From contig NZ_SPHL01000003.1 of the NCBI RefSeq assembly GCF_005844425.1, positions 1-64,000 of the forward strand: a stretch of 64,000 nucleotides of DNA, written 5' to 3'. A model generated the notes under the pieces. The model saw only the letters and a list, made by a program, of their open reading frames with translations, was not told where the DNA came from and made no database searches. The stretch is from Anaerofustis stercorihominis (GTDB taxonomy: Bacteria; Bacillota; Clostridia; Eubacteriales; Anaerofustaceae). The position numbers were made by a program, and so were the translations under genes. The first letter of the stretch is position 1. The number at the start of each line of letters is the position of its first letter. Of this stretch, positions 1-64,000 are shown piece by piece.

Positions 1-416
1 ACTTTATTTTTTGAAATTGAATCATTTATTTTATCTATTTTATCAGATAAAGAATTATTAAAATAATTTGATAAATTTATATTATTTTCACTATCTGGAT
101 GTTCTTTAAACTTATCAAGTAAAATTTTATATCTGACATTGTTTGTCATGTTATCAAGACTCCTAAGTCCTGAGTATATCGTATCGGCATTATCTGTATT
201 TAAAATATTATTTTGAGTTTTATATTCTTTATCTATCATTACTCCACCGTTTTTTCCTTTAACGGTAGTAATAGGAATTCCTGCATTAGATAACTCCAGT
301 ATATCTCTATTTATTGTTCTGATTGAAACATTTAATTTTTTTGCTAAAGATGAAACCGTAACTTTATCTTCTTCAATTAATGTTATAACAATACTAACAA
401 GTCTGTCTATTTTCAT
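1..416 (-). CDS. HTH_11/WYL-type transcriptional regulator, 3' end cut by window
   Basis: The minus-strand frame starts at an ATG at 416 and runs off the left edge, giving about 138 residues. The first ~60 residues read as a DeoR/YafY-type winged helix (VSSLAKKLNVSIRTINRDI, then a GGVMI wing). This N-terminus normally precedes a WYL ligand-sensing domain, which would lie outside the window. An AGAGGT Shine-Dalgarno site lies about 10 bases upstream of the start. The role is inferred to be a ligand-responsive regulator; its target is not visible here. Confidence 0.85.
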   Translation of the reverse strand, partial: MKIDRLVSIVITLIEEDKVTVSSLAKKLNVSIRTINRDILELSNAGIPITTVKGKNGGVMIDKEYKTQNNILNTDNADTIYSGLRSLDNMTNNVRYKILLDKFKEHPDSENNINLSNYFNNSLSDKIDKINDSISKNK

Positions 417-471
417 ATATGTAATATTACCTCTTTTATGTTTACTTTATATTATGATACTACAAAAATAT

Positions 472-500
472 AAAAAAACAAAAGGAGGCAAGCCTCCTTT
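472..500 (-). terminator. Intrinsic terminator of the ATP-grasp/GCL operon
   Basis: The hairpin AAAGGAGG / CCTCCTTT (481-500) has a four-base loop. On the minus strand it is followed by a T-rich tract (471-480). It lies just past the stop of the gene ending at 515. Confidence 0.8.
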
Positions 501-514
501 AAATTCATGTAAAA

Positions 515-1843
515 CTAAATATCCACATTCATAGAACAAATTGCAACTCCGCCTGCATCTTCGCATATTATTCCTTGTCTTCCCGCTCTTGAATACACTC
601 CTGCAAATTTTCCATTATAAAGGAAAAGTCCGGGCATATTGTTAAATTCATCAAACACAAATTCCCCACTTTTTTCTTTTAAGAAATTCTTTGTTTTATA
701 CATAGGTGCGTATTCTTGAAGGAGATATCCTTTATTTGTATTTTCATCAACAAGTTTTTCAAATTCTTCCTTTGAATAATCAACTCCGGCATATACTCCC
801 CTTGCTCCATATAAATCATCAGGTTTTATTATCCATTTATCCTTATTGTTTACAACTTCATCTCTGTTAAATTCTCCGTCTTTCAACCAGCTTGTTGCAG
901 GAATGTGTTCTTTAATAAATTGAATTTCTTCCTCTGTTAAAAATTCAAAAGTTTCTTTTTGATGCATAATTTTATATATTATCTTATTATGTATAACCTG
1001 TGTTCTTATTGAACCGATTATACAAGTCTTTTTGTCTTTTATAGCTTCAATAAAAGCAGGAGCTTTATCGATCTTTTCCATAAGTTCGCTTGTTACGGCT
1101 CTTCTGTATACAGCATCAATCTTTACTCCGTCTTTTGAATATAATCCGTTATCATATTTTAACGTTGTTATATCTTCTATTAAAGTCTTATAACCTTTTT
1201 TCTCAAATCTTTGTTTAAATATTTTAAACTCTTCATTCGTTGCACTTTCCATAAAATCAACAATAGCAACAGTTGGGTTATCTACCTTATATTCAAAATC
1301 TGAGTAAATATTCATAAATTCATCAACCCATGTATCGAAAAGTTCAAAATGTCTTACATTGTATCTTTCACAAAATTTTAAAAATAATTTGTCATCTTTA
1401 TAAGCATTGTTAAGTTCTCTATCTTCATTCATGGCACTTGCACCGTCGGCATTAAACTCACAAAACTTAAAAGAAAAATCATCTTCATTAAAAAATAAAT
1501 CTATTCTCGCTATTGGAAGAGGCTGAGAATATCCATTGTCACAAAGAATAAGTTCTTCAAGTTCTTTTGAAAAAGGGAATAGTTTTCTGTAATTCTCATC
1601 TTCCATGTATTTATTAATTATTTTGCAAAGAATAGTATGTGTAGTTTTTGCTACATATTCAAAATACTCTATTACTTCATTTGTATAAAGTTTTGGAACA
1701 TATGGAAATCTTATTGGGCTTCCATGATAAATCGCAGTAGAAGAATTTATATAATCAAAAGCCTTATTATAATTTTCCTTTGAATATTCCAAATCTTCAT
1801 TTATTAAATCTAAATATTCCTCCGTAAGTTCTCTTACTTTCAT
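515..1843 (-). CDS. Glutathionylspermidine-synthase-like ATP-grasp ligase
   Basis: This 442-residue protein looks like the circularly permuted ATP-grasp family that includes the synthetase domain of glutathionylspermidine synthase. Visible features are FKFCEFNADGAS near residue 130, a DDLYGARGVYAG segment near 345, LLQEYAPM near 375 and a glycine-rich C-terminus (AGGVAIC). Enzymes of this group join a carboxylate to an amine using ATP. The gene starts one base after the stop of the glutamate-cysteine-ligase-like gene, so the two are translationally coupled and probably act in sequence. It may extend a gamma-glutamyl-cysteine-like product in place of GshB. The real substrate cannot be read from sequence. 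Confidence 0.75.
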   Translation of the reverse strand: MKVRELTEEYLDLINEDLEYSKENYNKAFDYINSSTAIYHGSPIRFPYVPKLYTNEVIEYFEYVAKTTHTILCKIINKYMEDENYRKLFPFSKELEELILCDNGYSQPLPIARIDLFFNEDDFSFKFCEFNADGASAMNEDRELNNAYKDDKLFLKFCERYNVRHFELFDTWVDEFMNIYSDFEYKVDNPTVAIVDFMESATNEEFKIFKQRFEKKGYKTLIEDITTLKYDNGLYSKDGVKIDAVYRRAVTSELMEKIDKAPAFIEAIKDKKTCIIGSIRTQVIHNKIIYKIMHQKETFEFLTEEEIQFIKEHIPATSWLKDGEFNRDEVVNNKDKWIIKPDDLYGARGVYAGVDYSKEEFEKLVDENTNKGYLLQEYAPMYKTKNFLKEKSGEFVFDEFNNMPGLFLYNGKFAGVYSRAGRQGIICEDAGGVAICSMNVDI

Positions 1844-1844
1844 C

Positions 1845-3089
1845 TTACTCTCCTCTTTCTTTTTTCATTTTTAAAGTAAGTTTGTTTTTTGCAAGCTGAT
1901 AAAATAAATCAACACTTTCTTTTTCTTCTTCATGAAGTTTTTCTTTTGCAACTTCTATCATTTCCATTATTATGTCAGAAGCATACATTCCATAAACTTT
2001 AGCTTCATATCCATTTTGTATAATTTCTTCTTTTGCTTTTATAACATCTTCGTTTCTTACAAAACTAAATTTATCTAAAAAATATTTTATTGTTTCTTCA
2101 TTATAAAATATTCCCTTTATTATTGCCGCATAAGAAAGAGCATAATACATTGGCATACAATCTGCCATTCTTATTTCCACATAATTCTTAAGCCTTACAT
2201 CAGGGAAAAACATCGATATTAAATGTTCTATATCCTTTTTAGTTATTTCTCTATTTTTATATATATCCTTTATTTTTTTATCTTTTGTATAAATACTGTT
2301 ACCTTGTTCGTCTTCAATTAAAATTGCAGGAGCATCTAAAATATATTTTGCATAATCTTCAAATCCAAAATCATTATTTAAAGCATCTTTTACAACCATG
2401 CTTCTATCTTTGTCTACATCATTCCATATTTCTACCCTAATACAATTTTTCTTATATTCTTCTCCCTCAAATATAAATGTATTATCTGTCATTAAAGAAA
2501 TTAAAGGTGAAAAAATATTTGCAAGACGGAACTTATTTTTAAAATCCTCTTCACTAAAATAATCAACACTTACTTGAGTTGAAGCAGAACCTTTCATCAT
2601 GTTCTTACCATGGTTACCTACCGATGAAAAATAATCAAGCATATATTCATAACGTTTTTTAGGTATTAAATTAAGATTATCAACTTTCGACTTAGGTTGA
2701 TATCCTGAGTATACAAGTTTATAATTTAGTTCTTTTAAAATCGGAGTTATGTTTAAAAGAAAATAACTGTATTCTTCCAATATATCGGCTACTTTTATAA
2801 AAGGGCCAATGCTTATTTCAAGCTGACTTGCAGGCTCTAAGGAAATATTTGATTTATTCTTCGAAAGTCCAATAAGATTACCGTCTTTATATACCTTCTC
2901 ATCAAAAAATGGACTTAATTTTTCGAGAATATATCTTACACCATGTTCTTCATAATAATCTACACTTTCCATATTCTCTTTAACAATAAAATGCTCAAGT
3001 TCAACACCTAGAGTTTTATCTTCTTTTTGTTTTATTCCATTTTTAAAATAGTCCACAAACTTCTTTAAATTTATGTCATAATAATTCAT
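1845..3089 (-). CDS. Glutamate-cysteine ligase-like enzyme (GCS2 / plant-type fold)
   Basis: The 414-residue protein has the hallmarks of the GCS2 family: GVELEHF at residues 28-34, LEPASQLEISIGP at 84-96, a GNHGKNMMKGSASTQVSVDY segment near 160-180, and RMADCMP near 305. The family forms gamma-glutamyl-cysteine (or another gamma-glutamyl amide) from ATP, glutamate and an amine. It sits in an operon between a small DUF2007 protein (12 bp upstream) and an ATP-grasp ligase (1 bp downstream), with no gshB or gshF in view. I infer that the operon makes a gamma-glutamyl-cysteine-derived thiol or peptide. The amine substrate is uncertain. Confidence 0.8.
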   Translation of the reverse strand: MNYYDINLKKFVDYFKNGIKQKEDKTLGVELEHFIVKENMESVDYYEEHGVRYILEKLSPFFDEKVYKDGNLIGLSKNKSNISLEPASQLEISIGPFIKVADILEEYSYFLLNITPILKELNYKLVYSGYQPKSKVDNLNLIPKKRYEYMLDYFSSVGNHGKNMMKGSASTQVSVDYFSEEDFKNKFRLANIFSPLISLMTDNTFIFEGEEYKKNCIRVEIWNDVDKDRSMVVKDALNNDFGFEDYAKYILDAPAILIEDEQGNSIYTKDKKIKDIYKNREITKKDIEHLISMFFPDVRLKNYVEIRMADCMPMYYALSYAAIIKGIFYNEETIKYFLDKFSFVRNEDVIKAKEEIIQNGYEAKVYGMYASDIIMEMIEVAKEKLHEEEKESVDLFYQLAKNKLTLKMKKERGE

Positions 3090-3101
3090 AGTGTTACCTT
3101 C

Positions 3102-3353
3102 TTAATCTTCTTTACTCTCTTCAAATTCACTGTTTATTATTTCTTTTGCAAGCTCATAATCTTCTTTATTTACATATATATTAACAGGCATTGCACTTTT
3201 TCCAATTATAACCTTTGCTCCGCCAATATCTGTGTCATATTTTAACTTTACTTTTATATTGCAAGAATCAAGAAGCCCTTCTACAACACAGGCTTCAACA
3301 TCGTTATTTACTTCCATTAAAAACTTCATATTATAATTTTCTTTTATTTTCAT
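3102..3353 (-). CDS. DUF2007-type small protein
   Basis: This 83-residue protein resembles DUF2007 (putative signal-transducing protein, PII-like ferredoxin fold): an N-terminal EACVVEGLLDSCNIKVKL segment, a central GGAKVIIG and a C-terminal IYVNKEDYELAKEII. The frame is open further upstream, but the ATG at 3353 is chosen because a GAGG site sits eight bases before it. It is the first gene of an operon with the glutamate-cysteine-ligase-like and ATP-grasp genes. The function of this family is not established; a regulatory role for the operon is only an inference. Confidence 0.75.
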   Translation of the reverse strand: MKIKENYNMKFLMEVNNDVEACVVEGLLDSCNIKVKLKYDTDIGGAKVIIGKSAMPVNIYVNKEDYELAKEIINSEFEESKED

Positions 3354-3371
3354 ACTAAATACCTCGGTTTT

Positions 3372-3399
3372 ATTATAACCTATTGTAAAATTTTTACAA
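3372..3399 (-). promoter_or_regulatory. Promoter with palindromic operator for the GCL/ATP-grasp operon
   Basis: On the minus strand, TTGTAA (3394-3399) and TATAAT (3372-3377) are separated by 16 bp and lie just upstream of the DUF2007 start. The -35 element is part of a perfect palindrome, TTGTAAAA-A-TTTTACAA (3383-3399), typical of a repressor site. Confidence 0.6.
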
Positions 3400-3441
3400 A
3401 TATATTTTATAATAACACAATTCAATAGTTTAAAAATATTT

Positions 3442-3470
3442 TTGACAATAAATAATAAATTTTTTATAAA
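3442..3470 (+). promoter_or_regulatory. Promoter of gpsA
   Basis: TTGACA (3442-3447) and TATAAA (3465-3470) with a 17-bp spacer, about 100 bp upstream of the gpsA start. Confidence 0.65.
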
Positions 3471-3571
3471 TACCCATATTTTGAATAAAATTTTAAATGT
3501 ATTTTAATATTGAATAATAAATATTTAAAATGTAAAATAATTATATCAAAATAAATTTAAAGAGGTAAATT

Positions 3572-4537
3572 ATGAAGGTATCTGTACTTGGATGTGGTAG
3601 ATGGGGAACTTTTTTAGGTTGGTATAGTGACAAAATAGGTCATGATGTAACAATATGGGGAAGAGAAAATTCCAATAATTTAAAAGAATTAATAAATACA
3701 AGAAAAAACAAATATTTATATTTAAGTGAAAACACAAAGCTAACAACCAATTTAAAAGAAGCTGTTGAAAGTAATGAGATAATTATAATTTCAATTTCCT
3801 CACAACAACTAAGAAATCTATTAAAGAATATAAAAGAATTTGATTATAAAGATAAAATTTTTATTCTTTGTATGAAAGGCATCGAAATAGCTACAGGTGA
3901 CAGACTTACGCAAGTTGTGGAAGAAGTTCTTGGCGAAAATACAAACGTTGCAGTATGGGTTGGACCTGGACATGTTCAAAGTTTTGTAAAAAGAATTCCT
4001 AATTGTATGGTTATAGACAGCAAATGCGAAGAAATAACAAATAAAGTAGTTAAAGAATTTTCAAGCGACCTAATAAGACTTTATATAGGAGACGATTTAA
4101 TCGGAGATGAAATAGGAGCTGCTGCAAAAAATGTAATTGGTATCGCAGCGGGCATGCTTGATGCTGTGGGATACGCTTCACTAAAAGGTGCATTAATGGC
4201 AAGAGGAGCAAGAGAAGTTTCAAGACTGATAAAGGCTATGGGAGGACGAGAAATCACTGCTTATGGACTTTGTCACCTGGGAGACTATGAAGCAACACTG
4301 TTCAGCGAATTCTCAAACAACAGAAAATACGGAGAAAACTTCGTAAAAGGCACAAATAGTGACAACTATCTTGCAGAAGGAGTGACAACAGCAGAGGCAC
4401 TTGTTAAATTAAGCAAAAAATATAATATAGATATGCCAATAACCTCCGGAGTAAATGCCGTTCTCAAAGAAGAAGTAAATCCTCATAAAATGTTAAAAGA
4501 TATGTTTCTCAGAAGCGTAAAAAAAGAATTTTATTAA
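3572..4537 (+). CDS. gpsA: NAD(P)-dependent glycerol-3-phosphate dehydrogenase, divergent
   Basis: This 321-residue protein has an N-terminal Rossmann motif (GCGRWG at 7-12) and the family lysine in AAAKNVIGIAAG (Lys186). The family makes glycerol-3-phosphate from dihydroxyacetone phosphate for phospholipids. It departs from typical GpsA: GPGHVQS replaces the usual GPS-x-A-x-E segment, and the nucleotide-loop region reads GLCHLGDYEATLFSEFSNNRKYG instead of GLAGLGDL...SRN. AGAGG lies ahead of the ATG. It is transcribed divergently from the GCL operon and ends in a strong hairpin. I am confident of the superfamily, less so of the exact substrate. Confidence 0.8.
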   Translation: MKVSVLGCGRWGTFLGWYSDKIGHDVTIWGRENSNNLKELINTRKNKYLYLSENTKLTTNLKEAVESNEIIIISISSQQLRNLLKNIKEFDYKDKIFILCMKGIEIATGDRLTQVVEEVLGENTNVAVWVGPGHVQSFVKRIPNCMVIDSKCEEITNKVVKEFSSDLIRLYIGDDLIGDEIGAAAKNVIGIAAGMLDAVGYASLKGALMARGAREVSRLIKAMGGREITAYGLCHLGDYEATLFSEFSNNRKYGENFVKGTNSDNYLAEGVTTAEALVKLSKKYNIDMPITSGVNAVLKEEVNPHKMLKDMFLRSVKKEFY

Positions 4538-4573
4538 AATATTTGTATAAAACAAATAATCAAATCTACAATA

Positions 4574-4620
4574 AAAACATATCGGTTTTAAATAAACAAC
4601 AAACCGATATGTTTTATATT
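4574..4620. terminator. Bidirectional terminator between gpsA and the membrane protein gene
   Basis: A perfect 15-bp stem, AAAACATATCGGTTT (4574-4588) with AAACCGATATGTTTT (4601-4615), lies between two convergent genes. T-rich tails follow it on both strands. Confidence 0.8.
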
Positions 4621-4669
4621 ACCAACATTATTTCTATTTAATTAACATAGCATATAGAGCAATTCATTC

Positions 4670-5299
4670 TTAAAAATGAAAAGTTTCCAATGCTTTTTCC
4701 AACTCACTAAAATCGTTTTTGTCTGTAGTAAAAAGTATATAAACAACATTATCTCCGTTTTGTATCGCATAATATCTTGAATAAGTAGAATAACCTTCTC
4801 CCATATCATCTTCATACTCAATCATTATAGCTTCTCTATCATCAATATTTAAATCTATCTTATTTTTTATTTCAACACTTTCTTTTTGAAAAGATATCCA
4901 ATTATCAATATTATTTTCTATATTATCTTTATATTCGTTTGTATCAAAATAAAAATAATAATTTTTGTTTATATCCTGACTGTTTGAAAAAGAAGTTCCG
5001 CCAGAATTATAATCCATCTCATAATCTTCCCATTCTTTAGGTATTTGCATATATGCACTGTCAGTTACTTTCAGCTCTTTACCTAATGTATTGTCGTTTT
5101 TAAAAAACATACCCCATAACATAACCATAGATATTAAAAGCGCAATAATAAAAGCACACACTGTTATAATAATCAAAGGTTTTTTGTTAAATGATTTTTT
5201 TGACTCAATACCGAATAATTCTTCCTCTCTTCTCTTTTCCTCTTCTTCTTGACGTCTTTGCTCTTTCAATATTTTTTTTTCTTTTCTTGAAATATCCAT
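4670..5299 (-). CDS. Single-pass membrane protein with PsbP/Mog1-like extracellular domain (putative)
   Basis: The 209-residue protein starts with a very charged cytoplasmic segment rich in Lys, Glu and Arg (residues 1-40), followed by one membrane helix (about 41-66) and a ~140-residue outer domain. That domain has the pattern YMQIPKEWEDYEMDY, then a Ser/Gly-rich strand, and ends ALETFHF, which resembles secreted PsbP/DcrB-like domains. I do not recognise a named family. It is a single gene with a GGGG Shine-Dalgarno site, transcribed towards the gpsA terminator. Function unknown. Confidence 0.65.
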   Translation of the reverse strand: MDISRKEKKILKEQRRQEEEEKRREEELFGIESKKSFNKKPLIIITVCAFIIALLISMVMLWGMFFKNDNTLGKELKVTDSAYMQIPKEWEDYEMDYNSGGTSFSNSQDINKNYYFYFDTNEYKDNIENNIDNWISFQKESVEIKNKIDLNIDDREAIMIEYEDDMGEGYSTYSRYYAIQNGDNVVYILFTTDKNDFSELEKALETFHF

Positions 5300-5379
5300 G
5301 TCATTTTCCCCTTTTATGTTATAAAATATAAAATTAAATTTTTAAAAACACTAACATCCCAGAAAATTTTTATGAAAAA

Positions 5380-7296
5380 CTATTTGGTTTTTAAATAATT
5401 TATAAGTCCGCCGTTTTTAAGTAACATTCTTTCTCTGTCTGATACAATAAGTCTTAATTTATATTCTTTATTTTTAGTTTCATTTTTAATTATGACTTCA
5501 TCTGTATCAAGTTGCTTTAATACATCTTTTGCACTTAAAACGTCATCAATGTCTATAGTATCATAATCAGCCTCATCTATAAATGTTAAAGGAACGATAC
5601 CGTTGTTGATTAAATTATTTTTATGAATTCTTGCAAATGATTTTGCTATAACAACTTTTACACCAAGGTATAAAGGCGCTAGAGCAGCATGTTCTCTACT
5701 TGAACCTTGTCCGTAGTTATCTCCTGCAACGATAATTGAACCTTTTTCTTCTGCTTTTGCTTTTGTAGCAAAGTTTTCATCAACAGGTCTTAAGCAGAAT
5801 TCACTTAAATATTCAATATTTGATCTAAATGGAAGAAGTTTAGCATTTGAAGGCATAATATCATCAGTTGTAATATTATCACCAAGTTTTGTTACTGCTT
5901 TTAATTCAAAATCATTATATATAACGCTTGCTTTAGGGAAAGGTTTAATATTTGGACCTTTTACACTGACTTTGTTTTTATCAGGTTTTGGCATAATAAA
6001 CATATTATCGTTGATAATATATTCACTTGGTTCTTCAACAACAAAGTCAATTTTTCCGTAAGGATCGGCAATTTCACCTTTTATTGCAGAATAAGCAGCA
6101 ACTTCAGGAGATACAAGGTATACATTTGCATCTACAGTCCCACTTCTACCTTTAAAGTTTCTGTTAAATGTTCTTAGAGATACCCCGCCAGAGTTAGGGC
6201 TTTGTCCCATACCAATACAAGGACCACAACCACATTCAAGTATTCTTGCACCTGCATTTATTAAATCAGAAAGTCCGCCGTCTCTTGAAAGCATATCAAG
6301 AACTTGTCTTGAACCAGGAGCTATTGTAAGAGATACGTTATCTGCAATTGTTTTTCCCTTAAGTATTTTAGCTGCTGTCATTAAATCTTCATAAGAAGAG
6401 TTTGTACAACTTCCGATTGATACTTGAGTTATTTTTGTTCCTTCAAGCTCTTTTACGCTTTTTACATTATCTGGTGAATGAGGACAAGCAGCAAGAGGTT
6501 TTAGTTCGCTTAAATTAATTTCAAGATTTTCATCATATTCACAGCCTTCATCAGCACATAAAGGTTTATAATCTTCTTCTCTGTGTTGTGCTTTAAAAAA
6601 TTTAAGAGTTACTTCGTCTGAAGGGAAAATTGATGTTGTAGCACCAAGTTCCGCACCCATATTTGTAATAGAGCCTCTTTGTGATACTGTTAGAGATTTA
6701 ACTCCTTCACCATAGTATTCTATAACTTTACCAACTCCACCTTTTACAGAAAGTCTTCTTAAAACTTCAAGAATTACGTCTTTTGCACTAACGCCTTTAT
6801 CAAGTTTTCCTGTAAGTTTTACCCCTACAACTTTAGGCATTGTTAGATAATATTCACTTCCTGCCATAGCTGCTGCAATATCAAGACCACCGGCGCCAAT
6901 AGCAATCATACCTACACCACCGCAAGTAGGAGTATGAGAGTCTGAACCAAGAAGTGTTTCACCTGGCATAGAAAATCTTTCAAGGTTAAGTCTATGACAT
7001 ATTCCATTTCCGGGACGAGAATAAATAACCCCGATTTTATCTGTTACTGTTTGAATATATATATGGTCATCCATATTTTCAGGACCTGTTTGAAGCATAT
7101 TATGGTCAATATAAGCAACAGAACGTTTTGTCTTTACTTTATCATCACTTATTGCTTCATATTGTAAATAAGCCATTGTTCCAGTTGAGTCTTGAGTAAG
7201 TGTATTATCTATTCTTATTGAAATACCTTCTCCGGCTACCATGTTCCCACTTACAAGATGACTTTCAAGTATTTTATATGTAAGAGTCTTTTTCAT
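5380..7296 (-). CDS. acnA: Aconitate hydratase
   Basis: The 638-residue protein is an aconitase-superfamily enzyme of the shorter bacterial type (the classical AcnA is about 890 residues). The 4Fe-4S ligands are Cys297 in SCTNSS and Cys357/Cys360 in CGCGPC; the substrate-loop motif GSDSHTPTCGG is near residue 117. The C-terminal swivel domain carries DNYGQGSSREHAA. It interconverts citrate and isocitrate. GGAGATAAATTT precedes the ATG. No citrate synthase or isocitrate dehydrogenase is nearby. A homoaconitase or isopropylmalate role is less likely because both domains are fused. Confidence 0.9.
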   Translation of the reverse strand: MKKTLTYKILESHLVSGNMVAGEGISIRIDNTLTQDSTGTMAYLQYEAISDDKVKTKRSVAYIDHNMLQTGPENMDDHIYIQTVTDKIGVIYSRPGNGICHRLNLERFSMPGETLLGSDSHTPTCGGVGMIAIGAGGLDIAAAMAGSEYYLTMPKVVGVKLTGKLDKGVSAKDVILEVLRRLSVKGGVGKVIEYYGEGVKSLTVSQRGSITNMGAELGATTSIFPSDEVTLKFFKAQHREEDYKPLCADEGCEYDENLEINLSELKPLAACPHSPDNVKSVKELEGTKITQVSIGSCTNSSYEDLMTAAKILKGKTIADNVSLTIAPGSRQVLDMLSRDGGLSDLINAGARILECGCGPCIGMGQSPNSGGVSLRTFNRNFKGRSGTVDANVYLVSPEVAAYSAIKGEIADPYGKIDFVVEEPSEYIINDNMFIMPKPDKNKVSVKGPNIKPFPKASVIYNDFELKAVTKLGDNITTDDIMPSNAKLLPFRSNIEYLSEFCLRPVDENFATKAKAEEKGSIIVAGDNYGQGSSREHAALAPLYLGVKVVIAKSFARIHKNNLINNGIVPLTFIDEADYDTIDIDDVLSAKDVLKQLDTDEVIIKNETKNKEYKLRLIVSDRERMLLKNGGLINYLKTK

Positions 7297-7632
7297 AAAT
7301 TTATCTCCTTAAAATTTCATTTAATCTATATTATCAAAAAAATTTGGAATTTTCAATAAATAATAGAAATATATAAACATGAAAACGTATATTTATGCAA
7401 AAATAATAAAATAATAATTATATATAATAGGGATTTTTAAATGAGAATTTATTTTTATATAAGATACCATATGTATAAAAATTAATATATGTAATTATAA
7501 ATTTATAAAATAAAACAAGTATATATATTATTTATAAATAAGTTTCTTAAAAATATCTTATTTTTAAACTACTTATATTTTAAATAAGATTTGTTTAAAA
7601 TATAATGAATAATTAAAAAAAGGAAGTTTGTC
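7297..7632. other. AT-rich intergenic region with an inverted repeat
   Basis: These 336 bp separate divergent genes (aconitase and the small regulator). No ORF or RNA is recognisable. The inverted repeat ATCTTATTT (7555-7563) / AAATAAGAT (7582-7590) lies 40-80 bp upstream of the regulator gene and could be its own operator. Confidence 0.5.
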
Positions 7633-7848
7633 ATGATTAGGCTAAATTTAAAGTATTTACTACAAAAAGAAAACAAAACAAGATATTGGTTAATGAAGCA
7701 GTTAAACAGTAACTACACAACTGTAAACAAACTCGTTGAAAACGAGACTACAAAAATTACTTTCGATATGCTTGAAAGACTGTTAAAAGTATTTGACTGC
7801 AAAATTGAAGATTTGTTAATCGATGATGAAGAAAACAAAAACGAATAA
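7633..7848 (+). CDS. Small Cro/C1-type (HTH_26) DNA-binding protein
   Basis: This 71-residue protein is almost entirely one helix-turn-helix domain: LKYLLQKENKTRYWLMKQL, then NYTTVNKLVENETTKITFDML and ERLLKVFDCKIEDLL. This is the YozG-like group of stand-alone Cro/C1 repressors. It has a GGAAG ribosome site and a strong terminator directly after the stop. The inverted repeat at 7555-7590 is a candidate operator. The target is otherwise unknown. Confidence 0.85.
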   Translation: MIRLNLKYLLQKENKTRYWLMKQLNSNYTTVNKLVENETTKITFDMLERLLKVFDCKIEDLLIDDEENKNE

Positions 7849-7874
7849 AAAACTCCTTATGGAGTTTTTTTATT
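7847..7874 (+). terminator. Terminator of the small HTH gene
   Basis: AAAAAACTCC (7847-7856), loop TTAT, GGAGTTTTTT (7861-7870), then T-rich. The stem begins inside the TAA stop codon. Confidence 0.85.
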
Positions 7875-7894
7875 TACTGTAAGATATCAACATC

Positions 7895-7923
7895 TTTTAA
7901 AAATCGTTTAAACATGCTATAAT
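7895..7923 (+). promoter_or_regulatory. Extended -10 promoter for the radical SAM gene
   Basis: TGC-TATAAT (7915-7923) with a weak -35 TTTTAA 17 bp upstream, ending about 30 bp before the start codon. Confidence 0.5.
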
Positions 7924-7953
7924 AAACCATCAAAACATATATGAGGAAAGAAT

Positions 7954-9738
7954 ATGAAAGATTTAAAAAATTATTTATTTGAAAATATTTTACCTTACGT
8001 AGAAAAACCATCAAGATATATCGGAGATGAATTTAACAGCGAAAAGCCAAAGGAAAATCCTGCGGTTAGATTTGCTTTTTGTTTCCCTGATATATATGAA
8101 ATAGGAATGTCACACCTTGGAATGAAAATACTTTATGAAGTATTAAATAATATGGATGATGTAATGTGTGAAAGAGTATTTGCTCCAAACATGGACATGG
8201 TTAACCTTATGAGAGAACACAACTTCCCATTATATACTTTGGAAAGTTTCTCAAAAGTATCAGACAGTGATTTTGTAGGTTTTACAATACAATTTGAAAT
8301 GTGCCTTACAACAGTTCTGTTAATGCTTGATCTTGCAGGGATTCCATTCCTTGCAAAAGACAGAACTGAAGATGATCCTCTTGTTGTTTGCGGAGGTCCT
8401 TGCACATGTAATCCAGAACCATTTGCAGACTTTTTTGATTTGATGATGCTTGGAGAAGGAGAAGAAGTATTACCTCACTTAATGGAATTATATAAGAATT
8501 CTTCTTCAAAAAAAGATTTCCTTATAAAAGCCAGTGAAGTTACGGGAGTATATATTCCAAACCTTAAAGAAATAAAACAAGAAAAAGTAGAAAAATCTAT
8601 TATTGAAAGTATGAACAACGTATACACAATAAAAAAACCGGTTGTTCCATACACTCCGGCAGTACATGACAGAATAACACTTGAAGTGATGCGTGGATGT
8701 TTCAGAGGATGTAGATTTTGCCAAGCAGGAATGATATATCGTCCCGTAAGACAAAAATCTCTAGAAAACTTACAAAAGGAAGCAAAAGCTTTAATAGAAA
8801 ATACAGGGTATGAAGAAATGTCTCTTTCAAGCCTTAGCACAACAGACCATTTTCATTGTATGGATTTAATAAAACATCTTGTTTCAACTTATAAAGATAA
8901 GAAAGTAAATATTTCTCTTCCATCTCTTAGAATGGATCAATTCTCTCTTGAATTATCTGAAGAACTTGGAAATCAAAAGAAAGGTTCTCTTACTTTTGCC
9001 CCTGAAGCAGGAAGCCAAAGAATGAGAAATATAATAAATAAAAACTTAACCGAAGAAGAAATCTTATCAACAATAAAACAAGTATTTGAAACAGGATACT
9101 CAAAAATAAAACTTTATTTTATGATAGGCCTACCATACGAAACAGATGAAGATATAAAAGGTATTGCAGACCTTGCACAAAAAATAATTGATGTATATTA
9201 CAGCATAGATAAAAAGAAAAGAGCAAAACCATTTAAACTTACTGTAAGCACATCGTGTTTTGTTCCAAAACCTTTTACGGCATTTCAGTGGTTCCCTCAA
9301 AACACAATGGAAGAATTTCACAGAAAACAACAATATCTAAAATCTGTAATGCCAAAGCAAGTAACATATAATTATCATGACAGTAAGCTTTCAATGCTTG
9401 AAGCAGTGCTTGCAAAGGGAGACAGGAGCTTGTCACAGGCGATAATAAACGCATATAATAACGGATGTGTATTTGACTCATGGTTTGATCATTTCAACTA
9501 TGAAGGCTGGATAAAAGCCTTAAAAGAGATGGGAATAGATGCACAGGAATATGCATCAAGAAAGCTTAGTTATGAAGATGAACTTCCTTGGGATAAATTC
9601 GATTATCATGTAGATAAAGAATTCTTAATAAGGGAAAATGAAAAAGCAAAAAAAGAAACCACAACCCCGCCTTGTCATAAACAATGCTCGGCTTGTGGGA
9701 TAAGCAAAGCATATGGGAGGTGTAAATTTGAAGTATAG
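7954..9738 (+). CDS. B12-binding-domain-type radical SAM protein (TIGR03960 family)
   Basis: The 594-residue protein has an N-terminal B12-binding-like segment (SHLGMKILYEVLN...ERVFAP, residues ~50-90) and a radical SAM core with the cluster motif Cys249-x3-Cys253-x2-Cys256 (RGCFRGCRFCQAG). The C-terminus is Cys-rich (PPCHKQCSACG). Matching family members are widespread in Clostridia next to the DUF2344 protein that follows here, and often near an RNase G gene. The reaction is unknown; a role in RNA modification is often supposed from context. The gene overlaps its partner by 11 bp. Confidence 0.85.
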   Translation: MKDLKNYLFENILPYVEKPSRYIGDEFNSEKPKENPAVRFAFCFPDIYEIGMSHLGMKILYEVLNNMDDVMCERVFAPNMDMVNLMREHNFPLYTLESFSKVSDSDFVGFTIQFEMCLTTVLLMLDLAGIPFLAKDRTEDDPLVVCGGPCTCNPEPFADFFDLMMLGEGEEVLPHLMELYKNSSSKKDFLIKASEVTGVYIPNLKEIKQEKVEKSIIESMNNVYTIKKPVVPYTPAVHDRITLEVMRGCFRGCRFCQAGMIYRPVRQKSLENLQKEAKALIENTGYEEMSLSSLSTTDHFHCMDLIKHLVSTYKDKKVNISLPSLRMDQFSLELSEELGNQKKGSLTFAPEAGSQRMRNIINKNLTEEEILSTIKQVFETGYSKIKLYFMIGLPYETDEDIKGIADLAQKIIDVYYSIDKKKRAKPFKLTVSTSCFVPKPFTAFQWFPQNTMEEFHRKQQYLKSVMPKQVTYNYHDSKLSMLEAVLAKGDRSLSQAIINAYNNGCVFDSWFDHFNYEGWIKALKEMGIDAQEYASRKLSYEDELPWDKFDYHVDKEFLIRENEKAKKETTTPPCHKQCSACGISKAYGRCKFEV

Positions 9739-10393
9739 ACTTAAATATATAAAAGTAGATAATCTCGTTTTTATATCTCATCTTGATATACTAAATGTAG
9801 TACAAAGATCATTTAGAAGAGCAGGAATGGATCTTGAACATTCAAAAGGTTTTAACCCTCATCCAAAAGTACACTTTGCCCCACCGCTGCCTTTATTTAC
9901 ATCTTCTAAGGGAGAATATATGGATGTTGAAACTAAAGAAGATTATGAAACTAATGAACTAATGGAAAGATTAAACAATGCTCTTCCTGATAATCTTCAA
10001 ATAATAAAGGCAGAAAAACTTGAAGAAGGTTCAAAAACACTCGGGAAAGTTCTTGACAGTGCCATATATCAAATAAAAATATATATAAGTGAAGAAAATA
10101 ATAATCTTGATGATAAAATAAATGACTTTATAAAAAATTCCATTGAATTAAATATAACAAAAATAAATAAAAAAGGAAGAGAAGTAACAAGAGACATAAA
10201 ACCAAATATATTTGATTTTACATGTGAACAAGAAAATAATGTATTAATCATAAACACTACTCTTTCTTTAAGAATAAATGAAATTTTATCACCAAATGAT
10301 TTATTAAAACTTTTAAGAGAAAACTTTGAAGAAATTGAAAAAGCAAACAAAGTAAAGTTGGAAAAAAAAGATACAATACTATTTCCAAACTAA
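9728..10393 (+). CDS. DUF2344 / TIGR03936 radical-SAM-associated protein
   Basis: Family members begin xYRLKYxKxxxLxFISHLDL, seen here as KYRLKYIKVDNLVFISHLD. The best start is a TTG at 9728, because GGGAGG ends eight bases before it; the in-frame ATG at 9713 lies upstream of that site. This gives 221 residues. A RAGMDLEHSKGFNPHPKVHFAPPLPL segment near 35-60 is characteristic. It is coupled to the radical SAM gene by overlap and probably forms a functional pair with it. Biochemical function is unknown. Confidence 0.8.
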   Translation: MKYRLKYIKVDNLVFISHLDILNVVQRSFRRAGMDLEHSKGFNPHPKVHFAPPLPLFTSSKGEYMDVETKEDYETNELMERLNNALPDNLQIIKAEKLEEGSKTLGKVLDSAIYQIKIYISEENNNLDDKINDFIKNSIELNITKINKKGREVTRDIKPNIFDFTCEQENNVLIINTTLSLRINEILSPNDLLKLLRENFEEIEKANKVKLEKKDTILFPN

Positions 10394-10410
10394 AATATGT
10401 ATGCTATAAT
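10382..10410 (+). promoter_or_regulatory. Promoter of efp inside the end of the preceding gene
   Basis: An extended -10, TGC-TATAAT (10402-10410), with TTTCCA 17 bp upstream, overlaps the stop region of the DUF2344 gene. It would allow separate efp transcription. Confidence 0.5.
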
Positions 10411-10464
10411 AAATTGAATATGTGAAAAATAATAGGTTACAAAATATATGGAGGTATATAATTT

Positions 10465-11025
10465 ATGATTTCAGCAGGCGATTTTAGAAATGGTGTAACA
10501 TTTGAAATGGACGGAGACGTATTTACAATTGTTCAATTTCAACATGTAAAACCAGGAAAAGGAAGCGCTTTCGTAAGAGCAAAAATAAAAAACATTAAAA
10601 CAGGTTCAACTGTAGAAAAAACATTTTCACCAAACGAAAAATATCCAAAAGCAGAAATTACAACAAAAGAAATGCAATATTTATACAACGATGGTGAATT
10701 ATACTATTTCATGGATGGTGAAACTTTTGACCAAATTCCACTTAACTACGACCAAGTAGCAGATGCTATTATCTACTTAAAAGAAAATGATAATGCTACA
10801 ATCAGATTCCATGCGGGAGAAGCTTTCAGCGTGGCACCTCCATTATTTGTTGAATTAGAAATAACTCAAACAGAACCTGGTTTTAAAGGTGATACAGCTC
10901 AAGGTGCAACAAAACCTGCAACTGTAGAAACAGGCGCTCAAGTTAACGTTCCTTTATTCGTTGAAGAAGGAGATATCATCAGAATCGATACAAGAACTGG
11001 TGAATACATGGAAAGAGTTAAATAG
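10465..11025 (+). CDS. efp: Translation elongation factor P
   Basis: The 186-residue protein has the usual three-domain EF-P length and start ([20 protein letters not shown]). The tip lysine is Lys32 in KPGKGSAF. The C-terminal domain carries [21 protein letters not shown] relieves ribosome stalling at consecutive prolines. A GGAGG site precedes the ATG. It follows the radical SAM pair rather than a peptidase gene, and has its own promoter and terminator. No modification enzyme (epmA/ymfI) is visible nearby. Confidence 0.97.
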
Positions 11026-11035
11026 TAAAAAATAT

Positions 11036-11060
11036 AAGACCGCAATATGCGGTCTTTTTT
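11036..11060 (+). terminator. Terminator of efp
   Basis: AAGACCGC (11036-11043), loop AATAT, GCGGTCTT (11049-11056), then T-rich sequence. Confidence 0.85.
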
Positions 11061-11149
11061 AATTAAAGAAATTACCATTTAAAGATAATAAAAAACAATT
11101 TACTTGATTTTATAGACCTTTTTAGATATTATTAATAAGTAAATAATTA

Positions 11150-11242
11150 GGAGTGGTATCGAAGTGGTCATAACGGGATTGATTGGAAATCAATTGTACT
11201 CTTATCGGGGTACCGTGGGTTCGAATCCCACCCACTCCGCCA
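11150..11242 (+). tRNA. tRNA-Ser (anticodon GGA)
   Basis: The acceptor stem GGAGTGG / CCACTCC is followed by G and an encoded CCA. The anticodon loop TTGGAAA (GGA at 11185-11187) is closed by ATTGA/TCAAT. A long variable arm follows, then a T-arm with GTGGG-TTCGAAT-CCCAC. The long variable arm and anticodon identify a class II serine tRNA reading UCC/UCU. Confidence 0.95.
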
Positions 11243-11289
11243 TAATTTATAAGCCTTAGAGCTTTTTTTATTTATCATAAAAACATAAG

Positions 11290-11321
11290 AAAAGACTGTT
11301 AAGAATTCTTAACAGTCTTTT
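11290..11321 (-). terminator. Terminator overlapping the 3' end of the LRR protein gene
   Basis: A perfect palindromic stem, AAGACTGTTAAG / CTTAACAGTCTT, spans 11292-11319. The last codons and the TAA stop (11309-11311) lie within the hairpin. Confidence 0.75.
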
Positions 11322-13516
11322 TTATTTTTATAAATATATAAACTTCCTATTGCCATTAAAGATATTAAAAGCAAAGTAACATAAGCTATAACATTATTCT
11401 CATCTGATGTATTAACTAAAGAAGCTGTTGTCTTATCGTTTCTATCACCGTTTGAGATAATATAATCAGGGTCTTCGTATCCACAAACACTGCATTTCCC
11501 GTTTACATAATTATGAGCTTCAAATACAGCAGTAATTATAACATCACTATTTGGCATTGTAAATGTAGTTTCTACTTCATTTATATTAGAAAAAACAATA
11601 TCGTTTCCGCTCGTTATGCTCCATGAAGTAAAATGTCCGTTCTTATTATTATCATTTGCTTTTATGCTTACTATTTCACCTTCTCCAAAATTACCGCTTC
11701 CACTTCCATTTTCAACGGTTAATTTATATATTCCTTTGATTATATCTTTATAATTGATCCAGTCATTTGAACTTTTATATTCTTCAACCAAAGCAGAAGG
11801 AACATAAATAACAGAAAGACTATTACAATTATAAAAAATATCATCTCCAATAGATACAGGAGTTTCACTCAATAAATAAACCTTTTTAAGCAAAGTACAA
11901 TTTTCAAATGCATATCTTTCTATTGATGTAACATTCTTTGGAATTGTTATTTCACTTAAAGAACTACATCCATCAAAAGTATATTTACTAATTGATGTCA
12001 CTCCATCCGGTATGTTTATATTTGTTAATGAAGAGCAGTCTTCAAAAGCGTACTCTCCTATTGATGTTACATTATTTGGAATTGTTATTTCCTTTAAGGA
12101 ACTGCATCCTTCAAAGGCAGAACTTCCTATTTTTGTTACTTTATCCGGAATGATTACTTCACTTAATGAACTGCATTCTCTAAATAGATAACTGCTGATT
12201 GATGTTACTCCACCTGGTATATTTACCTTTGTTAATAAAGTACAGCCTGAAAATACAGAACTTCCTAATGTTGTTACAGTATCTGGAATGGTTATTTCAC
12301 TTAAAGATCTACATCCTTTAAAGGCAGACCCATTAATTGATGTAATTCCATCTGACATAGTTACCTTGCTTAATGAATAACAATCTTCAAAGGCAGAACT
12401 TCCTATTGTTGTCACACTGCTTGGAATTACTATTTCACTTAATGATTTACACCCATCAAATGTATAATTATTAATTGATGTCACTCCATCCGGTATGTTT
12501 ATATTTGTTAATGAATAGCAATTTTTAAATGCAAATGTACCTATTGATGTTACACTATCTGGTATATTTATTTCTTCTAGTGCTTCGCATGATTGAAATG
12601 CATAATCGCCTATTTTCGTTACATTACCTAAAATGTTTACTTTACTTAAGGCTTTACACTCAAAAAATGCATAATTACTAATAGAGGTTACCCCCTTAGG
12701 TATTGTTATTTCATTTAATAAGATACACCCTTGAAATGCACTTTCCTCAATAGAGGTTACATTTTCAGGTATTGTTATTTCACTTAAAGCTCTACACCCG
12801 AAAAATGATAAAGTACCTATTGATGTCACGCTATCCGGTATGGTTATTTCACTTAATGAGTAGCATTTGTAAAATGTATTTTCGTTTATTCTACTTACTC
12901 CGTTAGGTATATTTATTTTAGTTAATGAAGAGCAGTTTGCAAATGCATTTGTCTCAATCGATGTTACACTATCTGGTATGGTTATTTCAGTTAATGCCTC
13001 ACATAACTGAAAAGTACTGTCTTTGATTGATGTTAAATTATTAGATAATGTTACGTTTTCAAGTCCATAACAATATTTAAACACCCATCCTCCCATTGAA
13101 GTTACACTGTCTGGAATTACTATTTCCTTTAACGCTTCACAACTTTCAAAAGCAGAGTCTCCAATATGTGTAAGAGTGTTTGGAAGTTCTATATTTGTTA
13201 ATGAGGAACAAGCATAAAAACCTTGACTATCGATTTCGGTAATCGCATACTCTGTTCCATTCCCGTCTCTTATTTCTCCCGTTAAATCAAGAGTTGTAAA
13301 ACTTCCTTTTTGATTTGCTCCTATGGTTAAACTATTTCCGTCAGCCGTTACATTATTTATTACTAATTGAGTATTTTCACTGTTTGTTAATGTTTGGTTT
13401 TGTGCATTATACGTCCAGTCGTCTGATGCAGCAAAGCTTTCCTTTGGAATAAAAAGGAATATAAAGGCAAAACATATAGCAAGCATACATAAACATTTGA
13501 GTAATTTCTTCTTCAT
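11309..13516 (-). CDS. BspA-like leucine-rich-repeat surface protein
   Basis: The start at 13516 is chosen because AAAGGAGAAAGCC precedes that ATG and a clear signal peptide follows (residues 1-29, ending ESFAA). Residues 101-561 hold about twenty BspA-type (LRR_5) repeats of 23 residues with the pattern C-x2-L-x2-I-x-IP-x2-V-x2-I-x4-F. Then come an InlB-like beta domain (TVENGSGSGNFGEGE...ITAVFE), a small HNYVNGKCSVCG motif and a C-terminal membrane helix with tail YKNKKDC. The protein is probably exposed on the cell surface and may bind host or matrix ligands. A proper LPxTG box is missing; VNTSDE is a degenerate version of the neighbouring surface protein's signal. Confidence 0.88.
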   Translation of the reverse strand: MKKKLLKCLCMLAICFAFIFLFIPKESFAASDDWTYNAQNQTLTNSENTQLVINNVTADGNSLTIGANQKGSFTTLDLTGEIRDGNGTEYAITEIDSQGFYACSSLTNIELPNTLTHIGDSAFESCEALKEIVIPDSVTSMGGWVFKYCYGLENVTLSNNLTSIKDSTFQLCEALTEITIPDSVTSIETNAFANCSSLTKINIPNGVSRINENTFYKCYSLSEITIPDSVTSIGTLSFFGCRALSEITIPENVTSIEESAFQGCILLNEITIPKGVTSISNYAFFECKALSKVNILGNVTKIGDYAFQSCEALEEINIPDSVTSIGTFAFKNCYSLTNINIPDGVTSINNYTFDGCKSLSEIVIPSSVTTIGSSAFEDCYSLSKVTMSDGITSINGSAFKGCRSLSEITIPDTVTTLGSSVFSGCTLLTKVNIPGGVTSISSYLFRECSSLSEVIIPDKVTKIGSSAFEGCSSLKEITIPNNVTSIGEYAFEDCSSLTNINIPDGVTSISKYTFDGCSSLSEITIPKNVTSIERYAFENCTLLKKVYLLSETPVSIGDDIFYNCNSLSVIYVPSALVEEYKSSNDWINYKDIIKGIYKLTVENGSGSGNFGEGEIVSIKANDNNKNGHFTSWSITSGNDIVFSNINEVETTFTMPNSDVIITAVFEAHNYVNGKCSVCGYEDPDYIISNGDRNDKTTASLVNTSDENNVIAYVTLLLISLMAIGSLYIYKNKKDC
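11834..13216 (-). repeat. Tandem 69-bp repeats encoding LRR units
   Basis: Nineteen units of exactly 69 bp plus one of 72 bp encode the LRR array. A segment of about 42 bp is identical at 11991-12032 and 12474-12515, an offset of 483 bp (seven units), which points to fairly recent internal duplication or conversion. Confidence 0.8.
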
Positions 13517-13580
13517 GGCTTTCTCCTTTAATTTTAACGTTATAATTATTTTATCATATTTACTAATCATTTGTATACTA

Positions 13581-13602
13581 CCCATTTTTTATTAAAAATG
13601 GG
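13581..13602 (-). promoter_or_regulatory. Inverted repeat upstream of the LRR protein gene
   Basis: CCCATTTTT (13581-13589) and AAAAATGGG (13594-13602) form a perfect 9-bp inverted repeat with a 4-bp centre, about 65 bp upstream of the start codon. On the minus strand TAAAAT-like sequence follows it. It could be an operator or an RNA hairpin. Confidence 0.45.
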
Positions 13603-13690
13603 CAAAAATATATACCATTTAAAATTTAATAATTATTTCTAATAAAATAATTTAATAAAAGGTTATAAATTAAAATGTATTTCTACAAAA

Positions 13691-13716
13691 AAAAAGAGCT
13701 TATAAAAGCTCTTTTT
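13691..13716 (-). terminator. Terminator of the hisS-aspS-DUF896 operon
   Basis: An 11-bp stem, AAAAAGAGCTT (13691-13701) with AAGCTCTTTTT (13706-13716), followed on the minus strand by a T tract. The base of the stem touches the stop codon. Confidence 0.85.
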
Positions 13717-13934
13717 TATTGTTTTTTTCTTCTGTTAAATTCTTTTAATGGAATAGTGCTTCCGTCTTCTCTTTCAACAACAATATTATCAACGGTATTT
13801 TTGAAATTTCTTCTTATATTACCAAGATAAATTTTATATAGCTCCTGTTGTTCTTTTAATTCTTCTTCACTAAGACCAACAGTTTTCTTCTTTTTTGCTA
13901 GTTCATTTATTCTATCAATTTGTTTTTTATCCAT
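13716..13934 (-). CDS. DUF896 family protein (YnzC-like)
   Basis: This 72-residue helical, highly charged protein matches DUF896/UPF0291: IDRINELAKKKKTVGLSEEELKEQQELYKIYL then FKNTVDNIVVEREDG. B. subtilis YnzC is the known relative; its function is poorly defined. Its ATG overlaps the aspS stop (TAATG), so it is the last gene of the hisS-aspS operon. Translation is probably coupled. Confidence 0.9.
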   Translation of the reverse strand: MDKKQIDRINELAKKKKTVGLSEEELKEQQELYKIYLGNIRRNFKNTVDNIVVEREDGSTIPLKEFNRRKKQ

Positions 13935-15721
13935 TATTCTTCCTCATCAACAACTTCAATACCAAGTTCTTCAAGTTGTTCTTCACTTACGATACTTGGA
14001 GCATCTGACATTAAGCAAGAGTGGTTTTGAGTTTTAGGGAATGCAATAACGTCTCTTATGTTTTCTGTTCCAACTAAAAGCATGATCATTCTATCTAAAC
14101 CAAATGCTAATCCACCATGTGGAGGTGTTCCGTATTTTAAAGCTTTTAACAAGAAACCGAATTTATTTTCAGCTTCTTCATCAGAGAAACCAAGAACATT
14201 GAATACTCTTTGTTGTACATCACCTGAATGGATTCTGATACTTCCTCCACCCATTTCAACTCCATTTACTACAAGGTCATAAGCTTTTGCTCTTACACTT
14301 GCAGGATCACTTTCAAGTTTATCAAGATCTTCATCCATAGGAGCTGTGAAAGGATGATGCATTGCTTTAAATCTCTTTTCATTTTCATCATATTCAAACA
14401 TTGGGAAGTTTGTAACCCATAAGAAATTGAATCCTTCATCCATTTTCACATCTGCTTTTTTAGCAATATGAAGTCTTAAGTTTCCTAAAGAATCGTAAAC
14501 AACCTTATTTTTATCTGCAACGATAAATACGATATCTCCGTTTTCTGCTTTAGCTCTTTCTAAAATACCATTTGTTTCTTCTTCACTTAAGAATTTTGTA
14601 ATTTGAGATTTAATTGAACCGTCTTCATTTACAGCAATCCAAGCAAGACCTTTTGCACCATATGTTTTAACATAATCAACTAATGCGTCAATATCTCTTC
14701 TAGAGAAGAAACTTGCAAGACCTTTTGCATTTATTGCTCTTACGCTTCCGCCATTTTTGATTGGACCTGCAAATACATTAAATTTACAATCTTTTAATAG
14801 GTCACTTAAATCAAAAAGTTCCATTCCAAATCTTGTATCAGGTTTATCAGAACCAAATCTATCCATTGCTTCTTGATATTCCATTCTCATAATAGGAGTT
14901 TCAATATCATAATCAATTATGTCTTTGAAAATCTTTTTAACAAGTCTTTCGTTTACGTCAATTACATCATCAACATCAACAAAACTCATTTCAAGGTCAA
15001 TTTGAGTAAATTCCGGTTGTCTGTCTTGTCTTAAGTCTTCATCTCTAAAGCATTTAACTATTTGATAATATCTATCCATTCCTGCAACCATTAAAATTTG
15101 TTTAAATAATTGAGGTGATTGAGGAAGACCAAAGAATTTACCTTTTCTTACTCTACTTGGAACAAGGAAGTCCCTTGCACCTTCTGGTGTAGGTTTTCCA
15201 AGGAAAGGAGTTTCAATTTCCAAAAATCCTTCACTATCTAAGAAATTTCTTACAACAGAACATGTTTTTGCTCTTGTAATAAGATTATTTTTTATTTTAT
15301 CTTTTCTAAGGTCTAAGAATCTATATTCAAGTCTTGTTGCTTCATTTGCATTATCTGTTTCATCAATGTAAATAGGTGGTGTATTTGCTGTATCAAGAAC
15401 TTCCATTGTATCAAGTTTAAGCTCAAGTTCACCTGTTTCAATATTTGGATTGAAGTTTTCTTCATCTCTTAAAACAACTTCCCCTGTTACTTTAAGTACA
15501 TATTCATTTCTAATGTGTTCTGCTTTTTCAAATACTTCTTTATTAAGTTCACTGTTTGCAACTAATTGCATAATACCGCTTCTGTCTCTTAAATGAATGA
15601 AAATAACCCCTCCAAGGTCTCTTCTTCTTTGTACCCATCCTGCAAGGGTAACTGTTTTACCTAAATCTTCTTTTGTTATTTCAGCACACATACATGTTCT
15701 ATAACTTGTTTTTCTCTTCAT
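13934..15721 (-). CDS. aspS: Aspartyl-tRNA synthetase
   Basis: The 595-residue protein is a full-length bacterial class IIb enzyme: an N-terminal OB-fold anticodon domain (GWVQRRRDLGGVIFIHLRDRSG, 28-49), the motif 2 region FRDEDLRQDRQPEFTQID, a bacterial GAD insert, and motif 3 (GLAFGLDRMIMLL) near 545. It charges tRNA-Asp; whether it discriminates against tRNA-Asn cannot be told here. It lies one base after hisS and shares that gene's T-box leader. The C-terminus ends in an acidic EEQLEELGIEVVDEEE. Confidence 0.97.
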   Translation of the reverse strand: MKRKTSYRTCMCAEITKEDLGKTVTLAGWVQRRRDLGGVIFIHLRDRSGIMQLVANSELNKEVFEKAEHIRNEYVLKVTGEVVLRDEENFNPNIETGELELKLDTMEVLDTANTPPIYIDETDNANEATRLEYRFLDLRKDKIKNNLITRAKTCSVVRNFLDSEGFLEIETPFLGKPTPEGARDFLVPSRVRKGKFFGLPQSPQLFKQILMVAGMDRYYQIVKCFRDEDLRQDRQPEFTQIDLEMSFVDVDDVIDVNERLVKKIFKDIIDYDIETPIMRMEYQEAMDRFGSDKPDTRFGMELFDLSDLLKDCKFNVFAGPIKNGGSVRAINAKGLASFFSRRDIDALVDYVKTYGAKGLAWIAVNEDGSIKSQITKFLSEEETNGILERAKAENGDIVFIVADKNKVVYDSLGNLRLHIAKKADVKMDEGFNFLWVTNFPMFEYDENEKRFKAMHHPFTAPMDEDLDKLESDPASVRAKAYDLVVNGVEMGGGSIRIHSGDVQQRVFNVLGFSDEEAENKFGFLLKALKYGTPPHGGLAFGLDRMIMLLVGTENIRDVIAFPKTQNHSCLMSDAPSIVSEEQLEELGIEVVDEEE

Positions 15722-15722
15722 C

Positions 15723-16997
15723 TTACTCTCCTAATTTTTCTTTTATATATTCAAATAAATTTTCTATATTAACTTCTTCTTGTTCTTTAGAGCGCATATC
15801 TCTTAGAGTATAAACTCCTTTTTGAAGTTCATCTTCACCTAAAATTGCAGTATATTTTGTATTAACTTTATTTGCATATTTCATTTGAGCCTTTAAACTT
15901 CTATCCATAACATCAATACTTGCTTTAATACCGCTATCTGTAAGTTTCTTAAATGTCTTAAAAGCAACTTTTGAAGCTTCTTTTCCAACAGGAGCCAAAT
16001 ATACATCAATCTCATCATCTTCTAAGTCATTTAAAAGTCCTTGTTCTTCCATAATAAGCATTAATCTTTCAAGACCAAGCCCAAATCCAACTCCGGGAGT
16101 ATCAGGACCGCCTATCATCTTAACAAGACCGTTATATCTTCCTCCGCCGCATACTGTTCCTTGTGAGCCTAAATCGGTAGAAACAAACTCAAAAGCCGTT
16201 TGAGTGTAATAATCAAGTCCTCTTACTATTTTAGGATCTACAACAAACTCAATTTCAGCATTTGAAAGATAATCTTTTACACTTTCAAAATGTTCATTAC
16301 ATTCTTCACATAAATAATCAACCATTAAAGGTGCATCTTTAAGAAGTGTTTTGCAATGTTCGTTTTTACAGTCTAAAATTCTCATTGGATTTTTATTAAG
16401 TCTATCCCTGCAGTCTTCACAAAGTTCATTTTCAAATGGTTTTACATATTCTTTTAACTTTTCATAATATGCGCTTCTGCATTTTGGACAGCCTACACTG
16501 TTTATTCTAAGTTCTAAGCCTTTTATTCCAAGTTTATTAAATAAAGTACTTACAAGCATTATTACTTCAGCATCCATACTTGCAGAATATGAGCCTATTG
16601 CTTCAATACCAAATTGATGGAATTGTCTTTGTCTTCCTTTTTGAGGTCTTTCACTTCTAAAACACGATGTAATGTAATATAGTTTTGTAGGTGTAATCCC
16701 GCTTGACATACCATGTTCAATATAAGCTCTTATTACTGAACTTGTTCCTTCTGGTTTAAGAGCAAATACATCTTTTCCTCTATGATTTAGCGTATACATT
16801 TCTTTACTTACAATGTCAGTGCTTTCTCCTACCCCTCTGTCAAAAAGTGCATAATGTTCAAAATCAGGCACTCTAATTTGCTTATAGTTAAATGTTTTGC
16901 ATATTTCTTTTATTTTACCTTCAACCATTTCCCATGCTTTTACTTCATCAGGTAAAAGGTCTCTTGTTCCTTTAGGTGCAAATATCTTACTTCCCAT
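15723..16997 (-). CDS. hisS: Histidyl-tRNA synthetase
   Basis: The 424-residue class II synthetase starts with APKGTRDLLPDE and shows motif 2 (SCFRSERPQKGRQRQFHQFG) near 115, the histidine A motif GLDYYTQTAFEF near 260 and motif 3 (GFGLGLERLMLI) near 305. A Cys-rich insert (CPKCRSAYY, CEDCRDRL, CEECNEHF) between 170 and 220 may bind zinc, as in some clostridial HisRS. It heads an operon with aspS and a DUF896 gene and is controlled by the upstream T-box. Confidence 0.97.
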   Translation of the reverse strand: MGSKIFAPKGTRDLLPDEVKAWEMVEGKIKEICKTFNYKQIRVPDFEHYALFDRGVGESTDIVSKEMYTLNHRGKDVFALKPEGTSSVIRAYIEHGMSSGITPTKLYYITSCFRSERPQKGRQRQFHQFGIEAIGSYSASMDAEVIMLVSTLFNKLGIKGLELRINSVGCPKCRSAYYEKLKEYVKPFENELCEDCRDRLNKNPMRILDCKNEHCKTLLKDAPLMVDYLCEECNEHFESVKDYLSNAEIEFVVDPKIVRGLDYYTQTAFEFVSTDLGSQGTVCGGGRYNGLVKMIGGPDTPGVGFGLGLERLMLIMEEQGLLNDLEDDEIDVYLAPVGKEASKVAFKTFKKLTDSGIKASIDVMDRSLKAQMKYANKVNTKYTAILGEDELQKGVYTLRDMRSKEQEEVNIENLFEYIKEKLGE

Positions 16998-17020
16998 TTT
17001 ATTTCCCTTTCTATATAAAA

Positions 17021-17229
17021 TAAGCCCCTGACATAAAAATTATGTCAGGGACGAGAATTCATTTCCCGCGGTGCCACCCCAATTGGTATAATACCCGCTT
17101 TTTATTAAATTGTTAAGCGTATGTGTAAGTTGTTTTTCAAAGTAACAGAGCATAAAAAATGCTTCCAGTCACGGCATTTTCTCCCTGATATGATGTTAAA
17201 TCTACTCTTCTTACCGCTTATAATCAAGT
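17021..17229 (-). promoter_or_regulatory. T-box leader of hisS-aspS
   Basis: On the minus strand the T-box sequence GGGTGGCACCGCGG lies at 17066-17079. It is followed by a terminator stem CCCTGACATA / TATGTCAGGG (17026-17035 and 17041-17050) with a T-rich tail. The 5' part can form a basal stem I (TAAGCG with CGCTTA). Its 3' side contains CACAT, offering a CAC or CAT His specifier. It senses uncharged tRNA-His and permits read-through. Confidence 0.92.
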
Positions 17230-17235
17230 ATTTCT

Positions 17236-17264
17236 ATTATAATTTTATTAAGCCCTATTGTCAA
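17236..17264 (-). promoter_or_regulatory. Consensus promoter of the hisS operon
   Basis: On the minus strand, TTGACA (17259-17264) and TATAAT (17236-17241) are spaced by exactly 17 bp, directly upstream of the T-box leader. Confidence 0.88.
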
Positions 17265-17390
17265 CAAATAAGATTAAAAATATACAGTTATTTTATATTT
17301 TTTATTTATAACTTTTAAAACTTCATTTAATAATTATCAAAATCTTTTCTATTTTATATATTACATAAATTTTATATTTTTTTATTATAT

Positions 17391-17422
17391 ATTTAAACGT
17401 TTAAATGCAAATATGATATAAT
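17391..17422 (+). promoter_or_regulatory. Promoter with 16-bp palindrome upstream of the PH-domain gene
   Basis: A perfect palindrome, ATTTAAACGTTTAAAT (17391-17406), overlaps the -35 position of a TATAAT (17417-17422). This placement suggests an operator. The rest of 17265-17390 is plain AT-rich DNA with nothing I recognise. Confidence 0.5.
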
Positions 17423-17450
17423 TAAAAAAATAATAAAGGGGGAAATTATT

Positions 17451-17822
17451 ATGCCAGAAGTAAACGAAGTTTTAATATGGACATTTGCGGCAGAATGCCC
17501 TATGCCTGCAGATGTACAAGAATTACTTGTAGAAGGAGAACAGCCGGTAGCTGCATATAAAACAATAAGAGACAGCGCTATTTTTACAACAAAAAGACTT
17601 ATTGTAAGAGATGCTCAAGGGCTTAAAGGGAAAAAAGTAGAAATATATTCTCTTCCTTATACATCAATAGAAATGTGGAGTACAGAAAACGCTGGAGGAT
17701 TTTTAGACGCTACAGCCGAAGTTGAATCATGGACAAAAGTTGGACATATAAAAGTAAACTTAAGAAAAGGTGTGGACATAAGAAAATTTGACAAATTAAT
17801 ATCAAATGCTATTCTAAAATAA
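17451..17822 (+). CDS. Bacterial PH-domain protein (bPH_1)
   Basis: This 123-residue protein matches the bPH_1 family of single-domain bacterial pleckstrin-homology-like proteins. It has the pattern ELLVEGEQPVAAYKTIRDSAIFTTKRLIVRD, a strand pair ending SLPYTSIEMWSTE, and a C-terminal helix FDKLISNAIL. GGGGG precedes the ATG. No signal peptide or membrane helix is seen, so it is cytosolic. The function of the family is not defined. A palindrome at 17391-17406 suggests regulated expression. Confidence 0.85.
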   Translation: MPEVNEVLIWTFAAECPMPADVQELLVEGEQPVAAYKTIRDSAIFTTKRLIVRDAQGLKGKKVEIYSLPYTSIEMWSTENAGGFLDATAEVESWTKVGHIKVNLRKGVDIRKFDKLISNAILK

Positions 17823-17836
17823 TTTTTTTATGTTTA

Positions 17837-17865
17837 TTGACAATATTTTATTATAATGATAATAT
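17837..17865 (+). promoter_or_regulatory. Promoter of thiC
   Basis: TTGACA (17837-17842) and TAATAT (17860-17865) with a 17-bp spacer, ending about 15 bp before the riboswitch. Confidence 0.6.
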
Positions 17866-17879
17866 TTAATAAAATAATA

Positions 17880-18018
17880 AATAGCAGGGGAGCTTACGCG
17901 TAGGCTGAGAAAAAAAACGATCGAATTTTGACCCTTAACGTCGTATGGATAATGCCATGATATGTATGCTCATAACACTGTAAATTTTAAGCTTATCCAT
18001 TTGGATAAGCTTTTTTTA
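17880..18018 (+). promoter_or_regulatory. TPP riboswitch with terminator, controlling thiC
   Basis: The aptamer shows the conserved GGCTGAGA (17903-17910), ACCCTT (17931-17936) and TGGATAATGCCA (17945-17956), closed by AGCA/TGCT. The helper-helix segment reads ACGTCGT rather than the common ACCTGAT, and CCATGATATG rather than CCAGCGTAGG. The expression platform is a terminator stem, AAGCTTATCC / GGATAAGCTT (17989-18012), followed by a T tract just before the ribosome site. Confidence 0.93.
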
Positions 18019-18033
18019 TTAAAGGAGAGAAAA

Positions 18034-19341
18034 ATGAATTACACAACACAAATGGATGCGGCAAAAAAAGGTATCATTACAAAAGAAATGGAAATCGTCG
18101 CAAAAAAAGAACATATGGATATTGACAAATTGGTTAAGCTTGTGGCTGAGGGAAAAGTTATAATCCCATGCAATAAAAACCACAAGTGCATTGACCCAAA
18201 CGGTGTAGGTTCTATGCTTACAACAAAAATCAATGTAAATCTTGGAGTATCGAGAGACTTTAAAGATATGGACCTTGAAGTTGAAAAAGTAAACAATGCT
18301 GTAAAAATGGGTGCAGAATCAATCATGGACTTATCTTCTTATGGAGATACAAGAAAATTCAGAAGAAGACTTACAAGTGAATGCCCTGCAATGATAGGAA
18401 CTGTGCCAATTTACGATGCGGTTGTATACTATCATAAACCTCTTATAAAAATTACTGCAAAAGAATGGCTTGATATTGTAAGAATGCATGCAGAAGACGG
18501 TGTTGACTTTATGACAATACACTGCGGAATTAATAAAGAAACAATAACTAAATTTAAAAGAAACAAAAGACTTACAAATATCGTATCAAGAGGTGGTTCA
18601 ATCATCTTTGCATGGATGGAAATGACAGGAGAAGAAAACCCATTCTATGAATATTATGATGAAGTTTTAGATATTTGTAGAGAATATGATGTAACTATGA
18701 GTCTTGGTGATGCTTGCCGTCCAGGTTCAATAGCAGACGGAACAGACGCAGCTCAAATCGAAGAACTTATAACTCTTGGAGAACTTACAAAAAGAGCATG
18801 GGAAAAAGATGTTCAAGTAATGATTGAAGGCCCTGGACATATGCCTCTAAACCAAATAGCAGCAAATATGGAAATACAAAAAACACTTTGTCACGGTGCA
18901 CCTTTCTATGTACTAGGACCTATAGTAACCGACGTAGCTCCTGGATATGACCATATAACATCTGCAATCGGTGGAGCAATCGCGGCTACATACGGAGCAA
19001 GTTTCCTTTGCTACGTAACCCCTGCAGAACATTTAAGACTTCCTAACTTAGATGATGTTAAAGAAGGAATCATCGCAACAAAAATTGCAGCTCACGCAGC
19101 TGATATTGCAAAGGGCGTTCCTCATGCAGCTGACTGGGATAACGAAATGAGTACAGCAAGAAAGAAACTTGATTGGGAGAAAATGTTTGAACTTTGTATG
19201 GATCCTGAAAAAGCAAGAAGATACAGAGAAGAATCAAAGCCGGAAAAAGAAGATACATGTTCAATGTGCGGTAACTTCTGTGCAGTTAAAAATACAAACA
19301 GAATTTTGGAAGGCGAAATCGTAAGTATCTTTGATGAATAA
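18034..19341 (+). CDS. thiC: Phosphomethylpyrimidine synthase
   Basis: The frame is open upstream into the riboswitch terminator, but the ATG at 18034 is right: AAAGGAGAG sits just before it. The 435-residue radical SAM enzyme turns aminoimidazole ribotide into HMP-phosphate, the pyrimidine part of thiamine. The C-terminus has the ThiC cluster motif Cys-x2-Cys-x4-Cys (CSMCGNFC); [21 protein letters not shown] and the CHG...TDVAPGYDH region are visible. The companion thiazole operon thiSFGHE lies 14 kb away under a different leader. Confidence 0.97.
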
Positions 19342-19352
19342 AATGAATAAAA

Positions 19353-19385
19353 AAAAAGACAGTTTAAAAACTGTCTTTTTTATTG
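19353..19385. terminator. Terminator between thiC and the surface protein gene
   Basis: AAAAAGACAGTTT (19353-19365) pairs with AAACTGTCTTTTT (19368-19380), with T-rich tails on both strands. It can serve both convergent genes. Confidence 0.8.
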
Positions 19386-19391
19386 TCTTTT

Positions 19392-20978
19392 TTATTTAAT
19401 TTTTCTTTTTACATATACTAATAAACCTAAAATACAAACACTTGCAGAACAAAGAATTGCACTCCATAAGAATAATTGATTGTTGTCACTTGTTTGAGGA
19501 TTTAATGTTGTATTAGTTGTTTCATTTAAATTATCATCAACAGATCCAGTGTTTGATGAAACACTTTTATCATTATATCCTAAAGCGTATGTTGAGAATT
19601 TAGAAGTACTAAAAGTAATTACATCATCTTTTGTTACAGAATCCAATTTTTCAGCAACACCATCATGTATTCTAACAATGAAGAATTCTCTACCTTCTTT
19701 AAGTAAATCTTGAGGAATTACTATGTTAAAATCTGCAGATTTATTTAAATTATTTATCTTTCCAATTATTTCATTATCTGCTTTTATTACAATTGACAAA
19801 TCAAAATATTGTCCAATTAAATCTTTTTCGTCTAATGTACTTTCAACTAATTCTTTTTCCTCAGCCGTAGCATTTATTTTATCATCAACAACTACCTCAA
19901 CTGAAATATCTGCTCCATCAGATATTGCACTTTCTAATTTTTTAACAGTATCTTTATCTATAGAAGTAATCTTATCAGAATCGCCGTTTTCTATTTTATT
20001 TACAATATCTGAAATTGTATCTAATACGATATTCGTATCATTTTTATCTATTCCTATTTGCATATTTTGAGATGGTTTAGATGTATCTATAGAAGGAGAT
20101 TCTATTTGTATTTTCTCATTACATATACTACAAACTCCATCTATATAATTATGACCTGTAGCTGGTATTGTAACATCGCTTTTTGTTGTTTCTTTTGTAC
20201 AATTTTTATCTAAAAAATATTTATCTAAAGCTTCTATATACCAATATTCCTTATTTCCATCTTGTGTGCAATTAGCAACTTTTGCAGGGAAATGTTGTAA
20301 CTTATATACATTATAAGTATTACCATCTTTAAAAGAAATTGCATCTTCAGCTAAAAAGTTTTTTGTCGGATTTTCCGTTAAACTATTTGAAGGATCAAAA
20401 TTTTCAAATGTTCCACCTTTAACTGTGATTGATGCATTTGAATTATCAATAAGATTTAGATGCCAATATGTTCCACTATACATTACATCTGCTTTAAATG
20501 TCCCTCCATTTATTATAACAGAAGAATCACTCCCTGCTTGTACACATGTAAGACCTGCATGATATACATTATCTTCAAGAACAACTTTACTGTTTCCATC
20601 TACTCTTATAGCATAACCTAAAGAGTAATTACTATTCATATATCCACTATTTTCATCTGAATTATATGTTATTGTCCCATTACCTTTAATTGTAACATCT
20701 GCACTACCATATATATCAATAAGACCTGCATCTTCAGTATCTTTAATCGCATCATAAGTTAATGTATAACCATTTAAATCTAATGTAACATTATTATCTA
20801 TTTTCAAAGATTTATATAATGTTATATTATTACTTAATACAACCTCTCCACCTTTTTCAACAGCATCTATCAATTCATCTTGTGTAGATACATTCGTTGC
20901 AGCAAAAACACCCGAAGGTAACATTGCCATTACCATTAGCATGGCAACAAGTACAGAAAAAATTTTTTTCTTTAACAT
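19392..20978 (-). CDS. Beta-helix surface protein with NPQTSD class-B-like sorting signal
   Basis: The 528-residue protein has a signal peptide (1-26, VAMLMVMAMLPSGVFA) and a right-handed beta-helix-like N-terminal half (repeated GNGTITY, INGGTFKAD, VKGGTFENFDPS). A small GHNYIDGVCSICN motif follows near 255, then an acidic alpha/beta region with VDDKINATAEE. The tail is NPQTSD, a hydrophobic helix and KRKIK. NPQTSD fits the class B sortase pattern NP-[QK]-[TS]-[NGS]-[DA], so covalent wall anchoring is likely. GGAGG precedes the ATG. The ligand is unknown. Confidence 0.82.
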   Translation of the reverse strand: MLKKKIFSVLVAMLMVMAMLPSGVFAATNVSTQDELIDAVEKGGEVVLSNNITLYKSLKIDNNVTLDLNGYTLTYDAIKDTEDAGLIDIYGSADVTIKGNGTITYNSDENSGYMNSNYSLGYAIRVDGNSKVVLEDNVYHAGLTCVQAGSDSSVIINGGTFKADVMYSGTYWHLNLIDNSNASITVKGGTFENFDPSNSLTENPTKNFLAEDAISFKDGNTYNVYKLQHFPAKVANCTQDGNKEYWYIEALDKYFLDKNCTKETTKSDVTIPATGHNYIDGVCSICNEKIQIESPSIDTSKPSQNMQIGIDKNDTNIVLDTISDIVNKIENGDSDKITSIDKDTVKKLESAISDGADISVEVVVDDKINATAEEKELVESTLDEKDLIGQYFDLSIVIKADNEIIGKINNLNKSADFNIVIPQDLLKEGREFFIVRIHDGVAEKLDSVTKDDVITFSTSKFSTYALGYNDKSVSSNTGSVDDNLNETTNTTLNPQTSDNNQLFLWSAILCSASVCILGLLVYVKRKIK

Positions 20979-21381
20979 TTAAATATCCTCCCTTTTTTTT
21001 ATCGGGAAGATTTTCTGCGCCCCTTCCCGTATTAATACCTTTCTTTTATATAAAAAGGTATATTTTTGTAACTATGAAAATAAATATATATTAGTATTTC
21101 TCTTATAATTTTATAAATTCATTACATAAAACCAAATCTTTATATTGTATTTTCTGTAGCTACAAAAGTCTTATTTCATTTATATCATATTTTTACGAAA
21201 TATTCAAGATTATTATCCTTTTTTTTACATTAATTATATATAAAAATTAAAAAAAATTTACATAATTTTATTTAAATTATTTTTTTATAATATAAAAAAA
21301 CAACAAAAATATATATTACAGAAAAAACTATCCTTATTTGTATACCTAAATATAATCGTATTATAATACAGTAATATTATT
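20979..21381 (-). promoter_or_regulatory. Long structured leader/intergenic region upstream of the surface protein
   Basis: These 403 bp hold no gene. Close to the start codon, two hairpins lie in tandem on the minus strand: ATACCTTT/AAAGGTAT (21035-21061) and CGGGAAG/CTTCCCG (21003-21029). The second is GC-rich in an AT-rich setting and ends about 12 bases before the GGGAGG ribosome site. A motif like TAGYTACA is repeated at about 21065 and 21157. The remainder is AT-rich without recognisable content. Confidence 0.5.
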
Positions 21382-23763
21382 TTAATCAAATAATTCTTTT
21401 GCATAATATACCGACTGCATTGCATCTTTACCGTAAAAATCAGCATTTATCATATCTGCGTATTCTTGATTTAAAACAGCGCCTCCAACCATTACCCTGC
21501 ACTTTGGACTTTTTTCTCTTAACAATTTAATTGTTTCCTCCATGCTTACAACTGTTGTTGTCATTAAGGCAGAAAGCCCAACAAGTTTAACATCTTCTTT
21601 TACAGCCGTTTCTACAATTATTTCAGGATCTACATCTTTTCCTAAATCTATTACATCAAAATTATAATTTTCAAGAAGAACTTTTAATATATTTTTACCT
21701 ATATCGTGTATATCTCCTTTTACTGTTGCAATAACTATTTTTTCTTTTTTCTCTTCTTCTTTGCCTTCTTTTAAAATCTCGTCTTTTATTATTTCAAATG
21801 CAGCTTTTGCCGCATCCGCACTCATTAATAGCTGAGGTAAAAACAAAGTTCCTTTTTCAAATCTCTTACCAACCTTATCAAGTGCAGGAACAAGATATTC
21901 ATTTATTATATTCAAAGGCTCTTTTTCATTTAGAAGATTTTTTGTTCCTTTTACAGCTTCTTCTTTTAATCCCTTTTCTATTGCATTTTTTAATGAAATT
22001 ATTTCTTCTTTTGATACTTTTTCTTCTTTTTTAGTATCTGAATATTTTTTTATATAATTTTCAAAATTCTCATCATGATTCATCAAAGCACAAAAACCAT
22101 AATAAGAACGCATCATGTCTTCTGAAAGTGGATTTATTATCCCAAGATCAAGCCCGCTTTGCATTGCCATTGTATAAAAATTTGAATTTATTATAGGTCT
22201 TAAAGGAAGCCCAAAAGAAATATTAGAAACACCCAGTACTGTCTTAACTCCAAGTTCTTCTTTAACACCTTTTAATGCCTCTAATGTGGTTATGGCTCCT
22301 CTTGGATCGGAACTTATAGTCATTGCCAAAACGTCTATTACAATATCTTTCTTATCTATTCCATATTTTTTTGCTTCATTAATTATTTTTCTTGCAATTT
22401 CAACTCTTCCCCTTGCATCATTCGGTATTCCATTTTCATCAAGAGTAAGCCCAATAACGACTCCTCCATATTTTTTTACAAGAGGAAAAATCTCATCCAT
22501 TGATTCTTGTTTTCCATTTACCGAATTTATCATAGGTTTACCATTATAGATTCTCATTGATTGTTCAAGTGCATTTGTATTTACTGTATCAATTTGCAGC
22601 GGAAGGCTAGTAACACTTTGTAATTCAAAAATAACTTTTTTCATCATTTCAACTTCATCTATATCAGGAAGACCTACATTTACATCCAAAATATCGGCTC
22701 CGGCATCTTGCTGCAAAAGAGCTTCTTTTAATATATAATCTAAATCGTTGGATTTCAGCGCTTCTTTTAGTCTCTTTTTCCCCGTTGGGTTTATTCTTTC
22801 TCCAATAATTATTGGTTTAGTGCCTATTTCTACTGCATGTCCATAAGAAGAAACAATAGTGCGTTCATTTTTCTTTCTTTTTACAAGATTTCTATCTTTA
22901 TTATTCTCTACCATTTCTTTTATATGGCTAGGTGTAGTCCCACAACAGCCACCAATCACACAAGCACCTAACTGAACAATTTCTTTCATTATCTCGCCAA
23001 ATTCTTCTTTTGTTACATCATAATAAACATTACCGTCTTTTTGTTTTGGTAGTCCAGCATTAGGTTTTACGATAACAGGAATTGAAGCATACTCTAAAAT
23101 TTCTTTAAGTAGTGGTATCATTTGTTTAGGACCAAGCCCACAGTTAATACCAAGTGCATCAACCCCTAAACCTTCAAGCATTGAAACAACACAAGGGATA
23201 TCTCCACCTGTTAATAATTTACCTTTTTCATCAAAAATAACAGTTGCAAATACAGGAAGAGAAGTACATTCTTTTGCTGCAAGCACAGCTGCTTTTAATT
23301 CATAAGTATCTCCCATTGTTTCAATATGAATTAAATCCGCTCCACTATCTTGACCTATTTGAACAACTTGAGAATAAACTTTATAAGCATCTTCAAAGCT
23401 TAAATCTCCCATAGGTTTTAAAAGTTTACCGGTAGGCCCAATATCTAAACCTACATAAACTTCTCTATTATCTTTTACTCCTAGTTTTATTGCTTCTTTT
23501 ACATTTGAAATCCCAAAACGTACTATTTTCTCCAAATCGTACTTATTATCTTTAAATTTAAGCGCATTTGCACCAAATGTATTACTTAAAACTATGTCAC
23601 TTCCAGCCTCAAAATAACTTCTATGAATATCTATTATTTCTTCTCTATGCTCTATATTCCATATTTCAGGAAGTTCACCGGGTTTCAATCCTCTTTCTTG
23701 AAGCATTGTCCCCATTCCTCCGTCAAGGAATAACAACTCTTTTCCCAAACGTTCCAATAACAT
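21382..23763 (-). CDS. metH: Cobalamin-dependent methionine synthase without activation domain
   Basis: The 793-residue protein holds three MetH modules: homocysteine-binding (1-290, zinc cysteines in INCGL and GGCCGT), pterin/methyl-folate binding (about 310-575, IGERINPTGKK), and the cobalamin cap and B12 domain (about 600-793, GDIHDIGKN with the lower-ligand histidine). The SAM-binding reactivation domain is missing here and is encoded by the gene just upstream. It transfers a methyl group from methyl-folate to homocysteine. It is the last gene of metNIQ-metF-activation-metH. Confidence 0.95.
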   Translation of the reverse strand: MLLERLGKELLFLDGGMGTMLQERGLKPGELPEIWNIEHREEIIDIHRSYFEAGSDIVLSNTFGANALKFKDNKYDLEKIVRFGISNVKEAIKLGVKDNREVYVGLDIGPTGKLLKPMGDLSFEDAYKVYSQVVQIGQDSGADLIHIETMGDTYELKAAVLAAKECTSLPVFATVIFDEKGKLLTGGDIPCVVSMLEGLGVDALGINCGLGPKQMIPLLKEILEYASIPVIVKPNAGLPKQKDGNVYYDVTKEEFGEIMKEIVQLGACVIGGCCGTTPSHIKEMVENNKDRNLVKRKKNERTIVSSYGHAVEIGTKPIIIGERINPTGKKRLKEALKSNDLDYILKEALLQQDAGADILDVNVGLPDIDEVEMMKKVIFELQSVTSLPLQIDTVNTNALEQSMRIYNGKPMINSVNGKQESMDEIFPLVKKYGGVVIGLTLDENGIPNDARGRVEIARKIINEAKKYGIDKKDIVIDVLAMTISSDPRGAITTLEALKGVKEELGVKTVLGVSNISFGLPLRPIINSNFYTMAMQSGLDLGIINPLSEDMMRSYYGFCALMNHDENFENYIKKYSDTKKEEKVSKEEIISLKNAIEKGLKEEAVKGTKNLLNEKEPLNIINEYLVPALDKVGKRFEKGTLFLPQLLMSADAAKAAFEIIKDEILKEGKEEEKKEKIVIATVKGDIHDIGKNILKVLLENYNFDVIDLGKDVDPEIIVETAVKEDVKLVGLSALMTTTVVSMEETIKLLREKSPKCRVMVGGAVLNQEYADMINADFYGKDAMQSVYYAKELFD

Positions 23764-23767
23764 AAAA

Positions 23768-24415
23768 TTACTCCTTTATTTTTCTAAATTCACAATCTTT
23801 TTTATTACAAGTTTTACACCCTCTGTCCATACAAACATTTTTATCTTTTCCTATACCAATAACTGCAGTAACAGATTTTGAAGGGGTTAACATGTAGCCT
23901 TGCGTCATTGTAAGACCTATTGTTTTCGCACTATCTAACATTCTAAGAAGCATTTGTTGATGACATATATCAAAATCCCCATACCCAGGACTAAATCTTG
24001 GTTTTAAATATCTTTTTTCTCTTTCATATTCTATTTCTTTCTCTTTTTGCCACTTGTCTAAATACTCCTCAAGAATAGCCGCAGCACAAGCTTGTAAAAC
24101 TACAGCTTTTGACATTTGAGTATTAGAATAACGTCTTATAAGAAAATCTACCTGTATACCCAGAGTAGCTCCTATAACTATAACTTCATCACAACCTGAT
24201 AAGTTTTTCATTAAATTATTACTTTTTATTTGCATTTGTCCAATACTTATATATTCATTATGAAAACTTAAATTAAAATTACGGTATATAATTTTTTTTG
24301 ATACGATTCCATTTAATTCTTCTAAAGATTCTTCTATTAAATGTAAAGTTTCATTATCTACAATATTATTTTTATACCCAAGATATCTTATGGTTTCTTT
24401 TGTTATTATATCCAT
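23768..24415 (-). CDS. Stand-alone methionine synthase activation-domain protein
   Basis: The 215-residue protein corresponds to the MetH C-terminal SAM-binding activation domain: RYLGY start, VIGATLG, a QACAAAILEEYLDKW helix, RFSPGYGDFDI (SAM-binding loop) and GLTMTQGYMLTPSKS. The tail is Cys-rich (CMDRGCKTCNKKDC), which may bind metal and is not part of E. coli MetH. It presumably reactivates cob(II)alamin on the MetH encoded four bases downstream. Split MetH is known in Clostridia and Thermotogae. Confidence 0.9.
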   Translation of the reverse strand: MDIITKETIRYLGYKNNIVDNETLHLIEESLEELNGIVSKKIIYRNFNLSFHNEYISIGQMQIKSNNLMKNLSGCDEVIVIGATLGIQVDFLIRRYSNTQMSKAVVLQACAAAILEEYLDKWQKEKEIEYEREKRYLKPRFSPGYGDFDICHQQMLLRMLDSAKTIGLTMTQGYMLTPSKSVTAVIGIGKDKNVCMDRGCKTCNKKDCEFRKIKE

Positions 24416-24423
24416 TAATATTC

Positions 24424-25293
24424 CTAACCTTTAATTATATAAGATAAATTTTCCATAATAGCCTTAGCAACTTCCGGTTTATTCATTGAGTATACATGAA
24501 TATTATTAATACCATTTGCAATTAAATCAATAATTTGATCAGTTGCATAGGCTATACCGGCTTGTTGCATTGCTTTTGGATTATCGCCAAACTTATCAAC
24601 GATTGCAAGAAAACGCTGAGGAAGTACTGTTCCGGAAAGTTCGCATATTCTCTTCATCTGTTTTCCGTTTGTTACAGGCATTATTCCGGGTAAAACAGGA
24701 ATTGTTATTCCCTTTTCTCTTATTCTGTATAAAAAATTATATAGTATATTGTTATCAAAAAACATCTGAGTAGTAAGAAAATCCACTCCACAGTCTACTT
24801 TATGTTTAAGATTGTCTATATCATCTTTTTTATGCTCCATTTCCACATGTCCTTCAGGATAACAAGCCGCACCTATACAAAAATCTCCGCTTTTTCTTAT
24901 ATCTTCAATAAGTTCGCTTGCATAATGATAATGATTTGGAAGAGGAAAATTACTATCCTTTGGGATATCACCTCTAAGGGCAAGAATATTGTCTATACCT
25001 TCATGTTTTAATGTTTTAAGTATTCCCTTTATAGTTTCTTTGGTAGATGATACACACGTTAAATGAGCAAGACTTATCACATTCATTTCTCTTTGTATTT
25101 TTGAAGCAATATTTATAGTATTCTTGCTTGTTCCCCCACCTGCACCATATGTTACACTTATAAACGAAGGATGAAGTTTTGCAATTTCATCTACTGCATT
25201 CATAACATCTTCAATGCCTGCATCTGTTTTAGGAGGAAAAATTTCAAAAGAGATATGAGGTGTATTTTTAGAAAGAGTATCTTTTATTTTCAT
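24424..25293 (-). CDS. metF: Methylenetetrahydrofolate reductase
   Basis: The 289-residue protein is a normal-length MetF beta-barrel flavoenzyme. It has ISFEIFPPKT near 14, SVTYGAGGGTS near 45, LALRGDIP near 105, and the C-terminal GVDFLTTQMFFDN and HVYSMNKPEVA motifs. It makes 5-methyl-tetrahydrofolate, the methyl donor for the adjacent split MetH. GGAG precedes the ATG. A hairpin lies between it and metQ, so it may depend on read-through or its own promoter. Confidence 0.95.
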   Translation of the reverse strand: MKIKDTLSKNTPHISFEIFPPKTDAGIEDVMNAVDEIAKLHPSFISVTYGAGGGTSKNTINIASKIQREMNVISLAHLTCVSSTKETIKGILKTLKHEGIDNILALRGDIPKDSNFPLPNHYHYASELIEDIRKSGDFCIGAACYPEGHVEMEHKKDDIDNLKHKVDCGVDFLTTQMFFDNNILYNFLYRIREKGITIPVLPGIMPVTNGKQMKRICELSGTVLPQRFLAIVDKFGDNPKAMQQAGIAYATDQIIDLIANGINNIHVYSMNKPEVAKAIMENLSYIIKG

Positions 25294-25327
25294 ATTTTTC
25301 TCCTATATATTTTATAAAATTAATAAA

Positions 25328-25357
25328 TAAAAAGCGATATGATAACATACCGCTTTA
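25328..25357 (-). terminator. Terminator after metQ
   Basis: An imperfect stem, AAAGCG-A-TATG / CATA-C-CGCTTT, with a T-rich tail on the minus strand. It would separate metNIQ from metF-metH. Confidence 0.6.
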
Positions 25358-25371
25358 TTCAACAAGTTATT

Positions 25372-26190
25372 TTATTCAAAAATAGATACTACACTACCAT
25401 CATATTTTTCATCAATAAAATTTTTAACTGTATCTGATTGAAGAGCTTTAAGTAAAGCTTTTGTTTTGTCAGTTTCTTCGTTTCCTGCTTTTACGCAAAG
25501 AATGTTAGCATATGTTTTAGCAGCTTCACTGTCAGCTGTTTCAATTGCGATAGCATCTTTATTTACGCTTAAACCAGCTTCCATTGCATAGTTACCGTTA
25601 ATTACAGCAAAGTCAACATCTTGTAAACTCTTTGGAATTTGAGCAGCTTCTAATTCTTGAATTTTTACATTGTGAGGATTGCTTTCAATATCTTTAGCTG
25701 TTGCATTTAATCCAGCATCTTTTTTAAGTGTGATTACACCATTTTTTTCAAGAAGAAGTAATGCTCTTGCTTCATTTGTTGTATCGTTTGGAACTGCTAT
25801 TGTTGCACCATCAGGAATATTTTTTAAATCTTTAGATTTTCCAGGATAAATCCCAAGAGGTTCATAGTGAACTGTTCCCACAGATACAAGATTTGTACCT
25901 TGTTCTTCATTGAAAGAATCCATGTATGGTTTATGTTGGAAGAAGTTTGCATCCAAAGAACCATCTTCAACGGCTTTGTTTGGTTGTACATAATCAGTAA
26001 ATTCTGTAATTTCTAGTGTATAGCCTTCTTTTGCTAAATCTTCTTTAACTGCATTTAAAATTTCTGCATGAGGAACTGCTGTTGCTCCTACTTTAATAAC
26101 TTTGTCATCTGAACTTGAACTACTTCCGCATCCAGCAAATAAGCCGAATACTAAAGCCCCGGTTAATAATACCGCAAATAATTTTTTCAT
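25372..26190 (-). CDS. metQ: Methionine ABC transporter substrate-binding lipoprotein
   Basis: The 272-residue NlpA/MetQ-type lipoprotein has a lipobox FAGC at about residue 18-21 after a short hydrophobic leader, followed by a flexible serine run. Core motifs include KVGATAVPHAEIL, ALLLLEKNGVITL and INGNYAMEAGL. It captures methionine at the outer membrane face and delivers it to MetI/MetN. It is the third gene of metNIQ. Confidence 0.95.
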   Translation of the reverse strand: MKKLFAVLLTGALVFGLFAGCGSSSSSDDKVIKVGATAVPHAEILNAVKEDLAKEGYTLEITEFTDYVQPNKAVEDGSLDANFFQHKPYMDSFNEEQGTNLVSVGTVHYEPLGIYPGKSKDLKNIPDGATIAVPNDTTNEARALLLLEKNGVITLKKDAGLNATAKDIESNPHNVKIQELEAAQIPKSLQDVDFAVINGNYAMEAGLSVNKDAIAIETADSEAAKTYANILCVKAGNEETDKTKALLKALQSDTVKNFIDEKYDGSVVSIFE

Positions 26191-26216
26191 ATCTTTTCTC
26201 CCTTTTCTTTTTAATT

Positions 26217-26876
26217 TTATATTCTTTTATCAATCTTCCTTGCAATAATTGTTCCCATTGCCTGAAGAACTTGAACTATTAAAACTAACAATACAACGGT
26301 AATAATCATTATTGTTGATTCATATCTGTAATATCCGTAACGTATTGCTATATCACCAAGTCCACCGCCTCCTACAAAACCAGCAAGAGCAGAGTAACTA
26401 AGTATGGTTGTTATAGAAATTGAAAATCCTACCATTAAAGAAGGCATTGCTTCTTTAATTAAAACCTTTGTTACTATTTGGTAAACTGATGCACCCATTG
26501 AAAGTGAGGCTTCTATAACCCCTCTATCAACCTCCTTAAGTGAAGATTCAACCATTCTTGCAATAAATGGTGCCGCTCCTATAACAAGAGGAACGATTGT
26601 TGCTGTTGAACCTATTGTTGTTCCAACGATTAATCTTGTAAAAGGAATTAAAACTACAAGTAAAATCAAAAACGGAACACTTCTTAAAACATTTGTAACA
26701 ACGTCAAGTATCTTAAATATAACCTTGTTTTCTTTTATTCCTCCTTTTGCGGAAGTTACAAGCAACACTCCCATTGGAAGACCTATAATATATCCTAAAA
26801 ATGTGGAAACAATGGTCATATATAGTGTTTGAAGAATACCGACACCTATCATTTGCCATTCAGCACTGCCTAACAT
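26217..26876 (-). CDS. metI: Methionine ABC transporter permease
   Basis: The 219-residue permease has five predicted membrane helices and the EAA-type coupling loop EASLSMGASVYQIVTKVLIKEAMP near 142. This is the usual length for MetI. It forms the channel with MetN as ATPase and MetQ as binding protein. Its start is one base after the metN stop, so translation is coupled. Confidence 0.95.
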   Translation of the reverse strand: MLGSAEWQMIGVGILQTLYMTIVSTFLGYIIGLPMGVLLVTSAKGGIKENKVIFKILDVVTNVLRSVPFLILLVVLIPFTRLIVGTTIGSTATIVPLVIGAAPFIARMVESSLKEVDRGVIEASLSMGASVYQIVTKVLIKEAMPSLMVGFSISITTILSYSALAGFVGGGGLGDIAIRYGYYRYESTIMIITVVLLVLIVQVLQAMGTIIARKIDKRI

Positions 26877-26877
26877 A

Positions 26878-27906
26878 TTAATCTTCCATCCTTTCCACTA
26901 CTAAATTTTTACCTTCAAGATATTCCATAACTTTTCTTTTCTCTTCTTCGTCTTTTGGAATTTCTATAACAATTTGTCCAAGAGCTTTTCCTTCTATATC
27001 TTTTACGTTTGCATAAAGAATAGAAACCTTAACTCCTGTATCTAAAATCATGTTTGATATAACCGGTTCATGTGTTGTGCTTCCGTCAAATACAATTCTA
27101 AGAGAATTATTCTTCAAATCTTGACTCATTTTTTTACTGTCAGGATTAATTGTATTTTTAGCCCAGTTACTTTTTGGATGTGTGAATATTTCTTCAACAC
27201 TTCCTGTTTCTGTAATCATTGAATTTTCGATTACAGCAACATGAGTACAAATTTCTTCAACAACACTCATTTCATGAGTTATTATAACTATTGTTATACC
27301 AAGTTTTTTATTTATGTCCTTAAGCAAATCCAAAATTGACTTTGTTGTATTCGGGTCAAGAGCTGATGTTGCTTCGTCACAAAGTAACACTTCCGGATTT
27401 GATGCAAGAGCTCTTGCTATTGCAACTCTTTGTTTTTGACCACCACTTAATTTTGCAGGATAAGCATTTTCTTTTTCACTTAAACCTACCATTTCAAGAA
27501 GTTCTAAAGCTCTCTTCTTTGCATCCTCTTTTTTTACTCCTACAATTTCAAGAGGAAACATAACATTTTTTATTACTGTTTCTTGCATCAAAAGATTAAA
27601 TTGTTGAAAAATCATTCCAACATGATGTCTTGTTTCTCTAAGTTCTTTATCACTTAACTTTGATAAATCTTTACCTGAAATATAAACTCTTCCTTTTGTA
27701 GGTTTTTCAAGATAGTTTATACATCTTACAAGGGTACTTTTTCCTGCACCACTCATACCAATTATTCCATATATATCACCTTTGTTTATTTCAAGGTTAA
27801 TATCTTTTAAGGCATTTACTTCTCCGTCTTTGGAATAAAAAGTCTTATGTAAGTTTTCGATTTTTATAATCGGACTATTATTTTTTTCTAACTCCATATC
27901 TTCCAA
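26878..27906 (-). CDS. metN: Methionine ABC transporter ATP-binding protein
   Basis: The 342-residue ATPase has Walker A GMSGAGKST near 46, signature LSGGQKQR near 150 and Walker B LLCDEATSALD near 170. The C-terminal NIL domain (about 265-340) is the regulatory methionine-binding domain that identifies MetN. GAGG lies eight bases before the start. It is the first gene of metNIQ. No SAM riboswitch or methionine T-box is visible upstream. Confidence 0.95.
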   Translation of the reverse strand: MEDMELEKNNSPIIKIENLHKTFYSKDGEVNALKDINLEINKGDIYGIIGMSGAGKSTLVRCINYLEKPTKGRVYISGKDLSKLSDKELRETRHHVGMIFQQFNLLMQETVIKNVMFPLEIVGVKKEDAKKRALELLEMVGLSEKENAYPAKLSGGQKQRVAIARALASNPEVLLCDEATSALDPNTTKSILDLLKDINKKLGITIVIITHEMSVVEEICTHVAVIENSMITETGSVEEIFTHPKSNWAKNTINPDSKKMSQDLKNNSLRIVFDGSTTHEPVISNMILDTGVKVSILYANVKDIEGKALGQIVIEIPKDEEEKRKVMEYLEGKNLVVERMED

Positions 27907-27936
27907 TTCCTCATTTTTTTATTAAATACGCGCTAT

Positions 27937-27945
27937 ATTATACCA
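27937..27945 (-). promoter_or_regulatory. Extended -10 promoter of metNIQ
   Basis: On the minus strand TGG-TATAAT lies about 30 bp upstream of metN. No good -35 is present, which fits an extended -10 promoter. Confidence 0.5.
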
Positions 27946-28075
27946 TAAAATTTTTCAATTTTATTTTAAAAATAAAAAAACCTTATCGGTAATTTCTTAT
28001 AGTATAACACAACTTTTTATTATATGATAATTCTTGTTTTTTATATCTTGTTATAGCTAAAAGTTATATAATAAA

Positions 28076-28095
28076 AAAACGCCTTTTGGCGTTTT
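28076..28095 (-). terminator. Terminator of sigK
   Basis: AAAACGCC (28076-28083), loop TTTT, GGCGTTTT (28088-28095), then a T tract on the minus strand. The stem overlaps the stop codon by two bases. Confidence 0.85.
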
Positions 28096-28792
28096 AATAT
28101 TCTATAAACTTATTTGCTATTTTCCCTATTGCCTTTTTTTCTATTCTCGAAACATACGACCTTGAAATATTATACTTCTTAGCTATTTCTCTTTGTGTAT
28201 AATTTTTACTTCCTTTTAAGCCATATCTTAAATATATAATTTCCTTTTCTCTTTTAGTTAAAACTTCATCTATAATATTATATAACCTTTCACTTTCTAC
28301 TTTTAAATTTACTTTAGAATTAACATCATCTTCATCGGTTGACAAAATATCTATAAGGGATATATTATTTCCCTCTTCATCAAAACTTATGTAATCTTCT
28401 AAGAAAACATTTGATGATATTTTGCTTTCACTTCTAAGTGCCATTAATATTTCATTATCTATGCACCTTGATGCATATGTCGCAAACTTTGTTCCTTTGC
28501 CATAATCGAAAGAATTTATTCCTTTAATGAGACCTATTATTCCAATGGAAATAAGGTCGTCTTTTGGAATATTTGATGAAGAATATTTTTTACTTACATG
28601 TGCTACTAACCTTAAATTATGATTAATAAGTTTTTCTTTTGCTTCTTTATTGTTCTCTTCCTTAAACTGTTTGAAATACTTAAGCTCCTCATCTTTTTTA
28701 AGCGGTTTTGGAAAAGATTCATTTGAAGATAAATAACCAAGAAAAACAAGGACTTGTTGAAGTAAATCAAGAATACCTAAAAATCCTAACAT
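28094..28792 (-). CDS. sigK: Sporulation sigma factor SigK
   Basis: The 232-residue protein is a sigma-70 family member most like SigK. It has a hydrophobic pro-sequence-like N-terminus (LGFLGILDLLQQVLVFLGYLS), then SFPKPL, region 2 (NHNLRLVAHVSKKY; IGLIKGINSFDYGKGTKFATYASRCIDNEILM) and region 4.2 (YTQREIAKKYNISRSYVSRIEKKAIGK). SigK directs late mother-cell genes during sporulation. The gene is whole, with no skin element. The ribosome site lies within a hairpin at 28801-28823. SigE is the closest alternative, but the SFPxPL motif and pro-segment favour SigK. Confidence 0.88.
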   Translation of the reverse strand: MLGFLGILDLLQQVLVFLGYLSSNESFPKPLKKDEELKYFKQFKEENNKEAKEKLINHNLRLVAHVSKKYSSSNIPKDDLISIGIIGLIKGINSFDYGKGTKFATYASRCIDNEILMALRSESKISSNVFLEDYISFDEEGNNISLIDILSTDEDDVNSKVNLKVESERLYNIIDEVLTKREKEIIYLRYGLKGSKNYTQREIAKKYNISRSYVSRIEKKAIGKIANKFIEY

Positions 28793-28800
28793 AAAAAATC

Positions 28801-28823
28801 ACCCCCATAAAATATATGAGGGT
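28801..28823 (-). promoter_or_regulatory. Hairpin covering the sigK ribosome-binding site
   Basis: On the minus strand ACCCTCATA pairs over nine positions with TATGGGGGT (one G-U pair, 5-base loop). GGGGGTGAT is the ribosome site eight bases before the ATG, so most of it would be hidden in the folded RNA. Confidence 0.6.
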
Positions 28824-28846
28824 AAAAAATAAATTTGCTTGTACTT

Positions 28847-29326
28847 TTATATATATTTTTTTATCTCCATCCATTCATCTAAAAGCATCTCAAGAGAATA
28901 TCTTGCATTTGCAGGACTTGTGGAAGGTAATTTTTTATAGCTTATATCAATATCCTTATTATATTTTTTATAAAGATTAAAAGCTGTTCCTCCATTTAAA
29001 AATATATTTTTTATTTTTGAATTATCAATAATAACTTTTAAATCATTTGCCTTAACATTTTTTATTGAACTGTCAGAAGAACCTACAATATCACAAGACT
29101 CTATTACATCAAAAACAGCTATATGACTATTTAATAACATTTCTTTCTTTTCTTTTACAGTTTTAGGAAGTGGATAATTTGTAATAGTACTTATAACCTT
29201 CCAAAACCTGTTTTGAGGATGTGCATAAAAGAATTCCTCTTCCCTTGACTTTACAGAAGGGAAAGAACCTAAAATAAGTATTTTTGAATCTTTATTATAT
29301 ACAGGTTTTATATTATGAAATTCCAT
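28847..29326 (-). CDS. Hypoxanthine/uracil DNA glycosylase (UDG family 6-like)
   Basis: The 159-residue protein fits the DNA-deoxyinosine glycosylase subgroup of the uracil-DNA glycosylase superfamily. Evidence is the motif LGSFPSVKSREEEFFYAHPQNRFW (residues ~18-41), then VFDVIESC near 72 and LPSTSPANA near 135. Such enzymes remove hypoxanthine (deaminated adenine) from DNA in base-excision repair. The gene follows an aldo-keto reductase by 14 bp, probably in one transcript. The exact base preference cannot be read from sequence. Confidence 0.85.
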   Translation of the reverse strand: MEFHNIKPVYNKDSKILILGSFPSVKSREEEFFYAHPQNRFWKVISTITNYPLPKTVKEKKEMLLNSHIAVFDVIESCDIVGSSDSSIKNVKANDLKVIIDNSKIKNIFLNGGTAFNLYKKYNKDIDISYKKLPSTSPANARYSLEMLLDEWMEIKKYI

Positions 29327-29340
29327 TTTAACTCCTTAAA

Positions 29341-30186
29341 TCAATCAAAATAAACTCTTTGTCTGTCAGGATGTTCTCCTGACCATCCTATTTGAGGAAG
29401 ACACATTAAATAATACATATCGTCTCTTTCAATACTAAAATCAAATATATCTAAATTTTCTTTCATTCTACATATAGATGAAGATTTTATTATTGGCATT
29501 ATTCCTAATTGATATAAAAATCTAATACAAAGCTGTGGCACTGTTTTACCATATTTCTCTGCCATTTCTTTTAATGATTCTTCATTTAAAACTCTTCCCC
29601 TGCCAAGAGGTGACCACGCCTGAACCAAGATATCATTTTTAACACAAAAATCCAATGCGGTTTTTTGTAAATAACCTATATGTAACTCTATCTGATTTAC
29701 CATAGGTTTTATCTCACAGGTATCCATTAAATTTATAAGATGGTGTGGAAGATAGTTACTTACGCCTATTACTTTAATACGACCTAATTTATATAATTCT
29801 TCCATTGCTTTCCAAGTTTCTATATTCTTTTGTTTCCAATTTATATCGTTAGGATTTTCTTTTGGCCAATGAATTAAATAAACATCTAAATAATCGGTAT
29901 TTAATTCTTTTAATGATTTCTCAAAGGCTTTCATTGTTTCATCATATCCAAGGTCTTCTCTCCATACTTTTGAAGCTATTATTAAATCTTCTCTTTTTAC
30001 GTTTGAGTTTTTTATCGCTTTTGCAATATCACTTTCATTTTTGTAAAAAGCAGCAGTATCAAAGTAAGTATATCCCGAATTTATTGCATCAATAACTGCC
30101 TTTTCACAGTTTCCATTTCCTGCTTTATAGGTTCCAAATCCAATTTTTGGTATTGTAATTGCGTTTGTTAATTTAAAGTTTTCCAT
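29341..30186 (-). CDS. Aldo/keto reductase
   Basis: The 281-residue protein has the complete AKR tetrad: Asp43 (YFDTAAFY), Tyr48, Lys73 (ASKVW) and His106 (LIHWP). The N-terminal IPKIGFGTY and C-terminal PIIKSSSICRMKENLDIFDF are typical of AKR5-like bacterial reductases using NADPH. The physiological carbonyl substrate is unknown; 2,5-diketogluconate- or methylglyoxal-type activity is common in this group. It lies between a membrane protein gene and a DNA glycosylase gene. Confidence 0.92.
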   Translation of the reverse strand: MENFKLTNAITIPKIGFGTYKAGNGNCEKAVIDAINSGYTYFDTAAFYKNESDIAKAIKNSNVKREDLIIASKVWREDLGYDETMKAFEKSLKELNTDYLDVYLIHWPKENPNDINWKQKNIETWKAMEELYKLGRIKVIGVSNYLPHHLINLMDTCEIKPMVNQIELHIGYLQKTALDFCVKNDILVQAWSPLGRGRVLNEESLKEMAEKYGKTVPQLCIRFLYQLGIMPIIKSSSICRMKENLDIFDFSIERDDMYYLMCLPQIGWSGEHPDRQRVYFD

Positions 30187-30198
30187 TTTCCTCTCCCT

Positions 30199-30888
30199 TT
30201 AATAACACCTTTTACAAGGAGCAAGTCCTTTTTCCTTTGCTTCTTTTAAAGTAATTTTTTCTGCATTTTTCATATTTGAACAATCTGCTTTAGAATGATA
30301 TTTACTTCCAGACTTTGAAATATAAACATATGTTTTTTCTTCGCTGGAATCATTGGCATTATTATAATTAACATCTTCTTTTACATCTTCACTTTTTTCT
30401 TTACTATTCTCATCAATAACTTTTATGTTTATTTCATTACTTTGTATTTTACTATTTTTAGAAATTATTTTTAAAATTGCATTTCCTTCTTCATAACTTT
30501 TTATATAAAATTTATCCGCCTGTTTATATATAGTGGCAACATCTTCATTTGAAGAATAAAACTTTATATCATCTTTGAAAAAAGTATCAGGTGAAATATC
30601 CACATTTATTTGATAAGTAGAATTAATATTCATTTTTTTTACATTGGAAGACATTTTTATCGAGTTAATTTTTGGAGTAAAAATAACAAAAATATTAATT
30701 ACAAAACATACCAAAATACATAAAATAATCAATATACTTCTCTTGTTTTTTAATTTATTATCATCATCGCTTTTCTTTAAATAAAAATATAGAAATACTA
30801 CAAGAGGTATCCATGAAAATGGAAATATTAATATTAAAAATAAAATGCCAAGCATCATAAACAATTTAATTTTATTATTTATTTTCAT
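30199..30888 (-). CDS. Membrane protein with Ig-like segment and C-terminal YHxxxC motif
   Basis: The 229-residue protein has two membrane helices at the N-terminus (about 8-36 and 49-71). An extracellular Ig-like segment follows (MNINSTYQINVDISPDTF...FYSSNEDVATI), then a linker and the C-terminal motif SGSKYHSKADCSNMKN...GLAPCKRCY. That motif, an Ada-like Tyr-His-x3-Cys...Cys-x2-Cys mini-domain, is common at the end of Firmicutes surface proteins and may bind a metal. Function unknown. It is the first gene of a group with the aldo-keto reductase. Confidence 0.7.
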   Translation of the reverse strand: MKINNKIKLFMMLGILFLILIFPFSWIPLVVFLYFYLKKSDDDNKLKNKRSILIILCILVCFVINIFVIFTPKINSIKMSSNVKKMNINSTYQINVDISPDTFFKDDIKFYSSNEDVATIYKQADKFYIKSYEEGNAILKIISKNSKIQSNEINIKVIDENSKEKSEDVKEDVNYNNANDSSEEKTYVYISKSGSKYHSKADCSNMKNAEKITLKEAKEKGLAPCKRCY

Positions 30889-30946
30889 TTTTTTATCCTT
30901 ATGATTTTATATACATTATTTTACTACAAAAAATAAAAATACAATA

Positions 30947-30976
30947 AAAAAACTATGGATTATTCCATAGTTTTTT
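30947..30976 (-). terminator. Terminator of ftsH with stop codon in its loop
   Basis: A perfect 13-bp stem, AAAAAACTATGGA (30947-30959) and TCCATAGTTTTTT (30964-30976), with loop TTAT. The TAA stop of ftsH (30960-30962) is in the loop. Confidence 0.85.
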
Positions 30977-32795
30977 CATCATTTAAAATCTTCATAAATT
31001 CTTCACCTGTAATTGTTTCATGTTCATATAAATATTTTGCGATTTCATGAAGTTTCATAATATTGTCGTTAAGGATTCCTTTTGCTTTTTCATATTGTTT
31101 ATTAATTACTTCAACGACTTTTTTGTCAATTTCTCTTGCTGTTTCGTTTGAACAAGCAAGGGAAGTATCTCCACCAAGATACATATTGTTTTGTGTCTCT
31201 AAAGCAACCATACCAAATTCTTCACTCATACCAAATCTTGTAATCATCGCTCTTGCAAGCTTTGTTGCTTGTTCGATATCATTTGAAGCACCGGTTGTTA
31301 TTGAATTAAATATAATCTCTTCACTGGCTCTTCCACCTGTAAAAGTTGCAATTTTATTTTCAAGTTCTTCTTTGCTCATTAAGTTATGTTCTCCCTCATC
31401 AACTTGAAGTGTATAACCAAGAGCCCCTGAAGTTCTTGGTATTATAGTGATTTTTGTTACAGGAGCAGAATTTGTTTGTTTCGCAGCAACAAGTGCATGC
31501 CCTACTTCATGGTAAGCAACAATAAGTTTTTCTTTGTCAGAAAGTACTTTATTCTTTTTTTGATATCCTGCAATTACAGTTTCAATACTTTCTTCCAAGT
31601 CTTGTTGTGTAACTTCGCTTCTTCCGTTTCTAACCGCATGAAGTGCAGCTTCATTTATTATGTTTGCAAGTTCTGCCCCGCTTGCACCTGCAGCGGTTCT
31701 TGCAATAACTTCAAAATCAACATTTTTTGCTATCTTGATATTTTTAGCATGAACTTTAAGTATCGCTTCCCTGCCTTTTAAATCTGGAAGCTCAACAGGA
31801 ATTCTTCTATCAAATCTTCCGGGTCTTAATAGTGCAGGATCAAGAGAGTCAGGTCTGTTTGATGCTGCCAATATGATTACACCTTTTGAAGAATCAAAAC
31901 CGTCCATTTCTGTAAGCAACTGATTAAGAGTCTGTTCTCTTTCATCATTACCGCCTATATTGGCATTTCCTCTTTTCTTTCCTATAGTATCTATTTCATC
32001 GATGAACACTATGCAAGGAGCCTTTTCATTTGCCTGTTTAAACAAATCTCTTACTTTTGCAGCACCCATACCTACAAACATTTCTACAAATTCCGAACCG
32101 GAAATTGAGAAAAATGGTACGTTTGCTTCACCTGCCACAGCTTTGGCAAGAAGTGTTTTACCTGTTCCAGGAGGCCCTACAAGTAATGCGCCCTTTGGAA
32201 TCTTCGCTCCGATTTGTTGGTATCTGCCGGGATTATGTAGAAAATCTACTATCTCTGTTAAAGCTTCTTTTGCTTCATCTTCTCCCGCAACATCCTTAAA
32301 TTTTACTCCGTCAGTTGACTTAACGTATACTTTTGCATTGCTTTTTCCAAACTGCATTGGACCAAATCCACCGGAACCCATTCGTTTTGTCATTTTTTTA
32401 TTTATAAAACTAAAGAATACTGTAAATATTATTATTGGCAATATAAACCAAATAAAGAAGTTAGAAAAAGCAGAATTTTGTTCTACAATTTCACTACCAA
32501 ACTTTGCACCACTTTCTTGTAATCTTTGAACAAGTTGAGTATCAGAACTTATGATACCTGTTTTATAAATATGCTTTGGTTCAGACTTATCTGTAAATAA
32601 TATTTTATTTGATGTAATTTCTACTTCGTCAATTTGTTTTTCTTCAGTCATAGTAATAAATGTACTGTAATCAACTTCTTTAATCTGTTTTGCACTTAAA
32701 GAAGGAATTACAAACATATTCATTAAAATAATGAAGATAAGTATTGCACCATAAATTTTTAAAGTACGTTTTGTTCCATTATCCATTTTTTTCAT
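30960..32795 (-). CDS. ftsH: ATP-dependent zinc metalloprotease FtsH
   Basis: The 611-residue protein has two N-terminal membrane helices (about 11-31 and 110-131). The AAA core shows Walker A GPPGTGKTLLAKA, Walker B CIVFIDEID and the SRH RPDSLDPALLRPGRFDR. The zinc protease motif is HEVGH (YHEVGHALV). It degrades misfolded membrane proteins and short-lived regulators. It sits 16 bp downstream of a MarR-type gene, an unusual partner suggesting that the repressor controls protease levels. Confidence 0.97.
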   Translation of the reverse strand: MKKMDNGTKRTLKIYGAILIFIILMNMFVIPSLSAKQIKEVDYSTFITMTEEKQIDEVEITSNKILFTDKSEPKHIYKTGIISSDTQLVQRLQESGAKFGSEIVEQNSAFSNFFIWFILPIIIFTVFFSFINKKMTKRMGSGGFGPMQFGKSNAKVYVKSTDGVKFKDVAGEDEAKEALTEIVDFLHNPGRYQQIGAKIPKGALLVGPPGTGKTLLAKAVAGEANVPFFSISGSEFVEMFVGMGAAKVRDLFKQANEKAPCIVFIDEIDTIGKKRGNANIGGNDEREQTLNQLLTEMDGFDSSKGVIILAASNRPDSLDPALLRPGRFDRRIPVELPDLKGREAILKVHAKNIKIAKNVDFEVIARTAAGASGAELANIINEAALHAVRNGRSEVTQQDLEESIETVIAGYQKKNKVLSDKEKLIVAYHEVGHALVAAKQTNSAPVTKITIIPRTSGALGYTLQVDEGEHNLMSKEELENKIATFTGGRASEEIIFNSITTGASNDIEQATKLARAMITRFGMSEEFGMVALETQNNMYLGGDTSLACSNETAREIDKKVVEVINKQYEKAKGILNDNIMKLHEIAKYLYEHETITGEEFMKILNDEKTME

Positions 32796-32811
32796 AATTT
32801 TCTCCTGTTAT

Positions 32812-33243
32812 CTATAATTTATATATAATATTTTCACATAAAATTTTAAGAAGTCTTTCAAGCTCAGATATTTCTTCATCTGATAATAAACTTTTTATAT
32901 GCTCTTCTATTTCATTTTTTTTCGCATACATTTTTTCTTCCGAATCTGTTACTTTTTTTGTAAGAATAATATTTCTTTTCCTTTTATCCTTTTCACTTCT
33001 TTTAATTATGATTAAATCTTTTGATTGTAGTCTTTTTAATATACCTATTACTGTTGGATGAGAAAGGTTAAAATGTTTTTCAATATCCTTTTGATATATT
33101 TCTTCATTTTTTCTTTCACATAAAAACTGTAAAACTTCCATTTGGGAGAAAGTCAAATCTAATTCTTTAAGTTCATTGTTTACATAAGATATTAGTGCGT
33201 CATTTATTCTTTTAAAATAAAATTCTAAGTTTTCTTCTTTCAT
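32812..33243 (-). CDS. MarR-family transcriptional regulator
   Basis: The 143-residue protein has the MarR fold: helices around a winged helix (DLTFSQMEVLQFL; YQKDIEKHFNLSHPTVIGILKRLQSKDLI; then a basic wing SEKDKRKRNIILT) and a C-terminal dimerisation helix. It is co-transcribed with ftsH. A well-formed promoter precedes it, and an inverted repeat between the divergent marR and thiS promoters is a candidate operator. The ligand is unknown. Confidence 0.9.
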   Translation of the reverse strand: MKEENLEFYFKRINDALISYVNNELKELDLTFSQMEVLQFLCERKNEEIYQKDIEKHFNLSHPTVIGILKRLQSKDLIIIKRSEKDKRKRNIILTKKVTDSEEKMYAKKNEIEEHIKSLLSDEEISELERLLKILCENIIYKL

Positions 33244-33273
33244 AATCTTCCCTTTTTATGTAATATGCTACAT

Positions 33274-33317
33274 ATTTTAATCTAATGTATGAATAAAGTC
33301 AATAATTCTAAAGAATT
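33274..33317 (-). promoter_or_regulatory. marR-ftsH promoter and candidate operator
   Basis: On the minus strand, TTGACT (33297-33302) and TAAAAT (33274-33279) have a 17-bp spacer. Just upstream is the dyad AATTCT-AA-AGAATT (33304-33317), placed between this promoter and that of thiS. Confidence 0.65.
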
Positions 33318-33332
33318 CTAATGTAATTTTAA

Positions 33333-33361
33333 TTGACAAACAAAATATAACTTAATATAAT
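33333..33361 (+). promoter_or_regulatory. Consensus promoter of thiSFGHE
   Basis: TTGACA (33333-33338) and TATAAT (33356-33361) with a 17-bp spacer. The predicted start is near 33368. Confidence 0.88.
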
Positions 33362-33368
33362 ATATTTA

Positions 33369-33434
33369 GATTGTGATTACCACAAGAAGGGGTACACCAC
33401 CGCGGGTGTAGATTCTTCTTGTGGTATTTTTTTT
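33369..33434 (+). promoter_or_regulatory. Compact leader with conditional terminator upstream of thiS
   Basis: A perfect 12-bp stem, TACCACAAGAAG (33378-33389) with CTTCTTGTGGTA (33415-33426), is followed by eight T. Its loop holds a second stem, TACACC/GGTGTA (33393-33398, 33405-33410), separated by a GGG/GATT internal loop. At the transcript's 5' end TTGTG (33371-33375) can pair with CACAA (33381-33385), competing with the terminator. It is not a TPP riboswitch: no CTGAGA core. I infer a small riboregulator of thiazole synthesis. Confidence 0.7.
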
Positions 33435-33451
33435 ACGAAAAAGGAGGAAAT

Positions 33452-33646
33452 ATGATAAAGATAAACGGTCAAGACACAAAATTATCTGATATTTCTTTAA
33501 AAGAACTGCTGGAAAAATGCAATTTTGATAGTGAAAAAGTAGCAGTGGAACTTAATGAAGAAATAATAAGCAAAAAAGATTTTGATAAGATCAAAATAAA
33601 AGACAACGACAAAATAGAAGTAGTAAGTTTTGTAGGAGGAGGCTGA
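33452..33646 (+). CDS. thiS: Thiamine sulfur-carrier protein ThiS
   Basis: The 64-residue ubiquitin-like protein starts at MIKING (GGAGG site just upstream; the frame is open further 5' but lies within the terminator). It ends VVSFVGGG, providing the C-terminal Gly-Gly that becomes a thiocarboxylate. It supplies sulfur for the thiazole ring. Its GGG codons also act as part of the ribosome site for thiF, whose ATG overlaps the TGA stop. Confidence 0.95.
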   Translation: MIKINGQDTKLSDISLKELLEKCNFDSEKVAVELNEEIISKKDFDKIKIKDNDKIEVVSFVGGG

Positions 33647-34287
33647 TGAATAAAGTACCTAAAAAAGAAGAAATAAACCAAATAATAGATATAAGATTTT
33701 CAAATGAAATACATGAAAAGCTAAAAAACGCAAAAGTCGCAGTGGCAGGACTTGGAGGACTTGGTTCAAATATAGCCGTAATGCTTGCAAGAAGCGGAAT
33801 AGAAAATATTCATATAGTCGATTTCGACAAAGTAGACTTAAGCAATTTAAACAGACAAAATTATTATATAAAACACCTTGGCATGAAAAAAACAAAAGCG
33901 ACAATAGATATATTAAAAGAAGTAAATCCATATTTAAATATTAAAGCTGACGATATAAAGATAAACGAAACAAATGCAGCACAAATATTTAAAGATGACG
34001 ATATAATATGTGAAGCTTTTGACGATGCAAAAAATAAAGCTATGCTAATAACTGCTATTCTAAGTGAATATAAAGACAAAAAAATTATTTCAGGAAACGG
34101 TATGGCTGGATTTGACAGTTCAAACTTAATAAAAACTACAAAAAAAATGAAAACCTTATATATTTGCGGTGATGAGAAAAGCGATATAAATAATGGTATC
34201 GGACTTATGGCGCCAAGAGTAAACATATGTGCAGCACATCAAGCAAACATGGCAATAAGACTTATTTTAGGAAAAGAAGAAGTGTAA
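33646..34287 (+). CDS. thiF: ThiS adenylyltransferase ThiF (family 2)
   Basis: The 213-residue E1-like enzyme has the nucleotide motif GLGGLGSN near 37 and IVDFDKVDLSNLNRQ near 60. It is shorter than MoeB-type ThiF and lacks the Cys-x2-Cys zinc pairs, which matches the thiamine-specific ThiF family 2. It adenylates the C-terminus of ThiS. Its start codon overlaps the thiS stop (TGATG), so production of carrier and activator is coupled. Confidence 0.93.
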   Translation: MNKVPKKEEINQIIDIRFSNEIHEKLKNAKVAVAGLGGLGSNIAVMLARSGIENIHIVDFDKVDLSNLNRQNYYIKHLGMKKTKATIDILKEVNPYLNIKADDIKINETNAAQIFKDDDIICEAFDDAKNKAMLITAILSEYKDKKIISGNGMAGFDSSNLIKTTKKMKTLYICGDEKSDINNGIGLMAPRVNICAAHQANMAIRLILGKEEV

Positions 34288-34299
34288 AGGAGAAAAACA

Positions 34300-35076
34300 A
34301 TGCAAAACAAAGAAGACAAACTTATAATCGGAGGAAAAGAATTTTCTTCAAGATTTATCCTAGGTTCAGGAAAATACGACTTAAACTTAATTGATGCGGC
34401 AATTAAATATGCCGACGCACAAATAATAACCCTTGCTTTAAGAAGAGCAAACACTGTAAAAGGAGAAAATATTCTTGATTTTATTCCAAAAGGAGTAACC
34501 CTTCTACCAAACACATCAGGAGCAAGAAACGCAAAAGAAGCCGTAAGAATAGCAAAGCTTGCAAGAGAACTTGGATGTGGAGACTTTATTAAAATAGAAG
34601 TTATACATGAATCAAAATATCTTTTACCTGATAATTACGAAACAATAAAAGCAACAGAAGAGTTAGCAAAAGAAGGATTTATTGTAATGCCTTATATGTA
34701 TCCTGACTTAAACGCAGCAAGGGATATGGTAAATGCAGGAGCAGCATGTGTAATGCCATTAGCATCCCCTATTGGTTCAAACAAAGGACTTTCTACAAAA
34801 GAATTTATAAGAGTACTTATAAACGAAATAGATGTTCCGGTAATAGTTGATGCAGGTCTTGGAAGACCAAGTGAAGCTTGTGAAGTAATGGAAATGGGAG
34901 CAGATGCGGTAATGGTAAATACTGCAGTAGCAACAGCAAAAGATATTCCTCTAATGGCAAAAGCATTTAAAGATGCAATAAATGCCGGCAGAAATGCTTA
35001 TCTTGCAGGTCTTGGAAGAGTTATAGAAGACGGAGCAGTTTCATCTTCTCCGCTAACAGGATTTTTAAGAGACTAA
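34300..35076 (+). CDS. thiG: Thiazole synthase
   Basis: The 258-residue TIM-barrel enzyme shows [12 protein letters not shown] near 14, TLALRR near 44, the catalytic-lysine strand FIKIEVIHE near 95, [13 protein letters not shown] near 157 and [25 protein letters not shown] near 188. It joins deoxyxylulose phosphate, dehydroglycine (from ThiH) and ThiS-thiocarboxylate into the thiazole. AAAGGAG precedes the ATG. It is the third gene of thiSFGHE. Confidence 0.97.
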
Positions 35077-35086
35077 GGAGGCAGAA

Positions 35087-36262
35087 ATGAAAAGCATCGA
35101 AGAAATGAGAAAAGTAAGTCATATGGAATATATGGAAGATATGGAACAAATACCTTCAGACATTATGGATAAAGTAATAAACGAAATAGAAAATACAAAT
35201 TTTGATATATATACAAAAGAAGATGTAATAAGAGCTTTAAACAAAGACGAAAAATCAATAGAAGATTTTAAGGCTTTATTATCCCCTGAAGCTCTGCCTT
35301 TCCTTGAAGACATGGCAAAAGCTGCTACAAAAGAAACAAGAAAACATTTTGGGAACTCAATATATCTTTTTACTCCTCTTTATATATCAAACTACTGTGA
35401 AAACTATTGTATATACTGTGGATTTAACTGCTACAATAAAATTAAGAGAGCAAAACTTCCATATGAAGATATTGAAAAAGAAATGGAAGCAATAAGTAAA
35501 ACAGGTATAGAAGAAATACTTATACTAACAGGCGAAAGCAGAAAAATGTCTGATGTTGAATACATAGGTAAAGCCTGCGAAATAGCAAAAAAATACTTTA
35601 AAAACGTAGGTATTGAAGTTTATCCTATGAATAGCGATGAATACAAATACTTACACGAACACGGTGCAGATTTTGTAACGGTATTCCAAGAAACATACAA
35701 TTCAGATAAATATGAAACACTTCATTTAATGGGGCATAAAAGAATTTTCCCTTATAGATTTAATGCACAGGAAAGAGCCTTAATGGGTGGAATGAGAGGA
35801 GTTGCCTTTGCGGCATTGCTTGGTCTTGATGATTTTAGAAAAGACGCTCTTGCAACAGGACTTCATGCATATTATCTACAAAGAAAATATCCTCATGCAG
35901 AAATATCTTTCTCATGTCCTAGACTTAGACCTATAATAAACAACGACAAAATAAATCCAAAAGACGTACACGAACCACAACTTCTTCAAGTTATGTGTGC
36001 ATATAGATTATTTATGCCTTTTGCAGGACTAACTATCTCAACAAGAGAAAGAGCAGGATTTAGGGATAATGTTCTTGGAATGTGTGCAACAAAAATATCG
36101 GCAGGAGTAAGTACGGGAATTGGAAGTCATACTGATGAAGTAGAAGAAGAAGGAGACGACCAATTTGAAATCAGCGATGCTAGAACTCTTGATGAAGTTT
36201 TAGACGCAATTAAAAATAGAGGTCTTCAACCCGTAATGAATGATTATGTATACTTATCATAA
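35087..36262 (+). CDS. thiH: 2-iminoacetate (dehydroglycine) synthase
   Basis: The 391-residue radical SAM enzyme has the cluster motif Cys-x3-Cys-x2-Cys in SNYCENYCIYCGFNC near residue 102. LILTGESRK, VEVYPMNSDEYKYLHEHGADFVTVFQETYN-like and STRERAGFRDNVLGM segments are typical ThiH. It cleaves tyrosine to dehydroglycine and p-cresol; using ThiH rather than ThiO fits an anaerobe. It overlaps the following ThiE-like gene by 23 bp. Confidence 0.96.
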   Translation: MKSIEEMRKVSHMEYMEDMEQIPSDIMDKVINEIENTNFDIYTKEDVIRALNKDEKSIEDFKALLSPEALPFLEDMAKAATKETRKHFGNSIYLFTPLYISNYCENYCIYCGFNCYNKIKRAKLPYEDIEKEMEAISKTGIEEILILTGESRKMSDVEYIGKACEIAKKYFKNVGIEVYPMNSDEYKYLHEHGADFVTVFQETYNSDKYETLHLMGHKRIFPYRFNAQERALMGGMRGVAFAALLGLDDFRKDALATGLHAYYLQRKYPHAEISFSCPRLRPIINNDKINPKDVHEPQLLQVMCAYRLFMPFAGLTISTRERAGFRDNVLGMCATKISAGVSTGIGSHTDEVEEEGDDQFEISDARTLDEVLDAIKNRGLQPVMNDYVYLS

Positions 36263-36815
36263 TTTAATATGTATCACAAACAGACATTTATGCAATATAG
36301 ATTTTTATAAGAGAATAGAACAAATATGTAAAAAAAATCCTAAAGCTATAGTTTTAAGGGAAAAAGACTTAAAAGAAGATGAATATAAAATACTTGCTAT
36401 GGAAGTAATAAAAATATGTGATAAATACAGCACAGATATAATACTTCATAATTTCATTGATACAGCAATATCCTTAAATCAAAAGAAAATACATCTTCCT
36501 CTTTGGAAAGCAAAAGAGGAAAAAGAAAAGCTTAAATATTTTGATGTTATTGGAATTTCAACACACAGCACTAATGAAGCAATAGAAGCTAAAAATCTTG
36601 GCGCAACCTATATAACAGCAGGACATATTTTTGAAACGGACTGTAAAAAAGGTCTTAAAGGTAGAGGGCTAGACTTTTTAAAAGAAGTAACGGAATGTGT
36701 CGATATTCCAGTATATGCAATAGGTGGAATTAATAAAGAAAATATTGATAAAGTTATTGATATGGGGGCAAAAGGTGCTTGTATAATGTCTGGATTTATG
36801 GAAGGGAAAATATAA
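36240..36815 (+). CDS. thiE: ThiE/TenI-family protein (thiamine-phosphate synthase-like)
   Basis: The 191-residue TIM-barrel protein resembles ThiE/TenI: ICITNR start, AIVLREKDL near 35, IGISTHSTNEA near 103, ITAGHIFETDCKKGLKGRGLDFLKEV near 120 and VYAIGGINKENI near 153. The HLGQxD motif of true ThiE is replaced by IHLPLWKAK. It could therefore couple HMP-PP and thiazole phosphate or act as a TenI-like thiazole tautomerase. The start overlaps thiH; an alternative ATG is at 36246. No thiD or thiM is in view. Confidence 0.75.
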   Translation: MIMYTYHNLICITNRHLCNIDFYKRIEQICKKNPKAIVLREKDLKEDEYKILAMEVIKICDKYSTDIILHNFIDTAISLNQKKIHLPLWKAKEEKEKLKYFDVIGISTHSTNEAIEAKNLGATYITAGHIFETDCKKGLKGRGLDFLKEVTECVDIPVYAIGGINKENIDKVIDMGAKGACIMSGFMEGKI

Positions 36816-36840
36816 AACTGTCTTTTTAGACAGTTTTTTT
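36814..36840 (+). terminator. Terminator of thiSFGHE
   Basis: AAAACTGTCT (36814-36823), loop TTTT, AGACAGTTTT (36828-36837) and more T. The stem begins inside the stop codon. Confidence 0.88.
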
Positions 36841-36942
36841 ATTATTTATAACACTTTAATTTATTATTTTAGTTATATCAATTATAATAAATAATAAAAT
36901 TGATAAATTAATATTATAATGTAAAAAAATAAGGTGATTAAG

Positions 36943-37812
36943 ATGTTACTTAAACAAATATATTATTTTACAAAAATTGTTCAAACTGGAAGCTTTACTT
37001 TAGCAGCAGAAGAATGCTATATATCTCAGTCTGCAATATCTCAACAAATTAAAGCTTTAGAATCAGAACTAGGAGTTGAACTTTTAAAAAGAAAAAACAG
37101 AGGTTTTTCTTTAACAAGTGCTGGAAAATACTTCTATAAAGAAGGACTTATCCTTCTAGAAAAAGCTGAAGAAATAAAACAAGAAACTATAGCTATTGCA
37201 AAAAATAAGAGAAACTATATAAATTTCGGGTATCTAAATAATTATGAAGGTGACAGATTAAAAAAAGCAATTATTAAATTTACATCAATTTATCCTAACA
37301 CTGATTTAAATTTAATAAGCGGAAACCATGAAGATTTATATGAAAATTTAAGGGATGGTAAAGTTGATATAGTATTAAATGATCAAAGAAGAGCTTTTAG
37401 TGATAACTATGTAAATCAATATTTATTTTCAAACAAATATTTTATTGAAGTTTCTAAAACACATCCTTTATCAAATAATGAATTTGTAACAATGCAAGAT
37501 TTAAAACCTTATACCTGTATTATAATTTCATCTCAAAAGCAGGAAAATAACGAGCAGCTTTTTTATAAAGATATTCTTAATTTTAAGGGAGAAACTATAT
37601 TTGCAAAGAATAAAGATGAAAGCAAACTATTTATATCCGCCAATAGAGGTTTTAGGTTATGTGAAAAAGAAAATAAAGAAAATAATAATTTAAAAACAAT
37701 TCCACTGTTTAAAGATAATAAACAAATGGAAATAAAATATTATGCTTTCTGGAAAAAAGACAATAAAAAGTATGATTTAATTGAAGATTTTGCAAAAATG
37801 CTACTTAACTAA
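36943..37812 (+). CDS. LysR-family transcriptional regulator
   Basis: The start at ATG 36943 has AAGGTG eight bases upstream; an in-frame GTG three codons earlier overlaps that site. The 289-residue protein has the LysR helix-turn-helix (FTKIVQTGSFTLAAEECYISQSAISQQIKALESELGVELLKR) and a degenerate periplasmic-binding-like effector domain from about 90. It is directly followed by a short-chain dehydrogenase gene with a LysR-type box in its upstream region, so that gene is the likely target. Confidence 0.92.
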   Translation: MLLKQIYYFTKIVQTGSFTLAAEECYISQSAISQQIKALESELGVELLKRKNRGFSLTSAGKYFYKEGLILLEKAEEIKQETIAIAKNKRNYINFGYLNNYEGDRLKKAIIKFTSIYPNTDLNLISGNHEDLYENLRDGKVDIVLNDQRRAFSDNYVNQYLFSNKYFIEVSKTHPLSNNEFVTMQDLKPYTCIIISSQKQENNEQLFYKDILNFKGETIFAKNKDESKLFISANRGFRLCEKENKENNNLKTIPLFKDNKQMEIKYYAFWKKDNKKYDLIEDFAKMLLN

Positions 37813-37837
37813 ATCGTAATACGAATCATATGTTCAC

Positions 37838-37852
37838 ATAAGTTTTACTTAT
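37838..37852 (+). promoter_or_regulatory. LysR-type operator upstream of the SDR gene
   Basis: ATAAG-TTTTA-CTTAT is a 15-bp dyad with the T-N11-A pattern of LysR boxes, inside a longer CATAAGT/ACTTATG repeat (37837-37853). It lies between the LysR gene and the SDR gene. Confidence 0.65.
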
Positions 37853-37876
37853 GATGGTGATATAAAACTTGAATTG

Positions 37877-37915
37877 CTCCTTTAATAATAAAAATATAAA
37901 ATATTATTAAAGGAG
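37877..37915 (+). promoter_or_regulatory. Perfect 14-bp hairpin containing the SDR ribosome-binding site
   Basis: CTCCTTTAATAATA (37877-37890) is exactly complementary to TATTATTAAAGGAG (37902-37915), with an 11-base loop. AAAGGAG is the ribosome site for the ATG at 37925, so translation would need the hairpin to open. Confidence 0.75.
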
Positions 37916-37924
37916 ATGAAGAAA

Positions 37925-38746
37925 ATGAAAAAAGATGTTGTTATTTTAACTGGTGCCGGTCAAATAGGTATGGCAATTGCAAGAAGAGTAGGCTTTGGAA
38001 AGAAAATAATTATTGCTGACAAAAATAAAAAAAATGCTGATAATATATCAAACATAATGAATAATGCAGGTTTTGATACTGTATCAAAACAAATGGATTT
38101 AGCTTTAAGAAGTTCTATTATTGATATTATTAATTATGCGAAATCATTTGGTGAAATAACTATGCTTATTAATGCCGCAGGAGTATCCCCTTCTCAAGCA
38201 TCAATAGAAACAATTTTAAAAGTAGATTTATACGGAACCGCCGTGTTATTAGAAGAAGTTGGGAAAGAAATAAAACAAGGTGGATGTGGGGTAACAATAT
38301 CCTCTCAATCTGGACACAGACTACCAGCATTAACAAAAGAAGAAGATGAGCTACTTGCAACAACACCTACTGAAGAATTATTAAATTTAGATATATTTAA
38401 AAATATAAAAGATACACTTCATGCATACCAAATGGCAAAACGATGTAATGTAAAAAGAGTTATGGCAGAAGCTGTAAAATGGGGAGAAAGAAATGCCAGA
38501 ATAAATTCAATTTCACCAGGAATAATAGTCACTCCTTTAGCAATTGATGAATTCAATGGTGAAAGAGGAGAATTTTATAAAAACATGTTTAAAAACTGCC
38601 CTGCAAGACGTCCTGGAACAGCAGATGAAATTGCAAATATAGCTAAACTTCTTTTAAGCGATGAAGGTGCATTTATTACAGGAAGTGACTTTTTAGTTGA
38701 TGGAGGAGCAACCGCATCATATTTTTATGGACCTTTAAAACAATAA
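37925..38746 (+). CDS. Short-chain dehydrogenase/reductase
   Basis: The 273-residue protein has the NAD(P) motif TGAGQIG near 8, NAA near 82, a catalytic Ser in TISSQSG near 124, and SPGIIVTPL plus FITGSDFLVDGGA near the C-terminus. In place of a simple YxxxK there is AYQMAKR near 164, with a longer insert between Ser and Tyr than usual. ATG 37925 is chosen over 37916 because the latter abuts the AAAGGAG site. It is preceded by a LysR gene. The substrate is unknown. Confidence 0.88.
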   Translation: MKKDVVILTGAGQIGMAIARRVGFGKKIIIADKNKKNADNISNIMNNAGFDTVSKQMDLALRSSIIDIINYAKSFGEITMLINAAGVSPSQASIETILKVDLYGTAVLLEEVGKEIKQGGCGVTISSQSGHRLPALTKEEDELLATTPTEELLNLDIFKNIKDTLHAYQMAKRCNVKRVMAEAVKWGERNARINSISPGIIVTPLAIDEFNGERGEFYKNMFKNCPARRPGTADEIANIAKLLLSDEGAFITGSDFLVDGGATASYFYGPLKQ

Positions 38747-38775
38747 AAAAACAGCTGATTATTCAGCTGTTTTTT
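38746..38775. terminator. Bidirectional terminator shared by SDR and niaR
   Basis: AAAAAACAGCTGA (38746-38758), loop TTAT, TCAGCTGTTTTTT (38763-38775). The niaR stop (38759-38761) is in the loop; the other end of the stem touches the SDR stop. Confidence 0.88.
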
Positions 38776-39277
38776 CTATTAAATAATTTTTTTCTTTTAA
38801 TGCTTTTTCAACAAGATCCAAAATTTCTTCACTTTCACTTTCTACAGTATGATAATGATAATTAGAAGTAGTATTTTTTAGAGGTGTAGACTTCCCTTTT
38901 TTTATTCCATCAACAAGATTTAACACATCTCTTCTAGATGAAACATCAAGTTTCGCAGTAAGTTTACCATAAACCTTATGGTTTACAAATACATCTATAA
39001 CTCTAGCCCCTAAATCTACAATAGTATTTAATTCATCTACTATTTCATCATCATTATGATAAACCTTAAAAACTCTTTTAAAAGTATTTTTTCCATTAAG
39101 AATATATCCCTTATGTGTAGAAATAATATCGTTATTTTCGGCTCTAAGAAGTGCTATATCTTGGACTATAATCTGCCTGCTTACATTTAATTTTTTTGCA
39201 AGAGAACTTCCTGAAACAGGTTCCATATTATATTTTATTATATTTAATATCTCTTTTCTTCTGCTTTTTGCATCCAT
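38759..39277 (-). CDS. niaR: NAD-biosynthesis repressor NiaR
   Basis: The 172-residue protein has an N-terminal HTH_11 domain (RRKEILNIIKY...SGSSLAKKLNVSRQIIVQDIALLRAE) and a C-terminal 3H domain with its histidines in FVNHKVYG, NYHYHTVES. This is the NiaR (YrxA) architecture; the family represses de novo NAD genes when niacin is present. It is the last gene of nadA-nadB-nadC-niaR, giving an autoregulated operon. A candidate operator is at 42357-42396. Confidence 0.92.
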   Translation of the reverse strand: MDAKSRRKEILNIIKYNMEPVSGSSLAKKLNVSRQIIVQDIALLRAENNDIISTHKGYILNGKNTFKRVFKVYHNDDEIVDELNTIVDLGARVIDVFVNHKVYGKLTAKLDVSSRRDVLNLVDGIKKGKSTPLKNTTSNYHYHTVESESEEILDLVEKALKEKNYLIEKTAE

Positions 39278-39288
39278 TATACTTTACC

Positions 39289-40143
39289 CTACAAAGTTTT
39301 TAAATTTTTCATAGATAAATCAAGAATTTTTGCTGAATGAGTAAGTGCACCGCTTGAAATATAATCCACTCCAATATCAGTTAAATTTTTTATATTTTCT
39401 TTTGTTACATTTCCAGAACACTCAGTTTGAGCTTTTCCCTTACACATTTTTACAGCTTCTATCATATCTTCTTTTTTCATATTATCAAGCATTATAATAT
39501 CAGCCCCTGCATCAAGTGCATCTTTTAACATTTCCAAATTTTCAACTTCAACTTCGATTTTTCTTACAAAAGGAGCATATTCTTTTGCCATTTTTACGGC
39601 TTCTTTAACCCCTCCCGCAGCAGCGATATGATTATCCTTTAAAAGTATACCATCTGAAAGATTGTATCTGTGATTATATCCACCCCCTACTTTAACTGAA
39701 TATTTTTCAAATATTCTCATATTTGGGGTTGTCTTTCTAGTGTCTAAAAGCTTTGTTTTTGTTCCTTTAAGCATTGATGCAACTTTATTTGTATAAGTTG
39801 CAATACCACTCATTCTTTGAAGATAATTAAGTGCTGTCCTCTCCCCTGAAAGAAGAACTCTTATATCTCCCGTAATTTTACCTATAAGTTGTTTATTCTT
39901 TACTTCTTGTCCGTCTTTTACATAAAATTCAACTTTGGTATCTTCATCCAAAAGCTCAAATGTTCTTTTAAATACATCAAGACCGGCTATGATGCCATCT
40001 TCCTTACATATAAGTTCAACTTCACCTTTTTTATATTCTTTCATTACGGCATTTGTTGTTATGTCTTCACTTGTAATGTCTTCTCTTAAAGCCTGCATGA
40101 TAAGATTATCCATATTTAATTTCATACTAATTTGCTCTTTCAT
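39289..40143 (-). CDS. nadC: Nicotinate-nucleotide pyrophosphorylase (quinolinate phosphoribosyltransferase)
   Basis: The enzyme shows LREDITSEDITTNAV near the start, ERTALNYLQRMSGIAT near 105, LLDTRKTTPNMRIFEKYSVKVGGGYNHRYNLSDGILLKDNHI near 135-175 and the C-terminal IEVEVENLE, DYISSGALTHS. It converts quinolinate and PRPP to nicotinate mononucleotide. Start choice: ATG 40143 has AAGGA nearby but overlaps nadB by 17 bp; ATG 40125, just after the nadB stop, is a reasonable alternative. Third gene of the nad operon. Confidence 0.95.
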   Translation of the reverse strand: MKEQISMKLNMDNLIMQALREDITSEDITTNAVMKEYKKGEVELICKEDGIIAGLDVFKRTFELLDEDTKVEFYVKDGQEVKNKQLIGKITGDIRVLLSGERTALNYLQRMSGIATYTNKVASMLKGTKTKLLDTRKTTPNMRIFEKYSVKVGGGYNHRYNLSDGILLKDNHIAAAGGVKEAVKMAKEYAPFVRKIEVEVENLEMLKDALDAGADIIMLDNMKKEDMIEAVKMCKGKAQTECSGNVTKENIKNLTDIGVDYISSGALTHSAKILDLSMKNLKTL

Positions 40144-41416
40144 GTTCTTCCTTGTTCCTTTCAACTTCTTTAAGAACTTCTTTCTTATATTTTTCTTTTA
40201 GAGAAGTATAATCTTTATATTCATCTAAATTAATATTTATATCAATTTTATTTAATTTTTCATCTTTATCAGTTATTTCCTTTGCAGCTCTTTTTGCAAA
40301 TACTAAACTTTCAAGTAAAGAATTACTTGCCAGTCTGTTTTTACCGTGAACGCCATTACAGCTTGTTTCACCTACTGCATATAAATGTTCCATAGATGTT
40401 TTTGAACTGTAATCTACCTTTATTCCGCCCATAAAATAATGCTGAGAAGGAACAACAGGAATAGGTTCTTTTGTAACGTCATATCCTTCTTCAAGACAGT
40501 GTTTATATATATTAGGGAAATGATGCTTTATTACTTTTTCATCTATAGGCTTCATTGAAAGCCATACATAAGGCATATTATCTTTTTTCATCTGTTTTAA
40601 TATTTCTTTTGTAAGTAAATCTCTAGGTAGAAGTTCATTAGCAAATCTTTCCATATTCTTATTTAAAAGAATTGCCCCCTCTCCCCTAACTGATTCGGAA
40701 ATTAAAAATCTTCTTCCCTTCTTCTTTGAATAAAGAGTTGTTGGATGAATTTGAATATAATCTATATTTTTAAGTTCTATTCCTCTATTTATTGCGATTG
40801 CTATAGCATCTGCTGTAATATGTGGAAAATTTGTAGAATTATCATAAAGTCCGCCAATTCCGCCACATGCAAATATAGTATAATCTGCATTTATAAGAAA
40901 AACTTCATTTTCTTCATTTCTTGCAACAATGCCATAACATACATTATCTTTTGAAATTATATCAACCATCATAACATGTTCCATTATTGTTATGTTATCT
41001 CTCTTTTCTGCTTCTAAAAGCAGCTTAGATGTAATTTCTTTTCCCGTTGTGTCTTCATGAAATAATATTCTTTTGGAAGAATGAGCCCCTTCTCTTGTAT
41101 ATATATAATTATTACCTTCTTTTGCAAAATCTACATTATATTTTTCCAAATCTTTTAATATATCAACAGAAGATCTTATCATTATATCAACGGACCTTTT
41201 ATCATTTTCATAGTGCCCGGCTTTCATTGTATCTTCAAAATAATTGTCATAATCATCTTCACTTTTTAAAACACACATTCCGCCTTGAGCCAAAAATGAA
41301 TCACTGTTTTTCGCTTCATCTTTAGTTATTATAATTATATTTTTTTCTTTAGGTAAATTAAGTGCGGCAAAAAGTCCTGCCGCACCTGTACCCACAATTA
41401 CTATATCTGTTTTCAT
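40127..41416 (-). CDS. nadB: L-aspartate oxidase
   Basis: The start at 41416 (MKTDIVIVG) has AAGGAAG upstream. The 429-residue flavoprotein has the FAD motif VGTGAAGLFAAL near 8, SFLAQGG near 38, the substrate residues in IQIHPTTL and SVRGEGAILLN, and SQHYFMGGI near 330. It oxidises aspartate to iminoaspartate for NadA. It lacks the long C-terminal helical extension of E. coli NadB (about 540 residues), as in many Clostridia. In anaerobes fumarate probably accepts the electrons. Confidence 0.95.
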   Translation of the reverse strand: MKTDIVIVGTGAAGLFAALNLPKEKNIIIITKDEAKNSDSFLAQGGMCVLKSEDDYDNYFEDTMKAGHYENDKRSVDIMIRSSVDILKDLEKYNVDFAKEGNNYIYTREGAHSSKRILFHEDTTGKEITSKLLLEAEKRDNITIMEHVMMVDIISKDNVCYGIVARNEENEVFLINADYTIFACGGIGGLYDNSTNFPHITADAIAIAINRGIELKNIDYIQIHPTTLYSKKKGRRFLISESVRGEGAILLNKNMERFANELLPRDLLTKEILKQMKKDNMPYVWLSMKPIDEKVIKHHFPNIYKHCLEEGYDVTKEPIPVVPSQHYFMGGIKVDYSSKTSMEHLYAVGETSCNGVHGKNRLASNSLLESLVFAKRAAKEITDKDEKLNKIDININLDEYKDYTSLKEKYKKEVLKEVERNKEEHERAN

Positions 41417-41426
41417 TATCTCTTCC

Positions 41427-42338
41427 TTATTTCCCAAGTTCAAGCATTTTTTCCAAAGGTAAATATGCTTCCTTCATTAAATTTTCATCTAATACTACTT
41501 CACCACTGCCATTTTCAAGACAGTTAAGTATTTTATCAAGAGTAATTTTTTTCATATCAGGACAAATCTGTTCACATGAAATAGTATAGAATTTTTTATC
41601 TTTATTCTTTTCTTTTAACTCATATAAAACACCGGTTTCTGTTACTACAATAAATTCATTACATGAAGAATTTGTGGCATAATCAATAATACCGGCTGTA
41701 CTGCCTATGTAATCAGCAAGTTTTAATACATCTTCTGTACATTCAGGATGAACCAAAACTTCAGCATTTTCATGAAGCTCTTTTGCCTTTAATAAACTTT
41801 CTTTATCCATTTTTTTATGTATAGGACAATATCCGTCATTTAAAATAATGTTTTTATCTTTTACTTTTTCTGATACATATCTTCCTAAATTTTCATCAGG
41901 GATAAAGAAAATATTTTTATTTGGCAAACTTTCAACAATTTTTAATGCATTTGAAGATGTTACGCATACATCAGAGTGTGATTTTAATTTTGCACTTGAG
42001 TTTACATAACATACAACTGCTAAATCATCGTATTCCTTTTTCATTTGTTCTATTTTTTCTACACTTGCCATATGTGCCATTGGACAATCTGCACTTTCAT
42101 CAGGCATTAAAACCTTTTTATTTGGATTAAGTATCTTTGCACTCTCTCCCATAAAAGATACTCCGCAGAATACTATTACATCTTCTTTTATTTTTGTTGC
42201 CACTTTTGCAAGATAAAATGAATCTCCAACATAATCTGCTATTTTTTGTATTTCATCATCCACATAATAATGTGCCAATATAACTGCATTTTTTTCTTTT
42301 TTTAATTTCTCGATTTTACTAATAACTGTATCTCCCAT
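41427..42338 (-). CDS. nadA: Quinolinate synthase
   Basis: ATG 42338 is preceded by AAGGAG with six bases of spacing; the longer upstream frame lies in the promoter. The 303-residue protein shows ILAHYYVDDEIQKIADYVGDS near 19, VFCGVSFMGESAKIL near 55, ADCPMAHM, NSSAKLKSHSDVCVTSSNA, and cysteines in HPECTED and CEQICPDMKK that fit the 4Fe-4S ligands. It condenses iminoaspartate with DHAP into quinolinate. First gene of nadA-nadB-nadC-niaR. Confidence 0.95.
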   Translation of the reverse strand: MGDTVISKIEKLKKEKNAVILAHYYVDDEIQKIADYVGDSFYLAKVATKIKEDVIVFCGVSFMGESAKILNPNKKVLMPDESADCPMAHMASVEKIEQMKKEYDDLAVVCYVNSSAKLKSHSDVCVTSSNALKIVESLPNKNIFFIPDENLGRYVSEKVKDKNIILNDGYCPIHKKMDKESLLKAKELHENAEVLVHPECTEDVLKLADYIGSTAGIIDYATNSSCNEFIVVTETGVLYELKEKNKDKKFYTISCEQICPDMKKITLDKILNCLENGSGEVVLDENLMKEAYLPLEKMLELGK

Positions 42339-42356
42339 TTTATACTCCTTAATTGA

Positions 42357-42396
42357 CTTGTCACATATTATAGCACTAAACTTTACATATGACAAG
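42357..42396 (-). promoter_or_regulatory. nad operon promoter flanked by a candidate NiaR operator
   Basis: On the minus strand, TTGTCA (42390-42395) and TATAAT (42367-42372) have a 17-bp spacer. The inverted arms CTTGTCA (42357-42363 as read on plus) and TGACAAG (42390-42396) flank the whole core promoter. As niaR is in this operon, they are good operator candidates. Confidence 0.65.
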
Positions 42397-42432
42397 ACAG
42401 TTGTAAATAATATTAAAAATACTTTATTACTA

Positions 42433-42461
42433 TTAGAAAAAAACAAATTTTATTATATAAT
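42433..42461 (+). promoter_or_regulatory. Promoter of the putative metal exporter gene
   Basis: TTAGAA (42433-42438) and TATAAT (42456-42461) with a 17-bp spacer. Confidence 0.5.
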
Positions 42462-42489
42462 TATGGTAGACTTTTTATATTAAAATATG

Positions 42490-42508
42490 TTACCATAGGC
42501 TAACATAA
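42490..42508 (+). promoter_or_regulatory. DtxR/IdeR-like metal-regulator box
   Basis: TTACCATAGGCTAACATAA matches 15 of 19 positions of the DtxR/IdeR consensus TTAGGTTAGGCTAACCTAA. It lies about 30 bp after the -10 and 20 bp before the start codon, where a repressor would block transcription. Confidence 0.5.
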
Positions 42509-42528
42509 TACAATTTAAGGAGAGTTAT

Positions 42529-43386
42529 ATGCTATTACATTCTTTGGAACATGCTTTTACCGACAGCATTAAAATATTTCCGTTTTTACTTATTACATAT
42601 ATAATACTTGAATTTATTGAACATAAAACAGAAGATAAATTTAATAAGATAATTGAAAAAGCAGGTATATTCGGCCCAATTTTAGGAGCTTTGCTTGGAG
42701 CAATACCACAATGTGGATTTTCAACTGCCGCATCAAATTTTTACGCAGGAAGAATAATTTCCCTTGGTACCTTAATTGCAATCTTTTTATCAACATCAGA
42801 TGAAATGCTTCCTATAATGATTGCAAGTGCTGCTCCTATTTCTTTAATACTTAAGATAATTTTTTCAAAAGTGATAATCGGAATATTTTTTGGGTTAATA
42901 ATAGATATACTACTTAGAAAATCAGACATAGACCATAAAGTCAATATGGGACACAGTGATAACCATATGCATGATGATTGCAAAGAAGAAGAAAGTTTTT
43001 TGTTTTCTGCAATTAAACACACTATAAATATTTTTATTTTCATATTTATATTTACATTTGTACTAAATATTTTTATTGAATTTATTGGAGAAGAAAATCT
43101 TTCAAACATTATTTTAAATAAACCTGTAATAGGTTCATTAATAGCAGGAATTGTAGGACTTATACCTAACTGTGCAGGTTCAGTAATAATAACAAATTTA
43201 TATTTAAGTGGAGGACTCGGCTTTGGAGCCATGATGGCAGGATTACTGGTAAGTGCAGGAGTTGGTCTTTTGGTTTTATTTAAGGTTAACAAGGACAGAA
43301 AAGAAAATATTAAAATTCTTATCCTTCTCTATCTAATAGGTTCAATTTGCGGGATAATAATTGATTTATTTTCAAACTTTATATAA
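42529..43386 (+). CDS. Putative multi-pass metal exporter (ArsP_2 family)
   Basis: The 285-residue membrane protein has two related halves with about four helices each. Each half carries a signature: GALLGAIPQCGFSTAAS near 58 and GLIPNCAGSVIITNLYLSGG near 207. Between them is a His/Asp-rich loop (HKVNMGHSDNHMHDDC). This matches the ArsP_2 family, annotated elsewhere as putative heavy-metal (arsenic or manganese) exporters. The His-rich loop and a DtxR-like box upstream favour a divalent metal. The substrate is not proven. Confidence 0.8.
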   Translation: MLLHSLEHAFTDSIKIFPFLLITYIILEFIEHKTEDKFNKIIEKAGIFGPILGALLGAIPQCGFSTAASNFYAGRIISLGTLIAIFLSTSDEMLPIMIASAAPISLILKIIFSKVIIGIFFGLIIDILLRKSDIDHKVNMGHSDNHMHDDCKEEESFLFSAIKHTINIFIFIFIFTFVLNIFIEFIGEENLSNIILNKPVIGSLIAGIVGLIPNCAGSVIITNLYLSGGLGFGAMMAGLLVSAGVGLLVLFKVNKDRKENIKILILLYLIGSICGIIIDLFSNFI

Positions 43387-43416
43387 AAAAGGTATATCAA
43401 ATTGATATACCTTTTT
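43386..43416. terminator. Bidirectional terminator after the exporter gene
   Basis: AAAAAGGTATATCAA (43386-43400) and TTGATATACCTTTTT (43402-43416) form a long stem between convergent genes. Confidence 0.8.
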
Positions 43417-43495
43417 ATTTTTATAGTGTAAATATAAATTTCTGTGTTATTGCAACTTCAGTAAAAAACAAAAGAAAGAGCTAAAAGAATATATA

Positions 43496-44200
43496 TTAAT
43501 CGCTGTAGAATTCTTCTTGTGTTTCTATGCAATATGCCGCCAACTTTCCTCCATATACACAACCGCAATCTATGGCAATATGCCCATTTTGTTTGTATAT
43601 ATGAGGTTTTCTGTCATCATTAATTAACATAGTCGGAGTATGTCCGCTTATAAAAAAAGTATTTTCATCTTCAAGATATCTTTTTGAATAGTCACTTCTT
43701 CCTTCTATATAATCAAATATTTCATATTCACCGATTTCTTTATCTTTATCAAAATTTTCAAGTCCGGCATGAGTAAGAATATAATGTTTATTGTTATGAT
43801 ATATTTCTTCATATAAACTTGCATTTTCTATATAATGAGCCAATGCTATCTTTTCTTCTTTACTCATCTTTTTAAATTCATTCATTGTTATTTTCCCGCC
43901 GCTTTCGCTCCATGCAAAATATAAATCAATATCCGCAGAAGATAAGCTTTTCTTATCTTTATCTTTTAAATCATTGTCAAATTTTTTTATCATTTCATAA
44001 AAAAGAAAATCATGATTTCCTAGAAGATAAACAACATTTTTCCTATTCATTATATCTTTAAATACATCCATTGGTTTGGGTCCTCTGTCCACCACATCAC
44101 CTAAAATATATAATGTATCTTTCTCTTTCAAGTTTATTTTATTAATTAAATCCATGTACTCATCATAACAACCATGTATATCACTTATTATATATCTCAT
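43496..44200 (-). CDS. Metallophosphoesterase (PPP-type, ApaH/PrpA-like)
   Basis: The 234-residue protein has the complete calcineurin-like motif set: SDIHGCYDE (5-13), LGDVVDRGPKPMDV (33-46), LLGNHDFLFYEM (59-70), and histidines in THAGLE and SGHTPTM. This is the PPP protein-phosphatase or symmetrical Ap4A hydrolase-like group common in Firmicutes. The natural substrate (phosphoprotein or dinucleotide) cannot be told from sequence. GAGGG lies five bases before the ATG. Confidence 0.9.
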   Translation of the reverse strand: MRYIISDIHGCYDEYMDLINKINLKEKDTLYILGDVVDRGPKPMDVFKDIMNRKNVVYLLGNHDFLFYEMIKKFDNDLKDKDKKSLSSADIDLYFAWSESGGKITMNEFKKMSKEEKIALAHYIENASLYEEIYHNNKHYILTHAGLENFDKDKEIGEYEIFDYIEGRSDYSKRYLEDENTFFISGHTPTMLINDDRKPHIYKQNGHIAIDCGCVYGGKLAAYCIETQEEFYSD

Positions 44201-44287
44201 AAAAACCCTCTGATTTTATTTTATATAGTAATTTTATCATAAAATATAAATTTATAATGTTTTATAATATTAATTTTTTTTAATAAA

Positions 44288-44313
44288 AAAACACCCTTAA
44301 TAAAGGGTGTTTT
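44288..44313 (-). terminator. Terminator of groES-groEL
   Basis: AAAACACCCTT (44288-44298) and AAGGGTGTTTT (44303-44313), followed by a T tract on the minus strand. Confidence 0.85.
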
Positions 44314-44331
44314 AATTTCGCTTCACTTAAA

Positions 44332-45951
<1,620 letters not shown>

Positions 45952-45981
45952 TCACCTTTCCTTATCTACTAATTATTAAAA

Positions 45982-46266
45982 TTATTTAACAATAGCTAAA
46001 ATATCGTTTTGTCTTAAAATAAGATATTCTTCGCCTTCTAATTTTACTTCTGAGCCTGCATATTTTGAATAAATAACAGTATCTCCTTCTTTTACGTCTA
46101 AAGCAACTTTTTTACCATCTACGATTTCACCTGTACCAACAGCGATTACTTCACCCATAACAGGTTTTTCTTTTGCTGTATCAGGTAAAATGATACCTGT
46201 TGCTGTTTTATTTTCTTCTTCTTTTACTTTTATTACGACTTTGTCGCCAAGTGGTTGTAATTTCAT
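45982..46266 (-). CDS. groES: Co-chaperonin GroES (10 kDa)
   Basis: The 94-residue protein has the standard GroES pattern: [33 protein letters not shown] (mobile loop included), [10 protein letters not shown] and a C-terminal [16 protein letters not shown]. It caps GroEL. AGGAGGCGTGAGTTA precedes the ATG. A perfect CIRCE element lies about 55 bp upstream. Confidence 0.98.
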
Positions 46267-46318
46267 GATTAACTCACGCCTCCTAAAATATATTTTATAT
46301 TAGTTATAATCAATCTCG

Positions 46319-46345
46319 TTAGCACTCCTCTTCTCTGAGTGCTAA
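46319..46345 (-). promoter_or_regulatory. CIRCE operator for HrcA
   Basis: TTAGCACTC (46319-46327), nine-base spacer, GAGTGCTAA (46337-46345): an exact CIRCE element. HrcA represses groES-groEL through it; hrcA itself is not in this window. Confidence 0.97.
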
Positions 46346-46349
46346 TAGT

Positions 46350-46377
46350 ATTTTAGCACACTTATATATATTGTCAA
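46350..46377 (-). promoter_or_regulatory. groES-groEL promoter
   Basis: On the minus strand, TTGACA (46372-46377) and TAAAAT (46350-46355) with a 16-bp spacer, directly upstream of CIRCE. Confidence 0.8.
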
Positions 46378-46443
46378 TAGTATTTATAAAAAAAATTAAT
46401 TATCTTTTAAAATTTTTCTCTAATTTAATGTTAAAGATAATTA

Positions 46444-46481
46444 TAAAAAAAGAACCGAGAAATTAAAATTCTCTCGGCTCT
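46444..46481 (-). terminator. Terminator overlapping the alr 3' end
   Basis: On the minus strand, AGAGCCGAGA pairs with TCTCGGTTCT (one G-U), followed by T7. The alr stop (46463-46465) is inside the loop and the last codons form the 5' arm. Confidence 0.75.
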
Positions 46482-47590
46482 GAATTTAAAATATATTCTC
46501 TTTTTACTCTTTTGTTTATACAACATAAAAGCTCATAAGGAATTGTTTCACATAATATAGCTAAATCTGAAACACTTATATTTTCTCCAAATATTTCAAC
46601 GCTATCTCCTATGTTTATGTCTGCATCCATAGGAATTTCAAGCATTGTCATATCCATACATACGTTTCCTATTACACTACATTCATATTTACCATTAACA
46701 AGAACCTTTCCTTTGTTTGAAAGCTTTCTGTTATATCCGTCTGCATACCCTACACACATTACGGCAACTCTTGTTTTTTTATCAGCTGTAAAAGTTCTTC
46801 CATAACCTATGGTTTCTCCTTTTTCCACTGTAAAAATATTGCTTATGCTTGTGTGAAAAGACATAACAGGTTTATAAGGATTAATCTCGGGTTTAATCTC
46901 TGAAGGATAAATTCCATAAAGAACAATACCAGCTCTTACACCATCAAGATAATATTCATCTAAATCAGTTATCGCGGCAGAATTTGCTATGTGTTTTATT
47001 TTTATGTCAAAGCCATATTCTTTAGCTTTATTTATTGCATATTCAAATATTTCATATTGCATTTTGCTATAAGTTTTATCAACTTCGTCACTTGTTGCAA
47101 AATGAGAAAAAATTCCTTCAAATTCAAGATTTGTAAGCTCCTTTAAAGCGGCAAAAGCACTGTCAATTTCATGCTTTTTAAATCCAAGTCTGTTCATGCC
47201 TGTATTAATTTTAATATGTACCCTTGCTTTTGTATTGTTTTTTAAAGCTTCTTCATTTAATTTCTTTGCAAAATCAAGATTGTATATTGCAGGAATAATA
47301 TTATTTTCTAAAATTTTATTAATCTTTCTATCCGGAACATAACCAAGTATTAATATATCACTGTCAATACCATACTCTCTTAGACACATAGCTTCATACA
47401 CACTGGAAACAGCAAATAAATCAGCTCCTTCTTCCATTAGAACTTTTGCACATATTTCTGCACCGTGTCCGTATGCATCAGCTTTAATTACAGGTATTAC
47501 TTTTTTATCTCCAACTTTATTTTTTATTACTCTGTAATTATTAATTAAATTATCTAAATTTATCTTTACACCCGTTTGAAATCTTTCCAT
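46463..47590 (-). CDS. alr: Alanine racemase
   Basis: The 375-residue PLP enzyme has the lysine motif PVIKADAYGHG (Lys36), IKINTGMNRLGF near 128, HIANSAA near 200 and GYADGYNRKLS with the second catalytic tyrosine region near 265. It makes D-alanine for peptidoglycan. ATG 47590 is chosen; a TTG two codons upstream is closer to the GGAG site and remains possible. A DnaA-box cluster lies immediately upstream. Confidence 0.95.
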   Translation of the reverse strand: MERFQTGVKINLDNLINNYRVIKNKVGDKKVIPVIKADAYGHGAEICAKVLMEEGADLFAVSSVYEAMCLREYGIDSDILILGYVPDRKINKILENNIIPAIYNLDFAKKLNEEALKNNTKARVHIKINTGMNRLGFKKHEIDSAFAALKELTNLEFEGIFSHFATSDEVDKTYSKMQYEIFEYAINKAKEYGFDIKIKHIANSAAITDLDEYYLDGVRAGIVLYGIYPSEIKPEINPYKPVMSFHTSISNIFTVEKGETIGYGRTFTADKKTRVAVMCVGYADGYNRKLSNKGKVLVNGKYECSVIGNVCMDMTMLEIPMDADINIGDSVEIFGENISVSDLAILCETIPYELLCCINKRVKREYILNSEPREF

Positions 47591-47667
47591 TTTCAAATTA
47601 CTCCATAATATTCATTTTTTGATAAAATTTTACAAAATATAATGAATTTGTTATCTTTTCTACAAAT

Positions 47668-47828
47668 TTATACACATATCAACAGACTTATCCACAGTTT
47701 TCCACAATTATTCACATTTAAAAGTACTTATTTTAAGGGATTTTGTCTATTTTATACACATGAATTATCAACAATTTTATTATATTTTACATTGATGATG
47801 TTTAAAAATCCACAAAAAATGTTGATAA
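47668..47828 (+). other. DnaA-box cluster (possible oriC-like or DnaA-titration locus)
   Basis: In 161 bp there are a perfect TTATCCACA (47688-47696) and near matches TTATACACA (47668), TTTTCCACA (47698), TTATTCACA (47708), TTATACACA (47752), TTATCAACA (47765) and TGTTGATAA (47820, reverse). Three boxes are spaced by exactly 10 bp, and box 1 is 20 bp before them. The flanks are very AT-rich. No dnaA or dnaN gene is nearby. Confidence 0.8.
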
Positions 47829-47864
47829 TTTTTATTACATTTTTATTAACTTTTTAACTATATA

Positions 47865-48869
47865 TTACAATTTTAAGTCAGGATTTGCATTTAAAATCAG
47901 ACTGTCTTTTTTGTTATTTATATAATTAAAATATCCACTACATCCAATCATTGCAGCATTGTCCGTACAATAAACTTTATCAGGAATAAATAATTCTATG
48001 CCTTCTTCTTCGCATCGTTTTTTTAGTTCATTTCTCAGCATATCGTTACAAAGAACTCCACCACCGACACAAAGTGTCTTCATATTTTCTTTTTTCAGTG
48101 CTAACATTGTTTTATTTACTATTGTATCTACAACACATCTGTTAAAGCTTGCACAAACATTGTCTATGTTAATCTCTTCATTTTTCATTTTCTTACTATT
48201 TAAATAGTTAAGTACCGCACTTTTTAGTCCACTAAAACTAAAATCAAGATTATCCTTACCCATCATAACAATAGGAAAATCAATGCTGTGTTCATCTCCT
48301 TGTTTTGCATGCTTATCTATTTGAACTCCTCCCGGATAAGAAAGTCCAAGGCTTCTTGCAACCTTATCAAAAGCTTCCCCCGCAGCATCATCTTTAGTAG
48401 AACCAAGAAGTTCGAAATCAGTATAGCTATTAACCTTTGTTATATTTGTGTGTCCTCCGCTTGCCGTTAAACATACAAAAGGAGGTTTTGCACCCATAAG
48501 AAAACTTGCGCTTATATGCCCTGCCATATGGTTTACACCAACTAAGTCTTTATTTAAACTAAAAGCAAGAGCTTTTGCATAAGATAAACCTATAAGTAAA
48601 GCTCCAACAAGCCCTGGTCCTGTGGTAACGCTTATAAAATCAATATCATCAAAAGTTACACCTGCATCTGATAGTGCTTTATCTACAACACTTGAAATCT
48701 TCATTAAATGATTTCTAGATGCAATTTCCGGAACAACCCCTCCGTAAACTTTATGAATATCAATTTGTGTATGAATTACGTTTGACCTAACTTTTATACC
48801 GTCTTCAACAACTGCAACACTTGTTTCGTCACAGGAAGTTTCAATCGCTAAAGTTAAAATACTACTCAT
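47865..48869 (-). CDS. tsaD: tRNA t6A37 threonylcarbamoyltransferase TsaD
   Basis: The 334-residue Kae1/Qri7-type protein has LAIETSCDETSVAVV at the start, the metal motif HMAGHISASFL (His-x3-His) near 109, PFVCLTASGGHT, GEAFDKVARSLGLSYPGG near 165 and a C-terminal NAAMIGCSG. It transfers the threonylcarbamoyl group to A37 of ANN-decoding tRNAs. Its start overlaps the end of the bactofilin-like gene by 8 bp. Last gene of tsaE-tsaB-rimI-x-tsaD. Confidence 0.97.
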   Translation of the reverse strand: MSSILTLAIETSCDETSVAVVEDGIKVRSNVIHTQIDIHKVYGGVVPEIASRNHLMKISSVVDKALSDAGVTFDDIDFISVTTGPGLVGALLIGLSYAKALAFSLNKDLVGVNHMAGHISASFLMGAKPPFVCLTASGGHTNITKVNSYTDFELLGSTKDDAAGEAFDKVARSLGLSYPGGVQIDKHAKQGDEHSIDFPIVMMGKDNLDFSFSGLKSAVLNYLNSKKMKNEEINIDNVCASFNRCVVDTIVNKTMLALKKENMKTLCVGGGVLCNDMLRNELKKRCEEEGIELFIPDKVYCTDNAAMIGCSGYFNYINNKKDSLILNANPDLKL

Positions 48870-50262
48870 CTTCTTTATCCTCTTTTTTATTTATATCTTC
48901 AGTTTCTTCTTGTTTTTCATTATCATCATTTTCTTTTAGAGTTTCTTCTCTTTTTCTCATTGCTTCTTCAAATTTTCTGCTTTTCATTTGTTCAAATTTT
49001 TGTTTAGTTCTGATTATATCTTCTCTGCTGTCATTAATACTCATTAGTGTTATATATTCTGTCTTTTCCCTTTTCATTTGGAAACGCAAATATAGTGAAA
49101 CAAGCATTACAATGCTTCCTATTCCTATTAAATTAAATACAAATATAATAAGTGAACTTAATATACCTATAGACAAAAATTCCAATGCAAGCAGAATAAA
49201 CACACCAGTAAGCATTTTACTAGATAATTTTTGACCTTTTACAAAAAGTCCGCCAATAACAAGAGCCGTTGGAATAGTTGCAATATAAGTTAAGTTAAAA
49301 TATAAACTTAACAAATGAAGCGCAACCGGAATGCCGACAACTGTCATTATTAATATAAACATAAGAGGAGTTATTACAAGCATTGTAAGAGCCCCCATGC
49401 TTAAACATTTTAAAATATTTCTTCTTGCAAATATCTCTACTTTTAAAGCACTTATAGGGAATAATTTTATAAGAATTAAGCCTATGATTAAAATTGTTAT
49501 CTTGCTTAAATTATTATAATATCCAAGAAAATCTGCAAACACACTGCTATCAGAAGTCGTAATGCTTTGAGGAATATTAAGACCTAAATCTTTTTTTTCT
49601 ACTCCTCCTTTTATCTTGCTTTCTTTTGTCTTAACTATAGGATTTTCACTTTCATATATAAGTTTACCTTCTATCTCAGCTTCTTTTCCTATTACAAGTT
49701 CATTACATCCAACCTTAACATCACCATTTATTTTACTGTTAATTGTTACGCTATCCCCAACAATAAAAACATTTCCGTTAACAGTTCCTTTTAAAAGAAC
49801 ATCATCCACAAATACATTTACATCTTCTTTTATAAATGTTTTTTCGTTTGTAATTAATTTATCTCCATATACAATTAAATCACCGTTTATTGTAGCATTA
49901 TTTAGATATAAATTATTATAAAAGCCTATTAAATCTTTATTGATTGTACCTGTAGAATTAAATTCAGGTGAAAATGATATAACACTTCCATCAATGTATC
50001 CCTTATTTTCCATATTGCTTGTAAGTGCTATTACATTACCGTTTATCTTTCCTTCATTTACTATATTTGTATAAACTCCCATAAAAATGGATTTATCATA
50101 TGTATCTTTTTTATTTAATGAAAAAAAGGTTCTTGTTGTATTTGTTTTTTTTTCTTCTGTCCCATCAGTTTTTGATGCAGCAAGAATAAATGAAGGCACC
50201 ATACAAAGTACCAATATAATTAATATAAAAATATTTATCTTATTCTTAAATTTTTTTGTCAT
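48862..50262 (-). CDS. Bactofilin-like polymer-forming membrane protein
   Basis: The 466-residue protein has a signal-like N-terminus (about 10-28). About 150 residues of short beta repeats follow, resembling bactofilin/polymer-forming domains (GKINGNVIALTSN, GYIDGSVISFS, ATINGDLIVYGD, GTVNGNVFIVGD, SKINGDVKVG). Then come four or five membrane helices (about 250-400) and a long charged acidic tail. It probably forms an extracytoplasmic beta-helix tied to the membrane. It lies inside the t6A operon and overlaps tsaD. The reason for this placement is unknown. Confidence 0.75.
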   Translation of the reverse strand: MTKKFKNKINIFILIILVLCMVPSFILAASKTDGTEEKKTNTTRTFFSLNKKDTYDKSIFMGVYTNIVNEGKINGNVIALTSNMENKGYIDGSVISFSPEFNSTGTINKDLIGFYNNLYLNNATINGDLIVYGDKLITNEKTFIKEDVNVFVDDVLLKGTVNGNVFIVGDSVTINSKINGDVKVGCNELVIGKEAEIEGKLIYESENPIVKTKESKIKGGVEKKDLGLNIPQSITTSDSSVFADFLGYYNNLSKITILIIGLILIKLFPISALKVEIFARRNILKCLSMGALTMLVITPLMFILIMTVVGIPVALHLLSLYFNLTYIATIPTALVIGGLFVKGQKLSSKMLTGVFILLALEFLSIGILSSLIIFVFNLIGIGSIVMLVSLYLRFQMKREKTEYITLMSINDSREDIIRTKQKFEQMKSRKFEEAMRKREETLKENDDNEKQEETEDINKKEDKEDE

Positions 50263-50277
50263 TATATCTCCCCAAAA

Positions 50278-50721
50278 TTATTCTTCAAATCGCCACATTA
50301 TATAAGCATCTTCATGATTATCCGCATAATAATTTTTTCTTTTTCCGTAAATTTTAAATCCAGCACTTTCATATAAATTTATTGCAGGCTCATTAGATTC
50401 CCTAACTTCCAAAGTCATTTCATTAATGCCTTTTTTTAATGCGTGCTTTATAAGGATAAGCAAAAGATCCTTTCCATACCCTTTTCCTCTTCTGTTTTCC
50501 TTTATACCCATTGTCGTAATATGCCCTTGCCCGACAATATCCTGATAACCTCCAAAAGCTATAAGCTCATCTTTATCATAAAAAACTATATAATAACTTT
50601 TATCGTTTATAAGCTCTGAAAAAATAGAATTATCAGACCATGGATTTGCAAAACAACCTTTTTCAAACTCAATTATATCTTCTATATCGGTAATTACCGC
50701 TTCTCTTACCAAAATACTCAT
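50278..50721 (-). CDS. rimI: Ribosomal protein S18-alanine N-acetyltransferase-like
   Basis: The 147-residue GNAT protein shows the acetyl-CoA loop ENRRGKGYGKDLLL near 77, VRESNEPAINLYESAGFKIYGKRKNYY near 105-130 and a C-terminal DAYIMWR. This is the RimI pattern, and RimI genes commonly lie with tsaB and tsaE as here. The true substrate in Firmicutes is often uncertain. It is one base after tsaB. Confidence 0.9.
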   Translation of the reverse strand: MSILVREAVITDIEDIIEFEKGCFANPWSDNSIFSELINDKSYYIVFYDKDELIAFGGYQDIVGQGHITTMGIKENRRGKGYGKDLLLILIKHALKKGINEMTLEVRESNEPAINLYESAGFKIYGKRKNYYADNHEDAYIMWRFEE

Positions 50722-50722
50722 A

Positions 50723-51433
50723 TTATACTCTTTTATTCTTTTCCAATCTTTGTTCTTCAGCTGCAGAAGGTCTTATATAATTCGGCAAGAAATTGTCATA
50801 ACGGTAAATTTTTTTATTTTCCTTTAAATGTTCTTTTGCTACTATACAAACACCGCTTGCCTTTGGAAGATAATTATAAGTAGTGGCAAATATAGCTTTA
50901 TCTTTAAGTTTTTCCTTAATTTTATCTTTATATTTTATTATCCCGTCTCCAGCAAATAAAACCCTATCAAAGTCTTCTGCCTTTGAAATAACCTCTTCAA
51001 TATTTTTTATTCCATCTTCATACTTAGCTGATAATTTAGAATCTTTTTCAATAAACATATTAAAATAAGTATCATTTCTTTGTGCATCAAAAATAACAAA
51101 AATAACATCATTTAGTCCTTTTACATTGTTTGCACAAGCTTCCAAAGAAGAAACAGAAATAATAGGCTTATTTTTTGTTTGAGAAAATGCCTTAACTGTA
51201 GCTGCCGCTATTCTAAGTCCCGTAAAAGACCCAGGACCATTGCCTACAGCAAAATAATCAATATCATCAATAGTAAGTCTTACGTCTTCAAGAAGATGTT
51301 TTATCATAGGAAGAAGTTTTTCAGAATGTTTAAGTTTATACGCAGTATATTCTTCTCCAAGTATTCTATCATCTTCCAAAATTGCAACGCTTGCCGCAAC
51401 CGTTGAAGTATCTATTGCAAGTATTCTACACAT
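50723..51433 (-). CDS. tsaB: t6A biosynthesis protein TsaB
   Basis: The 236-residue protein starts ILAIDTSTVAASVAIL, has HSEKLLPMIKHLLED near 37 and the signature DYFAVGNGPGSFTGLRIAAATVKAF near 58-82. It belongs to the ASKHA fold and is a paralogue of TsaD that lacks the His-x3-His metal site. It binds TsaD and TsaE in the threonylcarbamoyl transfer complex. Its start overlaps the tsaE end by 8 bp. Confidence 0.96.
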   Translation of the reverse strand: MCRILAIDTSTVAASVAILEDDRILGEEYTAYKLKHSEKLLPMIKHLLEDVRLTIDDIDYFAVGNGPGSFTGLRIAAATVKAFSQTKNKPIISVSSLEACANNVKGLNDVIFVIFDAQRNDTYFNMFIEKDSKLSAKYEDGIKNIEEVISKAEDFDRVLFAGDGIIKYKDKIKEKLKDKAIFATTYNYLPKASGVCIVAKEHLKENKKIYRYDNFLPNYIRPSAAEEQRLEKNKRV

Positions 51434-51893
51434 ACATTTCCTCCAATTTATCTATAATATCTTTAGACTCTTCATCTAAAGCTTTTATATTTATATTTCT
51501 TTCATTAAAATCATTTGTTGATTTTTCTATATTTACAATAATACCGCTATAATCAAGTTCATCCATTATCATGTCTGCCCACTCAATTATCATTTTATGT
51601 TTTTTATAAATATCATAAAATCCTATATAATCAAGTTCGCTTATATCTTCAATTCTATAAGCATCCATATGATAAAGAATATTAACGCCATCTTTATATT
51701 CGTTTATTATGGTATATGTTGGAGAAGAAAATTCTGATATTAATCCAAGACTTTTAGCAATACCTTTGCTAAGCTGAGTTTTACCGCTTGCCATTTCTCC
51801 AATCAAATAAACAGTCGTATTATCCTTTAAAAGTTTCCCTATATTTTCTCCAAGTTTCGTAGTTTCAATATCATTTTTTGTTACTAAATTCAT
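51426..51893 (-). CDS. tsaE: t6A biosynthesis ATPase TsaE
   Basis: The 155-residue P-loop protein shows Walker A LIGEMASGKTQLSKGIAKSLG near 30, SPTYTIINEY near 57 and the characteristic HMDAYRIEDISELDYIGF near 74 followed by IIEWAD. ATP hydrolysis by TsaE is needed to recycle the TsaBD complex. It is the first gene of the t6A cluster tsaE-tsaB-rimI-bactofilin-like-tsaD. Confidence 0.95.
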   Translation of the reverse strand: MNLVTKNDIETTKLGENIGKLLKDNTTVYLIGEMASGKTQLSKGIAKSLGLISEFSSPTYTIINEYKDGVNILYHMDAYRIEDISELDYIGFYDIYKKHKMIIEWADMIMDELDYSGIIVNIEKSTNDFNERNINIKALDEESKDIIDKLEEMYV

Positions 51894-51982
51894 AAACTTT
51901 TCCTATTCTATTTTAAACTTAAAGTATATTATATCAAAAAATAATATATTAATAAATATATAACGCATATTTCATAAATAAA

Positions 51983-52006
51983 AAAGAAGCGGTTAACCGC
52001 TTCTTT
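51983..52006 (-). terminator. Terminator of the pyruvate carboxylase gene
   Basis: Perfect palindrome AAAGAAGCGGTT/AACCGCTTCTTT with a T-rich tail on the minus strand. Confidence 0.85.
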
Positions 52007-52017
52007 AAATTGATATT

Positions 52018-55000
52018 TTATTCAAATTCTATTAATAATTGACCGGCTTTTACATTGTCAAGTTCTTGAACCAATACGTCTTTTATTACACCGTCACATG
52101 GAGCAACAACTTCAGTTTCCATCTTCATTGCTTCAACAACACATACAGATTGGTTTTTCTTAACTTCTTCTCCGATTGCAACATTTACTTTAATTACAGA
52201 ACCAGGAATTGGAGAACCTATATGTTTTTCATTTTTAGGATCAGCCATTTCAATTATTTTATCAGTTGTTTGATTAACCACAAAGTTTGGATCATTTACA
52301 TATAAAACTCTTCTGAAGCCGTCAACTTCATAAACCATTCTTCTTGTTCCGTCAGGATGAGTATTACCGATTCTTACAAGTTTAATTACATGACTCTTAC
52401 CTTCACCAAAGAATATTTCTGTTTCTTCGCCTAGTGCTAGCCCTGTAAAGAAAGCATCTGAAGGCATATAAGTTAAATCACCATAATCTTCTTTGAATTT
52501 TAGATAATCTTTATAAACTTTTTTATAAAGTGCTGCAGAAAGAACTTGTTTTTCATTTAATTCCATACCGAATTCTTCTCTAAATTCTTCTCTTATCTTA
52601 TCGAAGTCTTCATCTGGAAGAAGTTCACCTGGACGTTTTGTAATATATTCTGCACCTTTAAGAACAACTTCTCTTAATTTTTCATCAAAGCCCCATTCAG
52701 GTTGACCAATCATTCCTTTAAAGAAATCTACAACACTGTCTGGGAATGCTAAGTCTTTTCCTTTTTCATAGATATTTTCTTTATCTAAATCATTTTGTAG
52801 CATAAAAATTGCAAAGTCACCTACAACTTTTGATGTTGGAGTTACTTTGATTATATCACCAAGAAGTTCATTTGCTTGTTTATATTTTTCAAGAACATCT
52901 GTAAATCTATGTCCAAGTCCGAAACTTTCAACTTGAGATTTAAGGTTACTGTATTGTCCTCCGGGAACTTCATATTTATAAATTTGAGTTGTTCCTGTTT
53001 TTAAGCCTGATTCAAATCCTGTATAGTATTTTCTTGCTTTTTCATAGTAGTCACTTACGATTTGAATTTCATCTAAATTAATATTACTTTGTCTTGGAGT
53101 ATATTCAAGACCTGCAACTATTGCTTCAAGAGAAGGTTGTGATGTAGTTCCACTCATTGAAGAAAGAGCACCTTCTACAATATCTACTCCTGCGGCACTT
53201 GCCATTAACATACTTGAAACACCGTTTCCTGCTGTATCATGAGTATGGAAATGAATTGGAATATTTACTTCATCTTTTAATGCTTTTGCAAGTTTCATTG
53301 CTGCAGCAGGTTTTAATAAGCCTGACATATCCTTAATTGCAAGAATATGCGCACCCATTGCTTCAACTTCTTTTGCTTTTTTAATGTAGTAATCCAATGT
53401 ATATTTAGTTTTGTTTTTATCTAATATATCTCCAGAATAACAAATTGCAACTTCTGCAACTTTTCCAAGTTTTAATACTTCTTCAACAGAAGGTTTAATT
53501 TGATCTAACCAGTTAAGAGCATCAAACACTCTAAATACATCAACACCGCTTTTTGCACTTTGTTTGATAAATTCTTTAATTACATTATCAGGATAGTTTT
53601 TATATCCTACGGCGTTTGAACCTCTAAGAAGCATTTGGAATAAGATATTTGGAATCATTTCTCTTAATAATTCCAGTCTTGCCCATGGAGATTCTTTTAA
53701 GAAACGATAAGATGTATCAAATGTTGCTCCACCCCATACTTCAAGAGCATAAACATCTTTTTCATAGCGGCTTACGCTTTCTGCTATTTTCAAGAAATCA
53801 ACGGTTCTCATTCTTGTTGCAAATAAAGATTGTTGCGCATCACGCATAGTTGTATCCATGAATAAAAGCTGTTTTTGATCTTTTATCCATTTTACAAGTC
53901 CGTCAGGACCTTGTTCATCAAGAATTTGTTTTGTTCCTCTAAGAGCAGGCATGTCTTTAAATCTAGGAACTTCTATTTTTGGTATAATTTCTTTATTTTG
54001 ATTATCATGTTTTAATGTTGTTTCAGATAAATATGTAAGAACTTTTGCAAGTTGATCATCAAATTTTTCAATATTGAAAAGTTCAGGATGATCTTCAATA
54101 AAGTTTGTATTACATATTCCTTTCTTAAAGTCAGGATGTTTTAAAACATTGATAAGGAAGTCTTTGTTTGTAGAAACACCTTCGATTTCGTGTTCCTTTA
54201 AAGTTCTTATCATTTTCTTTCTTGCTTTGTCAAAGTCTCTTGCATATGTTGTTGTTTTAACAAGAAGACTGTCAAAGTAAGGTGTTATTTCAGAACCGGC
54301 AAAACCATTACCACCGTCAAGTCTTACCCCTGGACCTGCACCTGTTTTGTATATTGTAATTTTACCTGTATCTGGCATAAAGTTATTTAATACATTTTCT
54401 GTTGTAACCCTACATTCAATTGCCGCACCACTCATTTTTATATCATCTTGAGATTGAATGTTTATTTCTTCATCTGTAAGTTTATATCCTTCGGCAATTA
54501 AAATTTGAGCTTGAACCAAGTCTACATTTGTTACAAGTTCTGTAACAGTATGTTCAACTTGGATTCTTGGGTTAACTTCCATAAAATAATGTTTTTCATT
54601 TTCATCAACCAAGAATTCAACTGTACCTGCATTTGTATATCCAACGTGTTTTGCAAGGTTTACTGATTCTTCACAAATTGCTCTTCTTGTTTCTTCACTA
54701 ATTGATTGTGAAGGTGAAAATTCAATAATTTTTTGATGTCTTCTTTGAATAGAACAGTCTCTTTCAAAAAGATGAACAATATGCCCGTATTCATCGGCTA
54801 AGATTTGAGCTTCAACGTGTCTTGGAGAACGAACATATTTTTCAATAAAAACTTCTCCATTGTTAAAAGCTTTTTTTGCTTCTCTTACGGCAGATTCAAA
54901 TTGACCTTTTAAATCTTCTTCCCTTTCACAAACTCTCATACCTCTTCCACCGCCGCCGGCACTGGCTTTTATTATAACAGGGTATCCGATTTTTGCACTA

Positions 55001-55443
55001 ATGTCTTTTGCTTCTTCAACCGTATCTACTTTTATACCATCAAGAACACTAACTCCGGCTTCTATCGCTGCATTTTTGGCATTAACTTTATTTCCAAGAA
55101 GTTCGATAACTTTTGAATTTGGTCCGATAAATTTAATACCGGCCTTTTCACATTCTGCCGCAAATTCAGGATTTTCTGATAAAAATCCATATCCTGGATG
55201 TATTGCATCAATATTTTTAGCCTTTGCAAGTTCAATTATTGCTTCTATGTTTAAATAGGCGTCCGTTGGTGAATTGGTACCTTTAATTAGATAAGCCTCA
55301 TCTGCTTTACTTCTAAAAAGTGATAATTTGTCTTCTTCGCAGTAAATACAAATAGCTTTCATTCCAAGTTCTTGTACCGCTCTTATTATTCTAATTGCAA
55401 TTTCACCACGGTTTGCGATTAAAACTCTTTTAAAATTTTTCAT
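52018..55443 (-). CDS. pyc: Pyruvate carboxylase
   Basis: About 1141 residues with all domains in order: biotin carboxylase (1-450, LIANRGEIAIRI, ASAGGGGRGMR), carboxyltransferase (about 530-800, LLFMDTTMRDAQQSLFATRMRT), the conserved PYC-OADA region, and a C-terminal biotinyl domain with the biotin lysine in VEAMKMETEV. It carboxylates pyruvate to oxaloacetate, feeding the aconitase and aspartate (NAD, proline) routes seen in this window. Two ATGs are adjacent; the second (55443) has better spacing to AGGAGG. Single-gene unit. Confidence 0.97.
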   Translation of the reverse strand: MKNFKRVLIANRGEIAIRIIRAVQELGMKAICIYCEEDKLSLFRSKADEAYLIKGTNSPTDAYLNIEAIIELAKAKNIDAIHPGYGFLSENPEFAAECEKAGIKFIGPNSKVIELLGNKVNAKNAAIEAGVSVLDGIKVDTVEEAKDISAKIGYPVIIKASAGGGGRGMRVCEREEDLKGQFESAVREAKKAFNNGEVFIEKYVRSPRHVEAQILADEYGHIVHLFERDCSIQRRHQKIIEFSPSQSISEETRRAICEESVNLAKHVGYTNAGTVEFLVDENEKHYFMEVNPRIQVEHTVTELVTNVDLVQAQILIAEGYKLTDEEINIQSQDDIKMSGAAIECRVTTENVLNNFMPDTGKITIYKTGAGPGVRLDGGNGFAGSEITPYFDSLLVKTTTYARDFDKARKKMIRTLKEHEIEGVSTNKDFLINVLKHPDFKKGICNTNFIEDHPELFNIEKFDDQLAKVLTYLSETTLKHDNQNKEIIPKIEVPRFKDMPALRGTKQILDEQGPDGLVKWIKDQKQLLFMDTTMRDAQQSLFATRMRTVDFLKIAESVSRYEKDVYALEVWGGATFDTSYRFLKESPWARLELLREMIPNILFQMLLRGSNAVGYKNYPDNVIKEFIKQSAKSGVDVFRVFDALNWLDQIKPSVEEVLKLGKVAEVAICYSGDILDKNKTKYTLDYYIKKAKEVEAMGAHILAIKDMSGLLKPAAAMKLAKALKDEVNIPIHFHTHDTAGNGVSSMLMASAAGVDIVEGALSSMSGTTSQPSLEAIVAGLEYTPRQSNINLDEIQIVSDYYEKARKYYTGFESGLKTGTTQIYKYEVPGGQYSNLKSQVESFGLGHRFTDVLEKYKQANELLGDIIKVTPTSKVVGDFAIFMLQNDLDKENIYEKGKDLAFPDSVVDFFKGMIGQPEWGFDEKLREVVLKGAEYITKRPGELLPDEDFDKIREEFREEFGMELNEKQVLSAALYKKVYKDYLKFKEDYGDLTYMPSDAFFTGLALGEETEIFFGEGKSHVIKLVRIGNTHPDGTRRMVYEVDGFRRVLYVNDPNFVVNQTTDKIIEMADPKNEKHIGSPIPGSVIKVNVAIGEEVKKNQSVCVVEAMKMETEVVAPCDGVIKDVLVQELDNVKAGQLLIEFE

Positions 55444-55588
55444 CATGCCCTCCTCTTTCCATATATTCTAAATATTATACTAAATTTTCTTAATTTTTAA
55501 AAGACTTTTTATACCATTATTATAAAAAAATATATATTTATTAATTTTTTGTAATATTTATGCATAAATTATCTAAATTATATAAAAA

Positions 55589-55606
55589 AAGCAGCTTAAA
55601 GCTGCT
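55589..55606 (-). terminator. Terminator of proB-proA
   Basis: The AGCAGCTT/AAGCTGCT hairpin is followed on the minus strand by a T7 tract, just after the proA stop. Confidence 0.8.
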
Positions 55607-55609
55607 CTT

Positions 55610-56863
55610 TTATTTTCTAATTTGTCCATTACCGGTAATAATATACTTAATTGTTGTAAGTTCATTTAATCCCATAGGACCTCTTGGAAGAGTTCTTTGT
55701 GTTGCTATTCCAATCTCACTTCCAAAGCCAAACTCTTCTCCGTCGGTAAATCTTGTAGATACATTTACATAAACACAAGCACTGTCTATTTTTGATGTGA
55801 ACATATTCATTCTTGAAATATCATTTGTAACTATACATTCTGAATGTTTTGTAGAATATTTATTTATATGATTTATTGCTTCTTCAATACTTTCAACAAC
55901 CTTTACAGCAATAATATAATCATTGTATTCTGTTTTATAATCATCTTCAGTTGCTTTTTTAACAGCCTTGCTTCCAAGGATTTTTATTGTCTTTTCGTCT
56001 CCCCTGAATTCAACATTATGCTCTTTTAATCTATTATATATTAAAGGAAGAACTTCTTTTGCTTTCTTTTCATGAACAAGTAATGTTTCAAGAGCATTAC
56101 ATACACTTGGACGTTGAGTTTTCCCGTTATCTGTTAAATTCACAGCCATTTCATTATCGGCAAATTCATCTATATATATATGGCAGTTTCCCGCTCCTGT
56201 TTCAATAAAAGGAACTGTTGCAATGTCTTTTATCGATTTTATAAGTCCTGCACTTCCTCTTGGAATTAAAACATCTATATAATCTGTTAATTTCGCCATT
56301 TGAGAAACATATTTTCTGTCAGTATCTGTAACAAGCTGTATAATGTCATGATTAAGCCCTGCTTTTCTTATTGCTCCTCTCATAATTTCCACAAGCTTTG
56401 TATTTGTGTTTATAGCTTCTTTGCCACCTCTTAAAATACAAGCATTACCCGATTTTAAGCATAAACATCCGGCATCAACCGTAACATTAGGACGAGACTC
56501 AAAAATAATTCCAACTACTCCATAAGGAACTCTTTTTATTACGATTTCCATTCCATTAGGCCTTTTTGAGCCTCCGGAAACAATCCCAACAGGGTCGCTT
56601 AAATTTATAACTTTATCAATAGAGCCTGCAATTGCTTTTATTCTGTCTTCGTTAAGCATAAGTCTATCCACCATAGACTCCTTTATTCCGTTGATTTTCG
56701 CAGCAGAAATATCTTCTGTATTAGCTTTTATTATTTCTTTCATATGAAGAATAAGTTCTTCTTTAATGCTTCTTAAAGCCTCGTTCTTTTTATCAGTATT
56801 CAAATCCATAAGACTTCTGCTTGCAATTTTTGCTTTCTTTCCCAAACTTGCCATATTAAACAT
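55610..56863 (-). CDS. proA: Gamma-glutamyl phosphate reductase
   Basis: The 417-residue protein is an aldehyde-dehydrogenase-fold ProA: RVPYGVVGIIFESRPNVTVDAGCLCLKSGNACILRGGKEA near 110-150, IPRGSAGLI near 205, the catalytic cysteine in QRPSVCNALETLL near 255, and TRFTDGEEFGFGSEIGIATQR near 380. It reduces glutamyl-5-phosphate to the semialdehyde. ATG 56863 has GAGG eight bases upstream; an in-frame GTG three codons earlier overlaps that site. It follows proB by 5 bp. Confidence 0.96.
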   Translation of the reverse strand: MFNMASLGKKAKIASRSLMDLNTDKKNEALRSIKEELILHMKEIIKANTEDISAAKINGIKESMVDRLMLNEDRIKAIAGSIDKVINLSDPVGIVSGGSKRPNGMEIVIKRVPYGVVGIIFESRPNVTVDAGCLCLKSGNACILRGGKEAINTNTKLVEIMRGAIRKAGLNHDIIQLVTDTDRKYVSQMAKLTDYIDVLIPRGSAGLIKSIKDIATVPFIETGAGNCHIYIDEFADNEMAVNLTDNGKTQRPSVCNALETLLVHEKKAKEVLPLIYNRLKEHNVEFRGDEKTIKILGSKAVKKATEDDYKTEYNDYIIAVKVVESIEEAINHINKYSTKHSECIVTNDISRMNMFTSKIDSACVYVNVSTRFTDGEEFGFGSEIGIATQRTLPRGPMGLNELTTIKYIITGNGQIRK

Positions 56864-56868
56864 TAAAA

Positions 56869-57654
56869 TCACCTCACCTTAAATAATGTTCCTTTGTTTT
56901 CACCGTCGAATAAATTATATAAATCATTTGGATTTTTTGATGAAAGAATAACCATATCAAAATTATTTTCAAAAGCAATTTGCCCTGCTTTTATTTTTGT
57001 AATCATTCCGCCCGTACCAAGATTATTCACAGCGCCACCACAACAATCTATAATCTCATCGGTAATTTCTTCGACAACTTCAATTCGTTTTGCATTTTTA
57101 TTTTTCTTTGGATTATCAGTATAAAGTCCATCAATATCCGTAAGAATAACAAGAAGGTCTGCTCCTATTATTGAACTTACAACGGCAGATAAAGTATCAT
57201 TATCACCAAACTCCAACTCTTCCGTACTAACAGTGTCATTTTCATTTACTATTGGAATTACATTATATTTTAAAAGCTGTTCAAAAGTATTATATATATT
57301 TGAAATATCAGCATTTTCACCAACAACGTCATTTGTCAAAAGAACCTGCGCTACATTGTGGTTATATTCACCAAACAACTTATCATACAGATACATTAAT
57401 TCACATTGTCCGATTGCCGCAAGAGCCTGTCTTTTTGATATTGTTTTGGGCTTTTTATCAAGACCAAGTTTCCCCATTCCAACCCCAACAGCACCTGAAG
57501 AAACCAATACAATTTCTTTTCCTGAATTTTTAAGGTCAGAAATAATCTTTACCAAATGTTCCACTCTTCTTATGTTTATATTCCCCGTTTTGTGAGTCAA
57601 AGTGGATGTTCCGATTTTAATTACGATTTTTTTTGCTTTTACTACGTTTTCCAT
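56869..57654 (-). CDS. proB: Glutamate 5-kinase
   Basis: The 261-residue amino acid kinase shows IVIKIGTSTLTHKTG near 9, VLVSSGAVGVGMGKLG near 49, NENDTVSTEELEFGDNDTLSAVVSSIIGADLLVILTDIDGLYT near 138-180 and GTGGMITKIKAGQIA near 217. It lacks the C-terminal PUA domain of E. coli ProB (367 residues), as in many Firmicutes. It phosphorylates glutamate for proline synthesis and is the first gene of proB-proA. Confidence 0.96.
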   Translation of the reverse strand: MENVVKAKKIVIKIGTSTLTHKTGNINIRRVEHLVKIISDLKNSGKEIVLVSSGAVGVGMGKLGLDKKPKTISKRQALAAIGQCELMYLYDKLFGEYNHNVAQVLLTNDVVGENADISNIYNTFEQLLKYNVIPIVNENDTVSTEELEFGDNDTLSAVVSSIIGADLLVILTDIDGLYTDNPKKNKNAKRIEVVEEITDEIIDCCGGAVNNLGTGGMITKIKAGQIAFENNFDMVILSSKNPNDLYNLFDGENKGTLFKVR

Positions 57655-57699
57655 ATTATGTCCTTATTTTTATTTTATATTAATTTTATTATTGATAAA

Positions 57700-58008
57700 C
57701 TAGAAAATACCTTTATTGTATTTAAACTGTCCGTAAAGCATGATAACTAGCCCAATTATTATCCCTAATACAACTAAGTGCTCAATTATGTCAGTTTTAA
57801 AAACAAGTTCAAAAATAGCACAAACGACAAAAGAGAACCCTATTATTAAACTTCCAACCCCCATACATTTACCATATTTAGGAATATCAGCTTTTACAAC
57901 TTTTCTTCTGTTATAACTATGAATAGTGGAAATATTTCCCCTTATATTTAATATACCGCATACTAAAAGAATAATACCAATAAGAATAAATGTAATAAAT
58001 TTTTCCAT
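57700..58008 (-). CDS. Small three-helix membrane protein
   Basis: The 102-residue protein has three hydrophobic segments (about 5-22, 50-70, 76-94). A basic loop lies between the first two, GNISTIHSYNRRKVVKADIPKYGK. Similar short proteins with the GNIS-x-IH-x-Y-x-R pattern are common in Clostridia, but I know no function. It is followed at a distance by proB and could be co-transcribed. Confidence 0.75.
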   Translation of the reverse strand: MEKFITFILIGIILLVCGILNIRGNISTIHSYNRRKVVKADIPKYGKCMGVGSLIIGFSFVVCAIFELVFKTDIIEHLVVLGIIIGLVIMLYGQFKYNKGIF

Positions 58009-58150
58009 TGCTTTTCCCTTTACTAAAAATCAAAAATTAATATGTTATTTATTATAAACTTTAAAACAAATACGGTTTAAATATAGTCATACAGATTTTT
58101 ATTTATTATATAAAAATTCCCTAATAAAGTAAAGCAAGAAAAAATAAAAT

Positions 58151-58175
58151 AAAAACTTGGCAAAGCCAAGTTTTT
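58151..58175 (-). terminator. Terminator of the zinc dehydrogenase gene
   Basis: AAAAACTTGGC (58151-58161), loop AAA, GCCAAGTTTTT (58165-58175). The outer base of the stem overlaps the stop codon. Confidence 0.85.
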
Positions 58176-59205
58176 AATATGTTATGTAATTTTTTATTAC
58201 GTTTCCTTCATGATGATTCATTAAAGCTTCTTTTACATCTTCAAGCTTATATTCATTATATACAAAATCTTTTTCATCTATTACTTTCATTTTCAAAAGT
58301 TCAAATGCTTGATTTACGTATAAAGGAGTAGTATGGTAAAGACCTTTTATTGTAACTTGTGAATAATGAAGAAGTTTTGTGTCAACAGTTAGAACCTCTC
58401 CTGCTTTTGTTCCGCCGTATAATAAAACAAAACCTCCGGGACGAACCATATTAATTGACATTTCCCAAACTTTTACGCTTCCTGCCGCTTCAATTGCTGC
58501 ATCAACACCTCTTCCTTCAGGTGTAAGATCTTTTACTGCTTTAACTTGATCTTCAACTTCATCTATATTAATCACATCATAAGCACCAAGTTTTTTTGCT
58601 GTTTCAAGTCTAACTTTACTTCTGTCACAAGCTATAACTCTCGCACCTTTTAAATATAGAAGTCTTATAAACATAAGACCTGAAGGTCCACATCCGTTAA
58701 CTGCAACATAATCTCCTTGTTCAACAGGAACTTGAGAAACTCCATATACGCTACATGCAAAAGGTTCTAATAAAGCTGCTTGTTTAAAACTCATATCATC
58801 TGGAATATGGAACATATTTTGTTTAACAATTCTTTCAGGAATAAGTTGATATTCACTAAAAGCACCATTTTTCAACTGATTTGCAAGGAAATCTTCACAC
58901 ATACAATGAATACCTTTTTTGCAATAATAACATTCATTACATGGTGCAGAATTGTGAGCAACAACTCTATCTCCAACTTTAAACTTAGTAACCCCTTCAC
59001 CTACACTATCAACAATACCGCTTGCTTCATGTCCAATATTATAAGGAGGTGTATGTTTTGCATATCCTCTTAAATAACTTTTTACATCAGAACCACAAGT
59101 AAGAGAAACTTCGTTTTTAATTAAAACTTCGCCCTTTCCAGGTTTTGGCTTTTCACATTCGATAATTCTTAAATCCCCCGGTTCATGCAACATTACTTTT
59201 CTCAA
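58174..59205 (-). CDS. Zinc-dependent medium-chain alcohol dehydrogenase
   Basis: The 343-residue MDR protein has the catalytic zinc ligands Cys37 (LTCGSD), His-Glu in GHEASG near 58, and the four structural cysteines in PCNECYYCKKGIHCMCEDF near 88-106. The nucleotide motif NGCGPSGLM is near 170. It groups with sorbitol/threonine-type dehydrogenases; the substrate is unknown. The start is a TTG: GAGAGG lies nine bases before it, while the next ATG, four codons in, is too far from that site. Confidence 0.88.
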   Translation of the reverse strand: MRKVMLHEPGDLRIIECEKPKPGKGEVLIKNEVSLTCGSDVKSYLRGYAKHTPPYNIGHEASGIVDSVGEGVTKFKVGDRVVAHNSAPCNECYYCKKGIHCMCEDFLANQLKNGAFSEYQLIPERIVKQNMFHIPDDMSFKQAALLEPFACSVYGVSQVPVEQGDYVAVNGCGPSGLMFIRLLYLKGARVIACDRSKVRLETAKKLGAYDVINIDEVEDQVKAVKDLTPEGRGVDAAIEAAGSVKVWEMSINMVRPGGFVLLYGGTKAGEVLTVDTKLLHYSQVTIKGLYHTTPLYVNQAFELLKMKVIDEKDFVYNEYKLEDVKEALMNHHEGNVIKNYITY

Positions 59206-59350
59206 TTTAACGTACCTCTCTTTAAATTAATATGCTATTCATAGTTTATCATTAAACGGTATCATTCATCAAGAAATAAATTTATTAAATTTTACAAAAC
59301 TACTGTTAAAATGTTTAGGCTAAATGTTAAAATACATTTAGGTGGATATT

Positions 59351-60664
59351 ATGAATTTAAGGATAGATACAAAAGCGGAATACATTTTAAATAAATTAAA
59401 AGAAAACGGATTTGAAGGTTTTATTGTCGGTGGATGTGTCAGAGATTTAATTTTAGGAAAAACACCAAAGGACTATGACATAACAACAAACGCAAAGCCA
59501 GAGAAAATAATAGAAACATTCAAAGACCATAAAACAATATTAACGGGAATAAAATACGGAACCGTTACTGTTTTAATAGATAAGATACCTTTTGAAATAA
59601 CCACATATAGAAAAGAACAAGAATATATAAACAACAGAAAACCAAAAAGTGTTATATTTTTATCTTCAATAGAAGAAGACTTATACAGAAGAGATTTTAC
59701 AATAAATTCCATGGCTTATAATAATGATAAAAAACTAATAGATTTATACGGTGGCGTAAATGATATACAAAAAGGTATTATAAGAGCAATTGGAAACAAG
59801 GATAAAAAATTTGAAGAAGATGCAATTAGAATTTTAAGAGCATATAGATTCGCAGGAAGATATGATTGGAAAATAGAAGAAGAAACAAAAAATGCAATGT
59901 TAAAAAACATGAATTTACTTAATAACATTGCAAAAGAAAGAATCATACCTGAGCTTAAAGAAATATTTGAAAGCGGTATGGATATTAACAAAATGGAATT
60001 TATTACAACTTTATTCCCTGTAATAAAAGATTGTTTTAATACCTATCAAAATAATAAATATCATATGAGTAGTGTTGGAGAACATATTTACAATACATTT
60101 AACAATATAGATAATGTATTTCATTTAAAAATGACCATGCTTCTACATGATATAGGAAAAGTTGACACGAAAACGACAGATCAAAACAATGTTGACCATT
60201 TCTACAATCATGCAGATATTTCCCGGGAAAAGTCAAAAATAATTCTAAATGAATTTAAATTCGACAATAACACAAAACATAAAATACTTACATTAATAGA
60301 AAATCATGATAAGTATATGGCACCTGATCCTAAATATATAAAAAAAATGTTAAACAAAATAGGCGAAGATTTGTTTTTTGATTTAATTAAAGTAAGAATT
60401 GCAGACGACAGTGCAAAGAATCAAGAATTGGTTAAAAACAATATAAAGATTTTCAATGAAACTTTAACTCTTACAAAAAAAATCATAAAAGAAAAACAAC
60501 CTTATAGTATTAAAGACCTTGATATTTCAGGCAAAGACCTTATAGAACTTGGATATGAAGGCAAAGAAATTGGAGAAAAATTAAATTATTTATTAAGTAA
60601 AATAATTGAAGCTCCATCTTTAAATAAAAAAGAAACGTTAAAAAAGTTAATAATAAAAAAATAA
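59351..60664 (+). CDS. cca: CCA-adding tRNA nucleotidyltransferase
   Basis: The start ATG 59351 has AGGTGG five bases upstream; an in-frame GTG three codons earlier is part of that site. The 437-residue class II enzyme shows GFIVGGCVRDLILGKTPKDYDITTNAKPE near 22-50, RRDFTINSMAYN near 115, EDAIRILRAYRFAGRYDW near 156 and an HD domain (LLHDIGKV) near 262. It repairs or adds CCA ends on tRNAs. The HD domain suggests an extra phosphohydrolase activity. Confidence 0.95.
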   Translation: MNLRIDTKAEYILNKLKENGFEGFIVGGCVRDLILGKTPKDYDITTNAKPEKIIETFKDHKTILTGIKYGTVTVLIDKIPFEITTYRKEQEYINNRKPKSVIFLSSIEEDLYRRDFTINSMAYNNDKKLIDLYGGVNDIQKGIIRAIGNKDKKFEEDAIRILRAYRFAGRYDWKIEEETKNAMLKNMNLLNNIAKERIIPELKEIFESGMDINKMEFITTLFPVIKDCFNTYQNNKYHMSSVGEHIYNTFNNIDNVFHLKMTMLLHDIGKVDTKTTDQNNVDHFYNHADISREKSKIILNEFKFDNNTKHKILTLIENHDKYMAPDPKYIKKMLNKIGEDLFFDLIKVRIADDSAKNQELVKNNIKIFNETLTLTKKIIKEKQPYSIKDLDISGKDLIELGYEGKEIGEKLNYLLSKIIEAPSLNKKETLKKLIIKK

Positions 60665-60685
60665 AAGCCTGTTATTCAGGCTTTT
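60663..60685. terminator. Bidirectional terminator shared by cca and the permease gene
   Basis: AAAAGCCTG (60663-60671), loop TTATT, CAGGCTTTT (60677-60685). The stop codon of the minus-strand gene (60672-60674) is in the loop and the cca stop touches the stem. Confidence 0.88.
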
Positions 60686-61880
60686 TATTTTCAAGTAATG
60701 GCGGTTTGTTTTCATCTTTTCTATCACTAAGCCACTGAGAAATCAAAATCTTAAGAACTGCAAATATAGGAATACCTATAACCATACCCACAACGCCAAA
60801 CAGACTTCCACAGAAAATAATGGATACAATAACCCAGAAACCGTTAAGTCCAACCACATCACCAAGAATATTCGGAGCAAGAACATTTTGATCTATTTGT
60901 TGTATAAATATAATGATTAATACCATTATAATCCCCTGAACAGGTCCACCGGAAATCATGGCAAAAATAGAACAAGGTATTACGCTGAAAATAGGACCAA
61001 ACAACGGAATCATATTTGTTATGGTTATTATAAAAGCAATTAATGTTGCATATTTAATTTTAAATAATGTTGCAAGAGCAAGACCTAATGCCCCAACTAT
61101 TAAAGAACAAATAGCTTTACCGGATAAAAATTTAAAAAACATATAATCCATAAGTCCCAGAACATAAGAAGCTCTTCCATACATTCTTTCAGACAAAATA
61201 GCTTGAGTAAATCTTTTTAATTGACTTAATAGAATTTCTTTGTCTATAAGCATATATAAAGCTATAAAAATTGCTATAAAAACATTATATATTGTTTTAC
61301 CAAGGCTCATTGTGGCATTAAATAAATTTGCACCAAGTCCTTCAACCCAAGTTTTAAAGAAACTTAAAGTATCGAGTATTGTAGCATTCATTCCATTTGA
61401 GGTAGATATGTCTATATTGAATATATTACAAATACTAACAAACACAGGATGATTTGCTAACCTTGTGATAAAACCTTCAATCTGCCCCATGTTTTCCTGA
61501 ACAGAAGCTATAAGAGAACTTATACTTGTAATGGTACTCGGTAAAACTATATAAACAATTAAAGTAATTATCAAAAGAGCTATAATCATTACAATAAGAG
61601 AAGATAAAACTCTTTTTGCTCCATCTTTTTTTATGTTTGTCCTTTTTTCTAAGATATCATGTAATTTATCAACCGGCTGATATAAGAAAAAGGCAATAAT
61701 AAAACCTATTAAAACGGGCTTTAACGGAATATAAAATATATTCCATATATCTTTTAATTCTTCAAGAAAAGAAGATATGTTTTGAATTCCAAAATAAAAA
61801 GCTATAATGAAACAAGCTGAAAGAGTAAACAGAATTGCATATTCTTTATATTTTTTGTCTATGTTTCTAAATTTTTTCAT
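60672..61880 (-). CDS. AI-2E/PerM-family membrane permease
   Basis: The 402-residue protein has about eight membrane helices and the AI-2E transporter (PerM/TqsA) pattern, with GLALATLFKIKYATLIAFIITITNMIPLFGPIFSVIPC near 265-305 and DVVGLNGFWVIVSIIFCGSLFGVVGMVIGIP near 335-370. Members export varied substrates, including Na+ or signalling compounds. The substrate here cannot be predicted. It is transcribed towards cca. Confidence 0.9.
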   Translation of the reverse strand: MKKFRNIDKKYKEYAILFTLSACFIIAFYFGIQNISSFLEELKDIWNIFYIPLKPVLIGFIIAFFLYQPVDKLHDILEKRTNIKKDGAKRVLSSLIVMIIALLIITLIVYIVLPSTITSISSLIASVQENMGQIEGFITRLANHPVFVSICNIFNIDISTSNGMNATILDTLSFFKTWVEGLGANLFNATMSLGKTIYNVFIAIFIALYMLIDKEILLSQLKRFTQAILSERMYGRASYVLGLMDYMFFKFLSGKAICSLIVGALGLALATLFKIKYATLIAFIITITNMIPLFGPIFSVIPCSIFAMISGGPVQGIIMVLIIIFIQQIDQNVLAPNILGDVVGLNGFWVIVSIIFCGSLFGVVGMVIGIPIFAVLKILISQWLSDRKDENKPPLLENKKPE

Positions 61881-62013
61881 TAAACCACTCTCTTTTAAAT
61901 ATTTATGGATAATATTATACCATACATATTAATTAAAATATTTAAAAATCCTATTTTTAAATATAATTTATGATATAATTAAAAAAATTTTAATAATTTT
62001 AAAAGAGGTTGAA

Positions 62014-62475
62014 ATGATTTATTATTTAATTGTAATTTTATGTATAATTATAGACCAAATAAGTAAATATATTGTTATAAATAATTTAAAGCCGATTGGA
62101 AGCATACCTATAATAGAAAATGTTTTCCATCTTACTTACTGTGAAAATACCGGAGCCGCTTTTAGTATGTTTTCAAAAAACACAGCAGTGTTAACAGTAG
62201 TAAGTTTAGTATTTATTTTTCTAGTATTTTTCTTTTTATTAAAAAGCATCAAAAAGGGAAAAACATCAAAAATCATGTCTTTCGGTCTTGCTTTTATATT
62301 AGGAGGAGCAATTGGAAATTTCATAGATAGATTCTTCCATGGTTTTGTTACAGACTTCTTTGATTTTAGACTTATAAATTTTGCTATTTTTAATGTAGCA
62401 GATATATTTATTACAATCGGGGCAATACTATTTTGTATATATGTTATTTTTACAAAAGACGAAAAAATATTTTAA
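62014..62475 (+). CDS. lspA: Lipoprotein signal peptidase (signal peptidase II)
   Basis: The 153-residue protein has four membrane helices and the LspA motifs DQISKYIV (12-19), ENTGAAFSMF near 47, the catalytic aspartate in GNFIDR near 105 and NVADIFITIG with the second aspartate near 130. It cleaves prolipoproteins such as the MetQ lipoprotein in this window. AGAGG lies just before the ATG. No rluD follows, unlike many Firmicutes. Confidence 0.97.
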   Translation: MIYYLIVILCIIIDQISKYIVINNLKPIGSIPIIENVFHLTYCENTGAAFSMFSKNTAVLTVVSLVFIFLVFFFLLKSIKKGKTSKIMSFGLAFILGGAIGNFIDRFFHGFVTDFFDFRLINFAIFNVADIFITIGAILFCIYVIFTKDEKIF

Positions 62476-62508
62476 AAAGAATAGACAAAAGTTTATTCTT
62501 TTTATTTT
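62474..62508 (+). terminator. Terminator of lspA
   Basis: AAAAAGAATA (62474-62483) pairs with TATTCTTTTT (62494-62503); T-rich tail. It starts inside the stop codon. Confidence 0.8.
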
Positions 62509-62518
62509 AATAATAAAA

Positions 62519-62530
62519 GAACAAATGTTC
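62519..62530 (+). promoter_or_regulatory. LexA (SOS) box upstream of uvrB
   Basis: GAAC-AAAT-GTTC matches the Firmicutes LexA/DinR pattern GAAC-N4-GTTC. It lies about 70 bp upstream of uvrB, a classic SOS gene. Confidence 0.8.
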
Positions 62531-62601
62531 ATTTTGTTATATACTTTATAAACACTATATGATAAAATATGTTAATAAAATATTTTTAAAAAGGAGAAAA
62601 A

Positions 62602-64000
62602 ATGCCAAAATTTAAAGTACATTCACCTTTTGAACCTTCAGGAGGACAGCCTGAAGTAATAGAAAAATTATCTAACAGCATATTAAACAACGAAAGAGAT
62701 CAAACACTTCTTGGTGTTACAGGCTGCGGGAAAACTTATATTATGGCAAAAATAATAGAAAAAGTTCAACGTCCTGCTCTCATAATGGCACATAACAAAA
62801 CATTAGCAGCTCAACTTGCAAATGAGTTTAGAAGTTTCTTTCCTGAAAATGCGGTAGAATATTTTGTAAGCTACTACGATTATTATCAACCGGAAGCATA
62901 TGTTCCCGGTAGAGATTTATATATAGCAAAAGACTCAAGCATAAACGATGATATAGATAAACTTCGTCACTCAGCAACATCTGCATTATTTGAAAGAGAT
63001 GACGTAATAATCATTGCATCTGTAAGCTGTATATACGGACTTGGTAGCCCAATTGACTATAAGGAAATGGTTTTATCATTAAGACCCGGAATGATAAAAG
63101 AACGAGATGATGTAATAAGAAAGTTAATTGATATACAATATACAAGAAATGATATTGATTTTCACAGAGGAACTTTCAGAGTAAGAGGAGATAGCGTTGA
63201 AATATTCCCTGCAAACAGCAGTGAAGAAGCAATAAGAGTGGAATTTTTTGATGATGAAATAGACAGAATCGTTGAAATAAACTCTATTACCGGAGAAATT
63301 TTAAGAAGTTTAAAACATGCTTTTATTTATCCTGCAAGCCACTATGTTACAAACGAAGAAAACATAAACAGGGCAATAAAATCAATAAGCGAAGAGTTAA
63401 AAATTAGAGCAAAAGAATTTGAAGATAATGGGAAATTATTGGAAGCACAAAGAATAAGGGAAAGAACCAATTATGATATTGAAATGTTAAGAGAAATTGG
63501 TTCTTGCAAAGGAATAGAAAACTATTCAAGACATATAAACAATCTTCCTGCGGGAGCACCTCCTTATACTCTTTTAGACTACTTCCCTAAAAATTATGTA
63601 ACTTTCATAGACGAATCCCATGTTACCGTCCCTCAAATAAGAGGAATGTATGCAGGAGACAGAGCAAGAAAAATGAATCTTGTTGATTATGGATTCAGAC
63701 TTCCTTCAGCTTTAGATAACAGACCTCTAAACTTTGAAGAATTTGAAGAAAGAATGAATCAATTAGTCTATGTATCTGCAACCCCTAATGATTATGAAAA
63801 AGACTTATCAACAACAATAGCAGAATGTATTGTTCGTCCAACAGGTCTTATTGACCCTAAAATTACCGTTAAGGAAACAAAAGGGCAAATTGAAGATTTA
63901 ATAGGAAGAATAAAAGAAAAAACTGCTAAAAAAGAAAAAGTTCTTGTAACAACTCTTACAAAAAGAATGGCAGAAGATTTAACAACATATTTAAGTGAAG
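62602..64000 (+). CDS. uvrB: Excinuclease ABC subunit B, 3' part beyond window
   Basis: The 466 visible residues cover helicase domain 1 and the damage-binding region: [23 protein letters not shown], Walker A, NKTLAAQL, the beta-hairpin [12 protein letters not shown] near 91-102, and [10 protein letters not shown] near 333. Walker A reads GVTGCGKT; most UvrB have GVTGSGKT, so a serine is replaced by cysteine. It verifies damage in nucleotide excision repair with UvrA and UvrC. GGAG precedes the ATG and a LexA box lies upstream. Confidence 0.96.

Follow-up and report, generated by a model that had tools for sequence, protein, structure and literature searches.

Within the window, by which we mean the whole stretch of 64,000 nucleotides that was analysed, a run of genes lying entirely on the minus strand has the order tsaE-tsaB-rimI-(an unnamed gene of 466 aa)-tsaD-alr-groES-groEL, in which rimI is a name given by position to a 147-aa acetyltransferase. 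A dense cluster of DnaA boxes, the binding sites of the replication initiator DnaA, lies between tsaD and alr. The features of this region are as follows.

46463-47596, minus strand: alr (alanine racemase; Pfam Ala_racemase N and C), which follows the cluster in this genus
47668-47828, no strand assigned: tsaD-type DnaA-box cluster (core), seven sites with 0-1 mismatch to TTATCCACA
47668-47676, plus strand: DnaA box TTATACACA, first member of an 8-12 triplet, kept in congeners G001 and G002
47676-47684, plus strand: weak DnaA-box-like site ATATCAACA with 2 mismatches, central member of the 8-12 triplet, kept in the congeners
47688-47696, plus strand: exact DnaA box TTATCCACA, third member of the triplet, kept in the congeners
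47698-47706, plus strand: DnaA box TTTTCCACA, 10 bp past 47688, kept in the congeners
47708-47716, plus strand: DnaA box TTATTCACA, 10 bp past 47698, absent from G001 and G002
47752-47760, plus strand: DnaA box TTATACACA, not kept in the congeners
47765-47773, plus strand: DnaA box TTATCAACA, kept in the congeners
47806-47814, plus strand: weak box-like site AAATCCACA with 2 mismatches, beside the inverted box, AAATCCACG in the congeners
47820-47828, minus strand: inverted DnaA box TTATCAACA, kept in the congeners
47865-48869, minus strand: tsaD (t6A synthase subunit, a tRNA-modification gene; gcp of B. subtilis; Pfam TsaD 1.8e-94; TIGR03723)

All seven sites that the preliminary description had reported in these 161 bp are present at their positions with 0-1 mismatch, and the plus strand carries six; the sequence also bears out the exact 10-bp steps between the boxes at 47688, 47698 and 47708. 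Relative to tsaD, this amounts to six boxes on the opposite strand and one on the same strand, 36-188 bp behind the gene. The surroundings are AT-rich, as had been noted: the tsaD-alr intergenic region (268 bp) has a GC content of 18.7%. The 8-12 triplet of the window (47668, 47676 and 47688) exists only if the two-mismatch site ATATCAACA is counted, and the same 8-12 layout occurs in the uncultured Eubacteriaceae bacterium L194 and in families f38 and f47. No Rfam match indicated an RNA element at the cluster, and no intrinsic terminator was detected in the gap from tsaD to alr. The 466-aa gene (48862-50262), which lies between rimI and tsaD in the genus, overlaps the start of tsaD by a few bases and has a weak bactofilin match that is below the cut-off.

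Base composition can be ruled out as the cause of the cluster, because none of 20,000 dinucleotide shuffles of the intergenic region reached the observed seven sites, the mean being 0.20. Other 161-bp stretches of the window hold at most two sites, and when the whole window was shuffled (n = 200) the maximum never exceeded four sites per stretch. The concern that box density might merely follow AT content is thereby removed.

The boxes are also conserved in close relatives, a second point on which the earlier reading had been left to depend. The same core is found between tsaD and alr in all three available members of the genus, while the intervening sequence has diverged. In the aligned tsaD-alr gaps, the blocks that are set off from the diverged sequence around them are TTATACACATATCAACA, TTATCCACAGTTTTCCACA (its final base masked by a gap in the alignment), AATTATCAACA and AATCCAC..AAAAATGTTGATAAT. 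TTATCCACAGTTTTCCACA has exactly two copies per genome in these three members, one behind tsaD and the other behind a patatin-like gene. The closest named relative by TsaD, the uncultured Eubacteriaceae bacterium L194 (74% identity), carries the cluster, and Anaerofustis stercorihominis L195, with a TsaD identity of 63%, lacks it. A separate observation concerns the second cluster of the genus, which lies behind the patatin-like gene in all three members (G000:C6:37107-37144, in L048, for the window's genome G000; L050; L053). Its layout in G000 is TTATCCACA-19-TTATCCACA-10-TTTTCCACA, and the gene after it differs, being glnS in G000 and an operon with an FAD-dependent oxidoreductase in G002.

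To place the cluster in a wider frame, the TsaD loci of 299 genomes were ranked by TsaD score only, with boxes disregarded, and the 400 bp behind tsaD were read in the 110 best loci with sequence taken plus the window (111 genomes), a top-of-list sampling that may favour typical genomes. In this set, 310 boxes lie on the strand opposite to tsaD versus 34 on the same strand, and 58 of the 111 genomes have at least three opposite-strand boxes. At the family level, 34 of 59 families include a genome with at least three boxes, and 19 of 59 have no opposite-strand box at all. The same threshold of at least three boxes was reached in only 2/111 control stretches inside the end of tsaD, 1/102 stretches 1.0-1.4 kb further on, 0/28 groEL 3' ends and 0/2,220 shuffled windows. 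An independent genome-wide scan for close box pairs points to the same place: among 98 listed pairs from 48 genomes with a placed tsaD, 29 (in 26 genomes) sit behind tsaD at a distance of 67-815 bp, each of them on the strand opposite to the gene. The 26 genomes with both tsaD and dnaA placed have 18 pairs at tsaD, 10 close to dnaA and 26 in other places. Eighteen genomes added later, some of them chosen as box carriers, were excluded from the 111-genome and family counts and included in the spacing and next-gene lists given below. Conservation was counted per genome and per family rather than on a tree, a count that does not separate one ancestral cluster from repeated gain. A cluster of at least three boxes is missing in about 40% of the sampled families and is therefore dispensable. 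Among the loci examined, it is absent from Peptostreptococcaceae, Lactobacillales and several rumen lineages, as well as from Anaerofustis, other genera of the window's family and parts of its order. In the open-access literature we found no report of phylum-wide conservation, nor of tsaD/gcp with DnaA boxes in other genera.

The arrangement of the boxes recurs together with their position. Where a locus has at least three boxes, two of them are most often 9, 12 or 21 bp apart, separations present in 33, 29 and 24 family groups, respectively (each named locus taken as its own group). A typical layout runs box-9-box-12-box and, after about 43 bp, box-9-box, and there is often a 12-9 triplet close to tsaD. 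This layout occurs in Bacilli as well (Pullulanibacillus pueri, L212). The window fits this layout loosely, with a weak middle box in its triplet and remaining distances of 10, 10, 44 and 13 bp that are off the pattern common in relatives. A 10-bp spacing as a general rule was thus rejected, since 9 and 12 bp dominate in other genomes. Spacing as a mark of tsaD loci only was likewise rejected, since distances of 12 and 9 bp occur at sampled dnaA loci too, there with mixed orientation.

What follows the boxes is far less constant. They lie almost entirely within the gap ahead of the next gene, which is codirectional at 66 loci and convergent at 11, and this gene varies among families (radical SAM, lgt, 5-FCL, alr, murC, ABC-F and others; names except alr were read by eye from translated starts, with no Pfam scan). 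A convergent ABC-F gene comes next in f85, f100 and Pullulanibacillus L212, which is the gcp-ydiF layout of B. subtilis and agrees with the established naming of gcp as tsaD. Because both the neighbouring gene and the distance from the origin vary, the element goes with tsaD.

This variation bears directly on the proposal that the cluster regulates alr. In such a scenario, boxes 78-238 bp upstream of the alr start would act as a DnaA operator that ties the supply of cell-wall precursor to the DnaA level. The cluster does lie inside the upstream region of alr, it overlaps -35/-10-like sites on the strand of alr, though shuffles contain as many, and other DnaA clusters of B. subtilis do regulate genes (PMC8203912). 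However, among the loci read, alr comes next only in the window's genus and in L194; elsewhere the next gene differs or converges and the cluster persists. Moreover, gcp and ydiF are unnamed among the eight directly DnaA-regulated gene sets of B. subtilis listed in a 2021 review (PMC8203912). Because the cluster keeps its place behind tsaD whichever gene a family has next to it, it is not mainly an alr operator. The suggested control of alr does not hold as a conserved role, and we consider the operator improbable as an explanation, although the boxes may have a local side effect on alr.

It would be tempting to see a replication origin in such a cluster, given its oriC-like box density and AT-rich flank, and a secondary or relocated origin had indeed been suggested. 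The bipartite oriC of Bacillota (rpmH-dnaA-dnaN) shares with the tsaD cluster the TTATCCACA boxes and their neighbours at 9 and 12 bp; however, it flanks dnaA with boxes in mixed orientation, as at the sampled dnaA loci, whereas the tsaD cluster is far off and nearly one-way. As had been stated, dnaA is away from the cluster: the window contains no dnaA, and in this draft genome of 85 contigs the gene is on another contig (G000:C49:5970-7355), together with dnaN (named from place and sequence) and with its own DnaA boxes upstream. Also in line with the earlier account, gene orientation does not switch at the cluster, and the GC skew of the window is negative on either side of it without a switch. 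In the congener G002, one contig carries both dnaA (714 kb) and the cluster (275 kb), 440 kb apart. In 20 stretches sampled from this genome, the skew has mostly negative values left of dnaA, noisy ones close to the gene and positive ones past about 850 kb, and is clearly negative at both flanks of the cluster; gene strand and skew turn near dnaA at 714 kb, not at 275 kb. Since the skew is negative on both sides and dnaA is 440 kb away in G002, the cluster is not the main origin, a role that we regard as ruled out. In addition, tsaD is 238-1,443 kb from dnaA in seven single-contig relatives, and the distance from dnaA spans 0.15-0.94 of a chromosome arm. Taken with the separate dnaA-dnaN contig and its own boxes, these results speak against the suggested secondary or relocated origin, which we now deem extremely improbable. 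In this genus, the boxes upstream of dnaA (L049:7407-7585) are few, off consensus (TTATTCACA, TTATCAACA, TTATCCATA) and weaker than the tsaD set. The DnaA of the organism is normal and has its helix-turn-helix domain.

The cluster resembles most closely the gcp-ydiF region of B. subtilis, which likewise lies directly behind tsaD (gcp), outside oriC, and contains many boxes, but the window has alr in place of ydiF and seven boxes versus ten, and binding is known from B. subtilis only. The other B. subtilis clusters (ywlC, presumably at another t6A gene, tsaC/Sua5; yqeG-sda; ywcI-vpr; yydA; the trmE region) are also extra-origin, and six clusters jointly damp initiation; however, they mostly sit at promoters of regulated genes and not at the 3' end of tsaD. 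The gcp-ydiF region (region 4, 10 sites) binds ATP-DnaA with a Kd of 0.15 uM, gave 16-fold more recovered DNA with ATP-DnaA than with ADP-DnaA at 55 nM, and belongs to the eight regions with the strongest in vitro binding of DnaA, a set that is identical to the one found in vivo (PMC4447404). As reported in two articles, B. subtilis without six extra-origin clusters initiates early, and the return of one gives partial relief (PMC5295017, PMC13220808; Okumura 2012 as cited in review). The effect of single B. subtilis clusters has been reviewed as limited, and significant regulatory clusters as unidentified (PMC5295017).

By analogy with B. subtilis, we therefore favor the view that the cluster is of the gcp (tsaD) type, and that it likely sequesters DnaA and damps initiation. 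The idea of DnaA titration put forward in the preliminary description is strongly supported by this comparison, which narrows it to the gcp(tsaD)-ydiF position specifically. The cluster is thus probably an ancient brake or sink for replication start rather than an origin, where we infer both that DnaA binds in this organism and that the cluster acts as a sink. Several DnaA molecules would bind head to tail, cooperatively, on the mostly one-way array behind tsaD, which, by analogy with B. subtilis, would prefer ATP-DnaA, and this DnaA would be kept from oriC. Passage of a fork would double the array and free DnaA would drop, and as array copy number would rise with each passage, early or repeated initiation would be damped. 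A high-affinity sink at tsaD set against weak boxes at the origin would fit such titration. Some points nevertheless count against the sink: the cluster is dispensable, a pure sink needs no fixed polarity or spacing, and a strict timing role would not predict the wide range of distances from dnaA. The constant polarity and spacing are suggestive of an ordered filament, and this could be relevant to the preference for ATP-DnaA.

Alternatively, the one-way array could be an active switch, in which a defined ATP-DnaA filament alters DnaA activity, as a Bacillota counterpart of datA/DARS, perhaps adjusted by read-through transcription of the tsaD operon. The fixed polarity and the 9/12/21-bp spacing exceed what a sink needs, and the strong ATP-DnaA preference in B. 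subtilis (PMC4447404) is in keeping with such a role. A strict intrinsic terminator separates tsaD from the cluster in only 3/77 loci, but the strict scan found few in cluster-negative loci too. E. coli datA, an extra-origin DnaA cluster with a negative effect on initiation, is located downstream of a tRNA operon whose read-through controls it (PMC10950094), which likens it to the tsaD cluster; however, datA requires IHF and promotes DnaA-ATP hydrolysis, its gene context differs, and B. subtilis has no IHF, no Hda homologues and no datA/DARS loci (PMC13220808). Furthermore, spacings of 9 and 12 bp are frequent at oriC too and may therefore reflect general DnaA packing. We consider an active switch rather unlikely. 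A broader version is more doubtful still, namely that the cluster is an ancient structured Bacillota element, the counterpart of datA, whose filament would be set by read-through from the t6A operon and would couple translation capacity to initiation.

Returning to the sink that we favor, if place, strand and spacing are kept in dozens of families, the cluster is probably under selection, and would be the natural candidate for a control site outside the origin that Bacillota have in common. The 3' side of tsaD also offers a practical handle for locating and deleting the cluster in any carrier.

In other families (L383-L387, L394, L396), a recurrent box pair was seen near hpf-like (ribosome hibernation factor) and comFC-like genes, or near a comFC-like gene and one for an amino-acid-binding protein (names read by eye), and this is possibly a second conserved cluster site.
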